Of a DNA stretch of 64,000 nucleotides, positions 1 through 64,000 are shown one piece after another. A model generated the notes under the pieces. The model ran no database searches. It was given only the letters and a program-made list of their open reading frames with translations, and was not told where the DNA came from. The DNA is taken from positions 1 through 64,000 of the forward strand of contig NZ_ADES01000011.1 in assembly GCF_000263595.1 (NCBI RefSeq), written 5' to 3'. The DNA comes from Gardnerella vaginalis 1500E (GTDB lineage: Bacteria > Actinomycetota > Actinomycetes > Actinomycetales > Bifidobacteriaceae). The position numbers and the translations under genes were made by a program. Positions within the stretch are counted from its first letter, which is position 1. Each line of letters starts with the position of its first letter.

Positions 1-69
1 ATTTTCCTTAGCATGCGTTAGTAGCTCTGGGGATGGCACAGAAGACTATAAATAGCTGATTTCTTTGAA

Positions 70-1179
70 TTATTGCGCTTTATTGTAGTTTAGAGGAAGT
101 GTTATTTCGAAATTAGGGCCGCGCTTGTCATCTACTACCTTAACAGTGCCATTATGTAGTCCAGCTGCCCAACGAGCAATTGACAAACCTAATCCAGTTC
201 CGCCAGACTCAGTACCAATTCTTTTATTTCCCTTAACAAATCTACGGAAAATATCAGCTCGATCTTCTACAGGAATTTGATTACCAAAATTAACTACGTT
301 GCTTACAACAGTATTCTGCAGATGATTAATATGAGCGCTAATTAACACACGAGTTCCGTCGTTTGAATGTTTAAGCGCGTTGGAAATAACGTTAGTAAAC
401 AATTGTGAAAGACGGTCTTGGTCTCCTGTTAATTCAATACCATTTTCAATCTGAATGCTAATTTCATGATTATGACCAGCGTCAGCTATTTCAAGAGGCT
501 CAATAATTTCATCAATAAAATCCGCAAAATTAAATGACGTAATATTAAGGCTTTCAGCCCCTGCTTCAACCCTAGATAGGTCAAGAAGAAAAGCAATAAG
601 ATCCGCTAATCTGTGTGTTTGGTTCAAAATAGCTTCCATATTGGACTCAGTAGGTTCAACAACCCCATCTGCAAGATTTTCAAGCATCGCTTGCAAAGCA
701 GATACTGGAGTGCGCAACTCATGGCTTACGTTTGCTATAAGTTCGCGTCTCATTTGATCAGCATGCTCAAGTTCCTCGGCCATTTCGTTAAAAGCAAGCG
801 TAAGTTTACCAACTTCGTCGCGTCGATTTTCTACAGCAACTCTTACGGAATAATCACCGTCTGCCATTGCTTCTGAAGCGTCTTTCATTTGACGAAGAGG
901 AGCAGTAAGTCCTCTTGAAAAAACGTAAGTGATTCCTAATGCAACAACCAGTGTTAATGGCATAGCAATCCATCCGTTTAATCCTGTTTTTAGCAAAAAC
1001 CATGCCATTACGAATGCAATAGCAGTTGCGAACACAATAATCGCAGAAAGTTCAATTTTTAGAGATGAAAAAAATCCAACTGGGCGATTTGGGTAACGGT
1101 GTTCTTGCTTATTTTGATTCGATATATTGTTAGATTTTTCCTTGTTAGAAGTATTTTTCTTAAATAAAAGTTTTTTCAT
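70..1179 (-). CDS. Two-component sensor histidine kinase
   Basis: Membrane histidine kinase of 369 residues. After a polar N-terminus there are two transmembrane segments (about 44-63 and 70-87) separated by only a few residues, so there is almost no external sensor domain. A HAMP linker (about 88-140) follows, then the dimerisation/phosphoacceptor helix with the motif NVSHELRTP (His about 153) and the ATP-binding domain with N-box NVISNALKHS and G2 box GGTGLGLSIARW. The usual DxGxG G1 box reads NFGNQIP, a variation also familiar in actinobacterial kinases. It lies 91 bases downstream of the response regulator on the same strand, so the two are probably cotranscribed and form a pair. The short loop suggests it senses membrane or envelope state, which is inference; the ligand is unknown. 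Confidence 0.92.
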   Translation of the reverse strand: MKKLLFKKNTSNKEKSNNISNQNKQEHRYPNRPVGFFSSLKIELSAIIVFATAIAFVMAWFLLKTGLNGWIAMPLTLVVALGITYVFSRGLTAPLRQMKDASEAMADGDYSVRVAVENRRDEVGKLTLAFNEMAEELEHADQMRRELIANVSHELRTPVSALQAMLENLADGVVEPTESNMEAILNQTHRLADLIAFLLDLSRVEAGAESLNITSFNFADFIDEIIEPLEIADAGHNHEISIQIENGIELTGDQDRLSQLFTNVISNALKHSNDGTRVLISAHINHLQNTVVSNVVNFGNQIPVEDRADIFRRFVKGNKRIGTESGGTGLGLSIARWAAGLHNGTVKVVDDKRGPNFEITLPLNYNKAQ

Positions 1180-1270
1180 AATAGTTAATTAGTTTTAGAT
1201 TTGCACTAATGATTTATATATAAAATTACATAATAATTATGTAAAAAGTGGTGTTAAATTAGGGTAATTT

Positions 1271-2023
1271 TTATGAAGCTTGTGATTGAAGTACCTGCTC
1301 ATAATCATTCATAGGTGGTTCAAAAGCGTAACCTATACCGTGAACTGTGCGAATCCACTCTGAACCAATCTTATGGCGAAGTGACTTAATGTGAGAATCA
1401 ACAGTTCTTGTGCCGGAAGCATCTGGCCAATCCCATACTTGTTCTAGTAGCTCTTCGCGCTTAAAAACATTATGTGGATGTCTAGCAAAAGTCGCAAGTA
1501 AATCAAATTCAGTAGGAGTAAAATGCACTTCCTCATCGTTTAGCATTACTTGGCGTTGACGAGGTTTAATAACAAGCGCTCCAAAATTAAGGGTTCGCTC
1601 ATTCTCCATGGTTTTTGCTATTTGAGCAGCTCTTTCTACTCGGCGAAGCAATGCTGCGCAACGAGCAATTAATTCGCGAGGAGAAAAAGGCTTAGTCATA
1701 TAATCATCAGCGCCAGCGCTTAATCCGACTATTTTATCTGCTTCTGCATCTCTAGCAGTAAGCATAAGAATAGGGACGGGTCTTTTTGCAATAATCCTAC
1801 GCGTAGCCTCAATGCCATCCATTATTGGAAGCATAATATCCATGATTATAAGATCAGGTTTAAGCTGTTCTGCCGCTCTAACAGCAGATGCTCCATCAGC
1901 AGCAACTCTAGCTCTCCAGCCTTGAGCAGTAATGCGTTGTGCAATTGCTGTAGCAAGATCTGGCTCATCTTCAACCACAAGAATGGTACGAAGCGTGTTG
2001 CTAACCGATGGAGCATTTAGCAT
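1271..2023 (-). CDS. OmpR/PhoB-family response regulator
   Basis: DNA-binding response regulator of 250 residues. The receiver domain (about 12-125) has the acidic pair in VVEDEPD, the phosphoacceptor Asp in LIIMDIMLP (about 62), the conserved Thr in MLTARD and Lys in MTKPFSP. The C-terminal winged helix (about 150-240) has the OmpR-type motifs FTPTEFDLL and SHIKSLRHKIG followed by WIRTVHGIGYAF. It is the first gene of a pair with the histidine kinase immediately downstream, which should phosphorylate it. The start was taken at the Met preceding LNAPSV, with an AAAGG-type ribosome site about 10 bases upstream. Targets cannot be read from the sequence. Confidence 0.93.
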   Translation of the reverse strand: MLNAPSVSNTLRTILVVEDEPDLATAIAQRITAQGWRARVAADGASAVRAAEQLKPDLIIMDIMLPIMDGIEATRRIIAKRPVPILMLTARDAEADKIVGLSAGADDYMTKPFSPRELIARCAALLRRVERAAQIAKTMENERTLNFGALVIKPRQRQVMLNDEEVHFTPTEFDLLATFARHPHNVFKREELLEQVWDWPDASGTRTVDSHIKSLRHKIGSEWIRTVHGIGYAFEPPMNDYEQVLQSQAS

Positions 2024-2040
2024 ATTTTTTAATAAACCTT

Positions 2041-4314
2041 TCAGTGTTGTACTGGCTTTAAGAATACCGCACCTAACGCTGGAACGGTAATTCTTGCTGA
2101 GTATGGGCGAGAATGATATTCTTCAGCAGCTGCAGTAAATGTGCCATTGTGAATATCAGAACCGCAATACTTTGCGTCATCGGTTGTGAGTATCTCTTCC
2201 CACTGGCCGCCCTTTGGCAACGCAACCTGGTAGTCTTGCCAAGCTTGACCTGAGAAGTTTACTACTACAACAATTTCTTCGCCGTCATCGCCAATACGCA
2301 TGTAGCTTAATGCGTTGTGGTCGGAATCGTCACTTGTAAGCCACTGGAAACCATCAGGAGTAAAGTCTTGACTCCAGAAAGCTCTAGAACTCTTATACAA
2401 GGCGTTCAAATCTGCAACAAGCTTTTGCACTCCTTGATGGAATGGCCACTGCAATTCATTCCAGTTAAGAGAAGTATTGAAGTTCCATTCGCTGGACTGT
2501 CCAATTTCACCGCCCATAAACAGCAAGTTCTTGCCTGGGTGAGACCACTGGTACGCAAGCAAAGCACGCAAGCCTGCGAACTGTTGCCATTCATCTCCTG
2601 GCATCTTTCCAAGCAGTGAACCCTTGCCATATACGACTTCATCGTGGCTTAATGGCAACACGTAATGTTCAGAATACGCGTAAACCATAGAGAAGGTAAT
2701 CTCATTGTGATGCCAGCGACGATTAATTGGCTCTTCCTTAAGGTATTGCAATGTGTCGTGCATCCAACCCATGTTCCACTTCAAGCCGAAGCCTAAGCCG
2801 CCCATATCGGTTGGTGCTGTTACTCCCTGATAAGCAGTAGATTCCTCAGCAATCATCATGATGCCAGGATTATTCTTGTAAGCAGTAGCGTTTGCTTCCT
2901 TAATGAAATCAATAGCTTCAAGGTTTTCTCGACCGCCGTAAATATTTGGTCTCCACTGCCCATTTTCTCGACTGTAATCCAAGTAAAGCATGGAAGACAC
3001 TGCATCGACGCGCAGTGCGTCAACGTGGTACTCATCCAACCAGAAGCAAGCATTGGCAACAAGGAAGTTGCGAACTTCGTGGCGACCAAAGTTGAAGATA
3101 TAAGTACCCCAATCAGGATGTTCTCCTCGCATAGGATCAGGATCTTCATAAAGTGCCGTACCGTCGAAACGACCAAGAGCGAAGTCATCCTTAGGGAAGT
3201 GGGCAGGAACCCAATCCATAATGACACCAATTCCTGCTTTGTGAAGCTTATCTACAAGGTACTTAAAGTCATCAGGGGAGCCGAGTCGAGAATCTACAGC
3301 ATAGTAGCCTGTAACCTGGTAGCCCCAAGATCCAGAGAATGGGTACTGTGTAAGAGGCATAAACTCAACGTGAGTAAAGCCTTCTTTTTGCACGTAGTCA
3401 ACCAAGTGGTCAGCAAGCTCGCGATAATTACCTAAATCGCGATTCCAACTGTTAGCTTGTATTTCGTAAATACTTATTGGGCCATTGTGTGCATCAGTTT
3501 TTGCACGCTTATCCATCCAATCGGTATCGTGCCACTTAAATTCAGAATCGACAACAATGGATCCAGTATTTGGTGGAACTTCATGAGAGCGTTCCATTGG
3601 ATCGGCCTTCATAATCCAGTTGCCAGACTGCGTAAGAATTTCATACTTGTATACTTCGCCAGCTGTAACACCTGGAATGAAAAGTTCCCAAATTCCTGAA
3701 GATCCAAGGGAGCGCATTGCGTGACGTCGGCCATTCCAGTAATTAAAGTTTCCAACAACTCGAACTGCGCGAGCATTCGGCGCCCAAACAGAAAAAGCAG
3801 TGCCGGTTACTTTCTTTACCATCTTACCTGTTTCAGGAGAAACAAGACCCCAAGAATCGGTAATAGTCTTAATATGCGCGCCTAACGCTTCCCAAAGACG
3901 TTCATGACGACCTTCGCCGAACAGGTACATATCAAGATCGCCAACTTGAGGCAAATAGCGATACGGGTCATCGTCTGTTGATTCAGAGCCGTCAATTTCT
4001 ACAGTATGAACGCGGTAGCTTGGCACAGACCAAGTTTTACTTTTCGCATGCTTTACTGCAGGAATAACAGCGGTAAAAATGCCATTATATTCATGCTTAG
4101 CTTCGTATTCTCCGCTCTTGGTGAGAATTACTACTTTCTTTGCCATTGGGCGTAAAACGCGGACGGTTACAGTGTCAGCACCTTTGTCAGTTCCAAGGTG
4201 GCCGCCGAGAACCTCATGTGGATTGTAATACTCTGCATTGCTCACCGCAGCTAATACGTCCTGACGGACTGGGACTGCGACTGCATCTTCATTGATGTTA
4301 GTAACTGTACTCAT
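2041..4314 (-). CDS. glgB: 1,4-alpha-glucan branching enzyme (GlgB)
   Basis: Cytoplasmic glycogen branching enzyme, 757 residues, GH13. It cuts alpha-1,4 glucan chains and re-attaches them by alpha-1,6 bonds. The N-terminal part contains a CBM48-like domain ([20 protein letters not shown]). The catalytic barrel shows [14 protein letters not shown], the nucleophile region [10 protein letters not shown], the acid/base region [10 protein letters not shown] and [17 protein letters not shown]. The length fits the family. I chose the Met of MSTVTN; another in-frame ATG lies 12 bases upstream (4326) and neither has a strong ribosome site. It faces away from carD. With glgX at 35.4 kb it implies an internal glycogen cycle. 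Confidence 0.95.
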
Positions 4315-4449
4315 GTTGACTATCATACATGGTTTATTGCTATAAGTCGCGTGTGTTTCGCAGTATTGTGAAAAATTTATGAAAGTTTTTTCAAGTCTTG
4401 CCCTTATGGGAAACTGTTATGAGTTTTTCTGTGCGTACGGAGGGTTCTG

Positions 4450-5046
4450 TTGGAATATCAAGTCGGCGATATGGTCGTCTATCCTCGTCACGGTGCAGCT
4501 CGTGTTGAAGAAATAAGTGAGCGCACTGTAAAAGGTGTAACTCGTCAATATCTGCGCTTAGTAGTGTTGTCGTCAGATGGTTTGGAAATTAATGTACCAG
4601 TAGACAATGTTAAAAAAGTAGGCGTACGTGACATTGTTGGGGCTCAAGAAGTAGCAAAAGTTTTTGAAATTTTGCGCACTCCAATTATTGAAAAAGAAAT
4701 GAATTGGTCTAGGCGGTACAAGCTTAATGTTGAGAAGATTGCCACCGGTGATGTGAACAATATTGCTGAAGTTGTGCGTGATTTATCTCAACGCGATGTA
4801 GACGAGCATGGTCTGTCTGCTGGCGAAAAGCGTATGCTTTCACGCGCTCGCAGTATTCTAATTTCTGAAATTGCTTTGTCTGAAAAGATTGATGAATTGG
4901 AAGCTGAGCGTCTTCTTGATGTAAATCTTGGCTACAAAGACCCCCAGGAAGGTGATGATAAGCATCATACTTGCGCGCCTGATGAGCCTGCATCTCAGAC
5001 TTTATTGCTTTTAGAAGAGCGTAATAAAAAAGCAAAAAAGAAGTAA
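4450..5046 (+). CDS. carD: CarD/CdnL-type RNA polymerase-binding regulator
   Basis: 198-residue CarD-family protein. It begins with the typical CarD_TRCF Tudor-like fold (YQVGDMVVYPRHGAARVEEI), which in relatives binds the RNA polymerase beta subunit. The helical C-terminal half (about 75-165) would contact promoter DNA and stabilise open complexes, as known for actinobacterial CarD. The tail is Lys-rich (KKAKKK). The start is TTG at 4450, chosen because a GGAGGG ribosome site sits six bases upstream and the protein then begins exactly at the family start. It is followed by a strong bidirectional terminator. Expected to be a global factor for rRNA and housekeeping transcription. Confidence 0.93.
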   Translation: MEYQVGDMVVYPRHGAARVEEISERTVKGVTRQYLRLVVLSSDGLEINVPVDNVKKVGVRDIVGAQEVAKVFEILRTPIIEKEMNWSRRYKLNVEKIATGDVNNIAEVVRDLSQRDVDEHGLSAGEKRMLSRARSILISEIALSEKIDELEAERLLDVNLGYKDPQEGDDKHHTCAPDEPASQTLLLLEERNKKAKKK

Positions 5047-5129
5047 GTCTAAATTTTTAATTAGTTAATTTAGTTAATTTAATAATGTAACTGTTTTACA
5101 AATTAAATTAATTGTTAGATTTCAGCAAT

Positions 5130-5167
5130 AAAAAATCTCTTGCACCATATGATGCAAGAGATTTTTT
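5130..5167. terminator. Bidirectional terminator between carD and the metal-binding lipoprotein gene
   Basis: Perfect 15-bp inverted repeat (5130-5144 with 5153-5167) around an 8-base loop. The outer arms are A-run and T-run, so the hairpin has a U-tract in both directions and can end both convergent transcripts. Confidence 0.9.
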
Positions 5168-5195
5168 GTTATAGCGATTGAAGCTTTGTTACTGT

Positions 5196-6247
5196 TTACT
5201 TGCCTGGATCTTGCTGACCCTGATTTGAATTCTTAGGATCAGTATTCTTGGCTATAGTTGGCTTCTTAGTAATAGGTTTCTTTGGTGAATCTTGATCATC
5301 AATATTCTTGCGCATATCTTTTGTATCGTTAAGAGAGTTTTGAAGATCATCGCAAATTTTCAAAATCCACTGATCTAGCTGATTGGCATACTTAGGCATA
5401 AGCTCACTTACGCGTACTGTCGACGTGTAGCTTCTACCAGCAATACCATTTAGAAGATTAAGAACATCATTGCCTTGCTGACTATCACTAATAAGAACAT
5501 CAATCTTACGATCTTCAATGAGCTTTTGGAATTCTTCTACACTTGAACGTTGTGGTTCAGTGTTATTGCTTATAGCGTCAGAATATTCCTTAGGAGCTGC
5601 ATCCTTTACGTTCATGTCTGCCATAAGCCAGAACAGAATTGGCGAGGTTGAAGCATATTTTGCATCACTATGATTTTTAGCAAAATCACTAATAGAACTT
5701 GCTAATTTCTTTTCGCTATTTTGCCATTCAGATAGTCGCTGAGCAAAATCATGCTTCTTAGCCGGAAGAACCTTTGAGAAAGTATCAGCCATTGATGAAG
5801 CCATAGCTTCTCTTGCATCGTGAGAGAACCACAAGTACGGATTATCTCCATTTAATGCACCAACTGTTGCAGCTGCACTGATAGTTTCAGCCTTTTTTGG
5901 ATGCACTTTAGAAGCCCAATCGTCGTATCCTGCGCCGTTTGTAATTAATACTTGCGCATCCTGCATATTTTCCAAGTCTTTTGGTTTAGGCTTAAAAGAT
6001 GAAATATCAGTATTTGCACCAGCCATTATCGATTCGACTTTAACGTCTTTACCGCCGATTTCTTTAGCCAAGCTGCCCCAAGTATCTACAGTAGATACAA
6101 CAGTTATTTGTGTTGCTGCTTTAGGTTTTCTTTTGGCTTTTCTACCTGCTGACCGCATGCCGAAAATCCAAGAAGTACTGCAGATGCAATAAGGCATGTT
6201 GAAACGGTTTTGCCAAATTTTTTTGCCGCGCAAATAATGGTACGCAT
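5196..6247 (-). pseudogene. Zinc/manganese ABC transporter substrate-binding lipoprotein, frameshifted after the signal peptide
   Basis: The 5' part (6247 to about 6104) encodes a lipoprotein signal: a basic start, hydrophobic core and lipobox LLGFSACG, preceded by an AAGGAG ribosome site. Reading on, that frame stops at TAA in KENLKQQHK. The mature domain lies in another frame: it has TQITVVSTVDTWGSLAKEIG and runs about 300 residues with features of the ZnuA/TroA family of metal-binding proteins (IMAGANTDISSF, LITNGAGYDDWA, NPYLWFSHDA), down to a Lys/Pro-rich tail. One added base in the A-rich stretch around 6123-6145 would join both into a normal lipoprotein of about 350 residues. Options are a real null mutation, a phase-variable or slippery site, or a sequencing error. 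No permease or ATPase gene is adjacent. Confidence 0.82.
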
Positions 6248-6369
6248 CACTGTGGCTCCTTCTTTGATAATAGTGCGTCGGCGCACATTAGTTTTGCTTG
6301 TCGACTAATACACTTCTATACCTCACGATAGCCTATCCTTACGAATTGTGCGAGTTGGGAGGCATATTT

Positions 6370-7251
6370 ATGGTTATTGTTCTTGATGGTAAAGCACTTG
6401 CTGGCAAAATTAAGGAAGATTTGTCTGCACGCGTTGCGCTATTGCGTAAAAATGGTATTGAACCGGGATTGGGTACTCTACTTGTTGGGAATGATCCTGG
6501 ATCATTAAAGTATGTTGCTGGAAAACACAAAGATTGCGAAGAAGTTGGGATTCGTTCAATCAGATGTGATTTGCCAGAAGATGCTAGTGAAGATGACATT
6601 CTTAAAGCAGTTGAGCAATTGAACAATGATCCGCTTTGTACAGGTTTTATTGTGCAATTGCCTCTTCCTAAGGGCGTGGATTCTCAAAATATTATTGCGG
6701 CAATAGACCCTGCAAAAGATTGTGATGGAATGCATCCTTATAATCTAGGCGAGCTTGTGATGCATATTTCTGGAGATATTACAACGCCTTTGCCGTGTAC
6801 TCCTCGTGGAATTTTAGCTTTGTTAGACGAGTATGGAATTAATCTTTCTGGTAAAAACGTTTGTGTTCTCGGTCGAGGAATCACGGTTGGGCGAACAATC
6901 GGTCTGCTTCTTACGCGCAGGGGAGTAGATGCAACTGTTACACTATGCCACACTCATACTAAAAATTTGCAGGAAATTATGCGTGGATCTGACGTTATTA
7001 TTGCTGCAATGGGCTGTGCTGGTTTTGTTAAGCCAGAAGATATTAAACCTGGTGCAGTTCTAGTTGACGTTGGCGTATCTCGCATATTTGATGAGGAAGC
7101 GGGAAGATATCGTATAAAAGGCGATGTGGATGTTGCTTGCCGTGAGATTGCTGGAGCATATTCTCCAAATCCTGGTGGAGTAGGCCCTATGACACGCGCT
7201 ATGCTTCTTGCGAATGTTGTTGATATGGCTGAAAGAAAGCTTCAAAATTAA
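6370..7251 (+). CDS. folD: Bifunctional methylenetetrahydrofolate dehydrogenase/cyclohydrolase (FolD)
   Basis: Cytosolic one-carbon enzyme of 293 residues interconverting 5,10-methylene-, 5,10-methenyl- and 10-formyl-tetrahydrofolate with NADP. Visible family motifs are YVAGKHKDCEEVGI (with the catalytic Lys), GFIVQLPLPKG, PCTPRGILALL and the nucleotide-binding VLGRGITVGRTIG, ending in NPGGVGPMTRAMLLANV. The ATG at 6370 was chosen over an upstream in-frame start because GGGAGG lies just ahead and the protein then starts at the family start (MVIVLDGK). It is divergent from the broken lipoprotein gene and 138 bases before rpsA. Confidence 0.95.
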   Translation: MVIVLDGKALAGKIKEDLSARVALLRKNGIEPGLGTLLVGNDPGSLKYVAGKHKDCEEVGIRSIRCDLPEDASEDDILKAVEQLNNDPLCTGFIVQLPLPKGVDSQNIIAAIDPAKDCDGMHPYNLGELVMHISGDITTPLPCTPRGILALLDEYGINLSGKNVCVLGRGITVGRTIGLLLTRRGVDATVTLCHTHTKNLQEIMRGSDVIIAAMGCAGFVKPEDIKPGAVLVDVGVSRIFDEEAGRYRIKGDVDVACREIAGAYSPNPGGVGPMTRAMLLANVVDMAERKLQN

Positions 7252-7389
7252 TATTTCGACACTCCCGGACTAAAACGGCAATTTTGGCTAGGCCTGCCTA
7301 TAAACTAGCTCTTTGTGTGCGTAGTATCGCGCATAACTATAACTAAATATCGAGTAATATCCACCCCAAGAAGAAACCACTAATAAATA

Positions 7390-8892
7390 ATGGCAGAGAA
7401 TAATAACGAAGTCGCCAAGGTTGCGATTAATGATATTGGCACCGAAGAAGACTTCATCAAGGCAGTCGATTCAACCATCAAGAATTTTGATGATGGTGAT
7501 TTAGTTGAAGGTACCGTCGTAAAGATTGATCACGACGAAGTATTGTTGGATATCGGCTACAAGACTGAAGGTGTAATTCCTTCCCGTGAACTTTCCATCA
7601 AGAAAGACGTTGATCCAGATGATGTCGTTGAAGTTGGCGACACCATTGAAGCCCTTGTTGTTACTAAGGAAGACAAGGAAGGACGTCTTATTCTCTCCAA
7701 GAAGCGTGCACAGTATGAGCGTGCTTGGGGTGACATCGAGAAGATTAAGGATGCAGACGGCATCGTTGAAGGTACAGTTATTGAAGCTGTTAAGGGCGGC
7801 TTGATTGTAGACATCGGTCTTCGTGGCTTCTTGCCAGCTTCCCTCGTTGAAATGCGTCGCGTTCGCGATCTTTCCCCATACATTGGCCAGAAGATTAAGG
7901 CTAAGATTCTTGAGCTCGATAAGAACCGCAACAACGTTGTGCTTTCTCGTCGTCAGTTCCTTGAGGAAACCCAGTCCGAAGTTCGCGAGACCTTCCTCTC
8001 GCAGCTTAAGAAGGGTCAGATTCGCGAAGGCGTTGTGTCTTCTATCGTAAACTTCGGCGCATTTGTTGACCTCGGCGGCGTTGACGGCCTCATTCACGTG
8101 TCTGAGCTTTCTTGGAAGCACATCGATCACCCATCTGAGGTTGTTAAGGTTGGCGATAAGGTTACCGTTGAAGTTCTCGACGTTGATCTCGATCGCGAAC
8201 GTATTTCCCTTTCCCTTAAGGCAACTCAGGAAGATCCATGGCAGCGCTTCGCTCGCACCCATGTTCCTGGACAGGTTGTTAAGGGCAAGGTTACCAAGAT
8301 CGTTCAGTTCGGTGTGTTCATCTCCGTTGAAGATGGTATTGAGGGCTTGGTTCACATTTCTGAGCTTGCAAACCGTCACGTAGAGAACCCAGAAACTGTT
8401 GTTAAGGCTAACGAAGAAGTATTCGTGAAGGTTATCGACGTTGATCTTGATCGTCGTCGTATCTCCCTCTCCTTGAAGCAAGCTACTGAAGCTGTCGATC
8501 CAAATTCTGAAGATTTCGATCCAGCTCTCTACGGCATGCCAGCTGAATATGATGCTGAAGGTAACTACAAGTACCCAGAAGGCTTCGATCCAAACACTAA
8601 TGAGTGGATGGCTGGATACGAGCAGCAGCGCGAAGAGTGGGAAGCTCAGTATGCTGCAGCTCACGAGCTTTGGGAAGAACACAAGGCATTCGCTGCTAAG
8701 GAACTCGCAGCTGCAGCTGAATCTGCTGCCGCTGACGGCCAGAGCGAAGAAGCTGAAAAGAAGCCAACTAAGGAAGAGAAGAAGGAAGAAGTTGCTTCCA
8801 ACTATTCTTCTGAGGCTTCTAACGAAGGTGCTTTAGCTGATTCCGATCAGCTCGCAGCTTTGCGCGAACAGCTTTTGAGCGAAAAGAAGTAG
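7390..8892 (+). CDS. rpsA: 30S ribosomal protein S1
   Basis: 500-residue S1 protein. Four S1 OB-fold repeats can be followed: about 37-105 (VEGTVVKIDHDEVLLDIGY), 125-190 (VEGTVIEAVKGGLIVDIG), 210-278 (REGVVSSIVNFGAFVDLGG) and 295-365 (VKGKVTKIVQFGVFISVEDG). An acidic Glu/Ala/Lys-rich tail follows (about 395-500). It binds mRNA on the small subunit and supports translation initiation. Codon use is visibly more G+C-rich and uniform than in the neighbours, as expected of a highly expressed gene; this bias also creates a long false frame on the other strand. Four repeats instead of the six in Escherichia coli is usual in actinobacteria. Confidence 0.96.
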   Translation: MAENNNEVAKVAINDIGTEEDFIKAVDSTIKNFDDGDLVEGTVVKIDHDEVLLDIGYKTEGVIPSRELSIKKDVDPDDVVEVGDTIEALVVTKEDKEGRLILSKKRAQYERAWGDIEKIKDADGIVEGTVIEAVKGGLIVDIGLRGFLPASLVEMRRVRDLSPYIGQKIKAKILELDKNRNNVVLSRRQFLEETQSEVRETFLSQLKKGQIREGVVSSIVNFGAFVDLGGVDGLIHVSELSWKHIDHPSEVVKVGDKVTVEVLDVDLDRERISLSLKATQEDPWQRFARTHVPGQVVKGKVTKIVQFGVFISVEDGIEGLVHISELANRHVENPETVVKANEEVFVKVIDVDLDRRRISLSLKQATEAVDPNSEDFDPALYGMPAEYDAEGNYKYPEGFDPNTNEWMAGYEQQREEWEAQYAAAHELWEEHKAFAAKELAAAAESAAADGQSEEAEKKPTKEEKKEEVASNYSSEASNEGALADSDQLAALREQLLSEKK

Positions 8893-8922
8893 TTTTCTAC
8901 TTTCTACTAGAAGCTTATTAAC

Positions 8923-8954
8923 AATTGCCCTGGTGAGTGATCATCGGGGCAATT
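8923..8954 (+). terminator. rpsA terminator
   Basis: Hairpin with an 8-bp perfect outer stem (8923-8930 with 8947-8954) extended inward by six pairs including two G-U, closing on a GTGA loop, then a T-rich stretch. The stretch GCCCTGGTGAGTGAT recurs in the terminator at 9469-9502. Confidence 0.85.
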
Positions 8955-9113
8955 TTGTTTATGTTTTACTACTATTTTGAGTATGTTTTGCGAGTATTTT
9001 TGTGACTCAAGTTTTGTAATTAAATATAGGTACAATTAATTTTCTTTTAAGAATCATGATTATATGATGCTTTTAAGCATTAATCATAATTATTAAAAGG
9101 ATTGGTGAAGATT

Positions 9114-9443
9114 ATGAGCACGTTTGACAACAATCAGAAAAATGCTCAGTCCCCTTCGTACGATGGGAATAGTGAGGAGAACGCTAAAGCAACTTTAGTA
9201 AGCTCGCGCAATAAAATTGTTGCAGGTTTGCTAGCGATTTTCTTAGGCACATTAGGTATTCACAATTTCTATCTTGGTTTTAAAGGCAAGGCGATTGCAC
9301 AGCTGCTTATTTCTGTTCTTTCCTTTGGTTTTCTGTTGATCATTACAGCAATATGGGCATTGGTTGAGGGTATTTTGATTCTTTGCTCAAAGCCTGGAAC
9401 TAAGTGGCACAAAGATGCTGATGGTGCTGAGTTAAAGGATTAG
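9114..9443 (+). CDS. TM2-domain membrane protein
   Basis: Small membrane protein of 109 residues. A polar N-terminus (about 1-33) precedes a TM2 domain: SSRNKIVAGLLAIFLG, then HNFYLGFKGKAIAQL and a second hydrophobic helix, ending WHKDADGAEL. TM2 proteins have two membrane helices joined by a short turn containing conserved polar residues; their function in bacteria is poorly known. I chose ATG 9114; a TTG 12 bases upstream is possible. Its C-terminal 80 residues are nearly the same as those of the next gene, so the two are tandem duplicates differing in their N-terminal tails. Confidence 0.85.
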   Translation: MSTFDNNQKNAQSPSYDGNSEENAKATLVSSRNKIVAGLLAIFLGTLGIHNFYLGFKGKAIAQLLISVLSFGFLLIITAIWALVEGILILCSKPGTKWHKDADGAELKD

Positions 9444-9468
9444 TGTTTTATAATTATTGTTAATAAAT

Positions 9469-9502
9469 AAGATGCCCTGGTGAGTGATTATCTGGGCATC
9501 TT
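9469..9502 (+). terminator. Terminator of the first TM2 gene
   Basis: Nine-bp perfect stem (9469-9477 with 9494-9502) followed by TTTT. The left arm and loop share 15 identical bases with the rpsA terminator. Confidence 0.82.
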
Positions 9503-9595
9503 TTAATATCTTTAGTAATAACGCTTTTATTTATTAATTTTTTATTATATAGTTTTTAAGAAAATAAATTTCTTACGAGAGAAAGTGTAATTATT

Positions 9596-10099
9596 GTGAG
9601 TGATTTAGATAATCAAACTGGAGATTACGCCGGCTCTGACGGACAGCCACAGTACGGACAGCCACAGTACAATGATCTGTCTCAGCAGTACAACCAGGCT
9701 CAGCCACAATATAACGACCAATCCCAGTATGGTGCTCAGCCTCAGTACAATGCTCAGCCACAGTATGGTCAGTACTCTCAGTCTGCTCCTCAGTACAATC
9801 AAGCGTCTTCCTACTCTAACTATGGGTCTAATAATTATTCATCAAACACATACAGAAGCTCTCGTAACAAGATTGCTGCAGGCCTGTTAGCGATTTTCTT
9901 GGGCGCTTTGGGTGTGCACAATTTCTATCTTGGTTTTAAAGGCAAGGCTATTGCCCAGCTTCTTATTTCTATTCTTTCTTTCGGCTTGCTGGCTTTTGTT
10001 TCTGGAATTTGGGCATTTATTGAAGGAATTTGCATTCTTTGCTCTCAGCCTGGTTCTAAGTGGCATAAGGATGCCGATGGTGCTGAACTTCAAGACTAA
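9596..10099 (+). CDS. TM2-domain membrane protein with Gln/Tyr-rich N-terminal repeats
   Basis: 167-residue paralogue of the preceding gene. Residues about 15-80 are a low-complexity region built on QPQYN/QPQYG units, then SSRNKIAAGLLAIFLG begins the TM2 domain (two membrane helices, HNFYLGFKGKAIAQL between them), ending WHKDADGAELQD. The repeat region is likely cytoplasmic and disordered, possibly a protein-interaction or clustering segment (inference). The GTG at 9596 follows a GAGAAAG ribosome site. The perfect DNA repeat at 9641-9670 suggests the tail can grow or shrink between strains. Confidence 0.84.
   Translation: MSDLDNQTGDYAGSDGQPQYGQPQYNDLSQQYNQAQPQYNDQSQYGAQPQYNAQPQYGQYSQSAPQYNQASSYSNYGSNNYSSNTYRSSRNKIAAGLLAIFLGALGVHNFYLGFKGKAIAQLLISILSFGLLAFVSGIWAFIEGICILCSQPGSKWHKDADGAELQD
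9641..9670 (+). repeat. 15-bp tandem repeat inside the second TM2 gene
   Basis: GGACAGCCACAGTAC occurs twice head-to-tail (9641-9655, 9656-9670), with more degenerate copies of CAGCC(T/A)CAGTAC downstream to about 9800. A multiple of three keeps the frame, so copy number changes would only lengthen the tail. Confidence 0.9.
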
Positions 10100-10123
10100 T
10101 TTTACAATTACTATTTAGCATAT

Positions 10124-10153
10124 AATGCCCCGGTAATTATTTACTGGGGCATT
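10124..10153 (+). terminator. Terminator of the second TM2 gene
   Basis: Stem AATGCCCC/GGGGCATT (10124-10131 with 10146-10153), extended inward by GGTAA/TTACT. It ends only 15 bases before the coaE start, so coaE is either transcribed by read-through or starts very close to the hairpin. There is only a short T stretch behind it. Confidence 0.75.
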
Positions 10154-10168
10154 ACTTATAATTTATAT

Positions 10169-10858
10169 ATGACAATAATGCGTATTGCGATAACGGGCGG
10201 AATTGCTGCCGGAAAATCTACAGTAGTAAACCATTTGCATTCGCTTGGCGCTTTTGTTATAGATTACGATGTTTTAGCGCGTAAAGTGGTGGAACCAGGA
10301 AGTGCAGTATTGCAGCGAATCGTAGGAATTTTTGGGGAAAATGCCGTTTTGGAAGACGGTTCTTTAAATCGTGCGTTTATTGCAGAGCATATTTTTGGAG
10401 ATGACGATGAACGTAAGCAAGCGTTAAGTAAGCTTGAGGATGTAATTCATCCTGCTATTTATGATTGTGCAAAGACTTTAGAAAGCGAATATAAAATCGA
10501 ATATTCTAGTAAAATTTCTAAAGAAAATCGCAATGAAATAAGCAGTATAAGCTCGGTTATTGTGCACGATATTCCACTTCTTGCGCAAGTAATTGACAGC
10601 ATTCCATTCAGTTTTGACCATATTATTACTATTGAAGCGCCTAAAGAAATTCGCGTTAAGCGAATGATAAGCGAGCGAAATATGACGGAGAGACAAGCTT
10701 TAGCGCGCATAAATAGTCAGCTTCCAAGTAAAGCTCGAAAAGCTATGGCAGATTTTGTTGTAGATTCAACGAAACCGATGGAATCTATGCTTAAAAGTGT
10801 TGACAATATGCTGAAAACATGGCTGCAAGAAATAAACAATAAACAATCAAAGCGCTGA
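10169..10858 (+). CDS. coaE: Dephospho-CoA kinase
   Basis: 229-residue P-loop kinase that phosphorylates the ribose 3' hydroxyl of dephospho-CoA, the last step of coenzyme A synthesis. It has the Walker A sequence ITGGIAAGKST near the N-terminus, DYDVLARKVVEPGS, VIHPAIYD and VHDIPLLAQ (family: hDhPLLfE), and the lid region RMISERNMTERQALARI. A Ser/Glu/Asn-rich stretch at about 108-125 is inserted before the hDIPLL motif. An alternative ATG at 10178 (MRIAITGG) would match the family start even better. The gene lies 28 bases ahead of uvrB, suggesting cotranscription, an arrangement frequent in actinobacteria. Confidence 0.93.
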   Translation: MTIMRIAITGGIAAGKSTVVNHLHSLGAFVIDYDVLARKVVEPGSAVLQRIVGIFGENAVLEDGSLNRAFIAEHIFGDDDERKQALSKLEDVIHPAIYDCAKTLESEYKIEYSSKISKENRNEISSISSVIVHDIPLLAQVIDSIPFSFDHIITIEAPKEIRVKRMISERNMTERQALARINSQLPSKARKAMADFVVDSTKPMESMLKSVDNMLKTWLQEINNKQSKR

Positions 10859-10886
10859 AATGGCAAAATTGGGGAAGTAAAAGATT

Positions 10887-13001
10887 ATGTCGAATAAAAT
10901 TCAGCGCACAAACAAGCCGTTTGTTGTAAAAGCTCCGTACAAGCCTTCGGGTGATCAGCCGCAAGCAATAGAAGCGTTGGCGAATCGCATTGAAAACGGC
11001 GAAAATGACGTTGTTTTAATGGGTGCTACGGGAACTGGTAAAACTGCTACAACTGCTTGGCTTATTGAGCGTTTGCAGCGTCCTACTCTTATTATTGAGC
11101 CGAATAAAACTTTAGCGGCTCAGCTTTGCGCGGAGTTTCGTGAGCTTATGCCAGATAATGCCGTGAGCTATTTTGTGTCTTACTACGATTACTATCAGCC
11201 AGAAGCGTACATTCCGCAAACAGACACGTATATTGAAAAAGATTCCAATATTAACGACGATGTTGAGCGGCTTCGTCATGCTGCTACAGCGAATTTGCTT
11301 ACTAGACGCGATTGCGTTGTTGTGGCTACTGTTTCTTGCATTTATGGACTTGGTACTCCAGAGGAGTATGCAGAGAGAATGCTTATGCTAAACGTTGGCC
11401 AGCAGCTTGAGCGAGATACGCTTCTTCGCCAGTTTGTGAGCATGCAATATAAGCGCAACGATATTGCTTTTACGCGTGGAACTTTTAGAGTGCGCGGAGA
11501 CACTGTTGAGATTATTCCAGTGTACGAAGAATTAGCTGTGCGAATTGAGTTATTTGGTGACGAAATCGACAGAATTACAATGTTGCATCCTCTTACAGGA
11601 GAAGTGATTCGCCAGGAGAGTAGCGTTCATATTTTCCCAGCATCTCACTACATTGCAGGGCCAGAGCGCATGGAACGCGCGCTAGAGGCTATTGAAAAAG
11701 AGCGTGACGAACGCGTTGCACAACTTAAAAAGCAGAACAAATTGCTGGAAGCTCAGCGTTTAGAAATGCGAACTACATATGATCTGGAGATGCTGCGTCA
11801 GGTTGGTGTGTGCCCAGGAGTGGAAAATTATTCTAGGCATTTTGACGGACGCGATGCAGGCACGCCTCCGCATACGCTGCTTGACTTTTTCCCAGACGAC
11901 TTTTTGCTAGTTTTAGACGAGTCGCATGTAACAGTGCCGCAAATCGGAGCCATGTATGAGGGTGATGCTTCGCGCAAAAGAACGCTTGTGGAGCATGGCT
12001 TTAGGCTGCCTTCTGCAATGGATAATCGCCCGTTAAAGTGGAAAGAATTTTTGGAGCATGTTGGTCAAACTGTGTATCTTTCTGCAACGCCTGGAGATTA
12101 TGAGTTGGGGCTTTCTGACGGCGTAGTTGAGCAGATTATTCGCCCAACTGGTTTGCTTGACCCTAAGATTGAGGTTCGACCTGTGGAAGGTCAGGTTGAC
12201 GATTTGCTTGCGGAAATCAAGGAGCGAGTGGCAAAAGATGAGCGTGTGCTTGTTACTACTCTTACGAAGAAAATGGCGGAAGACTTAACCGAGTACTTTT
12301 TGGAGCTTGGAATTAAAGTTGAGTACTTGCATTCAGATGTTGATACTTTGCGCAGAGTGGAGCTTTTGCGCGAGCTTCGCGAAGGCAAAATTGATGTGAT
12401 TGTTGGCATTAATTTGCTTCGTGAGGGTTTGGATTTGCCGGAAGTCTCGCTTGTTGCGATTTTGGATGCAGATAAGGAAGGTTTCTTAAGATCTTACCGC
12501 TCGCTTATTCAGACGATTGGTCGTGCTGCTCGTAACGTTTCTGGAACTGTTCTTATGTATGCGGATACTGTTACTGATGCTATGAGCAAGGCGATTAGCG
12601 AGACAGAACGCCGTCGCGAAAAGCAAATCGCGTATAACAAGGCTCATGGAATTGATCCTAAGCCTTTGCGAAAGAAGATTAGTGACGTGAACGACATGCT
12701 TGCTAAAGAAGATGTTGATACGCAAACTTTGCTAGCAGGCGGTTACAGGAATGCTAATAAGGCTGGGAACTCGCATTATGGCGTGCCAAAAGAGCCAAAT
12801 CTTGGGCAGCAAAGCAAAGAAAAGCGTATGGCAAATGTTTCTGCGTTGCCACAAGACGATATTATGTCGCTGATTAAAAATTTGAGCGAGCAAATGCATG
12901 TTGCTGCGCAGCAGTTGCAATTCGAGTTGGCTGCTCGTTTGCGCGACGAAATACGCGATTTAAAGAAAGAGTTGCGGCAAATGGATGAGGCTAATAAGTA
13001 A
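10887..13001 (+). CDS. uvrB: UvrABC excision nuclease subunit B
   Basis: 704-residue damage-verification subunit of nucleotide excision repair. It shows the family start [20 protein letters not shown], Walker [14 protein letters not shown], the beta-hairpin region [20 protein letters not shown], the DEAD-like LVLDESH, helicase motifs [20 protein letters not shown] and [14 protein letters not shown], and a C-terminal UVR motif (about 660-700) that contacts UvrC. Length and domain order are complete. It forms a likely operon with coaE. Start: ATG 10887, after a GGGGAAG-like ribosome site. Confidence 0.97.
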
Positions 13002-13047
13002 GGGTAATGAGTGAGCGCAGCTAGTCGTGGTTAATTTTAATGAATAA

Positions 13048-13068
13048 ATAGGCGCGAGTTTTGCCTAT
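13048..13068 (+). other. Small dyad between uvrB and pyk
   Basis: ATAGGC (13048-13053) and GCCTAT (13063-13068) form a short inverted repeat after uvrB. It lacks a T-run, so it is a weak terminator or an operator-like dyad just ahead of the likely pyk promoter (a possible -10, TACACT, at 13086-13091). Confidence 0.35.
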
Positions 13069-13151
13069 AGGTCACAATTTGCTGGTACACTATTACTCGG
13101 AAAGTGGGTATTTTCCCATTTAAAAATAAACAAAGGAAATAGGTAGGCATT

Positions 13152-14591
13152 ATGCGTAAAGCCAAAATTGTTGATACCATTGGTCCAGCTACAGAATCGT
13201 TGGAAGGTATTACCAAGCTTGTTGAAGCTGGTATGGATGTTGCTCGTTTGAACCGTTCTCACGGCACTCCTGAAGATCATTTGCGCGTTTACAACAATGT
13301 TCGTGCAGCTTCCAAGTCCACTGGCCGCAATGTTGCTGCTCTTGTTGATTTGCAGGGTCCAAAGATTCGCTGTGGTTGGTTCAAGAAGAACGCTGATGGT
13401 GAAGATAAGGTTTATTTGGAAGAAGGCCAGGAGTTCATCATTACTACTGATGATGTTGAAGGAGACGAGCATCGCACTTCCACAACCTTCAAGGGCTTGC
13501 CAGGAGATTGCCATGCAGGCGACCCAATTCTTATTGATGATGGTAAGGTTCGTCTTGAGGTAACTAAGGTTGAAGGCAACGACGTTCACACTAAGGTTAT
13601 TGTTGCTGGCCCAGTTTCCAGCCACAAGGGCATTAACCTTCCAGGCGTTGCAGTTTCTCTTCCAGCTTTGACCGAAAAAGATGAGTCTGATCTTCGTTGG
13701 GCTATTCGCACTGGCGCTGACATTATTGCTATGTCCTTCGTGCGTTTTGCTACCGATATTGATCGCGCTCACGAAATCATGGACGAAGAAGGTCGTCGTA
13801 TTCCAATCGTCGCCAAGATTGAAAAGCCACAGGCTGTTGAAAACTTGGAAGAGATTGTTAAGACCTTCGATGGCATTATGGTTGCTCGTGGTGATATGGC
13901 TGTGGAAATGCCTCTTGAAGAGGTTCCACTTGTTACCAAGCGCTGCATTGAGCTTTCTCGCCGTTATGCAAAGCCAGTTATCGTTGCTACCGAAGTTCTT
14001 GGCACAATGGTTAACTCTCCAGTACCAACTCGTGCAGAAGCTTCCGATTGTGCTAACGCTGTTCTCGATGGTGCTGACGCAACAATGACTTCTAACGAAA
14101 CTGCTGTTGGTAAGTATCCAGATGTTACTGTAAAGACTATGTCTCGCATTTCTCAGTATGCTACCGAGAATGGCTATGATCGCATTCCTGCAGTTGAGCT
14201 TGATATGTCTAGCACCGGCGCAGTTTCCTCTGCAGCTGTTGATTTGGCAGATAAGCTTAACGCTAAGGCTATTGTTGCCTACACTCAGACTGGTCGTACG
14301 GTTCATCGTATTTCCCGCGAACGTCCAACTGCTCCAATCTACGGATTGACCAACAATGAGCACACTTATCACTGGTTGGCTTTGAGCTGGGGTACTGAAG
14401 GATTCTTGATTAGTGAAGATTATCACGATATGAATCGTCACGATTTGATGATTTTCACCGACAAGGTTCTTCGTGAGGCTGGTAAGGTTTCAGATGGTGA
14501 CCAGATTGTTATCTTGAGCACTGCTCAGGGTGAGCGTCAGGCTGGTCGTACTGACTCCATCTACGTTCACACAGTTGGTGCTTGCGACTAA
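13152..14591 (+). CDS. pyk: Pyruvate kinase
   Basis: 479-residue glycolytic enzyme converting phosphoenolpyruvate and ADP to pyruvate and ATP. Motifs are KIVDTIGPA at the N-terminus, MDVARLNRSHG, LVDLQGPKIRCG, IVAKIEKPQAVENLEEI (with the catalytic Lys), IMVARGDMAVEMP (metal ligands) and PTRAEASDCANAVLDGAD, then the C-terminal allosteric domain. High, even codon use fits strong expression; a 458-codon open frame on the opposite strand is a by-product. Ribosome site AAAGGAAATAGG upstream of ATG 13152. A small dyad at 13048-13068 and a GTGGG/CCCAT hairpin lie in its leader. Confidence 0.97.
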   Translation: MRKAKIVDTIGPATESLEGITKLVEAGMDVARLNRSHGTPEDHLRVYNNVRAASKSTGRNVAALVDLQGPKIRCGWFKKNADGEDKVYLEEGQEFIITTDDVEGDEHRTSTTFKGLPGDCHAGDPILIDDGKVRLEVTKVEGNDVHTKVIVAGPVSSHKGINLPGVAVSLPALTEKDESDLRWAIRTGADIIAMSFVRFATDIDRAHEIMDEEGRRIPIVAKIEKPQAVENLEEIVKTFDGIMVARGDMAVEMPLEEVPLVTKRCIELSRRYAKPVIVATEVLGTMVNSPVPTRAEASDCANAVLDGADATMTSNETAVGKYPDVTVKTMSRISQYATENGYDRIPAVELDMSSTGAVSSAAVDLADKLNAKAIVAYTQTGRTVHRISRERPTAPIYGLTNNEHTYHWLALSWGTEGFLISEDYHDMNRHDLMIFTDKVLREAGKVSDGDQIVILSTAQGERQAGRTDSIYVHTVGACD

Positions 14592-14603
14592 TATTACGCG
14601 GTT

Positions 14604-14728
14604 TTGCACATGCGTTTAGTATGATTTAATTTTTTAATTATTTACTTGCGCATGTGTAGGACGTATAACGTGTAACGTATAAGTTGTGACTTGTAATGCG
14701 CGCTTCCTATCTGTAGGTTGCGCGCATT
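14604..14728 (+). other. Hairpin-rich non-coding stretch after pyk
   Basis: This stretch holds no convincing gene. It contains two nested features: CACATGCG near 14608 with its complement CGCATGTG near 14649, separated by A+T-rich DNA; and a strong hairpin, AATGCGCGC (14695-14703) with GCGCGCATT (14720-14728), whose loop itself contains CCTA/TAGG. Between them the octamer ACGTATAA appears twice (within 14661-14682). It may be the pyk terminator region, but the hairpins lack a clear T-run, so a structured small RNA or 3' UTR element is also possible. Confidence 0.45.
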
Positions 14729-14785
14729 GCTTGTATTTAATCGCAAATATTCAATATTGCGACACGCGCAAAACGCCTTAACTAT

Positions 14786-14813
14786 TTGCATGCAGCTTAA
14801 AGTGTGCTATAGT
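14786..14813 (+). promoter_or_regulatory. Candidate promoter of the tRNA gene
   Basis: TTGCAT (14786-14791) and TATAGT (14808-14813) are spaced 16 bases apart, a sigma-70-like arrangement, 36 bases before the tRNA. Judged by eye only. Confidence 0.5.
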
Positions 14814-14848
14814 CGACAAGTCGCAAAAAATTGCGAAAAATTGAAGAT

Positions 14849-14922
14849 GCCCCTGTATCCCAATTGGTAGAGGAAACAGCCTCAAAATCTGTGCAGTGTG
14901 AGTTCGAGTCTCACCGGGGGCA
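14849..14922 (+). tRNA. tRNA with CAA anticodon (tRNA-Leu), short variable arm
   Basis: 74 nt. The acceptor GCCCCTG pairs with CGGGGGC, discriminator A; D-loop with GG; T arm GTGAG-TTCGAGT-CTCAC. The anticodon loop CTCAAAA places CAA at 34-36, reading UUG leucine codons. The anticodon stem has four good pairs and a C-T mismatch next to the loop. The variable region is only five bases (GCAGT), unlike the long arm of normal bacterial leucine tRNAs such as the one at 49.4 kb. CCA is not encoded. tRNA identity is clear; the leucine charging is inferred from the anticodon and A73. Confidence 0.85.
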
Positions 14923-14929
14923 CGTGCAC

Positions 14930-14957
14930 AACGTCACTTAGCTTGCTGAGTGACGTT
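14930..14957 (+). terminator. Terminator of the CAA tRNA
   Basis: Nine-bp perfect stem AACGTCACT/AGTGACGTT (14930-14938 with 14949-14957) followed by a run of T. Confidence 0.9.
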
Positions 14958-15067
14958 TTTTTATTTCGTTTTAATATTCAGACATAAACAGTAAAGCGTA
15001 TAATAATAAAAGCATTTTCGCACAATAAAACAATGAATGTGCTGTACGTGATGTGAAAGGAACAAAG

Positions 15068-16741
15068 ATGATCCGCAGTGCAAAATTGCAAGTAGGTAAG
15101 CGTAAAAAAAGTAATTATGCTAGCGAATTAATCAATAATTACAAGCATAAATTAATGTTTGTATTTGCGTCATTCGCTGCTGTAGCAACAATATTAATGT
15201 GTGTGTTTACCATTGTTCCAAACTCTTCGGCATTTGCTTCAACTAAATCAACAAACAGCCTTCCACAAAAGGGCGTTATTGTTACAGCTTTTCAGCAAAA
15301 CTGGAGGAGTATTGCCAAGGAGTGCAAAGAAACGTATGGTCCTGAAGGTGTTAAGTATGTTCAGGTGTCTCCTCCGGAGGATCATATTAAAGGAAAAGCG
15401 TGGTGGACTTCTTACCAGCCTGTTAGTTACAATCTAAATTCCAAACTTGGCACTGAAGATGAGTTTAAGAATATGATTACTACGTGTAAAGCTGCGAAGG
15501 TTGGAATTATTGTTGACGCTGTAATTAACCACACAACAGGCGCTGATAATAAAGACACTATTGGTGTTGGTGGCAGTAAATATGATGCTGCAAATCAGAG
15601 CTATCCTGATGCTGGTTACACAAAAGATGATTTCCATCAAATAGATAGAGATATTTACACGTATAGTGATGCTCAAGTAGTTTGGAATTATCGTTTAGTT
15701 GGTTTGCTTGATTTGGATACTTCTAAGCCGCATGTGCAAAAAACTCTTGGTAACTATTTTGCAAAATTGCTAAAAATGGGTGTAGCTGGCTTCCGCGTGG
15801 ACGCTGTAAAGCATATTGCGCCAAACGAGATGCAAGCTATTAAAAAAGCTGCAGCAGAGGCGAGTGGAATTAAGCCTGAACACATTTGGTGGATGCAGGA
15901 AACGATTGGGGACAGTAATGGTGCGAAAGAAAATCAGCCAAATAAATATGTTGGAACTGGTGAAGTAGACGAGTTTGAGTATTCGTATCGTTTGCGAAAT
16001 TATTTTTATGGTTCAATTGACAATTTGAAGCATATTACAGATGGTCTTATTCCTAATAAGAGTGCTGCTATTTTTGTTACGAATTGGGATACTGAGCGAG
16101 ATAATGCCACAAGTGTTCTTACTTATAAAGATGGCAAATTATATGAGCTTGCGAATGCTTTTATGCTTGCTTACCCGTATGGTACGCCAAATATTTACTC
16201 TGGATACAAGTTTAGTGCGCGGGATGTTGGTGCTCCTGGTGCAACTGAAACGTCTGTGCCAGATGCAAGCTGTGGTAAGGATTCAAAGTGGCAGTGCACT
16301 CAACGCTGGACTTCAATTCGAGGCATGATTGGCTTCTATAATGCTGTTAAAGGCACGAAAGTAACTAAGTGGCAGGATGACGAAAGTAATAATATTGCTT
16401 TTAGTCGCACAAATAAGGGTTTCTTCGCTATTAATAATGACGATAAGCAAAATGATGTTAACTACAATACTGATTTGCCGGATGGCGAGTATTGCAATGT
16501 CTATGCATCAAAGAATTGCGAAAAGACTGTAACTGTTAGCGGTGGGAAAGTTGAAACTACAATTCCTTCTCATTCTGCAGTGGCATTGCATGTTAATGCT
16601 GTAAAGCACTTTGGTAGCAATTCTGCAATTAATAAAATACTTCTGGTATTTGTTGCTATTTTTATAGCTTTGGTTGTGGCTCTTGCAGTTAGATTTAGGA
16701 AGCGTGTAAAGGATGTAGCTAAAGATAATGGAGCTAAATAA
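15068..16741 (+). CDS. Membrane-anchored extracellular alpha-amylase (GH13)
   Basis: 557 residues. A long basic N-terminus leads into a hydrophobic signal/anchor (about 28-55), then a GH13 barrel: GIIVDAVINHTTG (region I), GFRVDAVKHI (region II with the nucleophile), WWMQETIG (region III acid/base) and FVTNWDTER (region IV; Trp in place of the usual His). A C-terminal all-beta segment ends in a membrane helix (ILLVFVAIFIALVVALAVRF) and a basic tail, so the enzyme should stay on the cell surface. It resembles streptomycete-type amylases (WQCTQRWTSIRGMIGFYN). Start ATG 15068 after AAAGGAAC. It is closely similar to the first 500 residues of the next gene, so the two are paralogues. Expected to cleave internal alpha-1,4 bonds of glycogen or starch. 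Confidence 0.92.
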   Translation: MIRSAKLQVGKRKKSNYASELINNYKHKLMFVFASFAAVATILMCVFTIVPNSSAFASTKSTNSLPQKGVIVTAFQQNWRSIAKECKETYGPEGVKYVQVSPPEDHIKGKAWWTSYQPVSYNLNSKLGTEDEFKNMITTCKAAKVGIIVDAVINHTTGADNKDTIGVGGSKYDAANQSYPDAGYTKDDFHQIDRDIYTYSDAQVVWNYRLVGLLDLDTSKPHVQKTLGNYFAKLLKMGVAGFRVDAVKHIAPNEMQAIKKAAAEASGIKPEHIWWMQETIGDSNGAKENQPNKYVGTGEVDEFEYSYRLRNYFYGSIDNLKHITDGLIPNKSAAIFVTNWDTERDNATSVLTYKDGKLYELANAFMLAYPYGTPNIYSGYKFSARDVGAPGATETSVPDASCGKDSKWQCTQRWTSIRGMIGFYNAVKGTKVTKWQDDESNNIAFSRTNKGFFAINNDDKQNDVNYNTDLPDGEYCNVYASKNCEKTVTVSGGKVETTIPSHSAVALHVNAVKHFGSNSAINKILLVFVAIFIALVVALAVRFRKRVKDVAKDNGAK

Positions 16742-16892
16742 ATAAGTTAAATTGTGAAGTGATAAATAAATTGTTACAAATAGAAAAGTATAAATAAACC
16801 TGTATAGCGTATGACATTTTTGCAGTTTAAATATAATTATTGCAATGTTGTCAATTTATGTTATACTAAGCAATGCATATAACGCATATGAG

Positions 16893-16925
16893 ACGAGGGT
16901 AGATACATTGTTGTACTGCCCTCGT
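16893..16925 (+). terminator. Terminator of the alpha-amylase gene
   Basis: ACGAGGG (16893-16899) pairs with CCCTCGT (16919-16925), then TTTT. It lies 69 bases before the amylopullulanase start, so that gene is probably expressed at least partly from read-through or a promoter inside this gap. Confidence 0.7.
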
Positions 16926-16993
16926 TTTATGTGTTGTTGCTATCGGCAAGCCAAAGAAGAATATTGCTGATACCAATGGAGGAAAGGATACTG

Positions 16994-19900
16994 ATGACTC
17001 GTCATCGACATCTTGCATCGAAGATTATTTCTATTGTTGCCGCTCTTTCAATGCTTGTGACAGGATTTGCTGTTGCAGGCAGTGCAAGCGCTGTTACTAG
17101 CGGGGGGGGGTCTACCAATAGCAAAGAAACTTCTACTAATGTAACTCTTAAAAGTAAGGGTGTTATTGTTACTGCGTTTCAGCAAAATTGGAAGAGTATT
17201 GCTCAAGAATGCACTAAAACTTACGTCCCTGAGGGTGTGAAGTATGTTCAGGTTTCTCCGCCGCAAGATCATATTAAAGGTAAAGCTTGGTGGACTTCTT
17301 ACCAGCCTGTGAGCTATAAATTAAATTCTAAACTTGGTACTGAAGCTGAGTTTAAGCAGATGATTACTACTTGCAATGCGGTAGGTGTTGGAATCATTGC
17401 TGATGCTGTGATTAATCACATGACTGGCGCTGATAATAAAGATACTGTTGGTGTTGGAGGAAGTAAATATGATGCGTCTAATCAGTCCTTCACAGACGCT
17501 GGATACACTAAGGATGATTTCCATAAGAGCACTGAAAATATTAAAGATTACACGAATGCTGAAGAAGTTTGGACTCACAGACTTGTTGGTTTGCTTGATT
17601 TGGATACTTCTAAGCCGCATGTTCAGCAAGTGTTAGGCAAGTACTTTGCAGATTTGTTGAAACTTGGCGTTGCTGGTTTCCGTGTGGACGCTGTTAAACA
17701 TATTTCGCCAGAAGATATGAGAGCTATTAAAGCTTCTGCCATAAAGCAATACAATGAAGGCGTTGACGACAGCAAAAAGATTAATGACATTTGGTGGATG
17801 CAGGAAACTATTGGAAACCCTTCAGAAGCTGCACAAATTAAGCCTGCTGCACATTTGAATGAAGGCGAAGTTAACGAGTTTGGCTACTCTTACCAGCTTA
17901 AGCAAAACTTCAAAGGCTCTCTTATTAAATCAGATAAGCCTCTGAACAAAATTCAAGACGGAATGGTTCAAAGTGATAAAGCTTCGATTTTCGTTACGAA
18001 CTGGGATACTGAGCGCGGTAACAGTGTGCTCACATATAAAGATGGCCGTCGTTACGCTTTAGCAAATGCATTCATGCTCGCATGGCCATACGGCACTCCA
18101 AACGTGTATTCCGGATACAAGTTTGACACTCATGATGAGGGCGCGCCTGGTGCATCTGATACGTCTGTTCCAGATGTATCTTGCGGCAAAGATTCAAAGT
18201 GGCAGTGCACTCAGCGTTGGACTTCGATTCGTGGAATGATTGGATTCTATAATGCTGTTCAAGGCGCGAAGGTTACGAATTGGCAGGATGATGGCGACAA
18301 TAATGTTGCATTTAGCCGTGAAGGCAAAGGCTTCTTAGCAATCAACAATTCTCTTGACGAAAAAGAAGTTTCTTACAAGACTGATTTGCCAAATGGTGAG
18401 TATTGCAACGTTTATGCTGCAGGAGACTGCTCTAAGACTGTTAAAGTTGAAAATGGTGTAGTTAATGCGAAAATTGGCGCTCGCGAAGCAGTAGCATTGC
18501 ATGTTAATGCCACAAAATCCAAGCATCCAGCTGGCGCTGCTACAGACCCGTCTGATCCTCAATATGGTGAAGAAAAGCCTGATGCAGGTATGCCAGAAGA
18601 TCCTAAAACAACTATTTACTTTAAGCCAGACGAAAAGTTTAAGGATAAGAAAGTATATGTTCATTACGGCATAGGCTCAAGCTGGACGTCAGGTCATGGC
18701 GAAGAGATGCAAAAGGCTTGCGATGGTTGGTATAAGCATACGATTAAAACCAATGGTAAAGCTTATGAAGCAGTGTTTAATGATGGTGAAAACTACTGGT
18801 ATCACGAGGGAGAGAATAATAACTTTAAGATTCCAGCTCATACTGATTCATATGTAGCTCAAGATCACAAGGGTAGTGTTGGAGTAAATCCTTGCCCAGT
18901 AAAATATGAGCCAAAGACTACTGTTCGAATCCACTATAAGCCAAAAGCGGGCGATGATCGCAATATCGGCGTTTATTTGTGGGGTAAAGACAAGGATGGT
19001 AAAGAGCTTCATGGAGTCTGGCATCAGTTTACTGGCTCTGATTCTTTCGGCAAAGTTTTTGAAACTACAGTTGATGGAGCTTTTGAAAACAAGTCACTTT
19101 CCTTTATTACTACTACAAAAGAGTGGGGTAAAGATGGTGGCGATCGCGCTATTGAAAACTGTGCAAGTGGCCTTGCTGAAGCTTGGGTAACAGGCGGAAC
19201 GGATACTACGCAGTTTACTGCTCCAGACAATCTTAAGAAGAAGCCAAAAGAGTTAAAGGTAACAGTTCATTATCGCAGGAATGCTGGCGATTATGAAGGC
19301 TGGAACATGTGGACTTGGAACGACGGAACTGGTGGTACTGCTCGTTACTTCACTTCGCATGACGATTACGGCAAAGTTGCAACCTTTACTGCTAAGAATG
19401 ATGGTGGTATTGACAGTGTTGGTTTCAAAGTTAGAAAATCTACGCCAAATAGCGATTGGGAAAAACAAGATCCTAGCGATCGCAGTATTCCAAACAATGC
19501 TATTAAGCTAGATGCAAGTGATCCAAGCAAGGGTAGTGCTGAAGTCTGGTTAATGCAAGATGACATGACAGTATACTTAAACGCTACGATGCCACAACTT
19601 ACAGCTCACGTGATGTCTGCGGATATTACTGGCTTAAAGAAGTTAGCTGTAAAAGTATCTGGTGATGTGTCGTCTGTAACGACTTCCAACGTAACACTTT
19701 TGGATACTAGTGAAAATCCTAGCAAGAAAGTTGAAATTGCTTCTGCTAAAGCTAAGGGTCCAGATATTACTATTGAGACCAAAGAAGAACTTAATATTAA
19801 GCATAAATATGAGTTGAGTATTAAGGGATTAGCTACAGGTATTAAGCTTTCCGCTTCTTCAAAAACTGGTGCTAGCGTAATTCGTACCGATGAATTCGAT

Positions 19901-22666
19901 AAGAAATACGCGTACAATGGCAATGACTTGGGCGCTGTGCATTCTGCTTCTTCAACTACTTTTAAGCTTTGGGCTCCAACAGCAACTGAAGTAAAGTTGA
20001 TTACTTATCGGTCGACTGCTGAAAAAGCAGAAAAGTCTAAAGAAATTGCTATGAAAGCAGAAGATCATGGTGTGTGGTCTGCAAAGCTTGATGGAGATCA
20101 GGCTGGTACAGCTTACGCATATGAAGTTCATTTTGCTGATGGCACAGTGAATGTTTCTGCTGATCCTTATGCGAAAGCTGCAGTAGTAAACGGTGAACGT
20201 TCTGTTGTATTAGCAGATAAAGACGCTGGCAATGCTGGAAATCGTATGCCAAGCTTTACGAATCCAAGTGACGCAACAATTGCAGAAATGGATGTTCGTG
20301 ACTTCTCAATCAATCCAAACTCTGGTATTAGCGATGCTCATCGCGGTAAGTATCTTGGAGTAATAGAAGCAGGCACTAAGACCACAGATAAGCATAATGT
20401 TTCTGGCTTTGATTATTTGAAGTCGCTTGGTGTCACTCACGTGCAAATCATGCCAATGTATGATTTTGCTTCAGTTAATGAAACTGGTGACTTGAGTTAC
20501 GGAAAGCAAGGCGCTCAAAACTGGGGTTATGATCCGCAAAACTACAATGTTCCTGAAGGATCTTACTCTACTGATCCTGCAACTCCAACAACAAGGGTTA
20601 AGGAAGCTAAGCAAATGATTGCTGGCCTTCATAAGGCTGGTTTGCGTGTAATTATGGACGTGGTTTACAACCATGTTTATGACGTGCAAAATCATTCGTT
20701 TAACAAGACTGTTCCTGGATACTACTTCCGCTATAAGGATGGCGCTTTGAATGGTAATTCTGGATGCGGTAACGATACTGCCTCTGAACGTCAAATGATG
20801 CGCAAGTATATTTTGGATTCTGTGAAGTATTGGGCTACGCATTACAACCTCGACGGCTTCCGATTTGATTTGATGGGCTTAATTGACCTGAAGACTATGC
20901 AAGAAGTGCGTGCTGAGCTTAATAAGATTGATCCTTCAATTATTGTGCTTGGTGAAGGCTGGGATATGAATAAACTGCTTCCTAAGAGCGAGTCTACTAT
21001 TCAACCTAATGCTTATAAGATTCCAGGAGTAGCGTTCTTTAATGATTCATTCCGCGATTCTGTAAAAGGTTCTGTGTTTGATACTGAGGGTACTGGTTTT
21101 GTCAATGGCAATACAGATAAAGGTGTTAAGGCTTTGCTTGAGCATAATTTGCTTGGTTGCCAATTTGGCACGAGTAGTACTGTTAAGTGCTGGAATGGTA
21201 ATGCTGAAACGCACTTTGCTGATGCAGGTCAAATTGTTCAGTATGTTGAAGCTCACGATAACTTGTCGTTGTATGATAAGCTAAAGGTCTCTGCTCCTAA
21301 CGACACTGAAGACGTACGATTGAGGCGAGTAAAGCTTGCAAATTCAATGATTTTGCTTTCGCGCGGCATGCCGTTTATTCAACTTGGTCAGGAATTCTTG
21401 CGAACTAAGAACGGTAACGAAAATAGCTACAATTCTGGAGATAAAGACAATGCTCTTGATTGGAATCGCGCAACAGAAAAGTCTGATTCTGTGAACTATT
21501 TCAAGGGATTGTTGAAGCTACGCAAGAGTATTAAATCTCTTCGTGATTTTGATTATGCAACAATTAACAAGAACATGAAGATGATTGATGGCACTACTGA
21601 TGGTGTAATTGCTTATACGCTTAAAGATGCAGATAAGCAATACGTTGTTGTGTTCAATGCTAATAATGCTGAAACTCAAGTAAAGATTCCAGCAGGAAAG
21701 TATTCTGCTCTTGTTGCTGATGGCAAAGTTAATGAAGTTGCTCAAGAGGCTAATGTTTCAGCTGACGGAACATACAAGGTTGCTGCTCTTTCGACTGCTG
21801 TGCTTGTGAAGGATGAATCTAAGCCTGGTACGCAGCCTGGTACGCAGCCTGGTACGCAGAATCCAGATCCATCTACGCATGGGCATGAACAAACTCCTGG
21901 TACTGTGACTCCTGGTACTGGTCCTCATCCAGCGCCAGCTCCGGCACCTGGACATGAGCAAACGCCTGGTCAAGTGACGCCTGCTCCTGCTCCGTCTCCT
22001 TCACCAACGCCTCAGCACAATCCATCTGAGCATGAGACTCCATCTAAGCCAGGTCAGACTAAGCCTGCTCCAGCTAAGCCAGATCAGTCTAAGAATGAAA
22101 CTCCAGCTGAGCATCCTGCGCCAGCTAAGTCTGAACAAACTGCTCCAGCTAAGCCTGCAGAATCAACTCCTGTGCCTCAAGCTCCGGAAACAGTCCAGCA
22201 GCTTAATCCAGAATTAAAGGGAACTCTTAGCGTTGGTAACAATAACGTTGCAACTGCAGGTGTTGTTAACAGTGTGAGAATTAATGTTGTAAACAGCGAG
22301 TTCACCGAGCGTTTGCAGCGTGATGGAGTAGTTTATGCTTACGCGTACATTTACTCATCTCCACGCTTGCTTAAGGGTGCTGATGGTTCAAAGTTTGTGA
22401 CTGTTCGCATGGTTAATGGCAAGCCTCAATTCGACGCTCAGTTCCCAGCTGGATACACCGGAAAGCATACGGTTGTTTTGGTTGACGAGAAAGGTAATCA
22501 ACTTGCATGGACAGACATAACCGTTGTAAATAACGATATTGTTAAAAAATCGCAAGAATTAAGTTCTACTGGCAGCAGCATAATTCAGATCGCATTTATT
22601 TGTGCAATATTGTTGGTTGTGGCTGGTGCATTCTTCATTAAAATAAATCGAGCTAAGAATATATAA
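16994..22666 (+). CDS. Secreted multidomain amylopullulanase (alpha-amylase plus pullulanase)
   Basis: 1890 residues. Signal peptide 1-36 (SMLVTGFAVAGSASA); nine-G tract encodes SGGGS directly after it. GH13 amylase about 45-525 (GFRVDAVKHI, WWMQETIG, FVTNWDTER). Three carbohydrate-binding modules: one at about 538-640 and two pullulanase-associated (CBM41-type) at about 641-860 (VRIHYKPKAGDDRNIGVYLW, VTVHYRRNAGDYEGWNMWTW). Then an N2-like domain, CBM48 (TTFKLWAPTATEVKLI, about 985) and a pullulanase barrel: VIMDVVYNHVYD, GFRFDLMGLID (nucleophile), LGEGWDM (acid/base), YVEAHDNLSL. A Pro-rich repeat linker (about 1610-1735), a beta-rich domain, and LSSTG, a membrane helix and a basic tail, which look like a variant sortase signal. 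It should cut both alpha-1,4 and alpha-1,6 bonds of glycogen. Start ATG 16994 after GGAGGAAAGGA. Confidence 0.94.
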   Translation: MTRHRHLASKIISIVAALSMLVTGFAVAGSASAVTSGGGSTNSKETSTNVTLKSKGVIVTAFQQNWKSIAQECTKTYVPEGVKYVQVSPPQDHIKGKAWWTSYQPVSYKLNSKLGTEAEFKQMITTCNAVGVGIIADAVINHMTGADNKDTVGVGGSKYDASNQSFTDAGYTKDDFHKSTENIKDYTNAEEVWTHRLVGLLDLDTSKPHVQQVLGKYFADLLKLGVAGFRVDAVKHISPEDMRAIKASAIKQYNEGVDDSKKINDIWWMQETIGNPSEAAQIKPAAHLNEGEVNEFGYSYQLKQNFKGSLIKSDKPLNKIQDGMVQSDKASIFVTNWDTERGNSVLTYKDGRRYALANAFMLAWPYGTPNVYSGYKFDTHDEGAPGASDTSVPDVSCGKDSKWQCTQRWTSIRGMIGFYNAVQGAKVTNWQDDGDNNVAFSREGKGFLAINNSLDEKEVSYKTDLPNGEYCNVYAAGDCSKTVKVENGVVNAKIGAREAVALHVNATKSKHPAGAATDPSDPQYGEEKPDAGMPEDPKTTIYFKPDEKFKDKKVYVHYGIGSSWTSGHGEEMQKACDGWYKHTIKTNGKAYEAVFNDGENYWYHEGENNNFKIPAHTDSYVAQDHKGSVGVNPCPVKYEPKTTVRIHYKPKAGDDRNIGVYLWGKDKDGKELHGVWHQFTGSDSFGKVFETTVDGAFENKSLSFITTTKEWGKDGGDRAIENCASGLAEAWVTGGTDTTQFTAPDNLKKKPKELKVTVHYRRNAGDYEGWNMWTWNDGTGGTARYFTSHDDYGKVATFTAKNDGGIDSVGFKVRKSTPNSDWEKQDPSDRSIPNNAIKLDASDPSKGSAEVWLMQDDMTVYLNATMPQLTAHVMSADITGLKKLAVKVSGDVSSVTTSNVTLLDTSENPSKKVEIASAKAKGPDITIETKEELNIKHKYELSIKGLATGIKLSASSKTGASVIRTDEFDKKYAYNGNDLGAVHSASSTTFKLWAPTATEVKLITYRSTAEKAEKSKEIAMKAEDHGVWSAKLDGDQAGTAYAYEVHFADGTVNVSADPYAKAAVVNGERSVVLADKDAGNAGNRMPSFTNPSDATIAEMDVRDFSINPNSGISDAHRGKYLGVIEAGTKTTDKHNVSGFDYLKSLGVTHVQIMPMYDFASVNETGDLSYGKQGAQNWGYDPQNYNVPEGSYSTDPATPTTRVKEAKQMIAGLHKAGLRVIMDVVYNHVYDVQNHSFNKTVPGYYFRYKDGALNGNSGCGNDTASERQMMRKYILDSVKYWATHYNLDGFRFDLMGLIDLKTMQEVRAELNKIDPSIIVLGEGWDMNKLLPKSESTIQPNAYKIPGVAFFNDSFRDSVKGSVFDTEGTGFVNGNTDKGVKALLEHNLLGCQFGTSSTVKCWNGNAETHFADAGQIVQYVEAHDNLSLYDKLKVSAPNDTEDVRLRRVKLANSMILLSRGMPFIQLGQEFLRTKNGNENSYNSGDKDNALDWNRATEKSDSVNYFKGLLKLRKSIKSLRDFDYATINKNMKMIDGTTDGVIAYTLKDADKQYVVVFNANNAETQVKIPAGKYSALVADGKVNEVAQEANVSADGTYKVAALSTAVLVKDESKPGTQPGTQPGTQNPDPSTHGHEQTPGTVTPGTGPHPAPAPAPGHEQTPGQVTPAPAPSPSPTPQHNPSEHETPSKPGQTKPAPAKPDQSKNETPAEHPAPAKSEQTAPAKPAESTPVPQAPETVQQLNPELKGTLSVGNNNVATAGVVNSVRINVVNSEFTERLQRDGVVYAYAYIYSSPRLLKGADGSKFVTVRMVNGKPQFDAQFPAGYTGKHTVVLVDEKGNQLAWTDITVVNNDIVKKSQELSSTGSSIIQIAFICAILLVVAGAFFIKINRAKNI
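17102..17110 (+). repeat. Nine-G homopolymer in the amylopullulanase gene
   Basis: Nine consecutive G encode GGG right behind the signal peptide. In an A+T-rich genome this is exceptional. A gain or loss of one G would end translation soon after, since the other frames are not open over the gene. In this sequence the gene is in frame (on). Confidence 0.9.
21824..21859 (+). repeat. Three 12-bp tandem repeats (PGTQ) in the amylopullulanase linker
   Basis: CCTGGTACGCAG is repeated three times without mismatch, encoding PGTQ x3 at the start of the Pro-rich wall-spanning linker. Copy changes keep the frame and would only alter linker length. Confidence 0.92.
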
Positions 22667-22748
22667 AAGAAGGTATAGAATCAAAAAGTAGATTAAGCTT
22701 AATCTTATTATGTAAGTACTTGCGTGATAATGTGAGAAAGAAGAACGT

Positions 22749-24470
22749 ATGTTTTGCATCAACTGTGGAGCATTAGTTAAGGATAATGCACGGTTCTGTT
22801 CTCGTTGTGGAGCAGCTGTTAATGCTTCTGCAGAAAATGATCAGCAGAACAATGCGCAGAATCAGCAAAGCTCGCAGAATCAGCAAAGTATTCGTAATAA
22901 CATGAATCAAGCTTACAAAGCTGAGCCGTATAATTCTGCAGCATCAGCCACTTATACGGCATCAGCTATTCCTGCGTCTTCACGCGGAGGCAGCGTATTT
23001 TCTGTATTTGATGTTTTTTCAAATGAGGAATTAAAGAATAAAAGAAACATAATTCTTGCTATTACAATAGTTATATCTTTTATTCTTTCGTGCATTTTTG
23101 GATGCTTAATTTGGGATTTTATTCACCCGAGTCAAATTCCTTATTCAAAGCTTCGCAGTGAGCTTACTCAATCACACAAGTATGAAGATTATACGCTAAA
23201 AATTGTTAATTCCGACGTTTCTCAATATCCGCACGTTAAATTGTACTTTTCTCTTACAGATAGCAGTGGAAAAGCCCTTGAGATTGACTCTCCAACTGCT
23301 GCAATTCGCGAGAAAATTGGTGGTGGCAAAGAAGTAGAACGCCTTATTCACAAGGTTGAGAGAATTAAAGACAATCAAGGTGTTAATTACGAGATTCTTC
23401 TTGATAAATCCGGCTCAATGGATTCTTCAATCGACACTATGAAGAAAACAATGAGTGATTTTGTTCGCAATCTCAACTATAAGGTTGGTGATAAAGGAGA
23501 GCTTATATCTTTCGATAGCTACCTCATGTATATGGCAACATACACGAGCGATAAAGATCGACTTCTTACAGGTATCGATAATATGACGCCTTACGGCATG
23601 ACGGCCTTGTACGATGCTCTATACGCTGGTGTTACTAATGCTTCAAACCATCCAGGTTTTAACTGTGTTATTGCTTTTACAGACGGTTTGGATAATGAAA
23701 GCACTCATACTGCGGATGAGGTTATTGCTCTAGCAAAAGAAAAGGGAATACCAGTTTATTTGATTGGTACAAGTGATGCTGATTCTAACGTATTGCAGAA
23801 TATTGCAAACGAAACAAACGGCTACTTCTGGGATATTAATTCTATTTCAGATATGAAAGATGTAATGAATAGAATTAGAGTTAATCAAGATAATGTTTAT
23901 TGCCTCGAGTACGATTCTGATTCCTCAACAAATCCTTATGTTAATCGTGTAGTTTCTGCTTTGCTTGCAGATTCGAAGAACCATAAGTCTGGTGGCATTG
24001 GTGATGATTTAGCATTTAAGCCAGTCAAGAAGAAGACTTACAAGAAGGGTAGTTCTCGTTTTGTTCTTCATAAGGGAGACGTAACTTGGACAGAAGCTAA
24101 TAGTGCATGCATGCAAGATGGCGGTTACTTAGTAACTCTTACAGACAAGCGTAAGGAAACTAAGGTTATAAATATGGCTAAGAAGGAAGGCATCAAGTAT
24201 GTTTGGATTGGCGGTTACACTTCTCAGCGCGAAAATGGTGACGTGTATGCGCACTGGGTTACTGGTGAAAAAGTAAAGTATCAAAACTGGTTACCGGGTG
24301 AGCCAAGCCGAAATGATAAAGATGGTGAACCTGAGTTTTATCTTATGCTTTGGAGATTAAATGACGAATGGTCTTGGAACGATCAGCGTGACAACCTATT
24401 TACAAATCCTACATTGCGCAAAACGTTTAGCGGTAAAACAGGCTACGTGTGCGAAGTGAATAAATACTAA
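22749..24470 (+). CDS. Zinc-ribbon / vWA / C-type lectin membrane protein
   Basis: 573 residues with an unusual order. Residues 1-27 form a zinc ribbon (MFCINCG and FCSRCGAAV). A Gln/Asn/Ser/Ala-rich linker (28-95) precedes one membrane helix (about 98-122). Outside, a von Willebrand A domain (about 212-385) has the metal-site motif DKSGS, the Thr in PYGMTALYDAL and the Asp in AFTDGLDN, a complete MIDAS. Last, a C-type lectin-like domain (about 437-573) has WTEANSACMQDGGYLVTL, YVWIGGY, WLPGEPS, WSWNDQRDN and YVCEV. Topology inference: zinc ribbon inside, vWA and lectin outside, suggesting adhesion to protein or glycan ligands. Ribosome site AAAGAAG; 82 bases after the amylopullulanase, 49 before the GH3 gene. 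I know no characterised relative with this exact architecture. Confidence 0.85.
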   Translation: MFCINCGALVKDNARFCSRCGAAVNASAENDQQNNAQNQQSSQNQQSIRNNMNQAYKAEPYNSAASATYTASAIPASSRGGSVFSVFDVFSNEELKNKRNIILAITIVISFILSCIFGCLIWDFIHPSQIPYSKLRSELTQSHKYEDYTLKIVNSDVSQYPHVKLYFSLTDSSGKALEIDSPTAAIREKIGGGKEVERLIHKVERIKDNQGVNYEILLDKSGSMDSSIDTMKKTMSDFVRNLNYKVGDKGELISFDSYLMYMATYTSDKDRLLTGIDNMTPYGMTALYDALYAGVTNASNHPGFNCVIAFTDGLDNESTHTADEVIALAKEKGIPVYLIGTSDADSNVLQNIANETNGYFWDINSISDMKDVMNRIRVNQDNVYCLEYDSDSSTNPYVNRVVSALLADSKNHKSGGIGDDLAFKPVKKKTYKKGSSRFVLHKGDVTWTEANSACMQDGGYLVTLTDKRKETKVINMAKKEGIKYVWIGGYTSQRENGDVYAHWVTGEKVKYQNWLPGEPSRNDKDGEPEFYLMLWRLNDEWSWNDQRDNLFTNPTLRKTFSGKTGYVCEVNKY

Positions 24471-24519
24471 TAAATAATTTCAATAGTATTTTTATTATTA
24501 GTGAATTAGGGGAAAGCTT

Positions 24520-25920
24520 ATGCGCAAGCAGCAGCCGCGTAAATTGCAAAGTGGGCCACATACTGTAACTGGTCGTGCAGTACAATATAGGGGTGCGTTG
24601 CATAATCAACGTGCAAAATCAGTCGCGTCTAGAAATCATTTCGCTTCTATTTTTGTGATTATTATTGCGCTTGCTTTAATAGCAGTGTCTATGTGTGCTG
24701 CAGTATATGTTATGCGCTCGCAATTCTTCGACCATTCTAATAGAACTGCTGTTAAGAGTCCTAAAGAGTTAGCAATAGAAGCAGAAAAGCGAGAGTCTTT
24801 AATTAAAGCTCATAAAAAACTGGCTCGTAGAGGAATTGATCCCAATAGTGCAGAAGTTAGAAGCGTGATTTCAAAAATGTCTCTTGAAGACAAAGTTGCG
24901 CAAATGTTTGTTGTAAAACCTGAGGAATTAGTTGGCATAAACTGGACTGTGACTTCTTCTGGTGCACAAATGCAGCAGGCTTTTAACTCCTTGCCTGTTG
25001 GCGGAATAATGTACACGAGAGAAAATATTCAAAGTCCTGAACAGACTAAAAGTATGATTTCTAAATTGCAAGAAATAAGTAATGCTCGTGTATTATTGCC
25101 TGCGATTGTTAGCGTTGATGAAGAGGGTGGGACTGTTGCAAGAGTTAGTTCTAATCCTCAAATGGGAGTGAATACTTCGCCTAATATGAGAGATATTGGT
25201 GTTACTAAGAAAATGCGTAAAGCTTATAAAGCGGGAGCATATATTGGTAAATATCTCCATGATTTTGGCTTTAATGTTGATTTTGCGCCTGTTGCAGATG
25301 TTCTAACTAATCCGGATAATAATCTTATGAAAAAGCGCTCATTCGGTTCTAACCCAAAGCTTGTGGCTCATATGACTGACGCGTTTACGGATGGTTTGCA
25401 AGAAAATCATGTTTTTGCTACGTATAAGCATTTTCCTGGTCATGGCTCAACTTTTGAAGATTCTCACAAAGGTACTACTGTTTCGAATCAAACTCCATTT
25501 TTGCTAAGAAAAGTAGATTTAGTTCCATTCAAAGATGCGGTAGATACTGGCGTTAAGTTCATTATGGTTAGTCATGTGTCGTATCCGAAGATTACGGGAG
25601 ATGATACTCCAGCTAGTATGTCGGAAAAGATTGTTACAGGTTTAGCTCGTAAAAAGCTTGGCTATAACGGTATTCTTATTTCTGATTCTTTAGGAATGGG
25701 AGCAATATCTTTACGTTATGCTCCTTCAAGCGCTGCAATTACTGGAATTAAAGCAGGTCTTGATATGCTACTTTCTCCTGCAAATTTGCGCCAAGCTTAC
25801 TATTCTGTTGTTAATGCCGTTCGTAGAGGAGAAATTCCTGAGTCTAGAATTGATGATTCTGTAAAACGAATTATTGCTGTAAAATTGCAGATTGCTAAAT
25901 ATCAAAAACTTTATAAATAG
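24520..25920 (+). CDS. GH3 family glycosidase (NagZ-like beta-N-acetylhexosaminidase), membrane-anchored
   Basis: 466 residues. A basic N-terminus and one hydrophobic helix (about 44-66) anchor it outside the membrane. The GH3 barrel shows LPAIVSVDEEGGTVARV, NVDFAPVADVLTN, TYKHFPGHGSTFEDSHKG (the His/Asp loop typical of NagZ-type enzymes, which use it as acid/base), IMVSHVSYPKI and LISDSLGMGAI with the likely nucleophile Asp. The family usually removes N-acetylglucosamine from muropeptides or glycans; the exact sugar cannot be told. It lacks the second GH3 domain seen in beta-glucosidases, matching NagZ. Start ATG 24520 after AGGGGAAAG. Its position after the lectin protein suggests a cell-surface glycan role. 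Confidence 0.88.
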   Translation: MRKQQPRKLQSGPHTVTGRAVQYRGALHNQRAKSVASRNHFASIFVIIIALALIAVSMCAAVYVMRSQFFDHSNRTAVKSPKELAIEAEKRESLIKAHKKLARRGIDPNSAEVRSVISKMSLEDKVAQMFVVKPEELVGINWTVTSSGAQMQQAFNSLPVGGIMYTRENIQSPEQTKSMISKLQEISNARVLLPAIVSVDEEGGTVARVSSNPQMGVNTSPNMRDIGVTKKMRKAYKAGAYIGKYLHDFGFNVDFAPVADVLTNPDNNLMKKRSFGSNPKLVAHMTDAFTDGLQENHVFATYKHFPGHGSTFEDSHKGTTVSNQTPFLLRKVDLVPFKDAVDTGVKFIMVSHVSYPKITGDDTPASMSEKIVTGLARKKLGYNGILISDSLGMGAISLRYAPSSAAITGIKAGLDMLLSPANLRQAYYSVVNAVRRGEIPESRIDDSVKRIIAVKLQIAKYQKLYK

Positions 25921-26112
25921 TAAACAAAATACTAATAAGCACTAATATTTTTAATAATAATTTTAATAATATTTTCAGTTTGTGCGCGTGTTGTGTTTGC
26001 ATTTGTACTTTCATAGTGTTAGCATCATTTCAACACAAACGAATATCGAATATTTCGGTTGAGGTTTGTGCATTGAACCACAAGTAGTTAATGAGTTTAG
26101 GAGGCAGTCATC
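25921..26112 (+). other. Leader region upstream of the Trp leader peptide
   Basis: 192 bases without a gene. It holds a near palindrome CGAATAT-CG-AATATTTCG around 26040-26057 and a TTGTG/CACAA dyad (26066-26070 with 26079-26083). A weak promoter (TTGCAT, 17-base spacer, TAGCAT) ends near 26025. The dyads could be an operator or part of the leader RNA fold. Confidence 0.35.
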
Positions 26113-26217
26113 ATGCGTAACATGAACATGAATGCTGAATCTATGAATACTCTTAACGCTGCACGTATGTGGTGGTGGCAGTCTTCTCTTTGGCGTGAGT
26201 TTACTCTGAAGTTTTAG
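26113..26217 (+). CDS. Trp-rich leader peptide (attenuator) of the ECF transporter operon
   Basis: 34-codon reading frame with a strong ribosome site (AGGAGGCAG) and ATG 26113. It contains three consecutive Trp codons (26170-26178, residues 20-22) and a fourth at residue 27, and ends TAG at 26217. A factor-independent terminator follows 24 bases later (26242-26268), then the S-component gene. This is the classic layout of transcription attenuation by ribosome stalling at scarce charged tRNA-Trp. A competing pairing is possible between 26178-26187 and 26216-26224. No Trp biosynthesis gene follows; the regulated genes encode a transporter. Confidence 0.8.
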   Translation: MRNMNMNAESMNTLNAARMWWWQSSLWREFTLKF

Positions 26218-26241
26218 AAGCTGCATATAAAAGCTTGTAGA

Positions 26242-26268
26242 AGACCTCCGAGGTAAGCTCGGGGGTCT
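26242..26268 (+). terminator. Attenuator terminator after the Trp leader peptide
   Basis: 11-bp stem (26242-26252 with 26258-26268, one G-T pair) with a 5-base loop, followed by TTTTT. Its left arm contains CCTCC (26245-26249), which could also pair with the GGAGG of the leader ribosome site (26100-26104). Confidence 0.88.
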
Positions 26269-26381
26269 TTTTGTATACAAGCCTCAAATCTCAAAAATAA
26301 CCAAATCACAAATCACAAATCACAACAAAATATTCGATAGCTTTATATGAATAATATAAAGCCCAAACAAGGAGAGAAATC

Positions 26382-27008
26382 ATGGCTCAAGAAATTAACG
26401 AAACCGTTAAGGAAACTTATAACAATAGTGCAAACGCAACTACAGATGCTGCAGCTGCGATGATGCAAAATGTGAAAGTTAAGAATCATGCATTAGATAT
26501 TACTTCGTTAGTGTTAGTTGCGGTACTTTTTGCGGCTGGATGCATTCTTGACTTTACTGTTGCAAAATCTCTTTCTATTGGAAATATTCAGCCTGAGTTT
26601 GTTATTGCTTCATTCTGCTTGTCAATTTTGCTTGTTAGGCCGAAGATTTACCAGGGTGCTATTATTGGTGCTCTTGCTGCAACGTTAATTCAATTTAATA
26701 CTTCGATTCCGTTCCTTGAATATGCTTGCGATATTCCAGCTGCAATAGTTATGACTGCAATGTTAATTGGCTATATTCGCTTATTCCCAAAGGATGCAGC
26801 TCGTAAAGTAAGCGTATTCCCATTCATTGCTACTTTCATTACTACAGTAATTTCCGGTTGTATTTTTGCTCTTATTGCTGCATTCTTCGTATTGCATTCT
26901 CCAAACATGGTTCTTGTGATGTTCCCAATTATTTTGGGCACTGCAGTATTTAATGCAGTTGTTGTAGAAGTGCTGTTCACGCCATTGAAGATTGTATTGC
27001 ATAAGTAA
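26382..27008 (+). CDS. ECF transporter substrate-binding (S) component, probable tryptophan importer
   Basis: 208-residue integral membrane protein. A polar N-terminus (1-40) is followed by about five to six hydrophobic helices, with LSIGNIQPEFVIASFCLSIL, VRPKIYQGAIIGALAATL and an ending in LFTPLKIVL. Size, helix pattern and the motif PEF...R near the third helix recall TrpP-like S components, though I cannot align it. It stands ahead of the fused ATPase and EcfT genes, forming a complete ECF importer. Specificity for tryptophan is inferred from the Trp leader peptide just upstream, not from the protein. Ribosome site AAGGAGAGAA before ATG 26382. Confidence 0.8.
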   Translation: MAQEINETVKETYNNSANATTDAAAAMMQNVKVKNHALDITSLVLVAVLFAAGCILDFTVAKSLSIGNIQPEFVIASFCLSILLVRPKIYQGAIIGALAATLIQFNTSIPFLEYACDIPAAIVMTAMLIGYIRLFPKDAARKVSVFPFIATFITTVISGCIFALIAAFFVLHSPNMVLVMFPIILGTAVFNAVVVEVLFTPLKIVLHK

Positions 27009-27109
27009 ATCAATTTTTATACAAATTATTTTGCATAAAATGTGTTTTTTATTGCACTTAGTATGCATGAATGATTGCAGTGTATAGAAAAAGTAAAGGT
27101 ATAAAAGTG

Positions 27110-27144
27110 AGTTGATGCCAGTCATATTGCGATTGGCATCAACT
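27110..27144 (+). terminator. Strong hairpin between the S and ATPase genes
   Basis: 11-bp perfect stem AGTTGATGCCA/TGGCATCAACT (27110-27120 with 27134-27144), extendable by three pairs, then TTTTATG. It looks like a terminator but stands inside the expected operon, 45 bases before the ATPase start, so it could reduce ATPase/EcfT expression relative to the S component or separate two transcripts. Confidence 0.75.
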
Positions 27145-27188
27145 TTTATGTTAGTAAATAGTTTGAGTTTGATTGGTGTGTTACAGTT

Positions 27189-29126
27189 ATGGATGGTATG
27201 CATCAGCAAAATGAACTGATTGCTGGAAGAAAATTAGTTGAACAAGCCCCACAACGAAACATAAAGAGCCTTATGAAAAAACCTAATGATTCACACTTAG
27301 AAGATCCGCTACTTGAATTGAAGAATGTGTCTTTTCAATACGGTACAAATCGTAGTGAAAATACTTTAAGCGTTGAGGATAATAAGTATGTGCTTAATAG
27401 CGTAGATCTTAAAATTTACCCTGGTGAATTTGTTGGAATTATTGGACCTTCTGGCTCTGGTAAAACAACTCTTGCTTCACTTTTTTCTGGCGCTATTCCT
27501 CACCATTATTCTGGCGAACTTTTAGGAAGCGTTAAGATTGCGGGTCAAGACACTAAAAATCTTGCTCTAACCAATATTGCTTGCTTGATTGGATCTGTTA
27601 TTCAAGATATTGATGCGCAAATGGTTGCTGCAAACGTTGAAGACGAGCTGCTTTTTGGATTGGAAAATTTTGGAGTTCCTCACGATGAAATTCCTAATCG
27701 TATAGCTAGTTCTTTAGAAACTGTTGGTATTAGTGATTTGCGCAATCGAGATTTAGATACATTGTCTGGTGGGCAGAAGCAGAAAGTTGCTATTGCTGCA
27801 ATTTTGGCACTTAAACCTAAAGTTTTAGTGTTGGATGAACCAACATGTGCGTTGGATCCTGTATCTTCCCGCATGATTTTTTCTATTCTTCAAAATCTTA
27901 ATAAAAAATTTGGTATTACTATTGTTGTCATTGAGCAAAAAGTAGCTTTGTTGAGCGAGTATTGTAATCGTCTTATAGTGCTTTCTAAAGGTGAACTTGT
28001 TCTTGATGCTCCTGTTTCTTTAGCTCTTAAAGATATAGAGTTACTTCGTAAAGTAGGTATTAACTATCCGCGTACTACGCATTTAATTAAGCAGTTGCAA
28101 GATGAACAGATTTGTAATCCTGCTGAGCTTACTGTTGGCGTGGAAGAAACTGTAAATACTATTGTTAAAACATTACGTACGGATTATTCTAAACTTTCTA
28201 ATTCAAATAACTCGAATAATGCAGAATCTGTTTTAGAGTCTCATAAAGAGGCTTTTATAAAAGCTAATAATTCAGATAATTCTAACAAGCCATGCCTTTC
28301 AATAAATAATGTGAGTTTTGCTTATGCGAATGGTGTTAAAGCTCTAAAAGATGTTTCATTTAATGCAAATAGCGGTGAATTAATTGCGTTAATTGGAAGA
28401 AATGGTGCTGGAAAAACAACAATTACAAAGATTATTAATGGTCTATTAAGACCTACAGAAGGTAGTGTTGCAATAGATGGCATCGACACTAAGTCGCTTC
28501 GCATTAGTCAAATAGCAAAATATGTATCTACCTTATTCCAAAATCCTGATCGACAATTATGCAAAGAAACGGTACTTGAAGAAGTTACTTTAAGCTGTAT
28601 TTTAATTGGTCAGAATGAGGACGAAGCTAAAGCTCATGCAATGGAAATTATTGATGAGTTGGAGCTGGATTCTAAAGCTAGCCCGTTTATGCTTTCTAGA
28701 GGACAGCGTCAAATGGTTGCTTTAGCTGCAACAGTTGTAACGAATCCTAAGATTCTTCTTCTTGACGAGCCAACTTGTGGCCTTGATTACAAGGAATGCA
28801 TGAGAATTATGCAAGTTGTAGAGCGTTTAAGAAAAAACGGTTGCTGCGTGATTATGGTTTGTCACGATATGGAAGTTGTGCTTGATTATGCAACTCGACT
28901 TATAACAATTAACGATGGAAAGCTTATTATTGATGGTTCAGCGCATGATGTGTTTGAAAAGCCGGAAGTGTGCTCTGCTGCAGCATTGTATCCGCCATTA
29001 TTGTGTTCCGTTTCTCAAGGCTTGGTTGCGCATGGATTTAATAAGTGTAATGGCTTGTATGTGCGAGCAGAATTAGTAGAAGCGTTGCGTGGCGAAAAAA
29101 TCGTAAAACAGACTGTACAGAATTAG
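27189..29126 (+). CDS. ECF transporter fused double ATPase (EcfA-EcfA')
   Basis: 645-residue protein with two ABC ATPase domains. First (about 35-285): Walker A GPSGSGKTT, signature LSGGQKQKVAIAA, Walker B VLVLDEPTCALDP. Second (about 370-610): Walker A GRNGAGKTT, a less standard signature LSRGQRQMVALAA, Walker B ILLLDEPTCGLDY. The domains are joined by an Asn/Ser/Asp-rich linker (about 335-368). Together they should power the S component and EcfT next door; many actinobacteria have this fused form. ATG 27189 is used; ATG 27198 is possible, and neither has a strong ribosome site. Confidence 0.92.
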   Translation: MDGMHQQNELIAGRKLVEQAPQRNIKSLMKKPNDSHLEDPLLELKNVSFQYGTNRSENTLSVEDNKYVLNSVDLKIYPGEFVGIIGPSGSGKTTLASLFSGAIPHHYSGELLGSVKIAGQDTKNLALTNIACLIGSVIQDIDAQMVAANVEDELLFGLENFGVPHDEIPNRIASSLETVGISDLRNRDLDTLSGGQKQKVAIAAILALKPKVLVLDEPTCALDPVSSRMIFSILQNLNKKFGITIVVIEQKVALLSEYCNRLIVLSKGELVLDAPVSLALKDIELLRKVGINYPRTTHLIKQLQDEQICNPAELTVGVEETVNTIVKTLRTDYSKLSNSNNSNNAESVLESHKEAFIKANNSDNSNKPCLSINNVSFAYANGVKALKDVSFNANSGELIALIGRNGAGKTTITKIINGLLRPTEGSVAIDGIDTKSLRISQIAKYVSTLFQNPDRQLCKETVLEEVTLSCILIGQNEDEAKAHAMEIIDELELDSKASPFMLSRGQRQMVALAATVVTNPKILLLDEPTCGLDYKECMRIMQVVERLRKNGCCVIMVCHDMEVVLDYATRLITINDGKLIIDGSAHDVFEKPEVCSAAALYPPLLCSVSQGLVAHGFNKCNGLYVRAELVEALRGEKIVKQTVQN

Positions 29127-29181
29127 TAGAAGCAATAGCAAATAAAAGTAGCAAATAAAGTAGTAAAGGCGTCTGATATTT

Positions 29182-29955
29182 ATGAAAACGAGATTGTTAA
29201 CTTACCAACCAGGTAACACTTTTCTTCATCGCACTAATCCTATTGCAAAACTAATTCTTGCTGCGAGTGTTGTAATAAGCGTGTTTATTGCTAAACAGTA
29301 TTCCGCGCTTATTGCGATTGCAGCTATTATTTTCATTGGCATGGCTTTTACTCGAGTTGTTAAAACATTATCTGGTCTTATTAAAGCTATGCTTATAATT
29401 TCTTGCGTAATGTTTCTGATACAGACTGTTATTGCTCAAAGTGGAAACTATATTTTCTTGTGGTTTACGTTGCACGGTATTGATATTGGTGCAAAAGCTG
29501 CTTTGAGATTGTTCTGCTTTGCTTTTCCTCTTGTAACAGTTCTAACGGTAACTAAATTAAACGATCTTGCAAATGCTGTAGTGCAATATTTGCATGTTCC
29601 ATACTGCTACGCTTTTACTATTACAACGGCAGTGCGTTTCGTGCCGATTTTCGCTTACGAAATGTCTCAAATCACAGAAGCTCAAATGGCTCGTGGTATT
29701 GAATATGATACTAAAAATCCGTTTAAAAAAATAAAGCTTATGATGCCGCTTATTGTGCCTCTTTTAGTTTCTTCAGTTCGAAAAGCAGACAGTTCTGCAC
29801 TTGCTGCTGAAGAGCGCGGTTTTTATTTGCGCACGCGCAAATCATCGTATTATAAATATCCATTCGGATGGCGTGGATTCTTATCTGTGATTATTTCTGC
29901 GCTTATTATTGCTTTACCAATAGTTACTTCAATCTTTTTGCCTAATCTTGTATGA
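29182..29955 (+). CDS. ECF transporter transmembrane (T) component
   Basis: 257-residue membrane protein of the EcfT/CbiQ family. It begins YQPGNTFLHRTNPIAKL (typical start with P-x-K), has about five hydrophobic helices, and the cytoplasmic coupling-helix motifs: QMARGIEYDTKNPFKKI and, in the second, AEERGFYLRT (the ARG signature as ERG). These couple ATPase movement to the S component. It follows the fused ATPase by 55 bases and precedes the prenyltransferase gene by 39 bases, so all three are likely cotranscribed. Confidence 0.92.
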   Translation: MKTRLLTYQPGNTFLHRTNPIAKLILAASVVISVFIAKQYSALIAIAAIIFIGMAFTRVVKTLSGLIKAMLIISCVMFLIQTVIAQSGNYIFLWFTLHGIDIGAKAALRLFCFAFPLVTVLTVTKLNDLANAVVQYLHVPYCYAFTITTAVRFVPIFAYEMSQITEAQMARGIEYDTKNPFKKIKLMMPLIVPLLVSSVRKADSSALAAEERGFYLRTRKSSYYKYPFGWRGFLSVIISALIIALPIVTSIFLPNLV

Positions 29956-29994
29956 AGAATTTATGTAATTAACAAATAGTTTAAGAGGCTAATA

Positions 29995-31083
29995 ATGAAA
30001 AGTGTAAAAGTTTGGCTTAAAGGTGCAAGAATTTACACGCTGCCAATAGGAATAGTTCCTGTTGTTATGGCATTTGCTATTTCTCTTAGAATGATGCGTT
30101 TTTCGCATTTTGAGAAACCAATTATTAGTTTTGTGCAGTGCTTTATACAATTTTTTCTGTGCTGTGCTGTTGCAGTATTTATGCAGATTGCTGTTAATTA
30201 TGCGAACGATTATTGTGACGGCTTGAATGGTTTAGACGAGAATCGTAAGTTTCGCCCTGTGAGTAAAAGTAAAAATTCTAAGCCATTATGTGATGTATCG
30301 TGGCGTCTTGCGGATGCTGGTATTGAGTCAAAATCTGTGCTTAAAGCGGTAATAGTTTCTGCTTTGATTTCTTGCATAGCAGGTTTACTTATTGTTTTTA
30401 GCACGGGAATATTGTGGTTTATTCCGCTTGGAATTGCCTGCATTGCTGCAGTGTGGTTTTATGCAGGAGGAAAGCATCCTTATGGTTATAAAGGCTTTGG
30501 AGAAGTAAGCGCTTTTGTGTTTTTTGGCCCTGTTCCTTTTATTGGATCTTTATGTGCAATAACACATGGCATAGGTGTTCAAGCAAACAATATTTTTATT
30601 AATAGTCCATTAATGGTTTTGGCTTGTGTTTTAATGTCATTCATTCCTGGAGCTTATTCTGCATGCTTAATGATGGTGAACAATCTTCGAGATATTGCAA
30701 GTGATAAAGAACATGGAAAAATAACTGCGATGATAATGCTTGGAGAGCAAAGAGGTAGGCGTTTATGTGCTGCAGTGAGCATTGTTGCGGCGCTTTTGTT
30801 GTTAGCGTATTCGGTTTCAATTATTGTTTTTCCTTTTGAAGTTCCTTCAATATGGAACCTTTATAATGCTGAAATTTTCTTCAATTTTAGTAATTTAGTA
30901 CGCAATATTCCATTGCACCTATTTTTTGCTATTCTTCAGTGGATTATATTGGTAGCTCTTATAATAAAAGCGTATAAATTTGGCAAATGTATACTTAAAG
31001 GCGACTATAAGAATGCTTTTCCACTTTGTGTTGCTCAAACCATTTTTGCAGCTGTAGTAGTACTGTTGTCTGCGGCTGTATAA
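29995..31083 (+). CDS. UbiA/MenA-family prenyltransferase
   Basis: 362-residue membrane protein with about nine hydrophobic helices. Both Asp-rich motifs that bind the prenyl diphosphate through magnesium are present: NYANDYCDGLNG and VNNLRDIASDKEHGK, and GEVSAFVFFGPVPFIGS follows the first. This best matches 1,4-dihydroxy-2-naphthoate prenyltransferase (MenA) in menaquinone synthesis. No other menaquinone gene is in the window, and this kind of organism is not expected to make menaquinone de novo, so the acceptor may be scavenged or different. It is the last gene of the ECF operon; whether the link has meaning is open. Ribosome site AAGAGG before ATG 29995. Confidence 0.85.
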   Translation: MKSVKVWLKGARIYTLPIGIVPVVMAFAISLRMMRFSHFEKPIISFVQCFIQFFLCCAVAVFMQIAVNYANDYCDGLNGLDENRKFRPVSKSKNSKPLCDVSWRLADAGIESKSVLKAVIVSALISCIAGLLIVFSTGILWFIPLGIACIAAVWFYAGGKHPYGYKGFGEVSAFVFFGPVPFIGSLCAITHGIGVQANNIFINSPLMVLACVLMSFIPGAYSACLMMVNNLRDIASDKEHGKITAMIMLGEQRGRRLCAAVSIVAALLLLAYSVSIIVFPFEVPSIWNLYNAEIFFNFSNLVRNIPLHLFFAILQWIILVALIIKAYKFGKCILKGDYKNAFPLCVAQTIFAAVVVLLSAAV

Positions 31084-31308
31084 ATAAGCAAAATAGCGCG
31101 AATTTGTGCATTCTTTCGCGAGTCTTGTGAATCTTATGGTATCATTGATTGACACAAACATTGGGTGCGTGCGGTTTTAGTGACATGCAAATTGCGTTAT
31201 GATGCGTGATTCTACCGGTGTTTGTGAACGTGCTGTTGCGTAGTCGTCATGTTAAAGATGCATGGCGGTGTTGCCCTGTTTATGCGGCAATGAAATGAGG
31301 TTGTGAGT

Positions 31309-32097
31309 ATGCCAGTTACGAAAAGGAATGAAGGGACAGAGCAAACAATGCCTGAAATACTTACTGATGATGAGCTTCGTAAGGCTGCTGATGCAGAAGC
31401 TGTGAAGAACGAGTCTGAAGATAAGAAATCTAACAATATTCGCACTGTTGTTGTTGCAGAAGATGAATCTGTTAATCGCATGGATTTAGTAGCTATGTTG
31501 GAAGATAACGGTTATCAGGTTGTAGGTCAGGCAGCTAACGGTCAAGAAGCTATTGAGTTGACTCGTGAGAATCATCCGGATGTTGTGTGCATGGACGTTA
31601 AGATGCCTGTTATGGATGGTATTACTGCTGCAGCAACTATTTGTGATGAAAACATTGCGCCAGTTGTTATGCTCACTGCTTTTTCGCAGGCAGATTTAGT
31701 AAAACAAGCAACAGGTGCCGGTGCAATGGCATACGTAACTAAGCCGTATGAAGAATCTAAGCTTCTTCCAGCTTTGGAAGTTGCTATGGGTCGTTTTAGT
31801 GAGATTAACGATTTATTAGATAGCGTTGAGCGCACAGAAAATAGATTGCACGATACGGAAGATCAGCTAAAAAAGACGGAAGAAAAGCTTAAGAAAGCTG
31901 AAGATACCTTAGAAGAGCGAAAGCTGGTAGACCGAGCTAAGGGTCTTCTTATGGATAAGGCCGGATTCTCAGAGCAGGGTGCATTCCGTTGGATTCAAAA
32001 AACTTCTATGGATCAGCGTATCCCTAAGAAGCGTCTTGCTTTGGCTATTATTTCAAAGTATAGCGATGATAAAATAGACTCAGATTCTGAGGATTAA
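31309..32097 (+). CDS. Response regulator with ANTAR RNA-binding output domain
   Basis: 262 residues. After a polar start, a receiver domain (about 45-165) shows VVVAEDESVNRMDL, the phosphoacceptor in VVCMDVKMPVMDG, VVMLTAFSQ and YVTKPYEESK. A heptad-rich coiled coil (RTENRLHDTEDQLKKTEEK) links it to an ANTAR domain (about 205-255: RAKGLLMDKAGFSEQGAFRW). ANTAR proteins bind paired hairpins in RNA and act as antiterminators; the actinobacterial relative is PdtaR, partner of the kinase PdtaS, which is not here. GTG 31303 is an alternative start; TGAGG precedes ATG 31309. No obvious dual-hairpin target with a terminator was seen next to it. Confidence 0.92.
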   Translation: MPVTKRNEGTEQTMPEILTDDELRKAADAEAVKNESEDKKSNNIRTVVVAEDESVNRMDLVAMLEDNGYQVVGQAANGQEAIELTRENHPDVVCMDVKMPVMDGITAAATICDENIAPVVMLTAFSQADLVKQATGAGAMAYVTKPYEESKLLPALEVAMGRFSEINDLLDSVERTENRLHDTEDQLKKTEEKLKKAEDTLEERKLVDRAKGLLMDKAGFSEQGAFRWIQKTSMDQRIPKKRLALAIISKYSDDKIDSDSED

Positions 32098-32206
32098 TAG
32101 TATTAATCTTAAAAATCTTAAATTTATTAAATCATAACGCTTGTTGTGCTGAATACTATTAGCATAATTGTTGTAATAATTACGGAACGTAGGTGAGTAG
32201 TCAACA

Positions 32207-35200
32207 GTGGATACCAGCATCGTCGAAGAACATTCTTCTGATTTTAAGAATGAGAAAGGAACGTTGTTGGTCGTTGATGGCCATTCTCTTGCGTTCCGTG
32301 CTTTTTTTGCAGTTTCTGCGGATAATTTTTCTACTCGCTATGGGCAGGCCACCAATTCTGTCTGGGGCTTTATTACTATGCTTTCCCAAGTGGTAAGAAA
32401 AGAAAATCCTGACCGTTTAGCTATTGCTTTTGATGTTAAAGGTGGCACTTTTAGAAATAAGATGCTTCCTCAGTATAAGGGTACGCGTGAAGCTGCTCCT
32501 CAAGAGCTTCTTTCTCAGCTGCCTCTTATTCAGCAGATGCTACGTTCTTTAGATATTACATATATTGAAAAACCCGGGTATGAGGGTGATGACGTTATTG
32601 GAACACTTGCAACAATGGGCGCTGATGCTGGGTATAGAACTTTAGTTCTTTCTGGAGATCGCGACGCATTTCAGCTTATTGACGACAATATTACAGTTCT
32701 TTATCCGGGGCAGCATTTCAAAGATTTGAAACAAATGAATGCTGCTGCCGTTTTAGAAAAATATAATGTTACTCCTAAGCAATATCCTGATTTAGCTGCA
32801 TTAAGAGGCGAAACTGCAGATAATATTCCTGGTGTTCCCGGTGTTGGAGATGGTTATGCTGCCAAATGGATTAACCAGTTCGGCAGCTTGGAAGATATTA
32901 TTTCTCATGCAGGTGAGATTACAGGTAAAAAGGGTGAAGCTTTACGAGAAAATATTGATCAGGTTCGTTTGAACCGTCGAGTTAATGCTTTGGTCCGTGA
33001 CTTAGATCTTGGTATTAGTGTTGATAATTTGCGTTTTGGTGAAGATATTAATGCTAATAAATTAGGAGAGTTGTTATCTCAACTTGAGTTTGGTGAATTA
33101 AAAAAGCGTAAGATTCTTAAAGCTTTTAGTCGTACAAATCAGCAATTGCTTGATGACAATATGCGAATTATGCTTTCTTCAACGTATGAAGGAAATGCTG
33201 AAATAGAGCATACCAGTCGCGGCGAGCAATCAACTTCTGATGCTGAAAATCTTCAAGACGTATTAAAAAATACTAAAGTAAGTCATATTAAATCTTTAGA
33301 AGATTTACGCGAGTGGGAAACTAGCGTAGCTGCTTTCCTAGAAGAAGACAATAGTAACGAGGAAGAAAATACTGACGTAGAAAAAACGAAAGATTCTTCG
33401 CAATCTGATTCCTCTGTAGATGCAGAAAAACTTATTGATAATGAGCAAAAATGTGCAGATTTAATATTAAACAATCGCGAATTAGTTGTTTATGCTCATG
33501 AAAGTAGCTGCCAGTCAAAGCATCGTTTTGGTTTAAAAGCAGACTGTTTATTGATGCTTGTTAGGGGTAGGGCAGCACTAATTTATGCTTCAGACTTGCG
33601 TGTAGAGACAAACTCCTTACTCGAATCTTTAAGGGAATTTTTGCAAAAATATGCTTCTTCAATAGTTTTGCACGACTATAAAAAGCATTTAGGATTGTTG
33701 TCATCTTTGGAATTAGTTGATTCCGATAACCCGAGTATTACTCCTCTTCTTGATACAAGATTGGCTTCATATTTGCTTGAGCCTGATTTTCGTGCTGAAA
33801 CGCTTGAAAATATGGCAGAACATTATTTAGATATTTCGAGCGATGATGAGGATTCAGATAATCAGGAAGCTAAGCAGGGTGAGCTTGATCTTTTACTTGA
33901 TGATTCACTAGCTTTAGATGAAGCTAAAACAAGCGAAGAAGAAACGCAAAAGTTTGAAGATAAAATTTTAAGAACTGCTGTTCTTACACGTCTTTTAGCT
34001 ATTCAATTTGCGCCAAAATTGGATTCTAGAAAACAAACAGGTTTGATGTCGAACTTGGAAATGCCTATTTCAAGAGTTTTGCGAGGACTAGAAGATGTTG
34101 GCGCTGCTGTAGATATGCAGCGTTTAAGTAGCATGTTCCAACAATTTTCTTCCGATGCTGAATTTGCCCAGAATATGGCTTGGCAGGCTGCGGGAAATCG
34201 TGTGAATTTGCAAAGTCCTAAGCAATTGCAGCAAATACTGTTTGATCATTTTGCTCTTAAACCAACTAGGCGCACAAAAAACGGTTCTTACACTACTAAT
34301 GCTGAAGCATTGCAAGCAATGTATGCGAAACTTGATCCTGAAGAACCTGCAAGTCAATTTTTAGGGGCTCTGCTTAGTCATCGCGAGAAAAATAAGTTAA
34401 AGCAAATAGTGCAAAGCTTAATTGATGCTGCTCATTATGACGATAAACGTATTCATACAAGATTTGAGCAGACTATTGCTGCAACAGGCAGATTAAGTTC
34501 TGCAGATCCGAATTTGCAAAATATTCCTAATCGTAATGCTGCTGGCCGTGAAATTCGTGCAGCGTTTGTTCCAGGTGAAGATTTCGAATATTTAATGAGC
34601 TGTGATTATTCTCAAGTTGAGTTGCGTATTATGGCTCATGCTTCTCATGATGAAACTCTTATTGAAGCGTTCTGCTCTGGTGCAGATTTTCATAAATATG
34701 TGGCAAGCCTGGTTTATCAAATACCTGTAGATCAAGTTAGTAGTGACCAGCGTTCTCACGTAAAAGCTATGAGCTACGGTTTGGCATACGGATTGAGTAC
34801 TTATGGTTTGGCAAAACAACTTTCTATTACACCGTCTGCTGCCGAAGTGTTGAAAAATAAGTATTTTGATACTTTTGGAAAAGTTCATGATTACCTGGAG
34901 TCTTTGGTTTTGAAAGCTAAAGAACTTGGGTATACAGAAACAATGTTTGGTAGGCGTAGATATTTCCCACAGTTATCGTCAAATAATCGTACAGCTCGCG
35001 AAGCTGCAGAACGTGGAGCTTTAAATGCTCCAATTCAAGGAACTGCAGCCGATATTATGAAGCTTGCAATGATACGTGTTGATAAAGGATTGCGAAATTC
35101 TAAAATGCGCAGCCGCGTAATTTTACAAATTCACGATGAATTAATTTTGGAAATTGCGCACGGAGAAAAAGATAGTGTAGAAAATATTGTGCGAGAAGCT

Positions 35201-35281
35201 ATGGAGCATGCAGTTAATTTAGATGTTCCGCTTAATGTGTCAACTGGCGTTGGTGTTGATTGGCAATTAGCAGCTCATTAG
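32207..35281 (+). CDS. polA: DNA polymerase I
   Basis: 1024 residues, starting GTG. N-terminal 5'-3' exonuclease (about 10-300: VVDGHSLAFRAFF, KPGYEGDDVIGTLA, LRGETADNIPGVPGVGDGYA). The central 3'-5' exonuclease region (about 310-620) is degenerate: the metal-binding DxE motif is absent and two acidic low-complexity insertions occur (about 383-415 and 543-585), so proofreading is probably lost. The polymerase domain has motif A SCDYSQVELRIMAHAS, motif B RSHVKAMSYGLAYG and motif C LQIHDELILE. Motif B carries Tyr where Escherichia coli has Phe762. It fills gaps in repair and removes lagging-strand RNA. Confidence 0.96.
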   Translation: MDTSIVEEHSSDFKNEKGTLLVVDGHSLAFRAFFAVSADNFSTRYGQATNSVWGFITMLSQVVRKENPDRLAIAFDVKGGTFRNKMLPQYKGTREAAPQELLSQLPLIQQMLRSLDITYIEKPGYEGDDVIGTLATMGADAGYRTLVLSGDRDAFQLIDDNITVLYPGQHFKDLKQMNAAAVLEKYNVTPKQYPDLAALRGETADNIPGVPGVGDGYAAKWINQFGSLEDIISHAGEITGKKGEALRENIDQVRLNRRVNALVRDLDLGISVDNLRFGEDINANKLGELLSQLEFGELKKRKILKAFSRTNQQLLDDNMRIMLSSTYEGNAEIEHTSRGEQSTSDAENLQDVLKNTKVSHIKSLEDLREWETSVAAFLEEDNSNEEENTDVEKTKDSSQSDSSVDAEKLIDNEQKCADLILNNRELVVYAHESSCQSKHRFGLKADCLLMLVRGRAALIYASDLRVETNSLLESLREFLQKYASSIVLHDYKKHLGLLSSLELVDSDNPSITPLLDTRLASYLLEPDFRAETLENMAEHYLDISSDDEDSDNQEAKQGELDLLLDDSLALDEAKTSEEETQKFEDKILRTAVLTRLLAIQFAPKLDSRKQTGLMSNLEMPISRVLRGLEDVGAAVDMQRLSSMFQQFSSDAEFAQNMAWQAAGNRVNLQSPKQLQQILFDHFALKPTRRTKNGSYTTNAEALQAMYAKLDPEEPASQFLGALLSHREKNKLKQIVQSLIDAAHYDDKRIHTRFEQTIAATGRLSSADPNLQNIPNRNAAGREIRAAFVPGEDFEYLMSCDYSQVELRIMAHASHDETLIEAFCSGADFHKYVASLVYQIPVDQVSSDQRSHVKAMSYGLAYGLSTYGLAKQLSITPSAAEVLKNKYFDTFGKVHDYLESLVLKAKELGYTETMFGRRRYFPQLSSNNRTAREAAERGALNAPIQGTAADIMKLAMIRVDKGLRNSKMRSRVILQIHDELILEIAHGEKDSVENIVREAMEHAVNLDVPLNVSTGVGVDWQLAAH

Positions 35282-35380
35282 ATTTGCATATATTTGAATA
35301 AATTTGTATAAATTTTCATCTTTTTTCAAATAAAAGCAACATAGCGTGAAAAGTGCGCAAATATATGAGATACTTATATT

Positions 35381-37510
35381 ATGCATATAAGACCAGGTTC
35401 CATGTATCCGCTTGGCGCCAATTATGACGGTGCCGGCGTTAATTTTGCGCTGTTTTCCGAAGTTGCAAAGCGCGTTGAATTATGCTTGTTTGACGAGAAT
35501 GATAATGAAACACGTATTGATATGACCGAACAGAACTCATACGTTTGGCACAATTATGTATCAGGTATTCAGCCTGGCCAACGTTATGGGTATCGTGTTC
35601 ATGGTCCTTACGATCCTTCGCACGGATTGTGGTGCAATCCTCATAAGCTTCTTTTAGACCCGTATGCAAAAGCAATTGAAGGCAATATTGACGGTGATGA
35701 AAGCCTGTTTTCTTACTGGTTTGATAATCCGGATGATATTTCTGCAATGAATACTTTGGATTCTGCAGACCATACGATGAAAGCTGCAGTTATTAACCCA
35801 TACTTTGATTGGGGTAATGATCAGCATCCTATGATTCCGTACCATGATTCTGTTATTTATGAGGCTCATGTTCGCGGTATGACTAATCTTGATAGTCGTG
35901 TTCCTGCAGATATTCGCGGAACTTATGCTGGTCTTGCTCACCCAAGCGTTATTTCTTATTTAAAGAAGCTTGGTGTTACTGCAATTGAGCTTATGCCAAT
36001 TCATCAGTTTGTAAATGATTCATTCTTACAAAATAAGGGATTGAGCAACTATTGGGGCTACAATACCATCGGTTTCTTTGCTCCGCAAAATTCTTACTCA
36101 AGTTCTGGTCAGCGCGGTGAGCAGGTTAATGAGTTTAAGTCAATGGTTAAGGCTTATCATGCTGCTGGAATGGAAGTTATTCTTGACGTAGTTTATAACC
36201 ACACTGCTGAAGGCAATGACCGTGGTCCTACTTTGAGTTTCCGTGGTATTGATAATCGCGCATATTATCGTCTTGTAGACAACGATCAGCGTCATTATTT
36301 TGATACTACTGGTACGGGTAATTCCTTACTTATGCGTTCTCCGAAAGCATTGCGATTGATTACGGATAGCTTGCGTTATTGGGTTACCGAAATGCACGTT
36401 GATGGCTTCCGCTTCGACTTAGCTGCAACTCTTGCTCGTCAGTTCCAAGAAGTAGATAAACTTTCTGCATTCTTCGACATTATTGAGCAAGATCCTATTA
36501 TCTCTAGCGTAAAACTTATTGCAGAGCCTTGGGATATTGGTGTTGGAGGTTACCAGGTTGGCGGATTCCCTCCAAGCTGGTCCGAATGGAATGGCAGGTA
36601 TAGGGATTGCGTTCGTGATTTTTGGCGTTCGCAGCCTTCTACTTTGCCTGAATTTGCAAGTAGGCTTATGGGAAGCTCTGATTTGTATGAGCAAAATGGA
36701 CGTAAGCCTGTTGCTTCTGTGAACTTTATTACAGCTCATGACGGCTTTACTATGAACGATTTAGTAAGCTATAACGAAAAACATAATGAGGCGAATAAAG
36801 AAGGAAATAACGACGGCGCAAATGACAATCGTTCTTGGAATTGCGGTGTAGAAGGTCCTACAAGTATTCACGATGTAAATGAGCTGCGCGAGAGGCAAAT
36901 GCGTAACCTGTTCTCAACATTGCTTATGAGTCAGGGTATTCCTATGATTTGCGCGGGCGACGAAGTGATGCGTACACAGCACGGCAATAATAATGCTTAC
37001 TGCCAAGATAACGCTATTTCTTGGATGAGCTGGGATTATAACGAAACTCAGCGTGATATGTTTGATTTCGTTTCCAAGCTTATTCATCTGCGTCTTCATC
37101 ACCCTGTTTTGCATCGCCGTCGCTTCTTTACAGGACGTTCAAACGATGATGACGTTTGCGATATTCCACAGGTTGAATGGCTTGATCATAACGGAACTGT
37201 TATGGACATGGAAGATTGGTCAAATACTCACGCGCTTTCTGTGATGATTTATTTGAATGGATCCGACATTCCAGAAACAGACTGGTATGGAACAAGAATG
37301 GTCGATAACGACTTTATTCTTATATTTAATGCTCATTATGAGCCTATTACTTTTACATTGCCAGACAAGCGTTATGGTGAAAAGTGGAAGCTGATTGTAG
37401 ACACTTACAATCCAAAAGGTCCTGAGCTTTTATATGAGGCAGGATTTAATATTGTGGCTCAATCTCGCAGCTTCTTGCTACTTATGAGCGAGCATAAGCC
37501 AGAGCGTTAA
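35381..37510 (+). CDS. glgX: Glycogen debranching enzyme GlgX (GH13 isoamylase type)
   Basis: 709 residues, cytoplasmic. An N-terminal CBM48 domain (VNFALFSEVAKRVELCLFDE) is followed by the GH13_11 barrel: EVILDVVYNHTAEGN, HVDGFRFDLAATLAR (nucleophile Asp), LIAEPWDIG (acid/base Glu) and FITAHDGFTMNDLVSYNEKH. It removes short alpha-1,6-linked side chains from phosphorylase-trimmed glycogen. Length and all catalytic regions are intact. It complements glgB at the window start and the secreted enzymes at 15-22 kb. ATG 35381 starts right at the family start (RPGSMYPLGANYDG). Confidence 0.95.
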   Translation: MHIRPGSMYPLGANYDGAGVNFALFSEVAKRVELCLFDENDNETRIDMTEQNSYVWHNYVSGIQPGQRYGYRVHGPYDPSHGLWCNPHKLLLDPYAKAIEGNIDGDESLFSYWFDNPDDISAMNTLDSADHTMKAAVINPYFDWGNDQHPMIPYHDSVIYEAHVRGMTNLDSRVPADIRGTYAGLAHPSVISYLKKLGVTAIELMPIHQFVNDSFLQNKGLSNYWGYNTIGFFAPQNSYSSSGQRGEQVNEFKSMVKAYHAAGMEVILDVVYNHTAEGNDRGPTLSFRGIDNRAYYRLVDNDQRHYFDTTGTGNSLLMRSPKALRLITDSLRYWVTEMHVDGFRFDLAATLARQFQEVDKLSAFFDIIEQDPIISSVKLIAEPWDIGVGGYQVGGFPPSWSEWNGRYRDCVRDFWRSQPSTLPEFASRLMGSSDLYEQNGRKPVASVNFITAHDGFTMNDLVSYNEKHNEANKEGNNDGANDNRSWNCGVEGPTSIHDVNELRERQMRNLFSTLLMSQGIPMICAGDEVMRTQHGNNNAYCQDNAISWMSWDYNETQRDMFDFVSKLIHLRLHHPVLHRRRFFTGRSNDDDVCDIPQVEWLDHNGTVMDMEDWSNTHALSVMIYLNGSDIPETDWYGTRMVDNDFILIFNAHYEPITFTLPDKRYGEKWKLIVDTYNPKGPELLYEAGFNIVAQSRSFLLLMSEHKPER

Positions 37511-37577
37511 ATAAGATTCGAATAAAAATAATTTAATCGCAAATAATTTTATAATTTCATAATTTCATAAGATTGAA

Positions 37578-37608
37578 GCAGCGTAGGGAATTTAGTTTCC
37601 TGCGCTGC
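37578..37608. terminator. Hairpin at the convergent ends of glgX and the DUF998-like gene
   Basis: 13-bp stem (37578-37590 with 37596-37608; two G-T pairs) and a 5-base loop. It covers the last codons and the TAA of the minus-strand gene and probably ends the glgX transcript. T-runs are weak on both sides. Confidence 0.6.
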
Positions 37609-38686
37609 TATTTGCTATAATAGCCTGATTAATTTTTGATTGAAGACGGTCAGTTTGCATAGCTGCAACCTGCCTTGAAAAAACAATAATCCATCCTAGA
37701 AATAGCAGGCAAGATAATGCTTCAACATTAGTAAGAGTATTGTGACCGTGCATCCACTGATTTCCAGCCCAAGCTGTAAGAACAACAGCTAAATCAGAAG
37801 CTACATAAAATGTGCGAGAAAGGCGAGGAGCTAACCAAGGCAAGCATACAAGCATCGTACAAATTAATCCAGTTACGCCTCTAGCGCACAAGTCATGAAG
37901 AAAAGGATGAGGGGTATAGCGGAAAGTTCCTATGCCAATAAAAGCAATACCGCCTAAAATAAGTAAAGTAGCCATAATAGTTGTGCGAGTTCTAAAATGA
38001 CGCGTGCGCTCTTCATTATTGTGCTGCAATATTTCGCGTTGGGTTGCAACAAATTCTGTAATAGCAAAGTAGCTTGTTATGATAATACAAATTCCAGATA
38101 GTACAAGCGTTGCGTTAAACATGCTGGCTGCAAAAGTGGTTCTGTCGCCAAGCTGAGAAAAATTATTGTTATACCAGTAAGGGTCATCCGTGGTAAGACC
38201 TGCAGTTGCAGCGCCTGAAATAACGAATAGCGGAAGCAGGGAAGCTACAGTTTTAGCTTCAAGAAGCTCAGCTTGAATAAGTGTTGCGTAACCAACAATT
38301 CCAGATAATGCTGAACATAATACCGGCAAGTAATTGTTCATTGCAGATTTGCCAATAATACTGTTTATGATGGAAAGCAAAGCAAAAGACATAAGAAACA
38401 TTGTTGCGCCATAAATTGTAGAAAGCGCTGTAATTTCAAAAGTATGTTTTACTATGCGAATCAGATGGTGTCCGGTAAATTTTTTATTAGTACGCAAATA
38501 GCCAATAATAAAAGCGCCAATGCTGCACAAAGCCACAATTCCTGAGGCTGTAAGGAAAAGTCTTTGGCTAATTTGCCAAAATGCTGGCATAACCAACATG
38601 TACATAGACATAGTAACCATTGCGAATGATGCGCATACAAGAAACGCTATTAATCCCATTGCTTCAGTTCGCTGGAAACGTCCCAT
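37592..38686 (-). CDS. DUF998-like integral membrane protein of unknown function
   Basis: 364 residues with about ten predicted membrane helices and a short polar tail. I do not recognise a characterised function. The stretch NNFSQLGDRTTFAASMFNA is like the SxLG...N motif of the DUF998 family of multi-pass proteins, which have been described mainly by sequence. No charged active-site cluster, signal peptide or cofactor motif was seen. It is convergent with glgX and divergent from tRNA-Pro and aroA, so its context says nothing on function. Start ATG 38686 is preceded by AAAGGGGCTAAGGT in the sense direction. Confidence 0.75.
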   Translation of the reverse strand: MGRFQRTEAMGLIAFLVCASFAMVTMSMYMLVMPAFWQISQRLFLTASGIVALCSIGAFIIGYLRTNKKFTGHHLIRIVKHTFEITALSTIYGATMFLMSFALLSIINSIIGKSAMNNYLPVLCSALSGIVGYATLIQAELLEAKTVASLLPLFVISGAATAGLTTDDPYWYNNNFSQLGDRTTFAASMFNATLVLSGICIIITSYFAITEFVATQREILQHNNEERTRHFRTRTTIMATLLILGGIAFIGIGTFRYTPHPFLHDLCARGVTGLICTMLVCLPWLAPRLSRTFYVASDLAVVLTAWAGNQWMHGHNTLTNVEALSCLLFLGWIIVFSRQVAAMQTDRLQSKINQAIIANSSAGN

Positions 38687-38852
38687 ACCTTAGCCCCTTT
38701 ATCTTGTTAACTAATTACATTGTACAGTTTGCGCTAAAGTCAAGCACGCATAAAATTTTATACACGCCACGTGTGTCGAAAATTTGCATTTGTCGGCAAA
38801 GTGCGCTATTGTATTTGATTGTGCTTGGAGCTGGTTAACAGTTCAAAAGCCT

Positions 38853-38926
38853 CGGGGTGTAGCGCAGTTTGGTAGCGCGCCTGCTTTGGGAGCAGGATGT
38901 CGCAGGTTCGAATCCTGTCACCCCGA
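38853..38926 (+). tRNA. tRNA-Pro (anticodon TGG)
   Basis: 74 nt. Acceptor CGGGGTG/CACCCCG, D-loop with TTTGGTA, anticodon stem CCTGC-TTTGGGA-GCAGG with TGG at 34-36, T arm CAGG-TTCGAAT-CCTG. CCA is not encoded. It lies 88 bases before aroA; the same frame is open through it by chance. Confidence 0.95.
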
Positions 38927-39014
38927 CTTTTTTATATCTAGTGAAATATTTTATTCAGCTCGCAACAATTATCTGTGCACGTATCCGTACATATTAATAG
39001 ATAGTATTCATATT

Positions 39015-40382
39015 ATGAGTGATATTAACGATACTGTGGATTGTGCTACTTGTTGGGAAGCACCGTATTCTAATCATCAATTAAAAGCTTGTGTTGAGGT
39101 TCCTGGTAGTAAGTCCCTGTCAAATCGTTATTTAATATTGGCAGCAATAGGTACAAAACCTGTAGTTTTGCAAGGATTGTTGCGCTCTAGAGACACTGAG
39201 CTCATGATTAACGCGTTATCTACATTCGGAGTTAAATGTGAATCTCTAAATGAAGAGGGCACGAAACTGCGCGTAATTCCTCCAGAAGACGGAATTTTTA
39301 GAGTTGAAGATAATGCTGAAGTATATTGCGGACTAGCTGGAACTGTAATGCGTTTTGTGTCTGCTCTAGCATTGTTTGCGAATAAACCTGTGCGCTTTGA
39401 TGGAGATAAGCAAGCCTATGTTCGCCCTATGAAGCCAGTTCTTGACGCTTTAGAACAGCTTGGTGCTCACGTGGAGTATCACGGCGAAACTGGTTTTTTG
39501 CCGTACACGATTACTCCTCCTAAATCATTAGAACTTAAAACTCGCAATGTGGAAAATATTGTTTGCATTGATTCCTCTGCATCGTCACAATTCATTTCAG
39601 CATTATTGCTAATTGGTTCTCGCATACCTAACGGTTTGTATATTGAACATATTGGTAAAAATTTGCCGAGCATGCCGCATATTTTAATGACAATAGATGA
39701 TGTGAAAAAGTCTGGTGGCACAGTCCAAATGATAGAGCCTATTAGTTGGGCTGTTTTGGAATCAAAATTAGTTTTGCCAAATACTGTAGTTATTGAACCA
39801 GATTTGTCTAATGCTGCGCCATTTTTAGGGGCTGCTTTAATCTCAGGAGGCATAGTTAGAGTTCCAAACTGGCCTAAGCGCACGACTCAACCTGGCGGAT
39901 TGTTGCCGGCCATACTTGAACGTATGGGTGCTGTTGTTAATTTTGAAGAGGACGATACAAACACTGGGTCTGGAGTTCTTTGTGTAAAAGGAAATGGCCG
40001 TATTCATGCAATTCCTTCTTTAGATTTAAGTAAAGCGGGGGAGATTGCTCCAAGCATTGCAGCTATTCTTGCTTTTGCGGATGGAGTAAGTCAGTTGCAC
40101 GGTATTGCTCATTTACGTGGCCATGAAACTAATCGTTTAGAAGCTTTAGTTAAAGAATTAAATAGAGTCGGTATTGGTGCTAAAGAGCTTGAAGATGGCA
40201 TCAGTATTGAGCCAAGTGATTATGTGCATGGGGAAGTTATGGAAACTTATGCAGATCATCGTATGGCAACGTTTGCTGCAATGCTTGGACTGCGCATAGA
40301 AAATGTAAGGGTCAAAAATATTTCTACTACTCGCAAAACGATTCCTGATTTTCCAGGCATGTGGCATAAAATGCTTGAATAA
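39015..40382 (+). CDS. aroA: 3-phosphoshikimate 1-carboxyvinyltransferase (EPSP synthase)
   Basis: 455 residues. It joins shikimate 3-phosphate and phosphoenolpyruvate, the sixth step of aromatic synthesis. Motifs: VEVPGSKSLSNRYLILAA, GLAGTVMRFVSALAL (family GNAGTAxR), the SSQFISALL loop, PDLSNAAPFLGAAL, and LRGHETNRLEAL, DHRMATFAAMLGL near the C-terminus. The start is set at ATG 39015: the frame continues upstream into tRNA-Pro, which cannot be coding. The ribosome site is weak. Other shikimate genes are not in this window. Confidence 0.94.
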   Translation: MSDINDTVDCATCWEAPYSNHQLKACVEVPGSKSLSNRYLILAAIGTKPVVLQGLLRSRDTELMINALSTFGVKCESLNEEGTKLRVIPPEDGIFRVEDNAEVYCGLAGTVMRFVSALALFANKPVRFDGDKQAYVRPMKPVLDALEQLGAHVEYHGETGFLPYTITPPKSLELKTRNVENIVCIDSSASSQFISALLLIGSRIPNGLYIEHIGKNLPSMPHILMTIDDVKKSGGTVQMIEPISWAVLESKLVLPNTVVIEPDLSNAAPFLGAALISGGIVRVPNWPKRTTQPGGLLPAILERMGAVVNFEEDDTNTGSGVLCVKGNGRIHAIPSLDLSKAGEIAPSIAAILAFADGVSQLHGIAHLRGHETNRLEALVKELNRVGIGAKELEDGISIEPSDYVHGEVMETYADHRMATFAAMLGLRIENVRVKNISTTRKTIPDFPGMWHKMLE

Positions 40383-40384
40383 TA

Positions 40385-40417
40385 AATAATCCCGAGCCTT
40401 TTTGACTCGGGATTATT
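40385..40417. terminator. Bidirectional terminator between aroA and ackA
   Basis: 12-bp perfect stem AATAATCCCGAG/CTCGGGATTATT (40385-40396 with 40406-40417) and a 9-base loop. Works for both convergent genes; the ackA end is 40 bases away. Confidence 0.9.
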
Positions 40418-40456
40418 TATATCTATTTATTTTCTGCGCCATTAAGCGCAAACAAT

Positions 40457-41686
40457 TTAGTTCTTAAACTTGTTGCCGTAGGTATCTTCACCAGCTTCAG
40501 CAATAGCTGCAGCCTTGCGTGCAATAGCCAACTCTTCGTTCGTTGGAATTACAGCAATAATCACAGAGCTGTCTGGAGTGGAAATAACGCGTGGCTCCTT
40601 AGAGCGAACCAAGTTCTTTTCCTTGTCGAGCTTAACGCCGAATGGCTCAAGCTTTTCGCATACGCGAGCGCGCACGATTTCGTCGTTTTCGCCAACGCCT
40701 GCTGTGAATGTAATGACGTCAACGCCACCCATTTGAGCGGTGTAGTTACCAATGTAACCAACAATACGGTGTACGTATACGCCGAGAGCAAGCTTAGCGT
40801 TTTCGTCGCCTTCTGCGATGAGCTTGTGAATATCGCGCAAATCGCCGTGGCCAGTCATACCCATCATGCCGGAACGCTTGTTGAAGAGAGTGTCAAGTTC
40901 GTCCACGTTCATGTGAGCGTTACGAATAAGGTGGAAGACTACTGCTGGATCAATATCGCCAGTGCGTCCGCCCATCATTAAGCCTTCGAGTGGGGTTAAG
41001 CCCATAGAGGTTTCAACTGGCTTGCCAGAAATCTGAGCAGAAGCAGAAGCACCGTTACCAATGTGCAAAACAATCTGCTTCAAACCTTCTGCAGGCTTAC
41101 CAACAACGCTTGGAACAACAGAACCAATGTATTCGTGAGAAGTGCCGTGAGCGCCGTAGCGACGAATATGATAGCGGTCTGCAATTTCCTTATTTAAAGC
41201 ATAAGTTGCTGCAACCTGTGGAAGATCATGGAAGAAGGAAGAATCGAATACCATAATCTGCGGAACGTCTGGCAAAAGTTCAGTCATGACTTCAGCGCCA
41301 ACAGCCTCTGGGCCGTTGTGAAGTGGAGCCAAAACTGCCAAATCCTTAACCTTGTTGATTGTCTTCTCATTGACTAATGCAGGCTTAGGGAAGGTCAAGC
41401 CACCCTGAACAACGCGGTGTCCAACTGCCACAATGCCGGATTCAGAAAGCTTTGGACCATATTCCTCGAAGAAACCGAGTACGCGCTTTAAGCCCTGCTC
41501 GTGGTCGTGAACTGGCTCATCGAACTCATGCTTTTCGCCATTGAATACGTGCTTGTAGTGGCCGTCAACTGGCTCGCCAATCTTCTCAACGATGCCGGAA
41601 GCGATACCTTCACCGCTTTCCAAGTCAACGAGCTGATACTTAATCGAACTGGAACCAGAATTGATAACAAGAACGGTTTTTGCCAT
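40457..41686 (-). CDS. ackA: Acetate kinase
   Basis: 409 residues, ASKHA fold. It makes ATP and acetate from acetyl-phosphate, the main energy step of the bifid shunt. Motifs: VLVINSGSSSIKYQLVD at the N-terminus, VGHRVVQGG, MVFDSSFFHDLP, RRYGAHGTSHEY, LHIGNGASASA and FTAGVGEND. The start is the ATG at 41686 after GGAGGATGCC; upstream in-frame codons are not needed. Even, more G+C-rich codon use marks it as highly expressed. It lies 173 bases downstream of pta. Confidence 0.97.
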   Translation of the reverse strand: MAKTVLVINSGSSSIKYQLVDLESGEGIASGIVEKIGEPVDGHYKHVFNGEKHEFDEPVHDHEQGLKRVLGFFEEYGPKLSESGIVAVGHRVVQGGLTFPKPALVNEKTINKVKDLAVLAPLHNGPEAVGAEVMTELLPDVPQIMVFDSSFFHDLPQVAATYALNKEIADRYHIRRYGAHGTSHEYIGSVVPSVVGKPAEGLKQIVLHIGNGASASAQISGKPVETSMGLTPLEGLMMGGRTGDIDPAVVFHLIRNAHMNVDELDTLFNKRSGMMGMTGHGDLRDIHKLIAEGDENAKLALGVYVHRIVGYIGNYTAQMGGVDVITFTAGVGENDEIVRARVCEKLEPFGVKLDKEKNLVRSKEPRVISTPDSSVIIAVIPTNEELAIARKAAAIAEAGEDTYGNKFKN

Positions 41687-41859
41687 TGGGGCATCCTCCA
41701 TAAAGTATTGATAAGGCTTGTAAATTGCCACGCTCTAGTTTACCGTTAAGTTCCTACAATGCGGAGAGTTATTTTGTGTCATAACAATCTAAAATATGTG
41801 AAGAACATTTAACAGTTTATTTTTGTTGATTTTATAGCTTTCTGCACAAAATCTTATTC

Positions 41860-43560
41860 TCACTGAGCTTCAATAGCTGTTAAAGCAACAGTATTAATAA
41901 TATCTTGTACTAAAGCTCCTCTAGATAAGTCGTTTACAGGCTTATTTAGACCTTGTAAAATAGGGCCAACTGCCAGTGCTCCACTTGAGCGTTGTACTGC
42001 TTTATACGCAATATTTCCTGCGCATAAATCAGGGAACACAAATACATTTACGTGACCTGCAATAGGATTATCTTTTGCTTTTGCTGCAGCAACTGTAGGA
42101 GACCAAGCTGCATCAAACTGAATAGAACCAACTACGGCTAAATCTGGAGCTTTTTCTTTTACTATTCGCGTCGCTTCTTCTACAATGTCAACATCTGGGC
42201 CTTTACCAGATCCTAACGTTGAATAAGAAAGCATTCCAACTTTAGGATCTAGTCCGAATGCTGCAGCAGTATTCGCAGACTGAATCGCAATATCTGCTAG
42301 CTGTTCTGCATTCGGGTTTGGGTTAATAGCGCAATCTGCAAAGACTGCTACGTGATCTTTAAAACACATAAGAAATGCGCCAGAAACCAGCTTAGAGCCG
42401 GCTTTTGTTTTTATTACTTGTAATGCTGGTCGCACAGTATTTGCAGTGGAATTAACAGATCCAGACACAAGACCGTCTGCTTGTCCAAGTACAACTAGCA
42501 TAGTGCCAAAATAGCTTGCGTCGTTAAGTTGTTCTCTTGCTTGTGATTCAGTCATTCCTTTCTTTGCTCTTAATTCGCAAAGTTTTGTAATCATATGGCT
42601 AAGCATTGCTTCATCGCTCATAGATTGGAAACTTGCTTTGCAAACTGAATTAAGATTTAACTCTTCAGCACGCTTCAATATTGATTCGCGCTCTCCAACA
42701 ATAATAAGATTCACAATATCTCGTTCAAGCAAGTAATCTGCCGCTTTTAATATGCGATCTTCTTCTCCTTCTGGAAGAACAATTGTTTTTTTCTGTTCTT
42801 TTGCTTTTCCTAAAAGACTGTATTGAAAAGCGTATGGGGTAGTTGGTGCATTGAATGGCTGGTGCAACGCATTAAGAATATCTTTTTCTCTAATGCAGTT
42901 TACGAATATTTCTAACGAACTATTTTTGTTTTCTTCGTTTATTTGAGGCAGCACCCATAATGGTGTTTGGCTTACTCTAGTTTCTTTTTCGCTAGAATTT
43001 GCGCAATTTCTAGCTGTGTAATCTTTCATTACTTCAGCTCCAAGTTCCTCAGAACAGTCAGTAACAAAAACGCCCAAAATTTGCGTGCAAGCCTTCATAA
43101 TACAAGCGTTGGCAGTATTAATAGTTTGTAAGATTTGCTCTGAGCTTCGTCCCTTTGCGCAAACGGTTAGAAAAACAGGCGAAGCTAAGTCTGCTGCAAC
43201 AGTTGCGTCAAAGGCAAATAAATCTGGATCATATACAGGGCTTGCGTCGCTTGAAACAATAACAGAAGCTTGGGCGGATGTTGATTGTAGTACTTCATTG
43301 TATCTTGCAACAATATCTCCGCGCACTGTGTCTTTATTTGTTCTGACTATTTCTGGAGTGGATACAATAACTTGCTCTAATTTTGCTGAAGTATTTGCAA
43401 TACCCAAAAGTTGTTTAGTGAAAGCGTCATTGGTTTGAGCGCATGGGCGAAAAATAGTAGTGCTGTAGTTGTTAGACAGAATATGTGTTATTCCGAGTGC
43501 AACAGCGTTTCTGCCGTACATATCTTCGTTGCCAATAATTGTTACATTAATATGTGACAC
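41860..43560 (-). CDS. pta: Phosphate acetyltransferase
   Basis: 566 residues, interconverting acetyl-CoA and acetyl-phosphate. The N-terminal half (about 1-235) is a P-loop-like/DRTGG-type regulatory region, degraded here (a start MSHINVTIIGNEDMYGRN without a clear Walker A). The C-terminal catalytic domain (about 250-560) has KTIVLPEGEEDRILKAAD, GLVSGSVNSTANTVRPAL, LGSGKGPDVDIVEEATRIV and LPVNDLSRG-like NKPVNDLSRGALVQDI. The start is GTG 43560 with AAGGAG 11 bases upstream. Its codon use is less biased than in ackA and xfp, so expression is probably lower. Confidence 0.95.
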   Translation of the reverse strand: MSHINVTIIGNEDMYGRNAVALGITHILSNNYSTTIFRPCAQTNDAFTKQLLGIANTSAKLEQVIVSTPEIVRTNKDTVRGDIVARYNEVLQSTSAQASVIVSSDASPVYDPDLFAFDATVAADLASPVFLTVCAKGRSSEQILQTINTANACIMKACTQILGVFVTDCSEELGAEVMKDYTARNCANSSEKETRVSQTPLWVLPQINEENKNSSLEIFVNCIREKDILNALHQPFNAPTTPYAFQYSLLGKAKEQKKTIVLPEGEEDRILKAADYLLERDIVNLIIVGERESILKRAEELNLNSVCKASFQSMSDEAMLSHMITKLCELRAKKGMTESQAREQLNDASYFGTMLVVLGQADGLVSGSVNSTANTVRPALQVIKTKAGSKLVSGAFLMCFKDHVAVFADCAINPNPNAEQLADIAIQSANTAAAFGLDPKVGMLSYSTLGSGKGPDVDIVEEATRIVKEKAPDLAVVGSIQFDAAWSPTVAAAKAKDNPIAGHVNVFVFPDLCAGNIAYKAVQRSSGALAVGPILQGLNKPVNDLSRGALVQDIINTVALTAIEAQ

Positions 43561-43722
43561 GATGCGTTCTCCTTTGATACTATTCGTGTTGTGCTGTTAG
43601 GTTTCATATTGTAAAAATTAAATTACTTAAGTTTTGCAATATAGCCAAGCTTGTTCTATTGTACGGCTTTTTGTTTTTATACACGCACATAGTAGTAATT
43701 CTGCAATATAAATTTTGATTCG

Positions 43723-43732
43723 TTTTTTTTTT
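43723..43732 (-). repeat. Ten-base homopolymer upstream of pta
   Basis: Ten consecutive T on the plus strand (A on the pta strand) about 165 bases before the pta start and just downstream of the xfp terminator. The stretch 43561-43839 otherwise holds only that terminator and A+T-rich DNA. Length variation here could change promoter geometry of pta. Confidence 0.6.
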
Positions 43733-43769
43733 ATTTAGTTTACATGCAAATTTATTTTTATATACAAAA

Positions 43770-43797
43770 CGGGAGTCAACCATTCGATTGACTCCCG
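43770..43797 (-). terminator. xfp terminator
   Basis: Ten-bp perfect stem CGGGAGTCAA/TTGACTCCCG (43770-43779 with 43788-43797), loop of eight, followed by TTTT in the sense direction. Confidence 0.9.
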
Positions 43798-43839
43798 AAA
43801 TGTTTTTAGCTAACCAGTTTTAGCTTTATGAGCTTAAAA

Positions 43840-46317
43840 CTACTCGTTATCGCCAGCGGTTGCAGCGGTAGCGGTGACAGCGCCTGGCTTGTCGGTCTTA
43901 ACGCCTGGCCATACCCAATCGGTGTAGTCTGGGTGATCAAGACCCTTGTCGACTGCATACTGGAAGGCTTCGAGGCGGAAGTCCTCGAGCTTCTTGATTT
44001 CGTCGGCATACTTGGCGGCGTCAACCATACGCAAAGCTTCAGCGGTAAGCTCGTAACGATCCATGTCGTTCACGCGAACCATGTCGTATGGCGTGGTGGT
44101 GGAGCCCTGCTCCTTGTAGCCATGGACGTTGAAGTTGTCGTGGTTTGGACGATCGTAAATCAAGCCGCGAACGTCATGTGCATAGGAGTGATAAGCGAAG
44201 AGGACTGGCTTGTCAGCGGTGAAGAGATCGGTGAACTCTTCGTCAGTCAAAGCTTCGTTGTTTTCCTTAGCGGACTGCAACTTGAGCAAGTCAACAACGT
44301 TAACAACCTTGAACTTAACGCCAAGCTTGTTCAACTTGTCGGCAGCGGCCATCAATTCCTGCTGTGGAACATCGCCAACACCAGCGAGAACAACCTGAAC
44401 TTCGTCGTTGTTCTTAGCGTTGGAAGCCCACTTCCACTCTGCAGCACCCTTTTCGAGCTCTTCGCGAGCTTCGTCGAGGGTCAACCAAGTGGCGGCTGGC
44501 TGCTTACCAGCGAAGATGGCGTTAATCATGTTGGTGGACTTGTAAGCCTTTTCAGCAACAGCGAGCAACATGTTGGAATCTACTGGGAAGTAGATGCCGA
44601 TTACATGATCGTTGTTGAAGGTCTTGTTCAAGAGCACGGAGGTTACGCCTGGATCCTGGTGCGAGAAGCCGTTGTGATCCTGACGCCATACGTGAGAGGA
44701 TACCAACAAGTTCACGGAGGAGATTGGCTTACGCCATGGAATCTCGCGAACGGTAGCCTCAAGCCACTTTGCGTGCTGGTTCAACATGGAGTCGATAACG
44801 TGTACGAAGGACTCGTAAGAGCTCCAGATGCCGTGACGACCGGTGAGCAAGTAACCCTCGAGGAAACCTTCCATCTGGTGCTCGGAAAGCTGCTCGGTGA
44901 CCTGGCCGGTAACAGCCATGTGCTCATCGACTAAGCCAGAAAGGTAGCCAGCATCCCACTGCTTGTTGGTTACTTCGTAAGCAGCCTGCAAACGGTTGGA
45001 AGCGGTCTCATCTGGGCCGAAGATACGGAAGGAATCTGGGTTGTTCTTGATGATGTCACGAGTGTAAACACCAAGGCGACGGGTAGCTTCGAGCTGACCC
45101 CAGCCGTGACCGAATTCCTTAACTTCCTTGACTTCGTAATCATCGAGCTTTGGAAGCTTCAAATCTTCACGAATACGACCACCGTTGGCGTTTGGATTTT
45201 CGCCAATACGGAGTTCGCCCTTTGGCATGAAGGAAAGAACGTCTTCCTTCACAGCGCCCTTTTCGTCGAAGAGCTCTTCAGGCTTGTAGGACTTCATCCA
45301 GTTCTTCAAAACCTCGAAGTGAGCTTCGGTATCGCGAGCGGAAGCCAGTGGAACCTGGTGTGCACGCCAAGAGCCTTCGGTCTTCTTGCCGTCGATGAAC
45401 TTCGGGCAAGTCCAACCCTTTGGAGTGCGGAAGATAATCATTGGGTAGTAAGGGCGAGTTACGTCGTTAGTCTGAGCCTCAGCCTTAATATCGCAAATCT
45501 CGTCGAAGATGGTTTCGAACATATCGGCGAAGCGACGGTGGATGGACATGTGATCCTCATCGTCGAAGCCAGCAACGAACTCGTATGGCTCGTAGCCCAT
45601 GCCGTGGAAGAACTCATGAAGCTCTTCGTCGGAAATGCGGGAAAGAATAGTTGGGTTAGCAATCTTATAACCGTTCAAGTGCAAGATTGGAAGCACGATA
45701 CCGTCGGTACGTGGGTTCACAAGCTTGTTGGACTGCCAACCGGTGGCCAAAGGACCAGTTTCAGCTTCGCCATCGCCGACGATTGCTGGAACGAACAAGC
45801 TTGGGTTGTTCATAACAGCGCCGTAAGCGTGGGAGAGTGCATAACCAAGCTCGCCACCTTCGTGGATGGAGCCTGGGGTTTCAGGAGCGAAGTGAGAAGG
45901 AATGCCGCCTGGGTAAGAGAACTGGCGGAAGAACTTCTGCAAACCAGCTTCGTCCTTTGTAATCTTTGGATAGTACTCAGTGTAAGTACCGTCGAGGTAG
46001 GACTGAGCAGTACCAGCTGGGCCGCCGTGGCCTGGACCCATGATAATCACGGTATTCTGCTGGTGGTCAGCAATGAAACGGTTGATGTGGCCAATAAGGA
46101 AGTTAAGACCTGGAGTGGTGCCCCAGTGGCCCACCAGACGATGCTTAACATCTTCGCGAGTGAACGGCTCCTTCATTAGAGGGTTGCTACGAAGATAAAT
46201 TTGGCCGATTGCAAGGTAGTTGGCAACACGCCAGTACTTGTCTACGCCTTCGATAGCTGCCTCGGAAACTGGAGCGTTGAGCTTCTTCCAAGGTGTGCCA
46301 ATAACAGGACTCGTCAT
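43840..46317 (-). CDS. xfp: Xylulose-5-phosphate/fructose-6-phosphate phosphoketolase
   Basis: 825 residues, the key thiamine-diphosphate enzyme of the bifid shunt; it splits fructose 6-phosphate and xylulose 5-phosphate with phosphate into acetyl-phosphate plus erythrose 4-phosphate or glyceraldehyde 3-phosphate. Signatures: [30 protein letters not shown] (cofactor/metal), [14 protein letters not shown] and [10 protein letters not shown]. The start is ATG 46317 after CAGGAG; an in-frame GTG six codons upstream is less likely. Very biased codon use indicates strong expression and leaves two long open frames on the plus strand that are not genes. It lies directly before pta and ackA, the next steps of the pathway. 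Confidence 0.98.
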
Positions 46318-46718
46318 GTGTACTCCTGTACTCAAGCACTTTTCAGTGCAATTTGATCATTACCATTTGGTTATAGAGTCTGGAAAACAAATGTATTACA
46401 GCTCTTTTTCCATCCGTTTCAGTATAGTGCCAGCGTCTGACTTTTGTTCGTTTGGTTACTTCTTCGTGCATTTATGTTGAAAAAATGTGTGATTATGTGC
46501 GCAAAAAATTAGCCATTTGTATAGATTATGTTATATTTGATGTTCGTTTTTTGCTTTGTTATTCAGCGTTTCGCACAAAAATTTATCAAAGCTATCTATT
46601 GATTTAGAATTATTAATGTAACTTTTATATCTAATTTCGGCGTTTTGTAATTACGCAACGTCTCAAAGCTTCACTATTATGAATTGAATCGTATTAGAAC
46701 TTATATATAAGGAGAATC
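46318..46718. other. Divergent control region between xfp and guaA
   Basis: 401 bases without a gene. It must hold both promoters. The DNA is A+T-rich. Nearest guaA, ATATATAAGGAG provides the ribosome site. I see no riboswitch-like fold, tandem repeat or clear paired promoter box that I would stand behind. Confidence 0.4.
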
Positions 46719-48281
46719 ATGGCAAAAGGACCAGTGCTTGTCGTTGATTTTGGCGCTCAATACGCTCAGCTTATTGCTCGTAGAGTGCGAGAGGCTAATG
46801 TGTATTCAGAGCTTGTTCCGCACTCTATGCCAGTTGACGAAATGTTAGCTAAAGATCCTCAAGCTATTATTCTTTCGGGTGGTCCTGCTTCTGTTTATGA
46901 ACCGGGTGCTCCAGATATTGATCCAAAGATTTTTGAAGCTGGCGTTCCAGTTCTTGGCATTTGCTATGGCTTCCAAGTAATGGCTCATGAACTTGGTGGA
47001 GACGTAGATAAAGCTGCTCTTGGCGAGTATGGTAAAACTTCTGCAACTATTGATGATTCTGAAGGCCTGCTTGCAGATTCTCCTGTTGAGCAAAATACTT
47101 GGATGAGCCACGGTGTTGCTGTTAAGCGTGCTCCAGAAGGTTTTAAGGTGTTGGCGCACACAGAGGGTGCTCCTGTTGCTGCAATGCAAGATGAAAGTCG
47201 CAAACTTTATGGAGTTCAGTGGCATCCAGAAGTAAAGCACACTCCATTGGGTCAGGAACTTATTTCTACATTCTTACATAAGTGTGCAGGGTTAGATAAC
47301 AATTGGAATCCTTCTAACATTATTGAGGATCAGGTTGCTAAGATTCGCGCAGAAGTTGGGAATGCACAAGTTATTTGTGGTCTTTCTGGTGGAGTTGATT
47401 CAGCGGTTGCAGCAGCTTTGGTACATAAAGCAATTGGTGATCAGCTTACTTGCGTTTTTGTTGACCACGGTTTGCTTCGTAAAGGCGAAGTTGAGCAGGT
47501 TAAACATGATTTCGTTAAAGCTACTGGCATTAAGCTAATCGCAGTTGATGCCGAGGATGATTTCTTGGATGCTCTTAAAGGCGTGAGCGAGCCGGAGCGC
47601 AAGCGCAAGATTATTGGCGAAAAGTTCATTCGTACTTTTGAAAAAGCTCAGCTTCAAGTTATTGAAGAAGCTGGTAAAACTGGAGCGGAAGTTAAGTTCC
47701 TTGTGCAGGGAACTCTTTACCCAGATGTTGTAGAATCTGGCGGTGGAGACGGTGCTGCAAACATTAAGTCGCATCACAACGTTGGTGGTTTGCCAAAAGA
47801 TTTGAAGTTTAAGCTTATTGAGCCTTTGCGCACGCTGTTTAAGGATGAAGTTCGCGCTATTGGTACTGAGCTTGGTTTGCCAGATGAAATCGTGTGGCGT
47901 CAGCCTTTCCCTGGTCCAGGCTTAGGCATTCGCATTGTTGGTGAGATTACGCGCGAGCGTTTGGCTGTTCTTCGCGAAGCAGATGCAATTGCTAGAGAAG
48001 AGCTTTCTAAAGCTGGTCTTGACCGCGACATTTGGCAATGCCCAGTTGTATTGCTTGCTGACGTTCATTCTGTTGGTGTTCAGGGTGATGAGCGCACGTA
48101 TGGTTCTCCAATTGTTTTGCGTCCTGTGAGTTCTGAGGATGCTATGACAGCTGATTGGTCTCGTGTTCCTTACGATGTGTTGGCAAAGATTTCTACTCGA
48201 ATCACGAATGAATGCCGTCAAATTAATCGTGTAGTGCTCGACGTAACTTCTAAGCCACCTGCCACGATTGAGTGGGAGTGA
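46719..48281 (+). CDS. guaA: GMP synthase (glutamine-hydrolysing)
   Basis: 520 residues. The class I glutamine amidotransferase (about 1-200) has [15 protein letters not shown] with the catalytic Cys and QWHPEVKHT with His/Glu. The ATP-pyrophosphatase part (about 205-390) begins [16 protein letters not shown], with [17 protein letters not shown]. The C-terminal dimerisation domain ends [18 protein letters not shown], the standard end of the family. It converts XMP to GMP. ATG 46719 after AAGGAG. Confidence 0.97.
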
Positions 48282-48356
48282 TGTAAATCACATTTAATTT
48301 TTTATTCAAAAATGTATAAATTACAGTTATTTTGCATGCTTAATTTAGTTAAAATG

Positions 48357-48394
48357 CTGGGAGTATCCGTGTTTTCTATATCTGATACCCCCAG
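48357..48394 (+). terminator. guaA terminator
   Basis: 11-bp stem (48357-48367 with 48384-48394) with one A-C mismatch, loop of 16, then TTTG. The stem reads CTGGGAGTATC/GATACCCCCAG. Confidence 0.8.
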
Positions 48395-48519
48395 TTTGTA
48401 TATTATGCATTTTGACTGATAGAATAAACTACTAATTGTATGGTTGTTGTTCGATATGTTTCCAAGTGTTATTCAACGGCTTCTGTATAATCGCTAAAAC
48501 GTTGGGAGAATTGATTAGT

Positions 48520-49248
48520 ATGGCTGAAGGTGTGCCTAAATATATTGCTGTTCGCGATAATTTGCGTGTTCGCATTGACGCTATGGAAGCAAATGAACAG
48601 CTGCCTCCAGAAATTGAATTGTGCAAACAGTACAATGTTAGTCGCATTACGTTGAGGCATGCTGTAGGCACGCTTATTGCAGAAGGCTTGTTAGTGCGTG
48701 AGCAGGGTAGGGGAACATTCCGTGCGCCTGAAATTATAAGTACTCACAATAAAGTGTTTATTTCGGATCGTGCGCAAGGTTTTTACGAGCAAAATTATTC
48801 AAGCGACTCTGTTATTACAATAAAAGTTTTAGAAAATGACGTTGTTCATGATGAAGATGCTGCTTTGCGCTTAGGTTTAAAGCCAGAGGATGAGATTATT
48901 TGCCTAAAGCGTTTGCGATACGTAGACGGAGTGCTTTCGCGTTACAGCGTACTGTATTTATCTGCTTCGCGTTTTCCAAAAGTGTTAACTCATGATTTTT
49001 CAGAAGAATCTTTATCTGATTTCTTGAATAAAGCATATGCTGTTGAGCTTGTTGAAAGCGAAGTGTCAGTTTATGTAGAAAGACTGTGTGACAGACTTGC
49101 TGTAATACTTGATCTTAAAGATGGCACTCCTGCAATTGCAGCTAAATCAACAGTAAAAGATAAGTTTGGTACGATTATTGCTTTTGGTGCTGCTATATAT
49201 ACGCCAAATTCTGGTGAGATTACTTTCCACTTGCACGCAAATTCGTAA
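48520..49248 (+). CDS. GntR/HutC-family transcriptional regulator
   Basis: 242 residues. An N-terminal winged helix (about 1-75: KYIAVRDNLRVRID, LPPEIELCKQYNVSRITL, LIAEGLLVREQGRGTF) is followed by a UTRA ligand-binding domain (about 85-235; LKRLRYVDGVLSRYSVLYL), the HutC subfamily. These regulators usually repress sugar or amino-acid uptake or degradation genes and release DNA on binding a small metabolite. No such gene is adjacent; guaA is upstream behind a terminator. The start ATG 48520 has GGGAGA nine bases upstream; the longer frame is not used. Confidence 0.9.
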   Translation: MAEGVPKYIAVRDNLRVRIDAMEANEQLPPEIELCKQYNVSRITLRHAVGTLIAEGLLVREQGRGTFRAPEIISTHNKVFISDRAQGFYEQNYSSDSVITIKVLENDVVHDEDAALRLGLKPEDEIICLKRLRYVDGVLSRYSVLYLSASRFPKVLTHDFSEESLSDFLNKAYAVELVESEVSVYVERLCDRLAVILDLKDGTPAIAAKSTVKDKFGTIIAFGAAIYTPNSGEITFHLHANS

Positions 49249-49278
49249 ATTTTGCATTGTGTGAGCATGAAGTTTTGT

Positions 49279-49308
49279 AATTGCCTGTAGAATTTTCTGC
49301 AGGCAATT
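49279..49308 (+). terminator. Terminator of the GntR-family gene
   Basis: AATTGCCTG (49279-49287) with CAGGCAATT (49300-49308), extended by TAGAA/TTCTG toward the loop and followed by TT. Confidence 0.88.
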
Positions 49309-49337
49309 TTCGTATAAGTTATTTGTGCTTGCTTTTC

Positions 49338-49367
49338 AGTTTTAGGTTTTCTAGTTTTAGGTTTTCT
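49338..49367. repeat. 15-bp tandem repeat
   Basis: AGTTTTAGGTTTTCT occurs twice in perfect tandem in the gap between the GntR-family gene and tRNA-Leu. No coding or structural role was seen. Confidence 0.8.
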
Positions 49368-49403
49368 AGTCTACTGGTTTGCGGGTTGTTTTGAAAAACA
49401 AAA

Positions 49404-49431
49404 AAGTCTTGCCGATTTCTCAGCAAGACTT
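49404..49431 (-). terminator. Terminator of tRNA-Leu(GAG)
   Basis: Nine-bp stem AAGTCTTGC/GCAAGACTT (49404-49412 with 49423-49431) with a T-rich tail on the minus strand, ending the tRNA transcript. Confidence 0.88.
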
Positions 49432-49437
49432 ATTTCG

Positions 49438-49524
49438 TGTCCGGAGCGGGACTTGAACCCGCACGCCTGTACAAATAGGCACTAGCACCTCAAGCTAGCG
49501 CGTCTACCATTCCGCCACCCGGAC
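49438..49524 (-). tRNA. tRNA-Leu (anticodon GAG)
   Basis: 87 nt on the minus strand. Acceptor GTCCGGG/TCCGGAC, anticodon stem CTAGC-TTGAGGT-GCTAG with GAG, a long variable arm GTGCCTATTTGTACAGGCGT and T arm GCGGG-TTCAAGT-CCCGC. This is a normal class II leucine tRNA; CCA is not encoded. Confidence 0.94.
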
Positions 49525-49638
49525 AGGTGTTTTAGACAACAGATAAGACTATAACATCTTTTTTGAGTCTTTGCTTCGGCGTGTTGAAAAATTTATGCTT
49601 TTTTGTTCGAGTAAAGCATAAATTGCTTTATATCTGCC

Positions 49639-51591
49639 TTATATTAAGCCATTTTTCGCCGCAAAATTTCCGTCGCTACTTGGTTGAAAATCAACAATAT
49701 TAATCTGTTTATTTGTTGTATTTCCCTCTAAATCAACGAATGAATGCTGTGGAATAGTGGAAGTGTCATGGTTCGGGTAGTCTCTTCTAAAGAATGATCC
49801 GCGTGACTCATGTCTACAAAGCGATGCCTTTAATACTGCTTGTGCAAGCGTTGACATATTGCTTATTTCCCATATTGCTGTAAGTTCTTGATTAAAAATT
49901 AAATCTTTGCTATGAAGCTTTAAATTTTTTATTTTCGGAAGTAATGACGCGTGAATTTCTTGTAAAGCTGAGTTAAGTGACTTTTTATCACAAGATATTG
50001 CAGCAGCTTTTTCCATAATTGTTCCAAGTTCTGAAAATAGTGCATAAGGATTATTTTCTTCGCTTGTATCCGCAGAGTTACTTAGGGTATTTATATTATT
50101 TTCGATACCATCTTGCTCAGAATTATCTTCTTTAGTAAGCGTTTTAATCTCAAAATTTTTTTGATTATATAATTTTTCTAGTTCTGTGCATGTTTTGTTG
50201 CGCTCACTGTTTTTGTTGCAATCGCAGTTTTCGTAGAATTTGGATTTGCTGTCAGAAATAATATCGTTAAGTTCTTTTGCCATTGCAACGCCAGCGCGTT
50301 TTCCAAAAACGCAAGCGTCAAGCAGGGAATTTCCTCCCAAGCGATTAGCTCCATGAACTCCAACACAAGAGCATTCGCCGGCTGCGTATAATCCTTGAAT
50401 AATAGTTTGCTTATTGTTGTACCACTTGTAAACTTCGCCATTTAAAGTAATAGGTATTCCTCCCATTGTGTAGTGCGCTGTTGGGCGAATAGGAACTAAG
50501 TCTTTAGAAGGGTCAATGTTAGCATATTGTTCTATTGTTTCGCTAACTTGTGGCAAAACTTCTTTCATGCGTTCTTTGCCAATATTTGTCATATCTAGCC
50601 AAATGCAATCGCATTTTGAGTCAGTATTACAATCGCTTGTAGTGTCTTTAACACCGCGGCCTTCTAGAATTTCATTTTCAATAGCTCGAGAAACAATATC
50701 TCGCGGGGCTAAATCTTTATGAACTGAATCATAATTCTTCATAAATGATTCGCCATTGGAATTTTTTAATACTCCACCTTCTGCTCGAGCTGCTTCAGAA
50801 AGTAGCATTCCGGTATGTCCAAGACCAGTAGGGTGGAATTGTATAAACTCGCAATCTTCAATCTGCAATCCTGCTTTCAAAGCTAATGACATTCCGTCGC
50901 CTGTTAAATCCCAAGAGTTTGATGTTGTAGAAAATAATCTTCCAGCGCCGCCTGTAGCAATAAGAACTAACTTTGAACGCATAGAACGCAATTTGCCTTT
51001 GGTAAGATCAAAAGCTACAATGCCTTCAACTTTTTGTGTTTCTTGATCTATAGCAATATCTGTAACATATAAATCTTCAATAAAAGAGATGTTTGCAGCA
51101 ACGCATTTTTGCCAAAGACTATACAAAATTTGATGACCAATCCTATCTGCAGCAAAAGCAGCACGTGCAACTGGTTGCTTACCAAAATTGGCAGTATGAC
51201 CGCCGAAACGACGTTGGTTAATATGGCCATCTTTTGTGCGAGAAAATGCTACGCCATCATGTTCAAGCTGAATAACTGTTTCCGCAGCCTCTTTTGCAAG
51301 CAATTTAGCTGCATCCTGGTCGCTTAACCAATCTCCACCATGAACAGTGTCATAATAATGCCACTGCCAAGTATCGTGTTCAACATTTCCTAGGCTTGCA
51401 GCGATTCCACCTTCTGCTGATCCTGTATGAGATCTTAAAGAAGGTATTTTAGAAATCACTTTTATTGAAGGAGATTTTCCTTGTTTTTTCAATGACTTGT
51501 ATTCGCAAGATTGAACAAACCCAAGTGCTGCAGACAGTCCTGCTGCTCCGGCTCCAATAATAATTGCATCGTAGTATTCGCTTGATTGCAT
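49639..51591 (-). CDS. Succinate dehydrogenase/fumarate reductase-type flavoprotein subunit
   Basis: 650 residues. FAD-binding [14 protein letters not shown], then [16 protein letters not shown], whose His matches the residue that binds FAD covalently in SdhA/FrdA. Further: [47 protein letters not shown] and [20 protein letters not shown], all active-site elements of the family. It is therefore a fumarate reductase/succinate dehydrogenase A subunit rather than L-aspartate oxidase. Two odd insertions are Cys- or Asn/Glu-rich (about 320-335; about 450-505). The iron-sulfur and membrane subunits are not next to it, so it is an orphan here; its electron donor is unknown. Reading from ATG 51591. 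Confidence 0.85.
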
Positions 51592-51631
51592 ACTCTTATT
51601 TTCTCATAAGCATGGTCTTGTGGAATGCGTG

Positions 51632-53287
51632 TTACGCCACTTTTTGTTGCTTTATAACAAAATCTTCATTTTTTCTAAATATAGTTCCTTCCAACTCTAA
51701 AAGTGCAATTGCTCCAGAAACTTCTGCAATAGATGGAATGGTGCCTAATTCTTCTTTCTCGTATGAAAGCTTGATAATTTCATAAATGCTATCAATGTTT
51801 GCATTTTCACGTTTGCGCTTACATGTAAGAATCGCATTAATAATATGCTGTTGTATTTCAGTATAATTTTCTGATTCATTTGAATTTAATACTTGCTCTT
51901 CCTGAATATTGTAAGTTTTATCGCTATTGTCAGAGTTGTTAAAATAGTTGCTTTCTGCTGTTATTTTACTACTAGCAGTTTTATTCAAAGCTCTCGCTAT
52001 GTAATGGTGAGATTGTGGGAAAAGAATATCAACATCTTGTTGACTGCATACCATTATTGCTTGTGAATCGTGAATAATTTTATTGCATCCAGCATTATGC
52101 GGTCGATTTATATCTCCTGGAATCGCATACAACTCGCGGTTTAAGTCTGTGGCCCATGTTGCAGTATTCAAAGCTCCTGATTGTAGTCTTGCTTGTGCTA
52201 CAAGAACTTTTGAAGATAATGCTGCAATAATTCTATTTCGTAGTAGGAATCTGTGCCCAACTGGAGTAGTGTCGGGGCACAATTCGCTTATGCAGGCACC
52301 GCCTTTTTCTATAATTTCATCAAAAAGCTGAGAATTGCTTTGTGGACCCATATGGTTCAATCCGCCTGCAAAAACTGCAATTGTTCTTCCGATTGGTTTG
52401 TTTTCTCCTGCATCTGTTTGAGCGTCAATTGCGCCCCAGTGGGCTGCTGCATCAATTCCATAAGCGCCGCCAGAAATAATAGTATGCCCTTTTGAAGCGC
52501 AGTCGTAAGCAAAACGATACGCTAATTCTCTTCCGTAATCTGTGCAAGATCTAGATCCTACAATTGCAAGCGGATTATGGCATTGAATAAGTGCTTGAGG
52601 GTTTCCAATACCCCACAGGCATAATGGTGGAGAAAAGTGGCTTTGAAAAGCCAGATCTTGTAATTGCTTTGGCCAATACTTACTGTGAGGTGCAATAATC
52701 CACTGCTTTCCTGAATTAGTGAACCATTTACATAATGCGTTTGGCTCCCAAGTTGGTAGATGTGTTAGTCTAACGCACCATTTTGCGAGAGTGCGGTGTA
52801 GTGCTTCTAAAGTTTGTGTATTGTTGTTGTCTCTGTATCCCCATGACTTTAATCCCTTATTAAAATAAGATTCTAAAGTTGTTATTGAGTGGTGTTTGCT
52901 TATGTGCTTCCACATAGTAGATGTTAACCGTTGGCTTTTGCTGCGCTTGTCTTTAGATAAGCTAATATTATCCGCGTTTTCTTTAATAGCTTCTTCAATA
53001 TTTTCTTGGGCTGTTTCATAGCTAGTTTCTTCACTAATAATAGGAAGTTGCATTTGTTGAGCAGAAGATTCTTGCTGTTGGGCTAGGAAACTTTTAACAA
53101 TAGGATGCAGCAGTTTTACAATATCGTTAGCATGCTGCGCTCCAAGTAAAAGCGTGTACATAATGGCGTCTGCTCCTTCTAAGCAGAACGTTAGTATTGC
53201 GCGAGAAAGTGTTTCCTCGTCAATTTCAATAACATTATCAATGCTATTTTCGCAATTTTTATTATTTACATTATTAAGATTGCTCAT
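51632..53287 (-). CDS. dprA: DNA-processing protein DprA
   Basis: 551 residues, longer than usual (often near 300-400). The Rossmann-like core (about 220-430) has LAIVGSRSCTDYGRELAY, ISGGAYGIDAAAHWGA, VAVFAGGLN-like IAVFAGGLNHMGP, RFLLRNRIIAALS, SGALNTATWA and YAIPGDINRPHNAGCN, all typical of DprA/Smf. It loads RecA on incoming single-stranded DNA in transformation. The long N-terminal region and an Asn/Ser/Asp-rich stretch before a C-terminal winged-helix-like domain (about 480-550) are additions. Its ATG overlaps the comM stop by four bases, so translation is coupled. Confidence 0.92.
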   Translation of the reverse strand: MSNLNNVNNKNCENSIDNVIEIDEETLSRAILTFCLEGADAIMYTLLLGAQHANDIVKLLHPIVKSFLAQQQESSAQQMQLPIISEETSYETAQENIEEAIKENADNISLSKDKRSKSQRLTSTMWKHISKHHSITTLESYFNKGLKSWGYRDNNNTQTLEALHRTLAKWCVRLTHLPTWEPNALCKWFTNSGKQWIIAPHSKYWPKQLQDLAFQSHFSPPLCLWGIGNPQALIQCHNPLAIVGSRSCTDYGRELAYRFAYDCASKGHTIISGGAYGIDAAAHWGAIDAQTDAGENKPIGRTIAVFAGGLNHMGPQSNSQLFDEIIEKGGACISELCPDTTPVGHRFLLRNRIIAALSSKVLVAQARLQSGALNTATWATDLNRELYAIPGDINRPHNAGCNKIIHDSQAIMVCSQQDVDILFPQSHHYIARALNKTASSKITAESNYFNNSDNSDKTYNIQEEQVLNSNESENYTEIQQHIINAILTCKRKRENANIDSIYEIIKLSYEKEELGTIPSIAEVSGAIALLELEGTIFRKNEDFVIKQQKVA

Positions 53288-54927
53288 ATTCGTGTCCTTA
53301 AACTAATAGCCTGAGCCATGTCTGTCATGTCTGGGGAACTGTGCCCAGAAAGATCTGCTAACGTCCAAGCAAGTCGCAACGCTCTGTCTGCTCCTCTTAA
53401 ACTTAATTGGTGTTTTTCTAATGCTCGATTAATAAGCCCAACAGCCTGTTTAGAAGTGTATTTTCGAAGCCATGTTCCGGAAGCTTGTGCATTGCAATCC
53501 CAACCTTGCTTGCTGAAACGAGTTCTAGCTACTTGACGTGCTTCTGTTACATTATTGCGCATCATTTCACTTGTAAGAGTTGTGCTCGCTTCTTTATTTG
53601 GTCCGTGAACTTGATTGTTTTGGTTTGGTATAACAATTCTTTCCACAGGTGGAACATCCATTTGAATATCAATACGATCAAGAATAGGTCCAGAAAGTCT
53701 AGAAAAGTATCTAGTGCGTTCTCGCTCTTTGCATGTGCATCGCTCTCCGTTTCCGTATGCGTAGCCGCAAGGACAAGGATTTGCTGCAATAACAAGCTGG
53801 AATTTAGCAGGATAAAGCGTAGTTCCTTTTGAGCGCGAAATAGCAATATGTCCGGATTCCAGCGGTTCTCGAAGTGTTTGCAAAACTCTTGGTGAAAATT
53901 CTGGAGCTTCGTCCATGAACAGTACTCCGCAGTGTGCGCGAGTTATAATACCAGGTTTTGCAACTCCTGTTCCGCCTCCAATAAGTGAAGCTGCTGAAGC
54001 TGTATGATGTGGTGCTTCAAATGGTGGAATGTCACTAATACCGTAGTAGGGTAGTGTGCCACAAAGTGAGCGAATAGATGCAACTTCAAGCTGTTCTTGT
54101 TCATTAAGAGGACACATAATGCTTGGTATTCGAGATGCGAGCATGGTTTTTCCGGATCCTGGAGGGCCAATCATCATAACGTGATGCCCTCCGGCTGCAG
54201 CAACTTGAAGAGCCCACTTTGTGTGTTCTTGCCCAATAACTTCGCACATGTCTCCAATCTCATATTTTGAATTAACTTGTAATGGTGAGGCACTTTGATC
54301 TTCTAATATTTCAGAATGCTCGCTATTTGTATCGTCTTGCCCATTTCGTTCTAAAACTTGCATGTGCTTATAAACTGGGTCTTCTTCAATAAGTTTTAGT
54401 GACTCTTCTTGCAAAGTTCCATGCAATTCGGTTACTAAATCATAAATATGATGTATTCCAATAGTCTCAATACCTTCTACTAATTTCGCTTCCGCAAGAT
54501 TTTCTTTGGGAATAATCATGCGCTTAAAATGCTTCTTATTTGCGTAAAGAGCAATAGGAAGCATTCCTTGTATTGGAAGCACTGTTCCGTCAAGATTTAG
54601 TTCTCCTAAAATAACGGTATTTTCAAGTTCAGAAAGTGGAATATATTTTTCGGCGCTTAAAATACTTGCTGCAATAGCAAGATCGTATGAAGATCCACTT
54701 TTAGGCATTGAAGCAGGAGACAAGTTTACTGTTACTCTACCTTCTGGCCATTTGCAGTGTAAAGCATGATGAGCTGACTTTACTCGTTCTCTAGCTTCGC
54801 TTAGAGAAGTGTCTGGAAGTCCTATTATTGAAAAGTTTGGCATACTTCCAGACATAAATACTTGAAGTTTAATTGTAAAAGCTTTAAGTCCAATAAGTCC
54901 AACTGATAATGCGTTTCCAATACTCAT
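53284..54927 (-). CDS. comM: YifB/ComM-family Mg-chelatase-like AAA+ ATPase
   Basis: 547 residues. N-terminal S5/Lon-like fold (SGSMPNFSIIGLPDTSLSEA), then the AAA+ core with Walker A MIGPPGSGKTMLASR, Walker B CGVLFMDEAPEF, LVIAANPCPCGY and a zinc-binding-like CPCGYAYGNGERCTCKER. C-terminal part ARTRFSKQGWDCNAQ and RGADRALRLAWTLADL. In other bacteria ComM is a helicase promoting branch migration in natural transformation. The ATG at 54927 overlaps the TAA of the upstream gene (TAATG), with GGAGC ahead; the stop overlaps dprA. The longer N-terminal frame is not used. Confidence 0.93.
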   Translation of the reverse strand: MSIGNALSVGLIGLKAFTIKLQVFMSGSMPNFSIIGLPDTSLSEARERVKSAHHALHCKWPEGRVTVNLSPASMPKSGSSYDLAIAASILSAEKYIPLSELENTVILGELNLDGTVLPIQGMLPIALYANKKHFKRMIIPKENLAEAKLVEGIETIGIHHIYDLVTELHGTLQEESLKLIEEDPVYKHMQVLERNGQDDTNSEHSEILEDQSASPLQVNSKYEIGDMCEVIGQEHTKWALQVAAAGGHHVMMIGPPGSGKTMLASRIPSIMCPLNEQEQLEVASIRSLCGTLPYYGISDIPPFEAPHHTASAASLIGGGTGVAKPGIITRAHCGVLFMDEAPEFSPRVLQTLREPLESGHIAISRSKGTTLYPAKFQLVIAANPCPCGYAYGNGERCTCKERERTRYFSRLSGPILDRIDIQMDVPPVERIVIPNQNNQVHGPNKEASTTLTSEMMRNNVTEARQVARTRFSKQGWDCNAQASGTWLRKYTSKQAVGLINRALEKHQLSLRGADRALRLAWTLADLSGHSSPDMTDMAQAISLRTRI

Positions 54928-55475
54928 TAAAATGCTCCTGGAATATGTGTGAATTGAATATTGCTGTTGTTGTCTATTTCTTCTAGCGCTTGAATCATGC
55001 ATGCAGAATCTCTATACGTGTATTTGTTTATAACAAGAATTGATACTGCATCAAAACGAATACGGTATCTGGGTATGTCAGTGCCGAATTTTTCTATCCA
55101 CTGCATGCCTGCTTTACGTAATTTATTACGTTTATCTTGGTTGATTGCTTCAAGCGGTGTGCCATATTGGACGCTTCGTCTAGTTTTGACTTCTACGAAA
55201 ACTAATTTTTGTTCCGGTGTAATCATCACTAAATCTAATTCTCCTTGACGCGAATGCCAGTTTCTGTCAATAACGTGCCAACCTTGTTGCATTAGTCGCA
55301 AAGCTGCGTATGTTTCGCCAAGTTTTCCCAACTCTTTACTTTCAAGAGAATCATCTTGAAGCTCATTGGACACTTGTTCAAGTTTTTCTTGTAAAAATAC
55401 TTGAGCAGTCTCAGCGTCGTCAATCTCGTCAAACGATATAATTTCATCGTCAATAATGTGTTTTTGTGTAATCAT
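54927..55475 (-). CDS. UPF0102 (YraN) family predicted endonuclease-like protein
   Basis: 182 residues. An acidic N-terminal extension of about 47 residues precedes the family core: LGKLGETYAALRLMQQGWHV, NWHSRQGELDLVMI and LVFVEVKTRRSVQYG. The Asp/Glu and Lys pattern is that of the PD-(D/E)XK nuclease fold (GELDLV...FVEVK). Its biochemical role is not settled. It is the first gene of a tightly overlapping set with comM and dprA, the common actinobacterial arrangement. Start ATG 55475. Confidence 0.9.
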   Translation of the reverse strand: MITQKHIIDDEIISFDEIDDAETAQVFLQEKLEQVSNELQDDSLESKELGKLGETYAALRLMQQGWHVIDRNWHSRQGELDLVMITPEQKLVFVEVKTRRSVQYGTPLEAINQDKRNKLRKAGMQWIEKFGTDIPRYRIRFDAVSILVINKYTYRDSACMIQALEEIDNNSNIQFTHIPGAF

Positions 55476-55794
55476 GCTGCTATTTTCTGTGCTTATTGAG
55501 CAGCAATCCAGATTTTTTAAGTATTGTGGATAAAAGCTATATACGGCGTGTTGTATTAGGAATTCAGTATATTTTCTGTATTTTTCTAAAACAAATTCGC
55601 TATTTTTTGCAAACTGTTAATTCGTTATAGCTAATTTTGATAACCGTAGGTATGTACTAATTAACCATACTGGCATATTGTCGTTATCACTTAAATAAAA
55701 ATTTAAACAGAAAACAGAAAAGTAAGTGGATGCACAAAGCAAGCTGAAGCAAACTAATCTACTGTTTAAAAAGTTGAAAAACTGGAGGGGTATT
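55476..55794. other. Divergent region between yraN and metY
   Basis: 319 bases with no gene; A+T-rich. It holds a small dyad GTATG/CATAC (55650-55654 with 55666-55670) that may be an operator. I looked for a SAM-type riboswitch upstream of metY and saw none. Confidence 0.4.
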
Positions 55795-57117
55795 ATGAGC
55801 GCTACTGAAGAATTGCAAGGAAAGTATCATTTTGAAACATTGCAATTGCATGTTGGCCAAGAGCAGGCGGATCCGGCAACTGATTCTCGTGCAGTTCCTA
55901 TTTATCAAACAACAAGCTACGTATTCCATGATTTTGATCATGCTGCAGCTCGTTTTGATTTGCGTGACGCTGGAAACATTTATGGTCGTTTAACGAATTC
56001 TACTCAAGATGTTTTTGAGCGCAGAATTGCGGCTCTCGAAGGTGGAACTGCTGCTTTGGCTGTTGCTTCTGGTGCTGCGGCTGTTGACTATGCGGTTCGC
56101 AATATTACGCAGCAGGGCGATCACATCGTGTCTTCAAAGAATGTGTATGGCGGCACTTATAACCTGCTTCGTCACACTCTTCCTCGAGATGGTGTAACAA
56201 CCACTTTTGTTGATCCTAAGAATCCTCAAAACTTCGAGGATGCAATTCAACCAAATACAAAGCTCGTATACTTTGAAACTTTTGGTAATCCTAATGCTGA
56301 TTTGCCTGATTTTGAAGCTATCTCAGAGATTGCGCATCGTCACAACATTCCTGTTTTTGTTGACAATACTTTCGCAACTCCATATCTTTTCCGTCCGCTT
56401 GAGCATGGTGCAGATATTGTAGTTGAGTCTGCTACGAAATTTATTGGCGGCCACGGCGCAACTCTTGGTGGCATTATTGTTGAAGGCGGCAATTTTGATT
56501 GGGCTAAAGTTCCTGGAAAATTCCCAACTCTTACTGAAGCTGACCCTAGCTATCATGGTTTGAACTTCTATGAAGCTTTAGGATCTGTGGCTTTTGTGAC
56601 TCGTATTCGTGCGATTATTTTGCGCGATACTGGCGCTTGCATTAGCCCGTTTGCTGCGTTCTTGCTTTTGCAAGGCACGGAAACTTTGAGCTTGCGAGTT
56701 GAACGTCACGTTGAAAACGCGTTGAAGGTTGTGAAATATTTGCAAACTGTGCCAGAAGTTGAATCTGTAAGTCATCCTTCTATTGAAGGTCGTTCTGATC
56801 ACGAGCTTTATAAGCGTTACTTCCCGAACGGCGGCGGCTCTATTTTCACGTTTGATATTAAAGGTGGAAGGGATGCAGCTCGCGTATTTATTGACAATTT
56901 ACAGCTTTTCTCATTGCTTGCAAATGTTGCTGACGTGAAGTCATTGGTTATTCATCCTGCATCTACTACGCACTCTCAGGAAACTCCTGAAGAATTGGAA
57001 GATCAGGGCATTCATGAGGGAACTATTCGCTTGTCTATTGGAACTGAGCATATTGACGATATTCTTGCCGATTTGCAGCGCGGATTTGACGCTGTTCGTA
57101 AAGCAGGTCTTGCTTAA
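55795..57117 (+). CDS. metY: O-acetylhomoserine (thiol)-lyase/aminocarboxypropyltransferase
   Basis: 440 residues, cytosolic PLP enzyme of the Cys/Met metabolism family. It makes homocysteine (or methionine) from O-acetylhomoserine and sulfide or methanethiol. Motifs: FETLQLHVGQEQADPATDSR, VPIYQTTSYVF, YGRLTNSTQDVFERRIAALE, FETFGNPNADLPDF, VDNTFATPYL, and ESATKFIGGHG with the PLP lysine. The length matches the MetY class, longer than cystathionine synthases. ATG 55795 is preceded by GGAGGGG; the upstream in-frame codons are not needed. A terminator follows at 57186. Confidence 0.93.
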   Translation: MSATEELQGKYHFETLQLHVGQEQADPATDSRAVPIYQTTSYVFHDFDHAAARFDLRDAGNIYGRLTNSTQDVFERRIAALEGGTAALAVASGAAAVDYAVRNITQQGDHIVSSKNVYGGTYNLLRHTLPRDGVTTTFVDPKNPQNFEDAIQPNTKLVYFETFGNPNADLPDFEAISEIAHRHNIPVFVDNTFATPYLFRPLEHGADIVVESATKFIGGHGATLGGIIVEGGNFDWAKVPGKFPTLTEADPSYHGLNFYEALGSVAFVTRIRAIILRDTGACISPFAAFLLLQGTETLSLRVERHVENALKVVKYLQTVPEVESVSHPSIEGRSDHELYKRYFPNGGGSIFTFDIKGGRDAARVFIDNLQLFSLLANVADVKSLVIHPASTTHSQETPEELEDQGIHEGTIRLSIGTEHIDDILADLQRGFDAVRKAGLA

Positions 57118-57185
57118 ATAGAAAAGAGAAAGTAAAGCAAAAGTTATTAATTAAAAATATTCCTGGAGATCCATTACCATTTTAT

Positions 57186-57218
57186 TCGGAACGCATATTG
57201 TATTTGTATGCGCTCCGA
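57186..57218 (+). terminator. metY terminator
   Basis: Stem of 11 pairs and one A-C mismatch (57186-57197 with 57207-57218), loop of nine, followed by six T. Confidence 0.9.
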
Positions 57219-57387
57219 TTTTTTATACATTCTGTAAATTTGTGCATCATACTTTAGGATGAGACGCTAATTTTTTCTAAATAATTTCCGCCTTACGCAC
57301 GATAGTAATCAGCTGTATTTTTCCGTAAATTTAAGTATTAGCAGTAGATAACTATGCGATTACTACTTTTTAAGAAAAGGAGCAGTT

Positions 57388-58227
57388 ATGAACAACCGTT
57401 ACGAAACAAGTTCATACGAGCAAGAAAATGCTTTAGATTTTAGAGCAGATTTTAACCAAAACTTGATTGGTGAAACAGCGGTTGCAGCTTTGCATGTTGT
57501 TAAAGATTTTGGCAAGGGTGCAGGAATTGTTCACGCTTTGCGAGATGTAAGCGTAAGTTTTGAGCGCGGCAAGTTTACGGCGATTATGGGTCCTTCTGGT
57601 TCTGGAAAGTCAACTTTAATGCATTCCTTGGCTGGTCTTGACAGTGTTAATTCTGGAAAAGTTTTGGTTGATGGCCTTGATATTACAGGCATGAGCGATA
57701 AGCAGCTTACACTTATGCGTCGCGAAATGGTTGGGTTTATTTTCCAAAGTTTTAATCTTCTTCCAATGTTTAGCGCTGAGCAAAATATTCTCATGCCTCT
57801 TACTTTGGCGGGCAAAAAGCCAGATAAGCAATGGTTTAATACTTTGGTTAATACTCTTGGCTTGCAAAATCGCTTAAAGCATAGGCCTGCTGAGCTTTCT
57901 GGCGGTCAGCGACAACGCGTTGCAATCGCTCGAGCTTTAATATCTAAGCCTTCCGTAGTTTTTGCGGATGAGCCTACCGGTAATCTCGACTCTGCTTCCA
58001 GCTCAGAAGTTTTGCATTTTTTGAAGAAGTCTGTAACGGAGCTTGGTCAAACTGTGATTATGGTTACGCATGACGCTGTTGCAGCCTCTTACGCGGATCG
58101 AGCAATTGTGTTTGCAGATGGTCAAATCGTTGAAGACGTACAAAATCCTACTGCAGAAGGCATGAGCAAGATGCTTATGGAACGCAGCGAGGCTGGTATT
58201 AATAATCAGTCTGCTCAATTGCAATAA
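57388..58227 (+). CDS. ABC transporter ATP-binding protein (MacB/LolD type)
   Basis: 279 residues. Walker A GPSGSGKSTLMHSLAG, Q-loop FIFQSFNLLPMFSAEQN, signature LSGGQRQRVAIARALI, Walker B VVFADEPTGNLDS and switch His VTHDAVA. The ATPase of the MacB/FtsE/LolD group, which works with FtsX-type permeases in mechanotransmission or export of peptides and lipoproteins, not nutrient uptake. The permease starts 17 bases downstream with its own ribosome site AAAGGTGG. AAGGAG lies before ATG 57388. Confidence 0.94.
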   Translation: MNNRYETSSYEQENALDFRADFNQNLIGETAVAALHVVKDFGKGAGIVHALRDVSVSFERGKFTAIMGPSGSGKSTLMHSLAGLDSVNSGKVLVDGLDITGMSDKQLTLMRREMVGFIFQSFNLLPMFSAEQNILMPLTLAGKKPDKQWFNTLVNTLGLQNRLKHRPAELSGGQRQRVAIARALISKPSVVFADEPTGNLDSASSSEVLHFLKKSVTELGQTVIMVTHDAVAASYADRAIVFADGQIVEDVQNPTAEGMSKMLMERSEAGINNQSAQLQ

Positions 58228-58244
58228 AAGGTGGTGAAGTTAGA

Positions 58245-60938
58245 ATGTGGAAAATCGCACTAAAACTTATGCGTAAAAGCGTGCGCATGCTAATCGCCTC
58301 TGGAATTGCAATTCTTATAGGCAGCATGTTTATGAGCGCTACTTTGCTTTTTGTAAATAGTGTTGACGACTTGATGGTTCGCAATGCAACAGAAGAATTT
58401 AGTAGTGCAAATTATGCAATCTCATCTAAAGGTTCTAACAATTCTCCGAGTGGTGCAATTCATTATAAGGATCTTCATTTAGACAAAATATCGAAGATGC
58501 CTGGTGTCAACGGTATTCGTAGTGACGATGCGACTGCGCTTGTAAGAGTGGAAAAAGGTGATAAATCAGCTACGAGTATTGCTTGGTCTAGTGGTTTGTA
58601 TGGAAATCTTCCTGTGTATAAATCAACAGAAGGTAGGGAACCGCAAAAAATAGGCGAAATTACGCTTATTAAAAGTATTGCTAAATCAATAAATGCAAAC
58701 GTTGGCGATACTATAACTTTGGTTAAAGTAGATGACACTGGCGGAGATAAAGAAAAATCGTACGATGTTCGTGTGGTTGGTCTTGTAGACGATGGAGAAC
58801 ATTCTCAAATACCAGTTTCAAATCGCGGCACGTATCTTGGTGGCGTAACGAATGATTTTTGTGCAAAACTCAAAAATCTTAAGAATTTTGACAATCAAGT
58901 TGTGCAAAGCAAAGTATACATGAGTATTGATGAATCTAAAATAAACGATTTATCTCCTAAGATTAGCTCTTTGCTTCCAGAGCAATTTTCTCTTATGTCT
59001 AGGCACGAAGTTGGTGTAAGAGCTGTTCGAAATGTGTCTAACGGCACTAATTTTGTAACCATGTTCTTGCTATCTTTTGGTATTCTAGCGTTGCTTATTT
59101 CTTCGCTTGTTATAGCAAACACATTCCAAGTGTTGGTTGCTCAACGCAGACGCACTCTTGCACTTTTGCGCGTAATTGGCGCACAGTCACACCAGCTTTA
59201 TGCGGCAGTTTTGCTTGAAGCTGCAATACTTGGAGTTATTTCTGCGTGCGTTGGTGTGCTTTGCGCAATCGGATTTATGGGCGCAATTAGTAACGTGAAT
59301 ATTAATTCTGGACCATTATCTAAGATTCCTTTGATTGTTTCGCTTCCAGCGGTTGTGTGGCCAATAGTAATTGGCGTAATTGTAACGGTTCTTGCATCTA
59401 TGAGTGCTGCTCGATCTGCTACAAAAGTAACGCCTATGGAAGCGTTGCGACCAATGGATTTGATTAAAGATAAGCGCGCAAGCATTATTCGTGCTGTTTT
59501 TGGCGTGATATTTATTGTTGCAGGTATTTTAGCTACGGCTTTAAGTGCTACTTCTTTAGCAAGCATGATTGCGGTACAGTCGCCTAATGCTGGTTCTGAC
59601 TCTTGGATGACTTTGCTTGGAGCAGTTTTTGGATGTGCGCTTGTTTTTATTGGCATTATTATTACAGCAACATTCTGGATGCCGTTTGCTATGAAGCTAA
59701 CTGGAGCAATCATGGCACTTTGTGGGCCTGCATCTAAAGTTGCTAACGCAAATGTGCAACGTAACCCTAGAAGAGTTGCGGCAACTGGAACGGCTTTACT
59801 TATTGGTGTAACGCTTGTTTCCACAGTAGTAACTGGCGCAATATGTGGTAAAGCAACTCTTAAGGGTGTTGTTGACGATAGATATAGTGTTGACATTATT
59901 GTTCAAGGCAAGAATGTTAATGAATCTCTAGCTGCTGATATTTCAAAGATTAGTGGAGTAAAGCATACTGAGTTGCTTCCTGCAGTTCCTATGACTTTTA
60001 AGAACGCTAAGGGCAAAACTGAGTACACTATGGTAGCTGGAGTTGATAATGTAAATCAGCTTAAAAATGTAATGCACACTGATCTTTCTGGCGTTAATAT
60101 AAACAAAGATTCTGTGCTTTTGCCTAAGTTTAATGAAGAAGGCGGAGAACCTTTTGACCTTAAAAAAGGAAACCTTAATCTACAAGCTTACGTAGAAAAT
60201 TACAGTTCTGGTGAAACAGATGGCAAAAATATTACGCCATTTACTGGCATGAATACAGACCCTACTAATAACAATAAGAGCATTACTGTAAAGCAAGTTC
60301 AGTTTAAGAAGTATCGAAATATTGGTGTGTATTCAAATAATACTGCTTTCGTGAGCAAATCCTACTTCAATAAATACCTTAACCCTACAACGCATATGCT
60401 GCTTATTTTGGTAGACTCCAGCAAAGCTAATCTTGTAGATATTGCTAAAAACATTCAAAATGTTACATCTAGCTATGCGGAGGTTATGGCTACTGGAAGT
60501 GTGTTCGAACGAGCAAAGTGGGAGAGTGCTATCAATTCAATAATGATGGTGCTTGTTGGCTTAATAGCAGTAGCTGTTGTGATTGCTTTAATAGGCGTTG
60601 CAAACACATTAAGCTTGTCTGTTATTGAGCGCACTAAAGAATCTGCAACTTTGCGCGCAATCGGTATGACAAGAGGCCAGGTTAGAAGATCTCTTGCGTT
60701 GGAAGCAACGTTGATTTCCTTAACAAGCACTGTTTGCGGCTTGATTGTTGGAACAGCGTTTGGATGGGTTGGATCTTACATGGTGTTTAGCATAATTGGC
60801 AATGTTCCGTTTGTAGTTGATTGGAATATTTACGCGATTCTTGCTCTAATCGCTTTGCTTGCAGCTCTTCTTTCTAGCGTGCTTCCAGCTCGTAGAGCAG
60901 TGAAGTCTTCGCCAGTAGTTGCGCTCGCAGAGGACTAA
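58245..60938 (+). CDS. FtsX/MacB-type ABC transporter permease
   Basis: 897 residues. An N-terminal membrane helix (about 14-37) leads into an extracytoplasmic domain (about 40-255); three helices of the first FtsX domain follow (about 275-385), then a middle helix pair (about 410-490), a second external domain (about 515-750) and the last FtsX domain with the typical ESATLRAIGMTRGQVRRSL and a C-terminal PARRAVKSSPVVALAED. Two repeated FtsX units mark it as the large type permease often found in actinobacteria with the ATPase upstream. Substrate unknown; a lipid, peptide or antimicrobial export/resistance role is possible. Neighbours at 61-64 kb are a surface protein and a NarL-type regulator. 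Confidence 0.92.
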   Translation: MWKIALKLMRKSVRMLIASGIAILIGSMFMSATLLFVNSVDDLMVRNATEEFSSANYAISSKGSNNSPSGAIHYKDLHLDKISKMPGVNGIRSDDATALVRVEKGDKSATSIAWSSGLYGNLPVYKSTEGREPQKIGEITLIKSIAKSINANVGDTITLVKVDDTGGDKEKSYDVRVVGLVDDGEHSQIPVSNRGTYLGGVTNDFCAKLKNLKNFDNQVVQSKVYMSIDESKINDLSPKISSLLPEQFSLMSRHEVGVRAVRNVSNGTNFVTMFLLSFGILALLISSLVIANTFQVLVAQRRRTLALLRVIGAQSHQLYAAVLLEAAILGVISACVGVLCAIGFMGAISNVNINSGPLSKIPLIVSLPAVVWPIVIGVIVTVLASMSAARSATKVTPMEALRPMDLIKDKRASIIRAVFGVIFIVAGILATALSATSLASMIAVQSPNAGSDSWMTLLGAVFGCALVFIGIIITATFWMPFAMKLTGAIMALCGPASKVANANVQRNPRRVAATGTALLIGVTLVSTVVTGAICGKATLKGVVDDRYSVDIIVQGKNVNESLAADISKISGVKHTELLPAVPMTFKNAKGKTEYTMVAGVDNVNQLKNVMHTDLSGVNINKDSVLLPKFNEEGGEPFDLKKGNLNLQAYVENYSSGETDGKNITPFTGMNTDPTNNNKSITVKQVQFKKYRNIGVYSNNTAFVSKSYFNKYLNPTTHMLLILVDSSKANLVDIAKNIQNVTSSYAEVMATGSVFERAKWESAINSIMMVLVGLIAVAVVIALIGVANTLSLSVIERTKESATLRAIGMTRGQVRRSLALEATLISLTSTVCGLIVGTAFGWVGSYMVFSIIGNVPFVVDWNIYAILALIALLAALLSSVLPARRAVKSSPVVALAED

Positions 60939-60997
60939 ATTTCGCAAAAACTATATGTAAAACGATAGTTTTTAGAAGTTAGGTTGCAGAAAATAAA

Positions 60998-61036
60998 GAT
61001 AATGCCGGTGTGTAAATTTTACGTGCCGGCATTATC
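60998..61036 (+). terminator. Terminator of the MacB-like ABC pair
   Basis: 11-bp perfect stem GATAATGCCGG/CCGGCATTATC (60998-61008 with 61026-61036), then TTTTTC. The remaining gap to 61322 is A+T-rich; it holds the promoter of the next gene but no feature I can name. Confidence 0.92.
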
Positions 61037-61322
61037 TTTTTCTTAAGCGTTTTCGACACGCAGAAAAAATTTGTAATATTATTATTATTTTTTTATTAAA
61101 ATGTGTGAATAATTATGCGAAGATTATAATATTATGTATAGAAATAGCATTTTTTATTAAAGATATTCAAAAATAATACGATTATTATTCATAATAACAA
61201 GTTTTGCAGGAAATTTTCCGAATAAATAGTGTTGAAAATGTATTTATTTCTTTGTTATGCTCAAGAATGACTGCTGACATAAGTTAGACATGAAGGCCGC
61301 TACGAGCAAGGAGTAGAAAAAT

Positions 61323-63212
61323 ATGGTAACGGTCAAGAAAAAATCTGCCGCAGCAATTGCAGGAATCTTATTGTTAATGCAAAGCCCAATGCCAGCGTGG
61401 GCGCAAGAAGCTGCTGATGAAGTACAGAATGTACAAGCTCAAACAGAGGTGACTGCAAAAGCATCTACTGAAGAAGCAATTGAAAAAGCTGAAAATCAAG
61501 TTCGCGAATTAGAAGCTCAGATTGAACAGTATAAGAAAAAAGTTGCAGAATTTGACGATCTTTTAAATAAAATCGATGAGGCTGAAAAAGCATTTGAAAA
61601 CGTTAAGAAAAATAATGAAAAGGAACTTTTAGAAGCTCAAAATGCACTTAAAATGGATTCCGAAGCTGCAAAAGCAAAGGTTGTGGAATTTGAAAAATCC
61701 AAAAAAGAAAAAGATAATGAGCTTATTGGATTAAAAGCAGCGTATGAATCTTTAAAAGATCAATATGATAATGCAAAATTAGCTCTTGATACTTTGCAAG
61801 GTGACGAAGAAGAAAAAAGTCAAACAAAAGAAAGAGCTGCAGCTAACATAAAGCAGTATGAATCACAGATTTCAAATCTTCACAAAGAAGTAGATTCTCT
61901 TAATGAATCTATTGCAAGCGATTCTGCTCAAGTTAAAGAGTATGATACAAAAATCGCTGAATTAGAATCCGCATTAGAAAAAGCTGATCCAAACGATGGA
62001 AGTAATTTTTATTCTATAGCGGAGCAGTTTAGAAAAGTCTCTAATGATCAAGTTTCGCTTAGCAGAAAAATAGAAGAAAATAAGAAATCTGTTTCTACTA
62101 AAGAAAAAACTGTGAAAGAATTAGAAGTTCTTTTCCAGAGTGCAAAGAAAGAATTTGAAAAAGCAAGTGAAGAACTTCGAAAAATTAAAGATCAAATTGA
62201 TGAGTCTAAAAAAGATGTAGCCAAAAAGCTTGAAGCTTCTAATACTAAAGATTCTGAAGTAAAAAAAGCAGAGTCTGAGATAAAGCTTATTGGTAATATT
62301 ATTGAAAACTATAAGTTAGTTGACAACAAAAAGGAATTAGACAAAAAAATTAAATCATTAAATAGTGGTATTGAGGGCGCTAAAGCGTTTAAAAAGAATC
62401 AGTCCGATGAAAGAACTGAAAAAAGTGATTTAAAGAAGCAAGCTGAAAATTCTTTGAAGGATGCAGAAAAGAATCTTGAGGAAGCTAAAGCTAAAGTTAC
62501 TATCCTCAAAGCTCAATTAGAACAGGAAAAAGCTCAAAAGAATCAGCAAAATGGTAGCAGCTCTGCTGGTAATAATGATGCCAAGCAATCAGGAAAACAG
62601 ACTGCTCCTATTGCTCCAGCACCTCCAGTAGCATCTGTTCCGAAAGTAACTGCTCCAGTTCCTGCAGTACCTGAAGCTAAGATTCCAGCGCCGTCTGTTA
62701 AAGCTCCAGCTATGCCACCTGCTTCTGTTGTCCCTGCGGCCCCAGTAGTGCCAGCAGTTCAAGTTGAAGATAATTCAACATCTGTAGCACCTTCAGCTCC
62801 TGCAGCAAATCCTACTGTTGCAAATACTCAGAAGGCAGTAACTCCAGTTGCTGAAGTAACTAAGAATGTTTCTTCTGCAGACGCATCTAAGGCTCCAGCT
62901 GTTGCTAATGTTCCAGCTGCTGTGGCTCCGTCGAACAATATTTCGCAAGCAGATAAGTCAACTGAATCTCAGGTTTCAGAAGAAAACTCTACGAAGTTTG
63001 AAGATAATAATGGTGAAACTGAGGAAGTTGAAGAAAAAACTCCTGTTGAAAGCAAGAAACCACAAGCTCAAGCTAGTGCTACAAGTGAAAACAAATCTTC
63101 AGGAAATGTACTTGGAAAAATAGCTATTGGCGTTGTTGGAACGTTAGCAGTTGCAGGAACTGCTGCAGCAGGCGTAACATTTATGCGTCCTCGTCGCCTA
63201 CCGAAAGCATAA
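61323..63212 (+). CDS. Coiled-coil surface protein with Pro/Ala/Val-rich region and C-terminal membrane anchor
   Basis: 629 residues. A signal peptide (about 1-28, MPAWAQEA after a hydrophobic core) is followed by a long Lys/Glu/Ala-rich coiled coil (about 50-410, heptads such as VRELEAQIEQYKKKVAEF), a Pro/Ala/Val-rich stretch (about 425-570, APVPAVPEAKIPAPSVKAPA) and a Ser/Glu-rich spacer, ending in a membrane helix (about 600-620, GKIAIGVVGTLAVAG) and a short basic tail. No LPXTG motif is seen. This looks like an extended stalk crossing the wall, as in streptococcal M-like or fibrillar adhesins, but I recognise no ligand-binding fold. ATG 61323 after AAGGAG. Confidence 0.82.
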   Translation: MVTVKKKSAAAIAGILLLMQSPMPAWAQEAADEVQNVQAQTEVTAKASTEEAIEKAENQVRELEAQIEQYKKKVAEFDDLLNKIDEAEKAFENVKKNNEKELLEAQNALKMDSEAAKAKVVEFEKSKKEKDNELIGLKAAYESLKDQYDNAKLALDTLQGDEEEKSQTKERAAANIKQYESQISNLHKEVDSLNESIASDSAQVKEYDTKIAELESALEKADPNDGSNFYSIAEQFRKVSNDQVSLSRKIEENKKSVSTKEKTVKELEVLFQSAKKEFEKASEELRKIKDQIDESKKDVAKKLEASNTKDSEVKKAESEIKLIGNIIENYKLVDNKKELDKKIKSLNSGIEGAKAFKKNQSDERTEKSDLKKQAENSLKDAEKNLEEAKAKVTILKAQLEQEKAQKNQQNGSSSAGNNDAKQSGKQTAPIAPAPPVASVPKVTAPVPAVPEAKIPAPSVKAPAMPPASVVPAAPVVPAVQVEDNSTSVAPSAPAANPTVANTQKAVTPVAEVTKNVSSADASKAPAVANVPAAVAPSNNISQADKSTESQVSEENSTKFEDNNGETEEVEEKTPVESKKPQAQASATSENKSSGNVLGKIAIGVVGTLAVAGTAAAGVTFMRPRRLPKA

Positions 63213-63248
63213 ATTAAGAAGCTACTAGGTATGTTGATAATTTAAATT

Positions 63249-63290
63249 TGCGGCTATTTGTGCATTGTGCATTATGCATTAATAGCCGCA
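63249..63290. terminator. Bidirectional terminator between the surface protein and the NarL-type gene
   Basis: Ten-bp perfect stem TGCGGCTATT/AATAGCCGCA (63249-63258 with 63281-63290), long loop, flanked by AT-rich tails; TTTTT follows on the plus side. Confidence 0.82.
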
Positions 63291-63311
63291 TTTTTATATG
63301 TTTTGGGTATT

Positions 63312-64000
63312 TTACGGCTTAACTAAGCTATTTTCATAAGCAAAAACTACAGCTTGAACTCGGTCTCTAGCATTGATTTTTCCTAAAATATGCGCAACAT
63401 GCGTTTTGACTGTAGGCAAGCTAATAAATAGTTTGCTAGCAATTTCCTGATTTGAAAGCCCGTGAGCAATTTCTATGAGCACCTCGCGCTCACGGTCAGT
63501 AAGTTCTGGAATAGCAGAATTTTCGTACGAGCAGCTTTGTGTTGCTGGTGCAGCAGAATTTGCTTGTGCAGCGTAACTCGAAACGCTGTTTACTTTAATA
63601 TTTGTTGCTACTTTGCCTTGCTGAATCATATTTTCGATCAAACGTTTAGTAGCGGTCGGAGCAATAATTGCGTTTCCTTGATACACAGTTCGTATGGAAT
63701 TAAGCAAAGTTTCTGGCTCTGTATCTTTAAGCAAAAATCCGGAAGCACCAGCATGAATTGCAGCCATAACATATTCGTCTAAATCAAAAGTTGTCAGAAT
63801 AATAATTCGAGTATTTTCGTTAGTTTTTTGCTGCAGAATCTTGCGAGTTGCTTCCAAACCGTCCATTATAGGCATGCGAACGTCCATAAGAATAATGTCT
63901 GGATTTTGGCTTTTAGAAAGCTCCACAATTTGTGATCCGTTAGAAGCCTGAGATACAACGTGCATATCTTGCTGCGAATTTATTACCATCGCAAATCCTG
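63312..64000 (-). CDS. NarL/LuxR-family response regulator (5' end beyond the window)
   Basis: At least 229 residues are visible. The frame stays open past the first internal Met (63989) to the window edge; the visible residues GFAMVINSQQDMHVV correspond to about residue 15-20 of this family, so the true start lies beyond 64000. The receiver domain has IILMDVRMPIMDG (phosphoacceptor Asp), IIILTTFDLDEYV and FLLKDTEPETL. A Ser/Ala-rich linker (about 140-165) leads to a LuxR HTH: LTDREREVLIEIAHGLSNQE, IASKLFISLPTVKTHV. The partner kinase is probably just outside the window; regulation of the adjacent surface protein or ABC pair is possible but unproven. Confidence 0.93.
   Translation of the reverse strand, partial: GFAMVINSQQDMHVVSQASNGSQIVELSKSQNPDIILMDVRMPIMDGLEATRKILQQKTNENTRIIILTTFDLDEYVMAAIHAGASGFLLKDTEPETLLNSIRTVYQGNAIIAPTATKRLIENMIQQGKVATNIKVNSVSSYAAQANSAAPATQSCSYENSAIPELTDREREVLIEIAHGLSNQEIASKLFISLPTVKTHVAHILGKINARDRVQAVVFAYENSLVKP

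Follow-up and report, generated by a model that had tools for sequence, protein, structure and literature searches.

Classical trp attenuators, described in Escherichia coli and for trp and trpS2 in Corynebacterium and Streptomyces (PMC1262725), regulate a biosynthetic operon and combine a short leader frame carrying two or three adjacent Trp codons with a terminator and a competing antiterminator, the stop codon lying near the antiterminator 5' strand. In Firmicutes, Trp-family genes are controlled by other devices: Streptococcus suis trpX is under a T-box (PMC9382623), which raises tryptophan uptake when charged tRNA-Trp is low, and Bacillus subtilis uses TRAP and anti-TRAP (PMC11255114). 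The tnaC leader peptide of E. coli controls the tnaCAB operon, which includes a tryptophan permease, and there free tryptophan acts through an arrest peptide and Rho (PMC10941005). Comparative genomics of Gram-positive bacteria has also described His-leader attenuators upstream of histidine metabolism genes in Firmicutes, lineage-specific devices that replace a T-box or a repressor (PMC9413887).

We analysed a locus in a window of 64,000 nucleotides from Gardnerella vaginalis 1500E (contig NZ_ADES01000011.1; all features given below are on the forward strand) that shares the leader frame, adjacent Trp codons, terminator, antiterminator and stop codon position of the classical trp attenuators. 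It differs from them in its target, which is an ECF importer, or in some genomes an SNF symporter or a TrpB-like enzyme, mostly in the absence of trpA, as well as in an antiterminator that uses the loop and the upper 5' arm of the terminator. Its target genes resemble those of T-box and TRAP control, whereas the sensor would be the translating ribosome; in contrast to tnaC, it has a run of Trp codons, an intrinsic terminator and a variable peptide, and the amino acid concerned is tryptophan, not histidine as in the His-leader attenuators. No Rfam family covers the element, Rfam scans covering both the window and the S loci detected no T-box, and we found no description of the element in the literature covered, which did not extend to subscription papers. 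A sequence-only reading of the window had proposed a Trp leader-peptide attenuator on an ECF importer. Codon conservation, both RNA pairings, a TrpP-family S component and the absence of trpA support that proposal, and we regard it as very probable that this is a ribosome-mediated transcription attenuator sensing charged tRNA-Trp and controlling an ECF importer for tryptophan.

The leader peptide gene (MRNMNMNAESMNTLNAARMWWWQSSLWREFTLKF*, 34 codons, 26113–26217) begins with ATG at 26113, ends with TAG at 26215–26217 and is preceded by the Shine–Dalgarno sequence AGGAGG at 26099–26104. Three consecutive UGG codons (26170–26178) are followed by a fourth Trp codon at 26191–26193, so that the ribosome site, the 34-codon frame and the Trp codons of the sequence-only reading were all confirmed on the sequence and the list of open reading frames. 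The leader peptide has no model in NCBIfam, and a scan of the window revealed no convincing promoter for the leader–ECF operon. The frame is not a chance occurrence, as each of the 12 genomes of the genus with an S gene carries it ahead of that gene. Alignment of these 12 leader loci, a check proposed with the sequence-only reading, showed that the Trp codons are conserved and the flanks are not: conservation was 1.00 for the WWW codons and 0.95 for the following 12 codons, compared with 0.64 for the DNA upstream of the Shine–Dalgarno sequence and 0.65 for that between the terminator and the S gene. The GGAGG of the ribosome site and the three consecutive Trp codons are invariant, and the fourth Trp codon is present in 12/12 loci. 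A 1-nt indel between lineages shifts the stop codon from +36 (UAA) to +45 (UAG) and alters the end of the peptide, with the helices kept. Weak leader-peptide matches in other Bifidobacterium genomes (L008–L017) were rejected as reading frames without attenuator context, and a limited scan of the trp genes in three further genomes of the genus showed no WW leader.

An intrinsic terminator with the loop GUAAG and a U run (26239–26272) separates the leader from the first gene. As the sequence-only reading had claimed, it has 11 consecutive strong pairs (one of them U-G), and continuing it into the U run brings the stem to 14 pairs (26239–26271). It is supported by folding and by compensatory changes at three pairs in Gardnerella, although a consensus terminator scanner missed it. 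The leader RNA folded better than 200 of 200 shuffled sequences (z −4.2). Three mutually exclusive RNA structures, a protector, an antiterminator and the terminator, are conserved across Gardnerella. In ribosome-free RNA, region 1 (CAGUCUUCU, 26179–26187) is predicted to pair with AGAAGCUG at 26216–26223 as a protector hairpin; all eight pairs are kept in 12/12 Gardnerella loci and no pair ever varies, so that conservation is unable to prove this helix. The 5' strand of the antiterminator, region 2 (26199–26222; GUUUACUCUG, AG and UUUUA.AAGCU), consists of nearly invariant nucleotides, and its 3' strand, region 3 (26232–26258; AGCUU.UAGAA, CU and CGAGGUAAGC), overlaps the 5' arm and the whole loop of the terminator. 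In the Gardnerella alignment, with slide controls run, the antiterminator showed one two-sided compensatory change, from G-C to A-U; this covariation is modest (one pair), and the stability z ranged from −1.6 to −3.6. Both pairings, terminator and antiterminator, are thus conserved with compensatory changes. An alternative antiterminator, formed by CAGUCUUCU after WWW and the terminator base AGAAGAC, was rejected: it is limited to a few sequences, and in the alignment it is broken by a T-to-A change in one group (G009) and by AAAAG in others.

In simulated co-transcriptional folding with a ribosome placed at the three Trp codons, every Gardnerella sequence tested formed the same antiterminator, at about −17 to −22 kcal/mol, and with no ribosome most formed the protector. 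On the full transcript the terminator is always thermodynamically favoured; as with classical attenuators, switching must depend on kinetics. Prediction and conservation suggest that the antiterminator is exposed when the ribosome stalls at Trp codons and covered when it reaches the stop codon, and a response of termination to tryptophan supply in vivo, with charged tRNA-Trp as the sensed signal, is what we infer from this arrangement. When Trp-tRNA is ample, the ribosome would pass WWW to the stop codon and cover region 2, and the terminator (3:4) would then halt transcription before the S gene. When Trp-tRNA is scarce, the ribosome would halt on the Trp codons (+0 to +8) with its leading edge short of region 2, which starts at about +28; region 2 could then pair with the loop and upper 5' arm of the terminator, and the S-AA-T operon would be transcribed. 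If the leader is not translated, the 1:2 protector would form, followed by the terminator. The model predicts that the GUUUACUCU pairing is needed for switching on, such that its loss would lock the operon off and restored complementarity would rescue it.

Of 103 Coriobacteriia genomes that encode a close S homologue, 96 have the same attenuator, in a search that covered a sample of this class. Short frames with a Shine–Dalgarno sequence and WWW numbered 64 on the sense strand of the Coriobacteriia loci and one on the antisense strand (192 kb); WWW leaders occur in 64/70 loci, while the fourth Trp codon is not general among them. The first Trp codon is 36 nt from the stop codon in nearly all Coriobacteriia, a pairing of nucleotides +27 to +38 with the arm or loop of the terminator is present in 66 of 68 sequences (24% of shuffled-spacer controls), and the terminator shows compensatory changes at several pairs. 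A covariance model built from Coriobacteriia alone found positions 26170–26272 of the window (E 1e-5) and all nine other Gardnerella loci given to it; a few genomes with a strong S match had no strong match to it. The S and AA genes follow the leader in all 30 Coriobacteriia loci checked, and leaders of this class also stand before SNF symporters or TrpB-like enzymes in a few genomes. The attenuated importer is not peculiar to Gardnerella but is present in about 100 genomes of a distant class. The carriers in this class include many gut and mucosal bacteria.

Downstream of the terminator, profile matches bore out the earlier assignment of S, fused A-A and T genes. The TrpP-like ECF S component (PF17099) is encoded at 26382–27008, the fused A-A' ATPase at 27189–29126 (TIGR04520 and TIGR04521, both above cut-off) and the CbiQ-family T component at 29182–29955 (PF02361, E 9e-25); two ECF ATPase domains, T and S thus stand in one operon, as in known ECF importers. 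The S protein of the window scored 22.9 bits against PF17099, just under the cut-off of 27.2, which was passed by the S proteins of 6/12 Gardnerella genomes and by some from Coriobacteriia. Among 65 S relatives, 38 matched PF17099 at E<1e-3 and every other family was matched by at most one; in a PF17099 search of 395 Actinomycetes genomes, the window's genome was the only match. Sequence searches gave no solved relative of the S protein. Its AlphaFold model, computed from a 65-sequence alignment, reached a pLDDT of 90.7 (44 with nine near-identical S sequences) and has the six-helix fold of S components. The top 22 structural matches of the model were ECF transporter entries, nearly all S components (Z 10.2–15.6), with weak Foldseek E-values (best 0.03). 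Judged by its profile matches and predicted fold, the S protein is a TrpP relative with an ECF S-fold; relative to known ECF importers and TrpP proteins, the locus differs in the sub-threshold Pfam score and in the tandem S genes of several relatives. The 'TrpP' of Corynebacterium glutamicum, considered as a precedent, is an unrelated SdpI-like protein (PMC11995493). In the Gardnerella loci, T is followed at a varying distance by a menA-like gene.

All 12 Gardnerella carriers lack trpA, which is present in 97/100 other genomes of the genus; among S-carrying Coriobacteriia, 35 of 204 genomes have trpA too. The sequence-only reading had named tryptophan or a precursor such as indole as the substrate. 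Tryptophan is the most likely substrate on the sequence data, and the precursor half of that proposal lost ground. Under the same attenuator, the importer could carry indole or a different aromatic precursor, from which the cell would make tryptophan, and the window's own genome, with a lone trpB that is preceded by its own Trp leader and no trpA, would be able to make tryptophan from indole and serine. Eight of the 12 carriers, however, have no trpB match and still keep leader and importer; tryptophan is favoured because these cells have no TrpB to use indole, and the S family, being TrpP, also counts against this explanation, which we consider improbable. Indole also readily crosses membranes, a further point against it. 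A naphthoate importer, supplying a menaquinone precursor, is the least probable of the alternatives considered: the menA-like gene after T would fit it, but the gap to this gene differs among Gardnerella, menA is not adjacent to T in the Parafannyhessea operon, and the TrpP family and the Trp leader point elsewhere.

Two further explanations concern the switch. Trp-responsive leader peptides of the TnaC kind control tnaCAB, tryptophan permease included (PMC10941005, PMC3902921), and free tryptophan might likewise induce the operon by stalling the ribosome via its nascent peptide. This is very improbable, as the peptide after WWW varies (QSSLWREFTLKF, QTSLWRSLL, HSLSSLGQL, RDSQAVGRS, NNLSFSGQR) while the RNA pairing is conserved, a Trp codon run with a conventional antiterminator suits the sensing of starvation, and an auxotroph would gain little from an importer induced when tryptophan is plentiful. 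Slightly less credible still is a riboswitch or protein-binding element in which the leader frame is incidental. Some loci do match the RF04312 'trpB motif', a riboswitch candidate of Firmicutes and Fusobacteria (PMC11109978), but these matches, mostly over the terminator, score only 19–33 bits (19.4 in the window, 33 in one locus) against a gathering score of 59; moreover, WWW is the most conserved part of the element, and two classes share a conserved Shine–Dalgarno sequence, start codon, WWW and Trp-to-stop spacing. We therefore retain the attenuator that responds to charged tRNA-Trp.

Gardnerella probably acquired the importer and its switch together. More broadly, it is likely, though less certain than the attenuator itself, that a Trp-salvage regulon in Coriobacteriia and Gardnerella (ECF TrpP importer, SNF symporter, TrpB-like enzyme, and the lone trpB of Gardnerella with its own leader) is run by leader-peptide attenuators that replace T-boxes and repressors, and that importer and attenuator moved as one cassette between classes sharing mucosal habitats. 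What is new is the same attenuator in Coriobacteriia genomes with close S homologues, in some cases before SNF symporters or TrpB-like enzymes. The regulatory codons and the similarity to TrpP, which are independent of each other, point to a likely substrate for a large set of still uncharacterised ECF importers of gut, oral and vaginal Actinomycetota. Here, attenuation of the biosynthetic type would have been turned to scavenging, mostly in bacteria without the pathway itself, and the attenuator would have survived transfer from one class to another. In cells that cannot make tryptophan, the importer is probably switched on only under shortage of this amino acid. The supply of tryptophan is known to matter in the vagina and the gut, and the element may provide a sensor of tryptophan limitation in vaginal and gut bacteria that can be read from sequence.

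The arrangement proposed by the sequence-only reading was present in full at 26099-29955: a Shine-Dalgarno sequence, a frame of 34 codons in which WWW is joined by one more Trp codon, and a strong intrinsic terminator (together 26099-26272), followed by the genes for the ECF S (26382-27008), fused A-A' (27189-29126) and T (29182-29955) components. A menA-like gene (29995-31083) begins 40 bp after the T gene, and is also found downstream of T in Gardnerella loci. Between the S and A-A' genes lies a strong hairpin of 15 pairs with a short run of T after it (27109-27145); it may act as an internal terminator or as a site of processing, and so set expression of S against that of A-A' and T. The window's genome is of Gardnerella type (1.55 Mb). 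Among the 112 genomes of the genus set, which also takes in Bifidobacterium species, 12 carried the S gene; named carriers of its relatives were Gardnerella greenwoodii, G. swidsinskii, G. piotii and G. vaginalis.

A leader with WWWQ(S/T)SLW was found in all 12 S-carrying genomes. Alignment of these loci showed the Trp codons to be conserved (mean pairwise identity 1.00 for WWW), with values of 0.95 for the next 12 codons, 0.84 for the terminator and only 0.64-0.65 for both flanks. Downstream of the fourth Trp codon the genomes differ by 1 nt, with the effect that the frame ends in UAA at +36 (counted from the first Trp codon) in four of them and extends to UAG at +45 or +48 in the other eight. 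Since the nucleotides, not the peptide, survive this frame shift, the comparison points to constraint on the leader region at the RNA level.

With the ribosome placed on any of Trp codons 1 to 3, we folded the RNA that it would leave free, up to the terminator loop; the same antiterminator was predicted in every Gardnerella sequence examined. In its helix one, GUUUACUCU(G/A) pairs with (C/U)(G/A)GGGUAA(G/A)C; in helix two, UUUUA.AAGCU pairs with (A/G)GCUU.UA(A/G)AA. The antiterminator takes the whole loop and the upper 5' arm of the terminator (26239-26272), and the two structures are therefore mutually exclusive. In the ribosome-free fold, most Gardnerella sequences form a protector hairpin, CAG.CUUCU : AGAAGCUG, which is uninformative either way because its sequence never varies. 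The antiterminator and terminator pairings were kept across Gardnerella, with two-sided compensatory changes in three pairs of the terminator and in one of the antiterminator (G-C to A-U). In the tool alignment, 95.5% of antiterminator cells were paired, versus 33-65% when slid by 1-3 columns, and 98.3% were paired for terminator plus protector; the covariation scores were reached in 3/500 and 0/500 shuffles, respectively, a control uncorrected for relatedness.

In the named genome collection, the sole non-Gardnerella relative in the S alignment was from Parafannyhessea umbonata (Atopobiaceae), whose operon consists of an S gene, a fusion of S with A-A', and T, in that order, with the frame MPFLASKNWWWHSLSSLGQL-stop and a terminator upstream. 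When the search was widened to Coriobacteriia, 204 of 398 genomes had S homologues. A Shine-Dalgarno sequence with a WWW frame stood just upstream in 64 of the 70 top loci examined, versus one on the opposite strand of the same 192 kb, and all 30 sufficiently long loci continued with one or two S genes and an ECF ATPase. The distance from first Trp codon to stop was 36 nt in nearly all Coriobacteriia leaders. In 66 of 68 Gardnerella and Coriobacteriia sequences, +27 to +38 pairs with the terminator arm or loop (24% in spacer-only shuffles), and across 37 sequences the terminator had several compensatory changes affecting both partners of a pair. A covariance model built solely from Coriobacteriia located the Gardnerella element precisely where it lies within 149 kb (for the window, E 1e-5), an independent confirmation that the window's element is real and related. 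Strong model matches occurred in 103 of 268 Coriobacteriia genomes, 98 of which also have S. Of the 103 genomes carrying a close S homologue, 96 had the match, but most of those whose S homologue is distant lacked a strong one (two of 40 had it). This cross-tabulation equates the 268 genomes with handles G506-G773, and its p-values ignore phylogeny.

The same leader class precedes other genes. WWW leaders or model matches stand before PF00209 (sodium:neurotransmitter-symporter family) transporters in five strong-match genomes without S and in G578, which has both (Coriobacteriia loci L188, L189, L190, L191, L192 and L193); in L193, from G578, the one symporter gene and the ECF operon each have a separate WWW leader. 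Weaker matches precede TrpB-like enzymes (TIGR01415 / NF009057) in two further genomes, and a same-class WW(W) leader lies upstream of such PLP enzymes in loci L195 and L197. The window's genome has trpB without trpA (G000:C1:172714-173907, on the minus strand of locus L069 at 6214-7407); upstream of it stand a leader of another kind with two Trp codons, MSMNTRFWRSWRS-stop, and a terminator, together a candidate second Trp attenuator; the same arrangement was seen at trpB in Gardnerella relatives where the upstream region was readable. That all target types concern uptake or synthesis of tryptophan or aromatic amino acids is a strong argument that Trp is the signal sensed. Separately, a TPP riboswitch above threshold lies upstream of the operon in locus L042 of genome G009 (835-927, minus strand), reading away from it.

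The sole family match of the window's S protein was TrpP (PF17099), slightly under the cut-off; relatives pass the cut-off, and 38 of 65 relatives match the family at E<1e-3. The protein was modelled with confidence (pLDDT 90.7), and the model is similar, at Z 10-15.6, to the solved S components of ECF importers for pantothenate, thiamin, riboflavin, biotin and folate. No trpA was found in any of the 12 Gardnerella carriers; of the remaining 100 genomes in the genus, 97 have it. S and trpA tend toward mutual exclusion in Coriobacteriia also (both in 35 of 398 genomes, S only in 169, trpA only in 108, neither in 86). Indole, which the sequence-only reading had allowed beside tryptophan, cannot be a generally useful substrate, since eight of the 12 carriers lack a trpB match; trpB is present in the other four. 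We infer that the importer carries Trp and that the leader responds to it.

The tree built from 55 S proteins placed Gardnerella in a single clade (support 100/99) among Coriobacteriia, adjoining Atopobiaceae-type sequences, with deeper joins moderately supported and long branches present. TrpP was found in none of 395 sampled Actinomycetes genomes except the window's. Given this placement and absence, the simplest reading is that leader and operon came in one transfer from a Coriobacteriia relative, with S duplicated later in some Gardnerella. Two tandem S genes precede the ATPase gene in loci L037, L038, L042, L043 and L045 and in many Coriobacteriia loci. The Gardnerella pair is 70-76% alike, and its duplication appears later than that of the Coriobacteriia pair. 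Because the +36 stop of four Gardnerella equals the Coriobacteriia geometry, the longer leader of the window's lineage is probably derived.

No Rfam family reached threshold for the attenuator element in the window and S loci scanned, and the literature searched yielded no paper that describes it. The proposed Trp leader-peptide attenuator before an ECF importer agrees with every feature visible in the sequence, and in these features the mechanism is that of a classical Trp attenuator. The new part is its target, an ECF importer, in organisms mostly without trpA.
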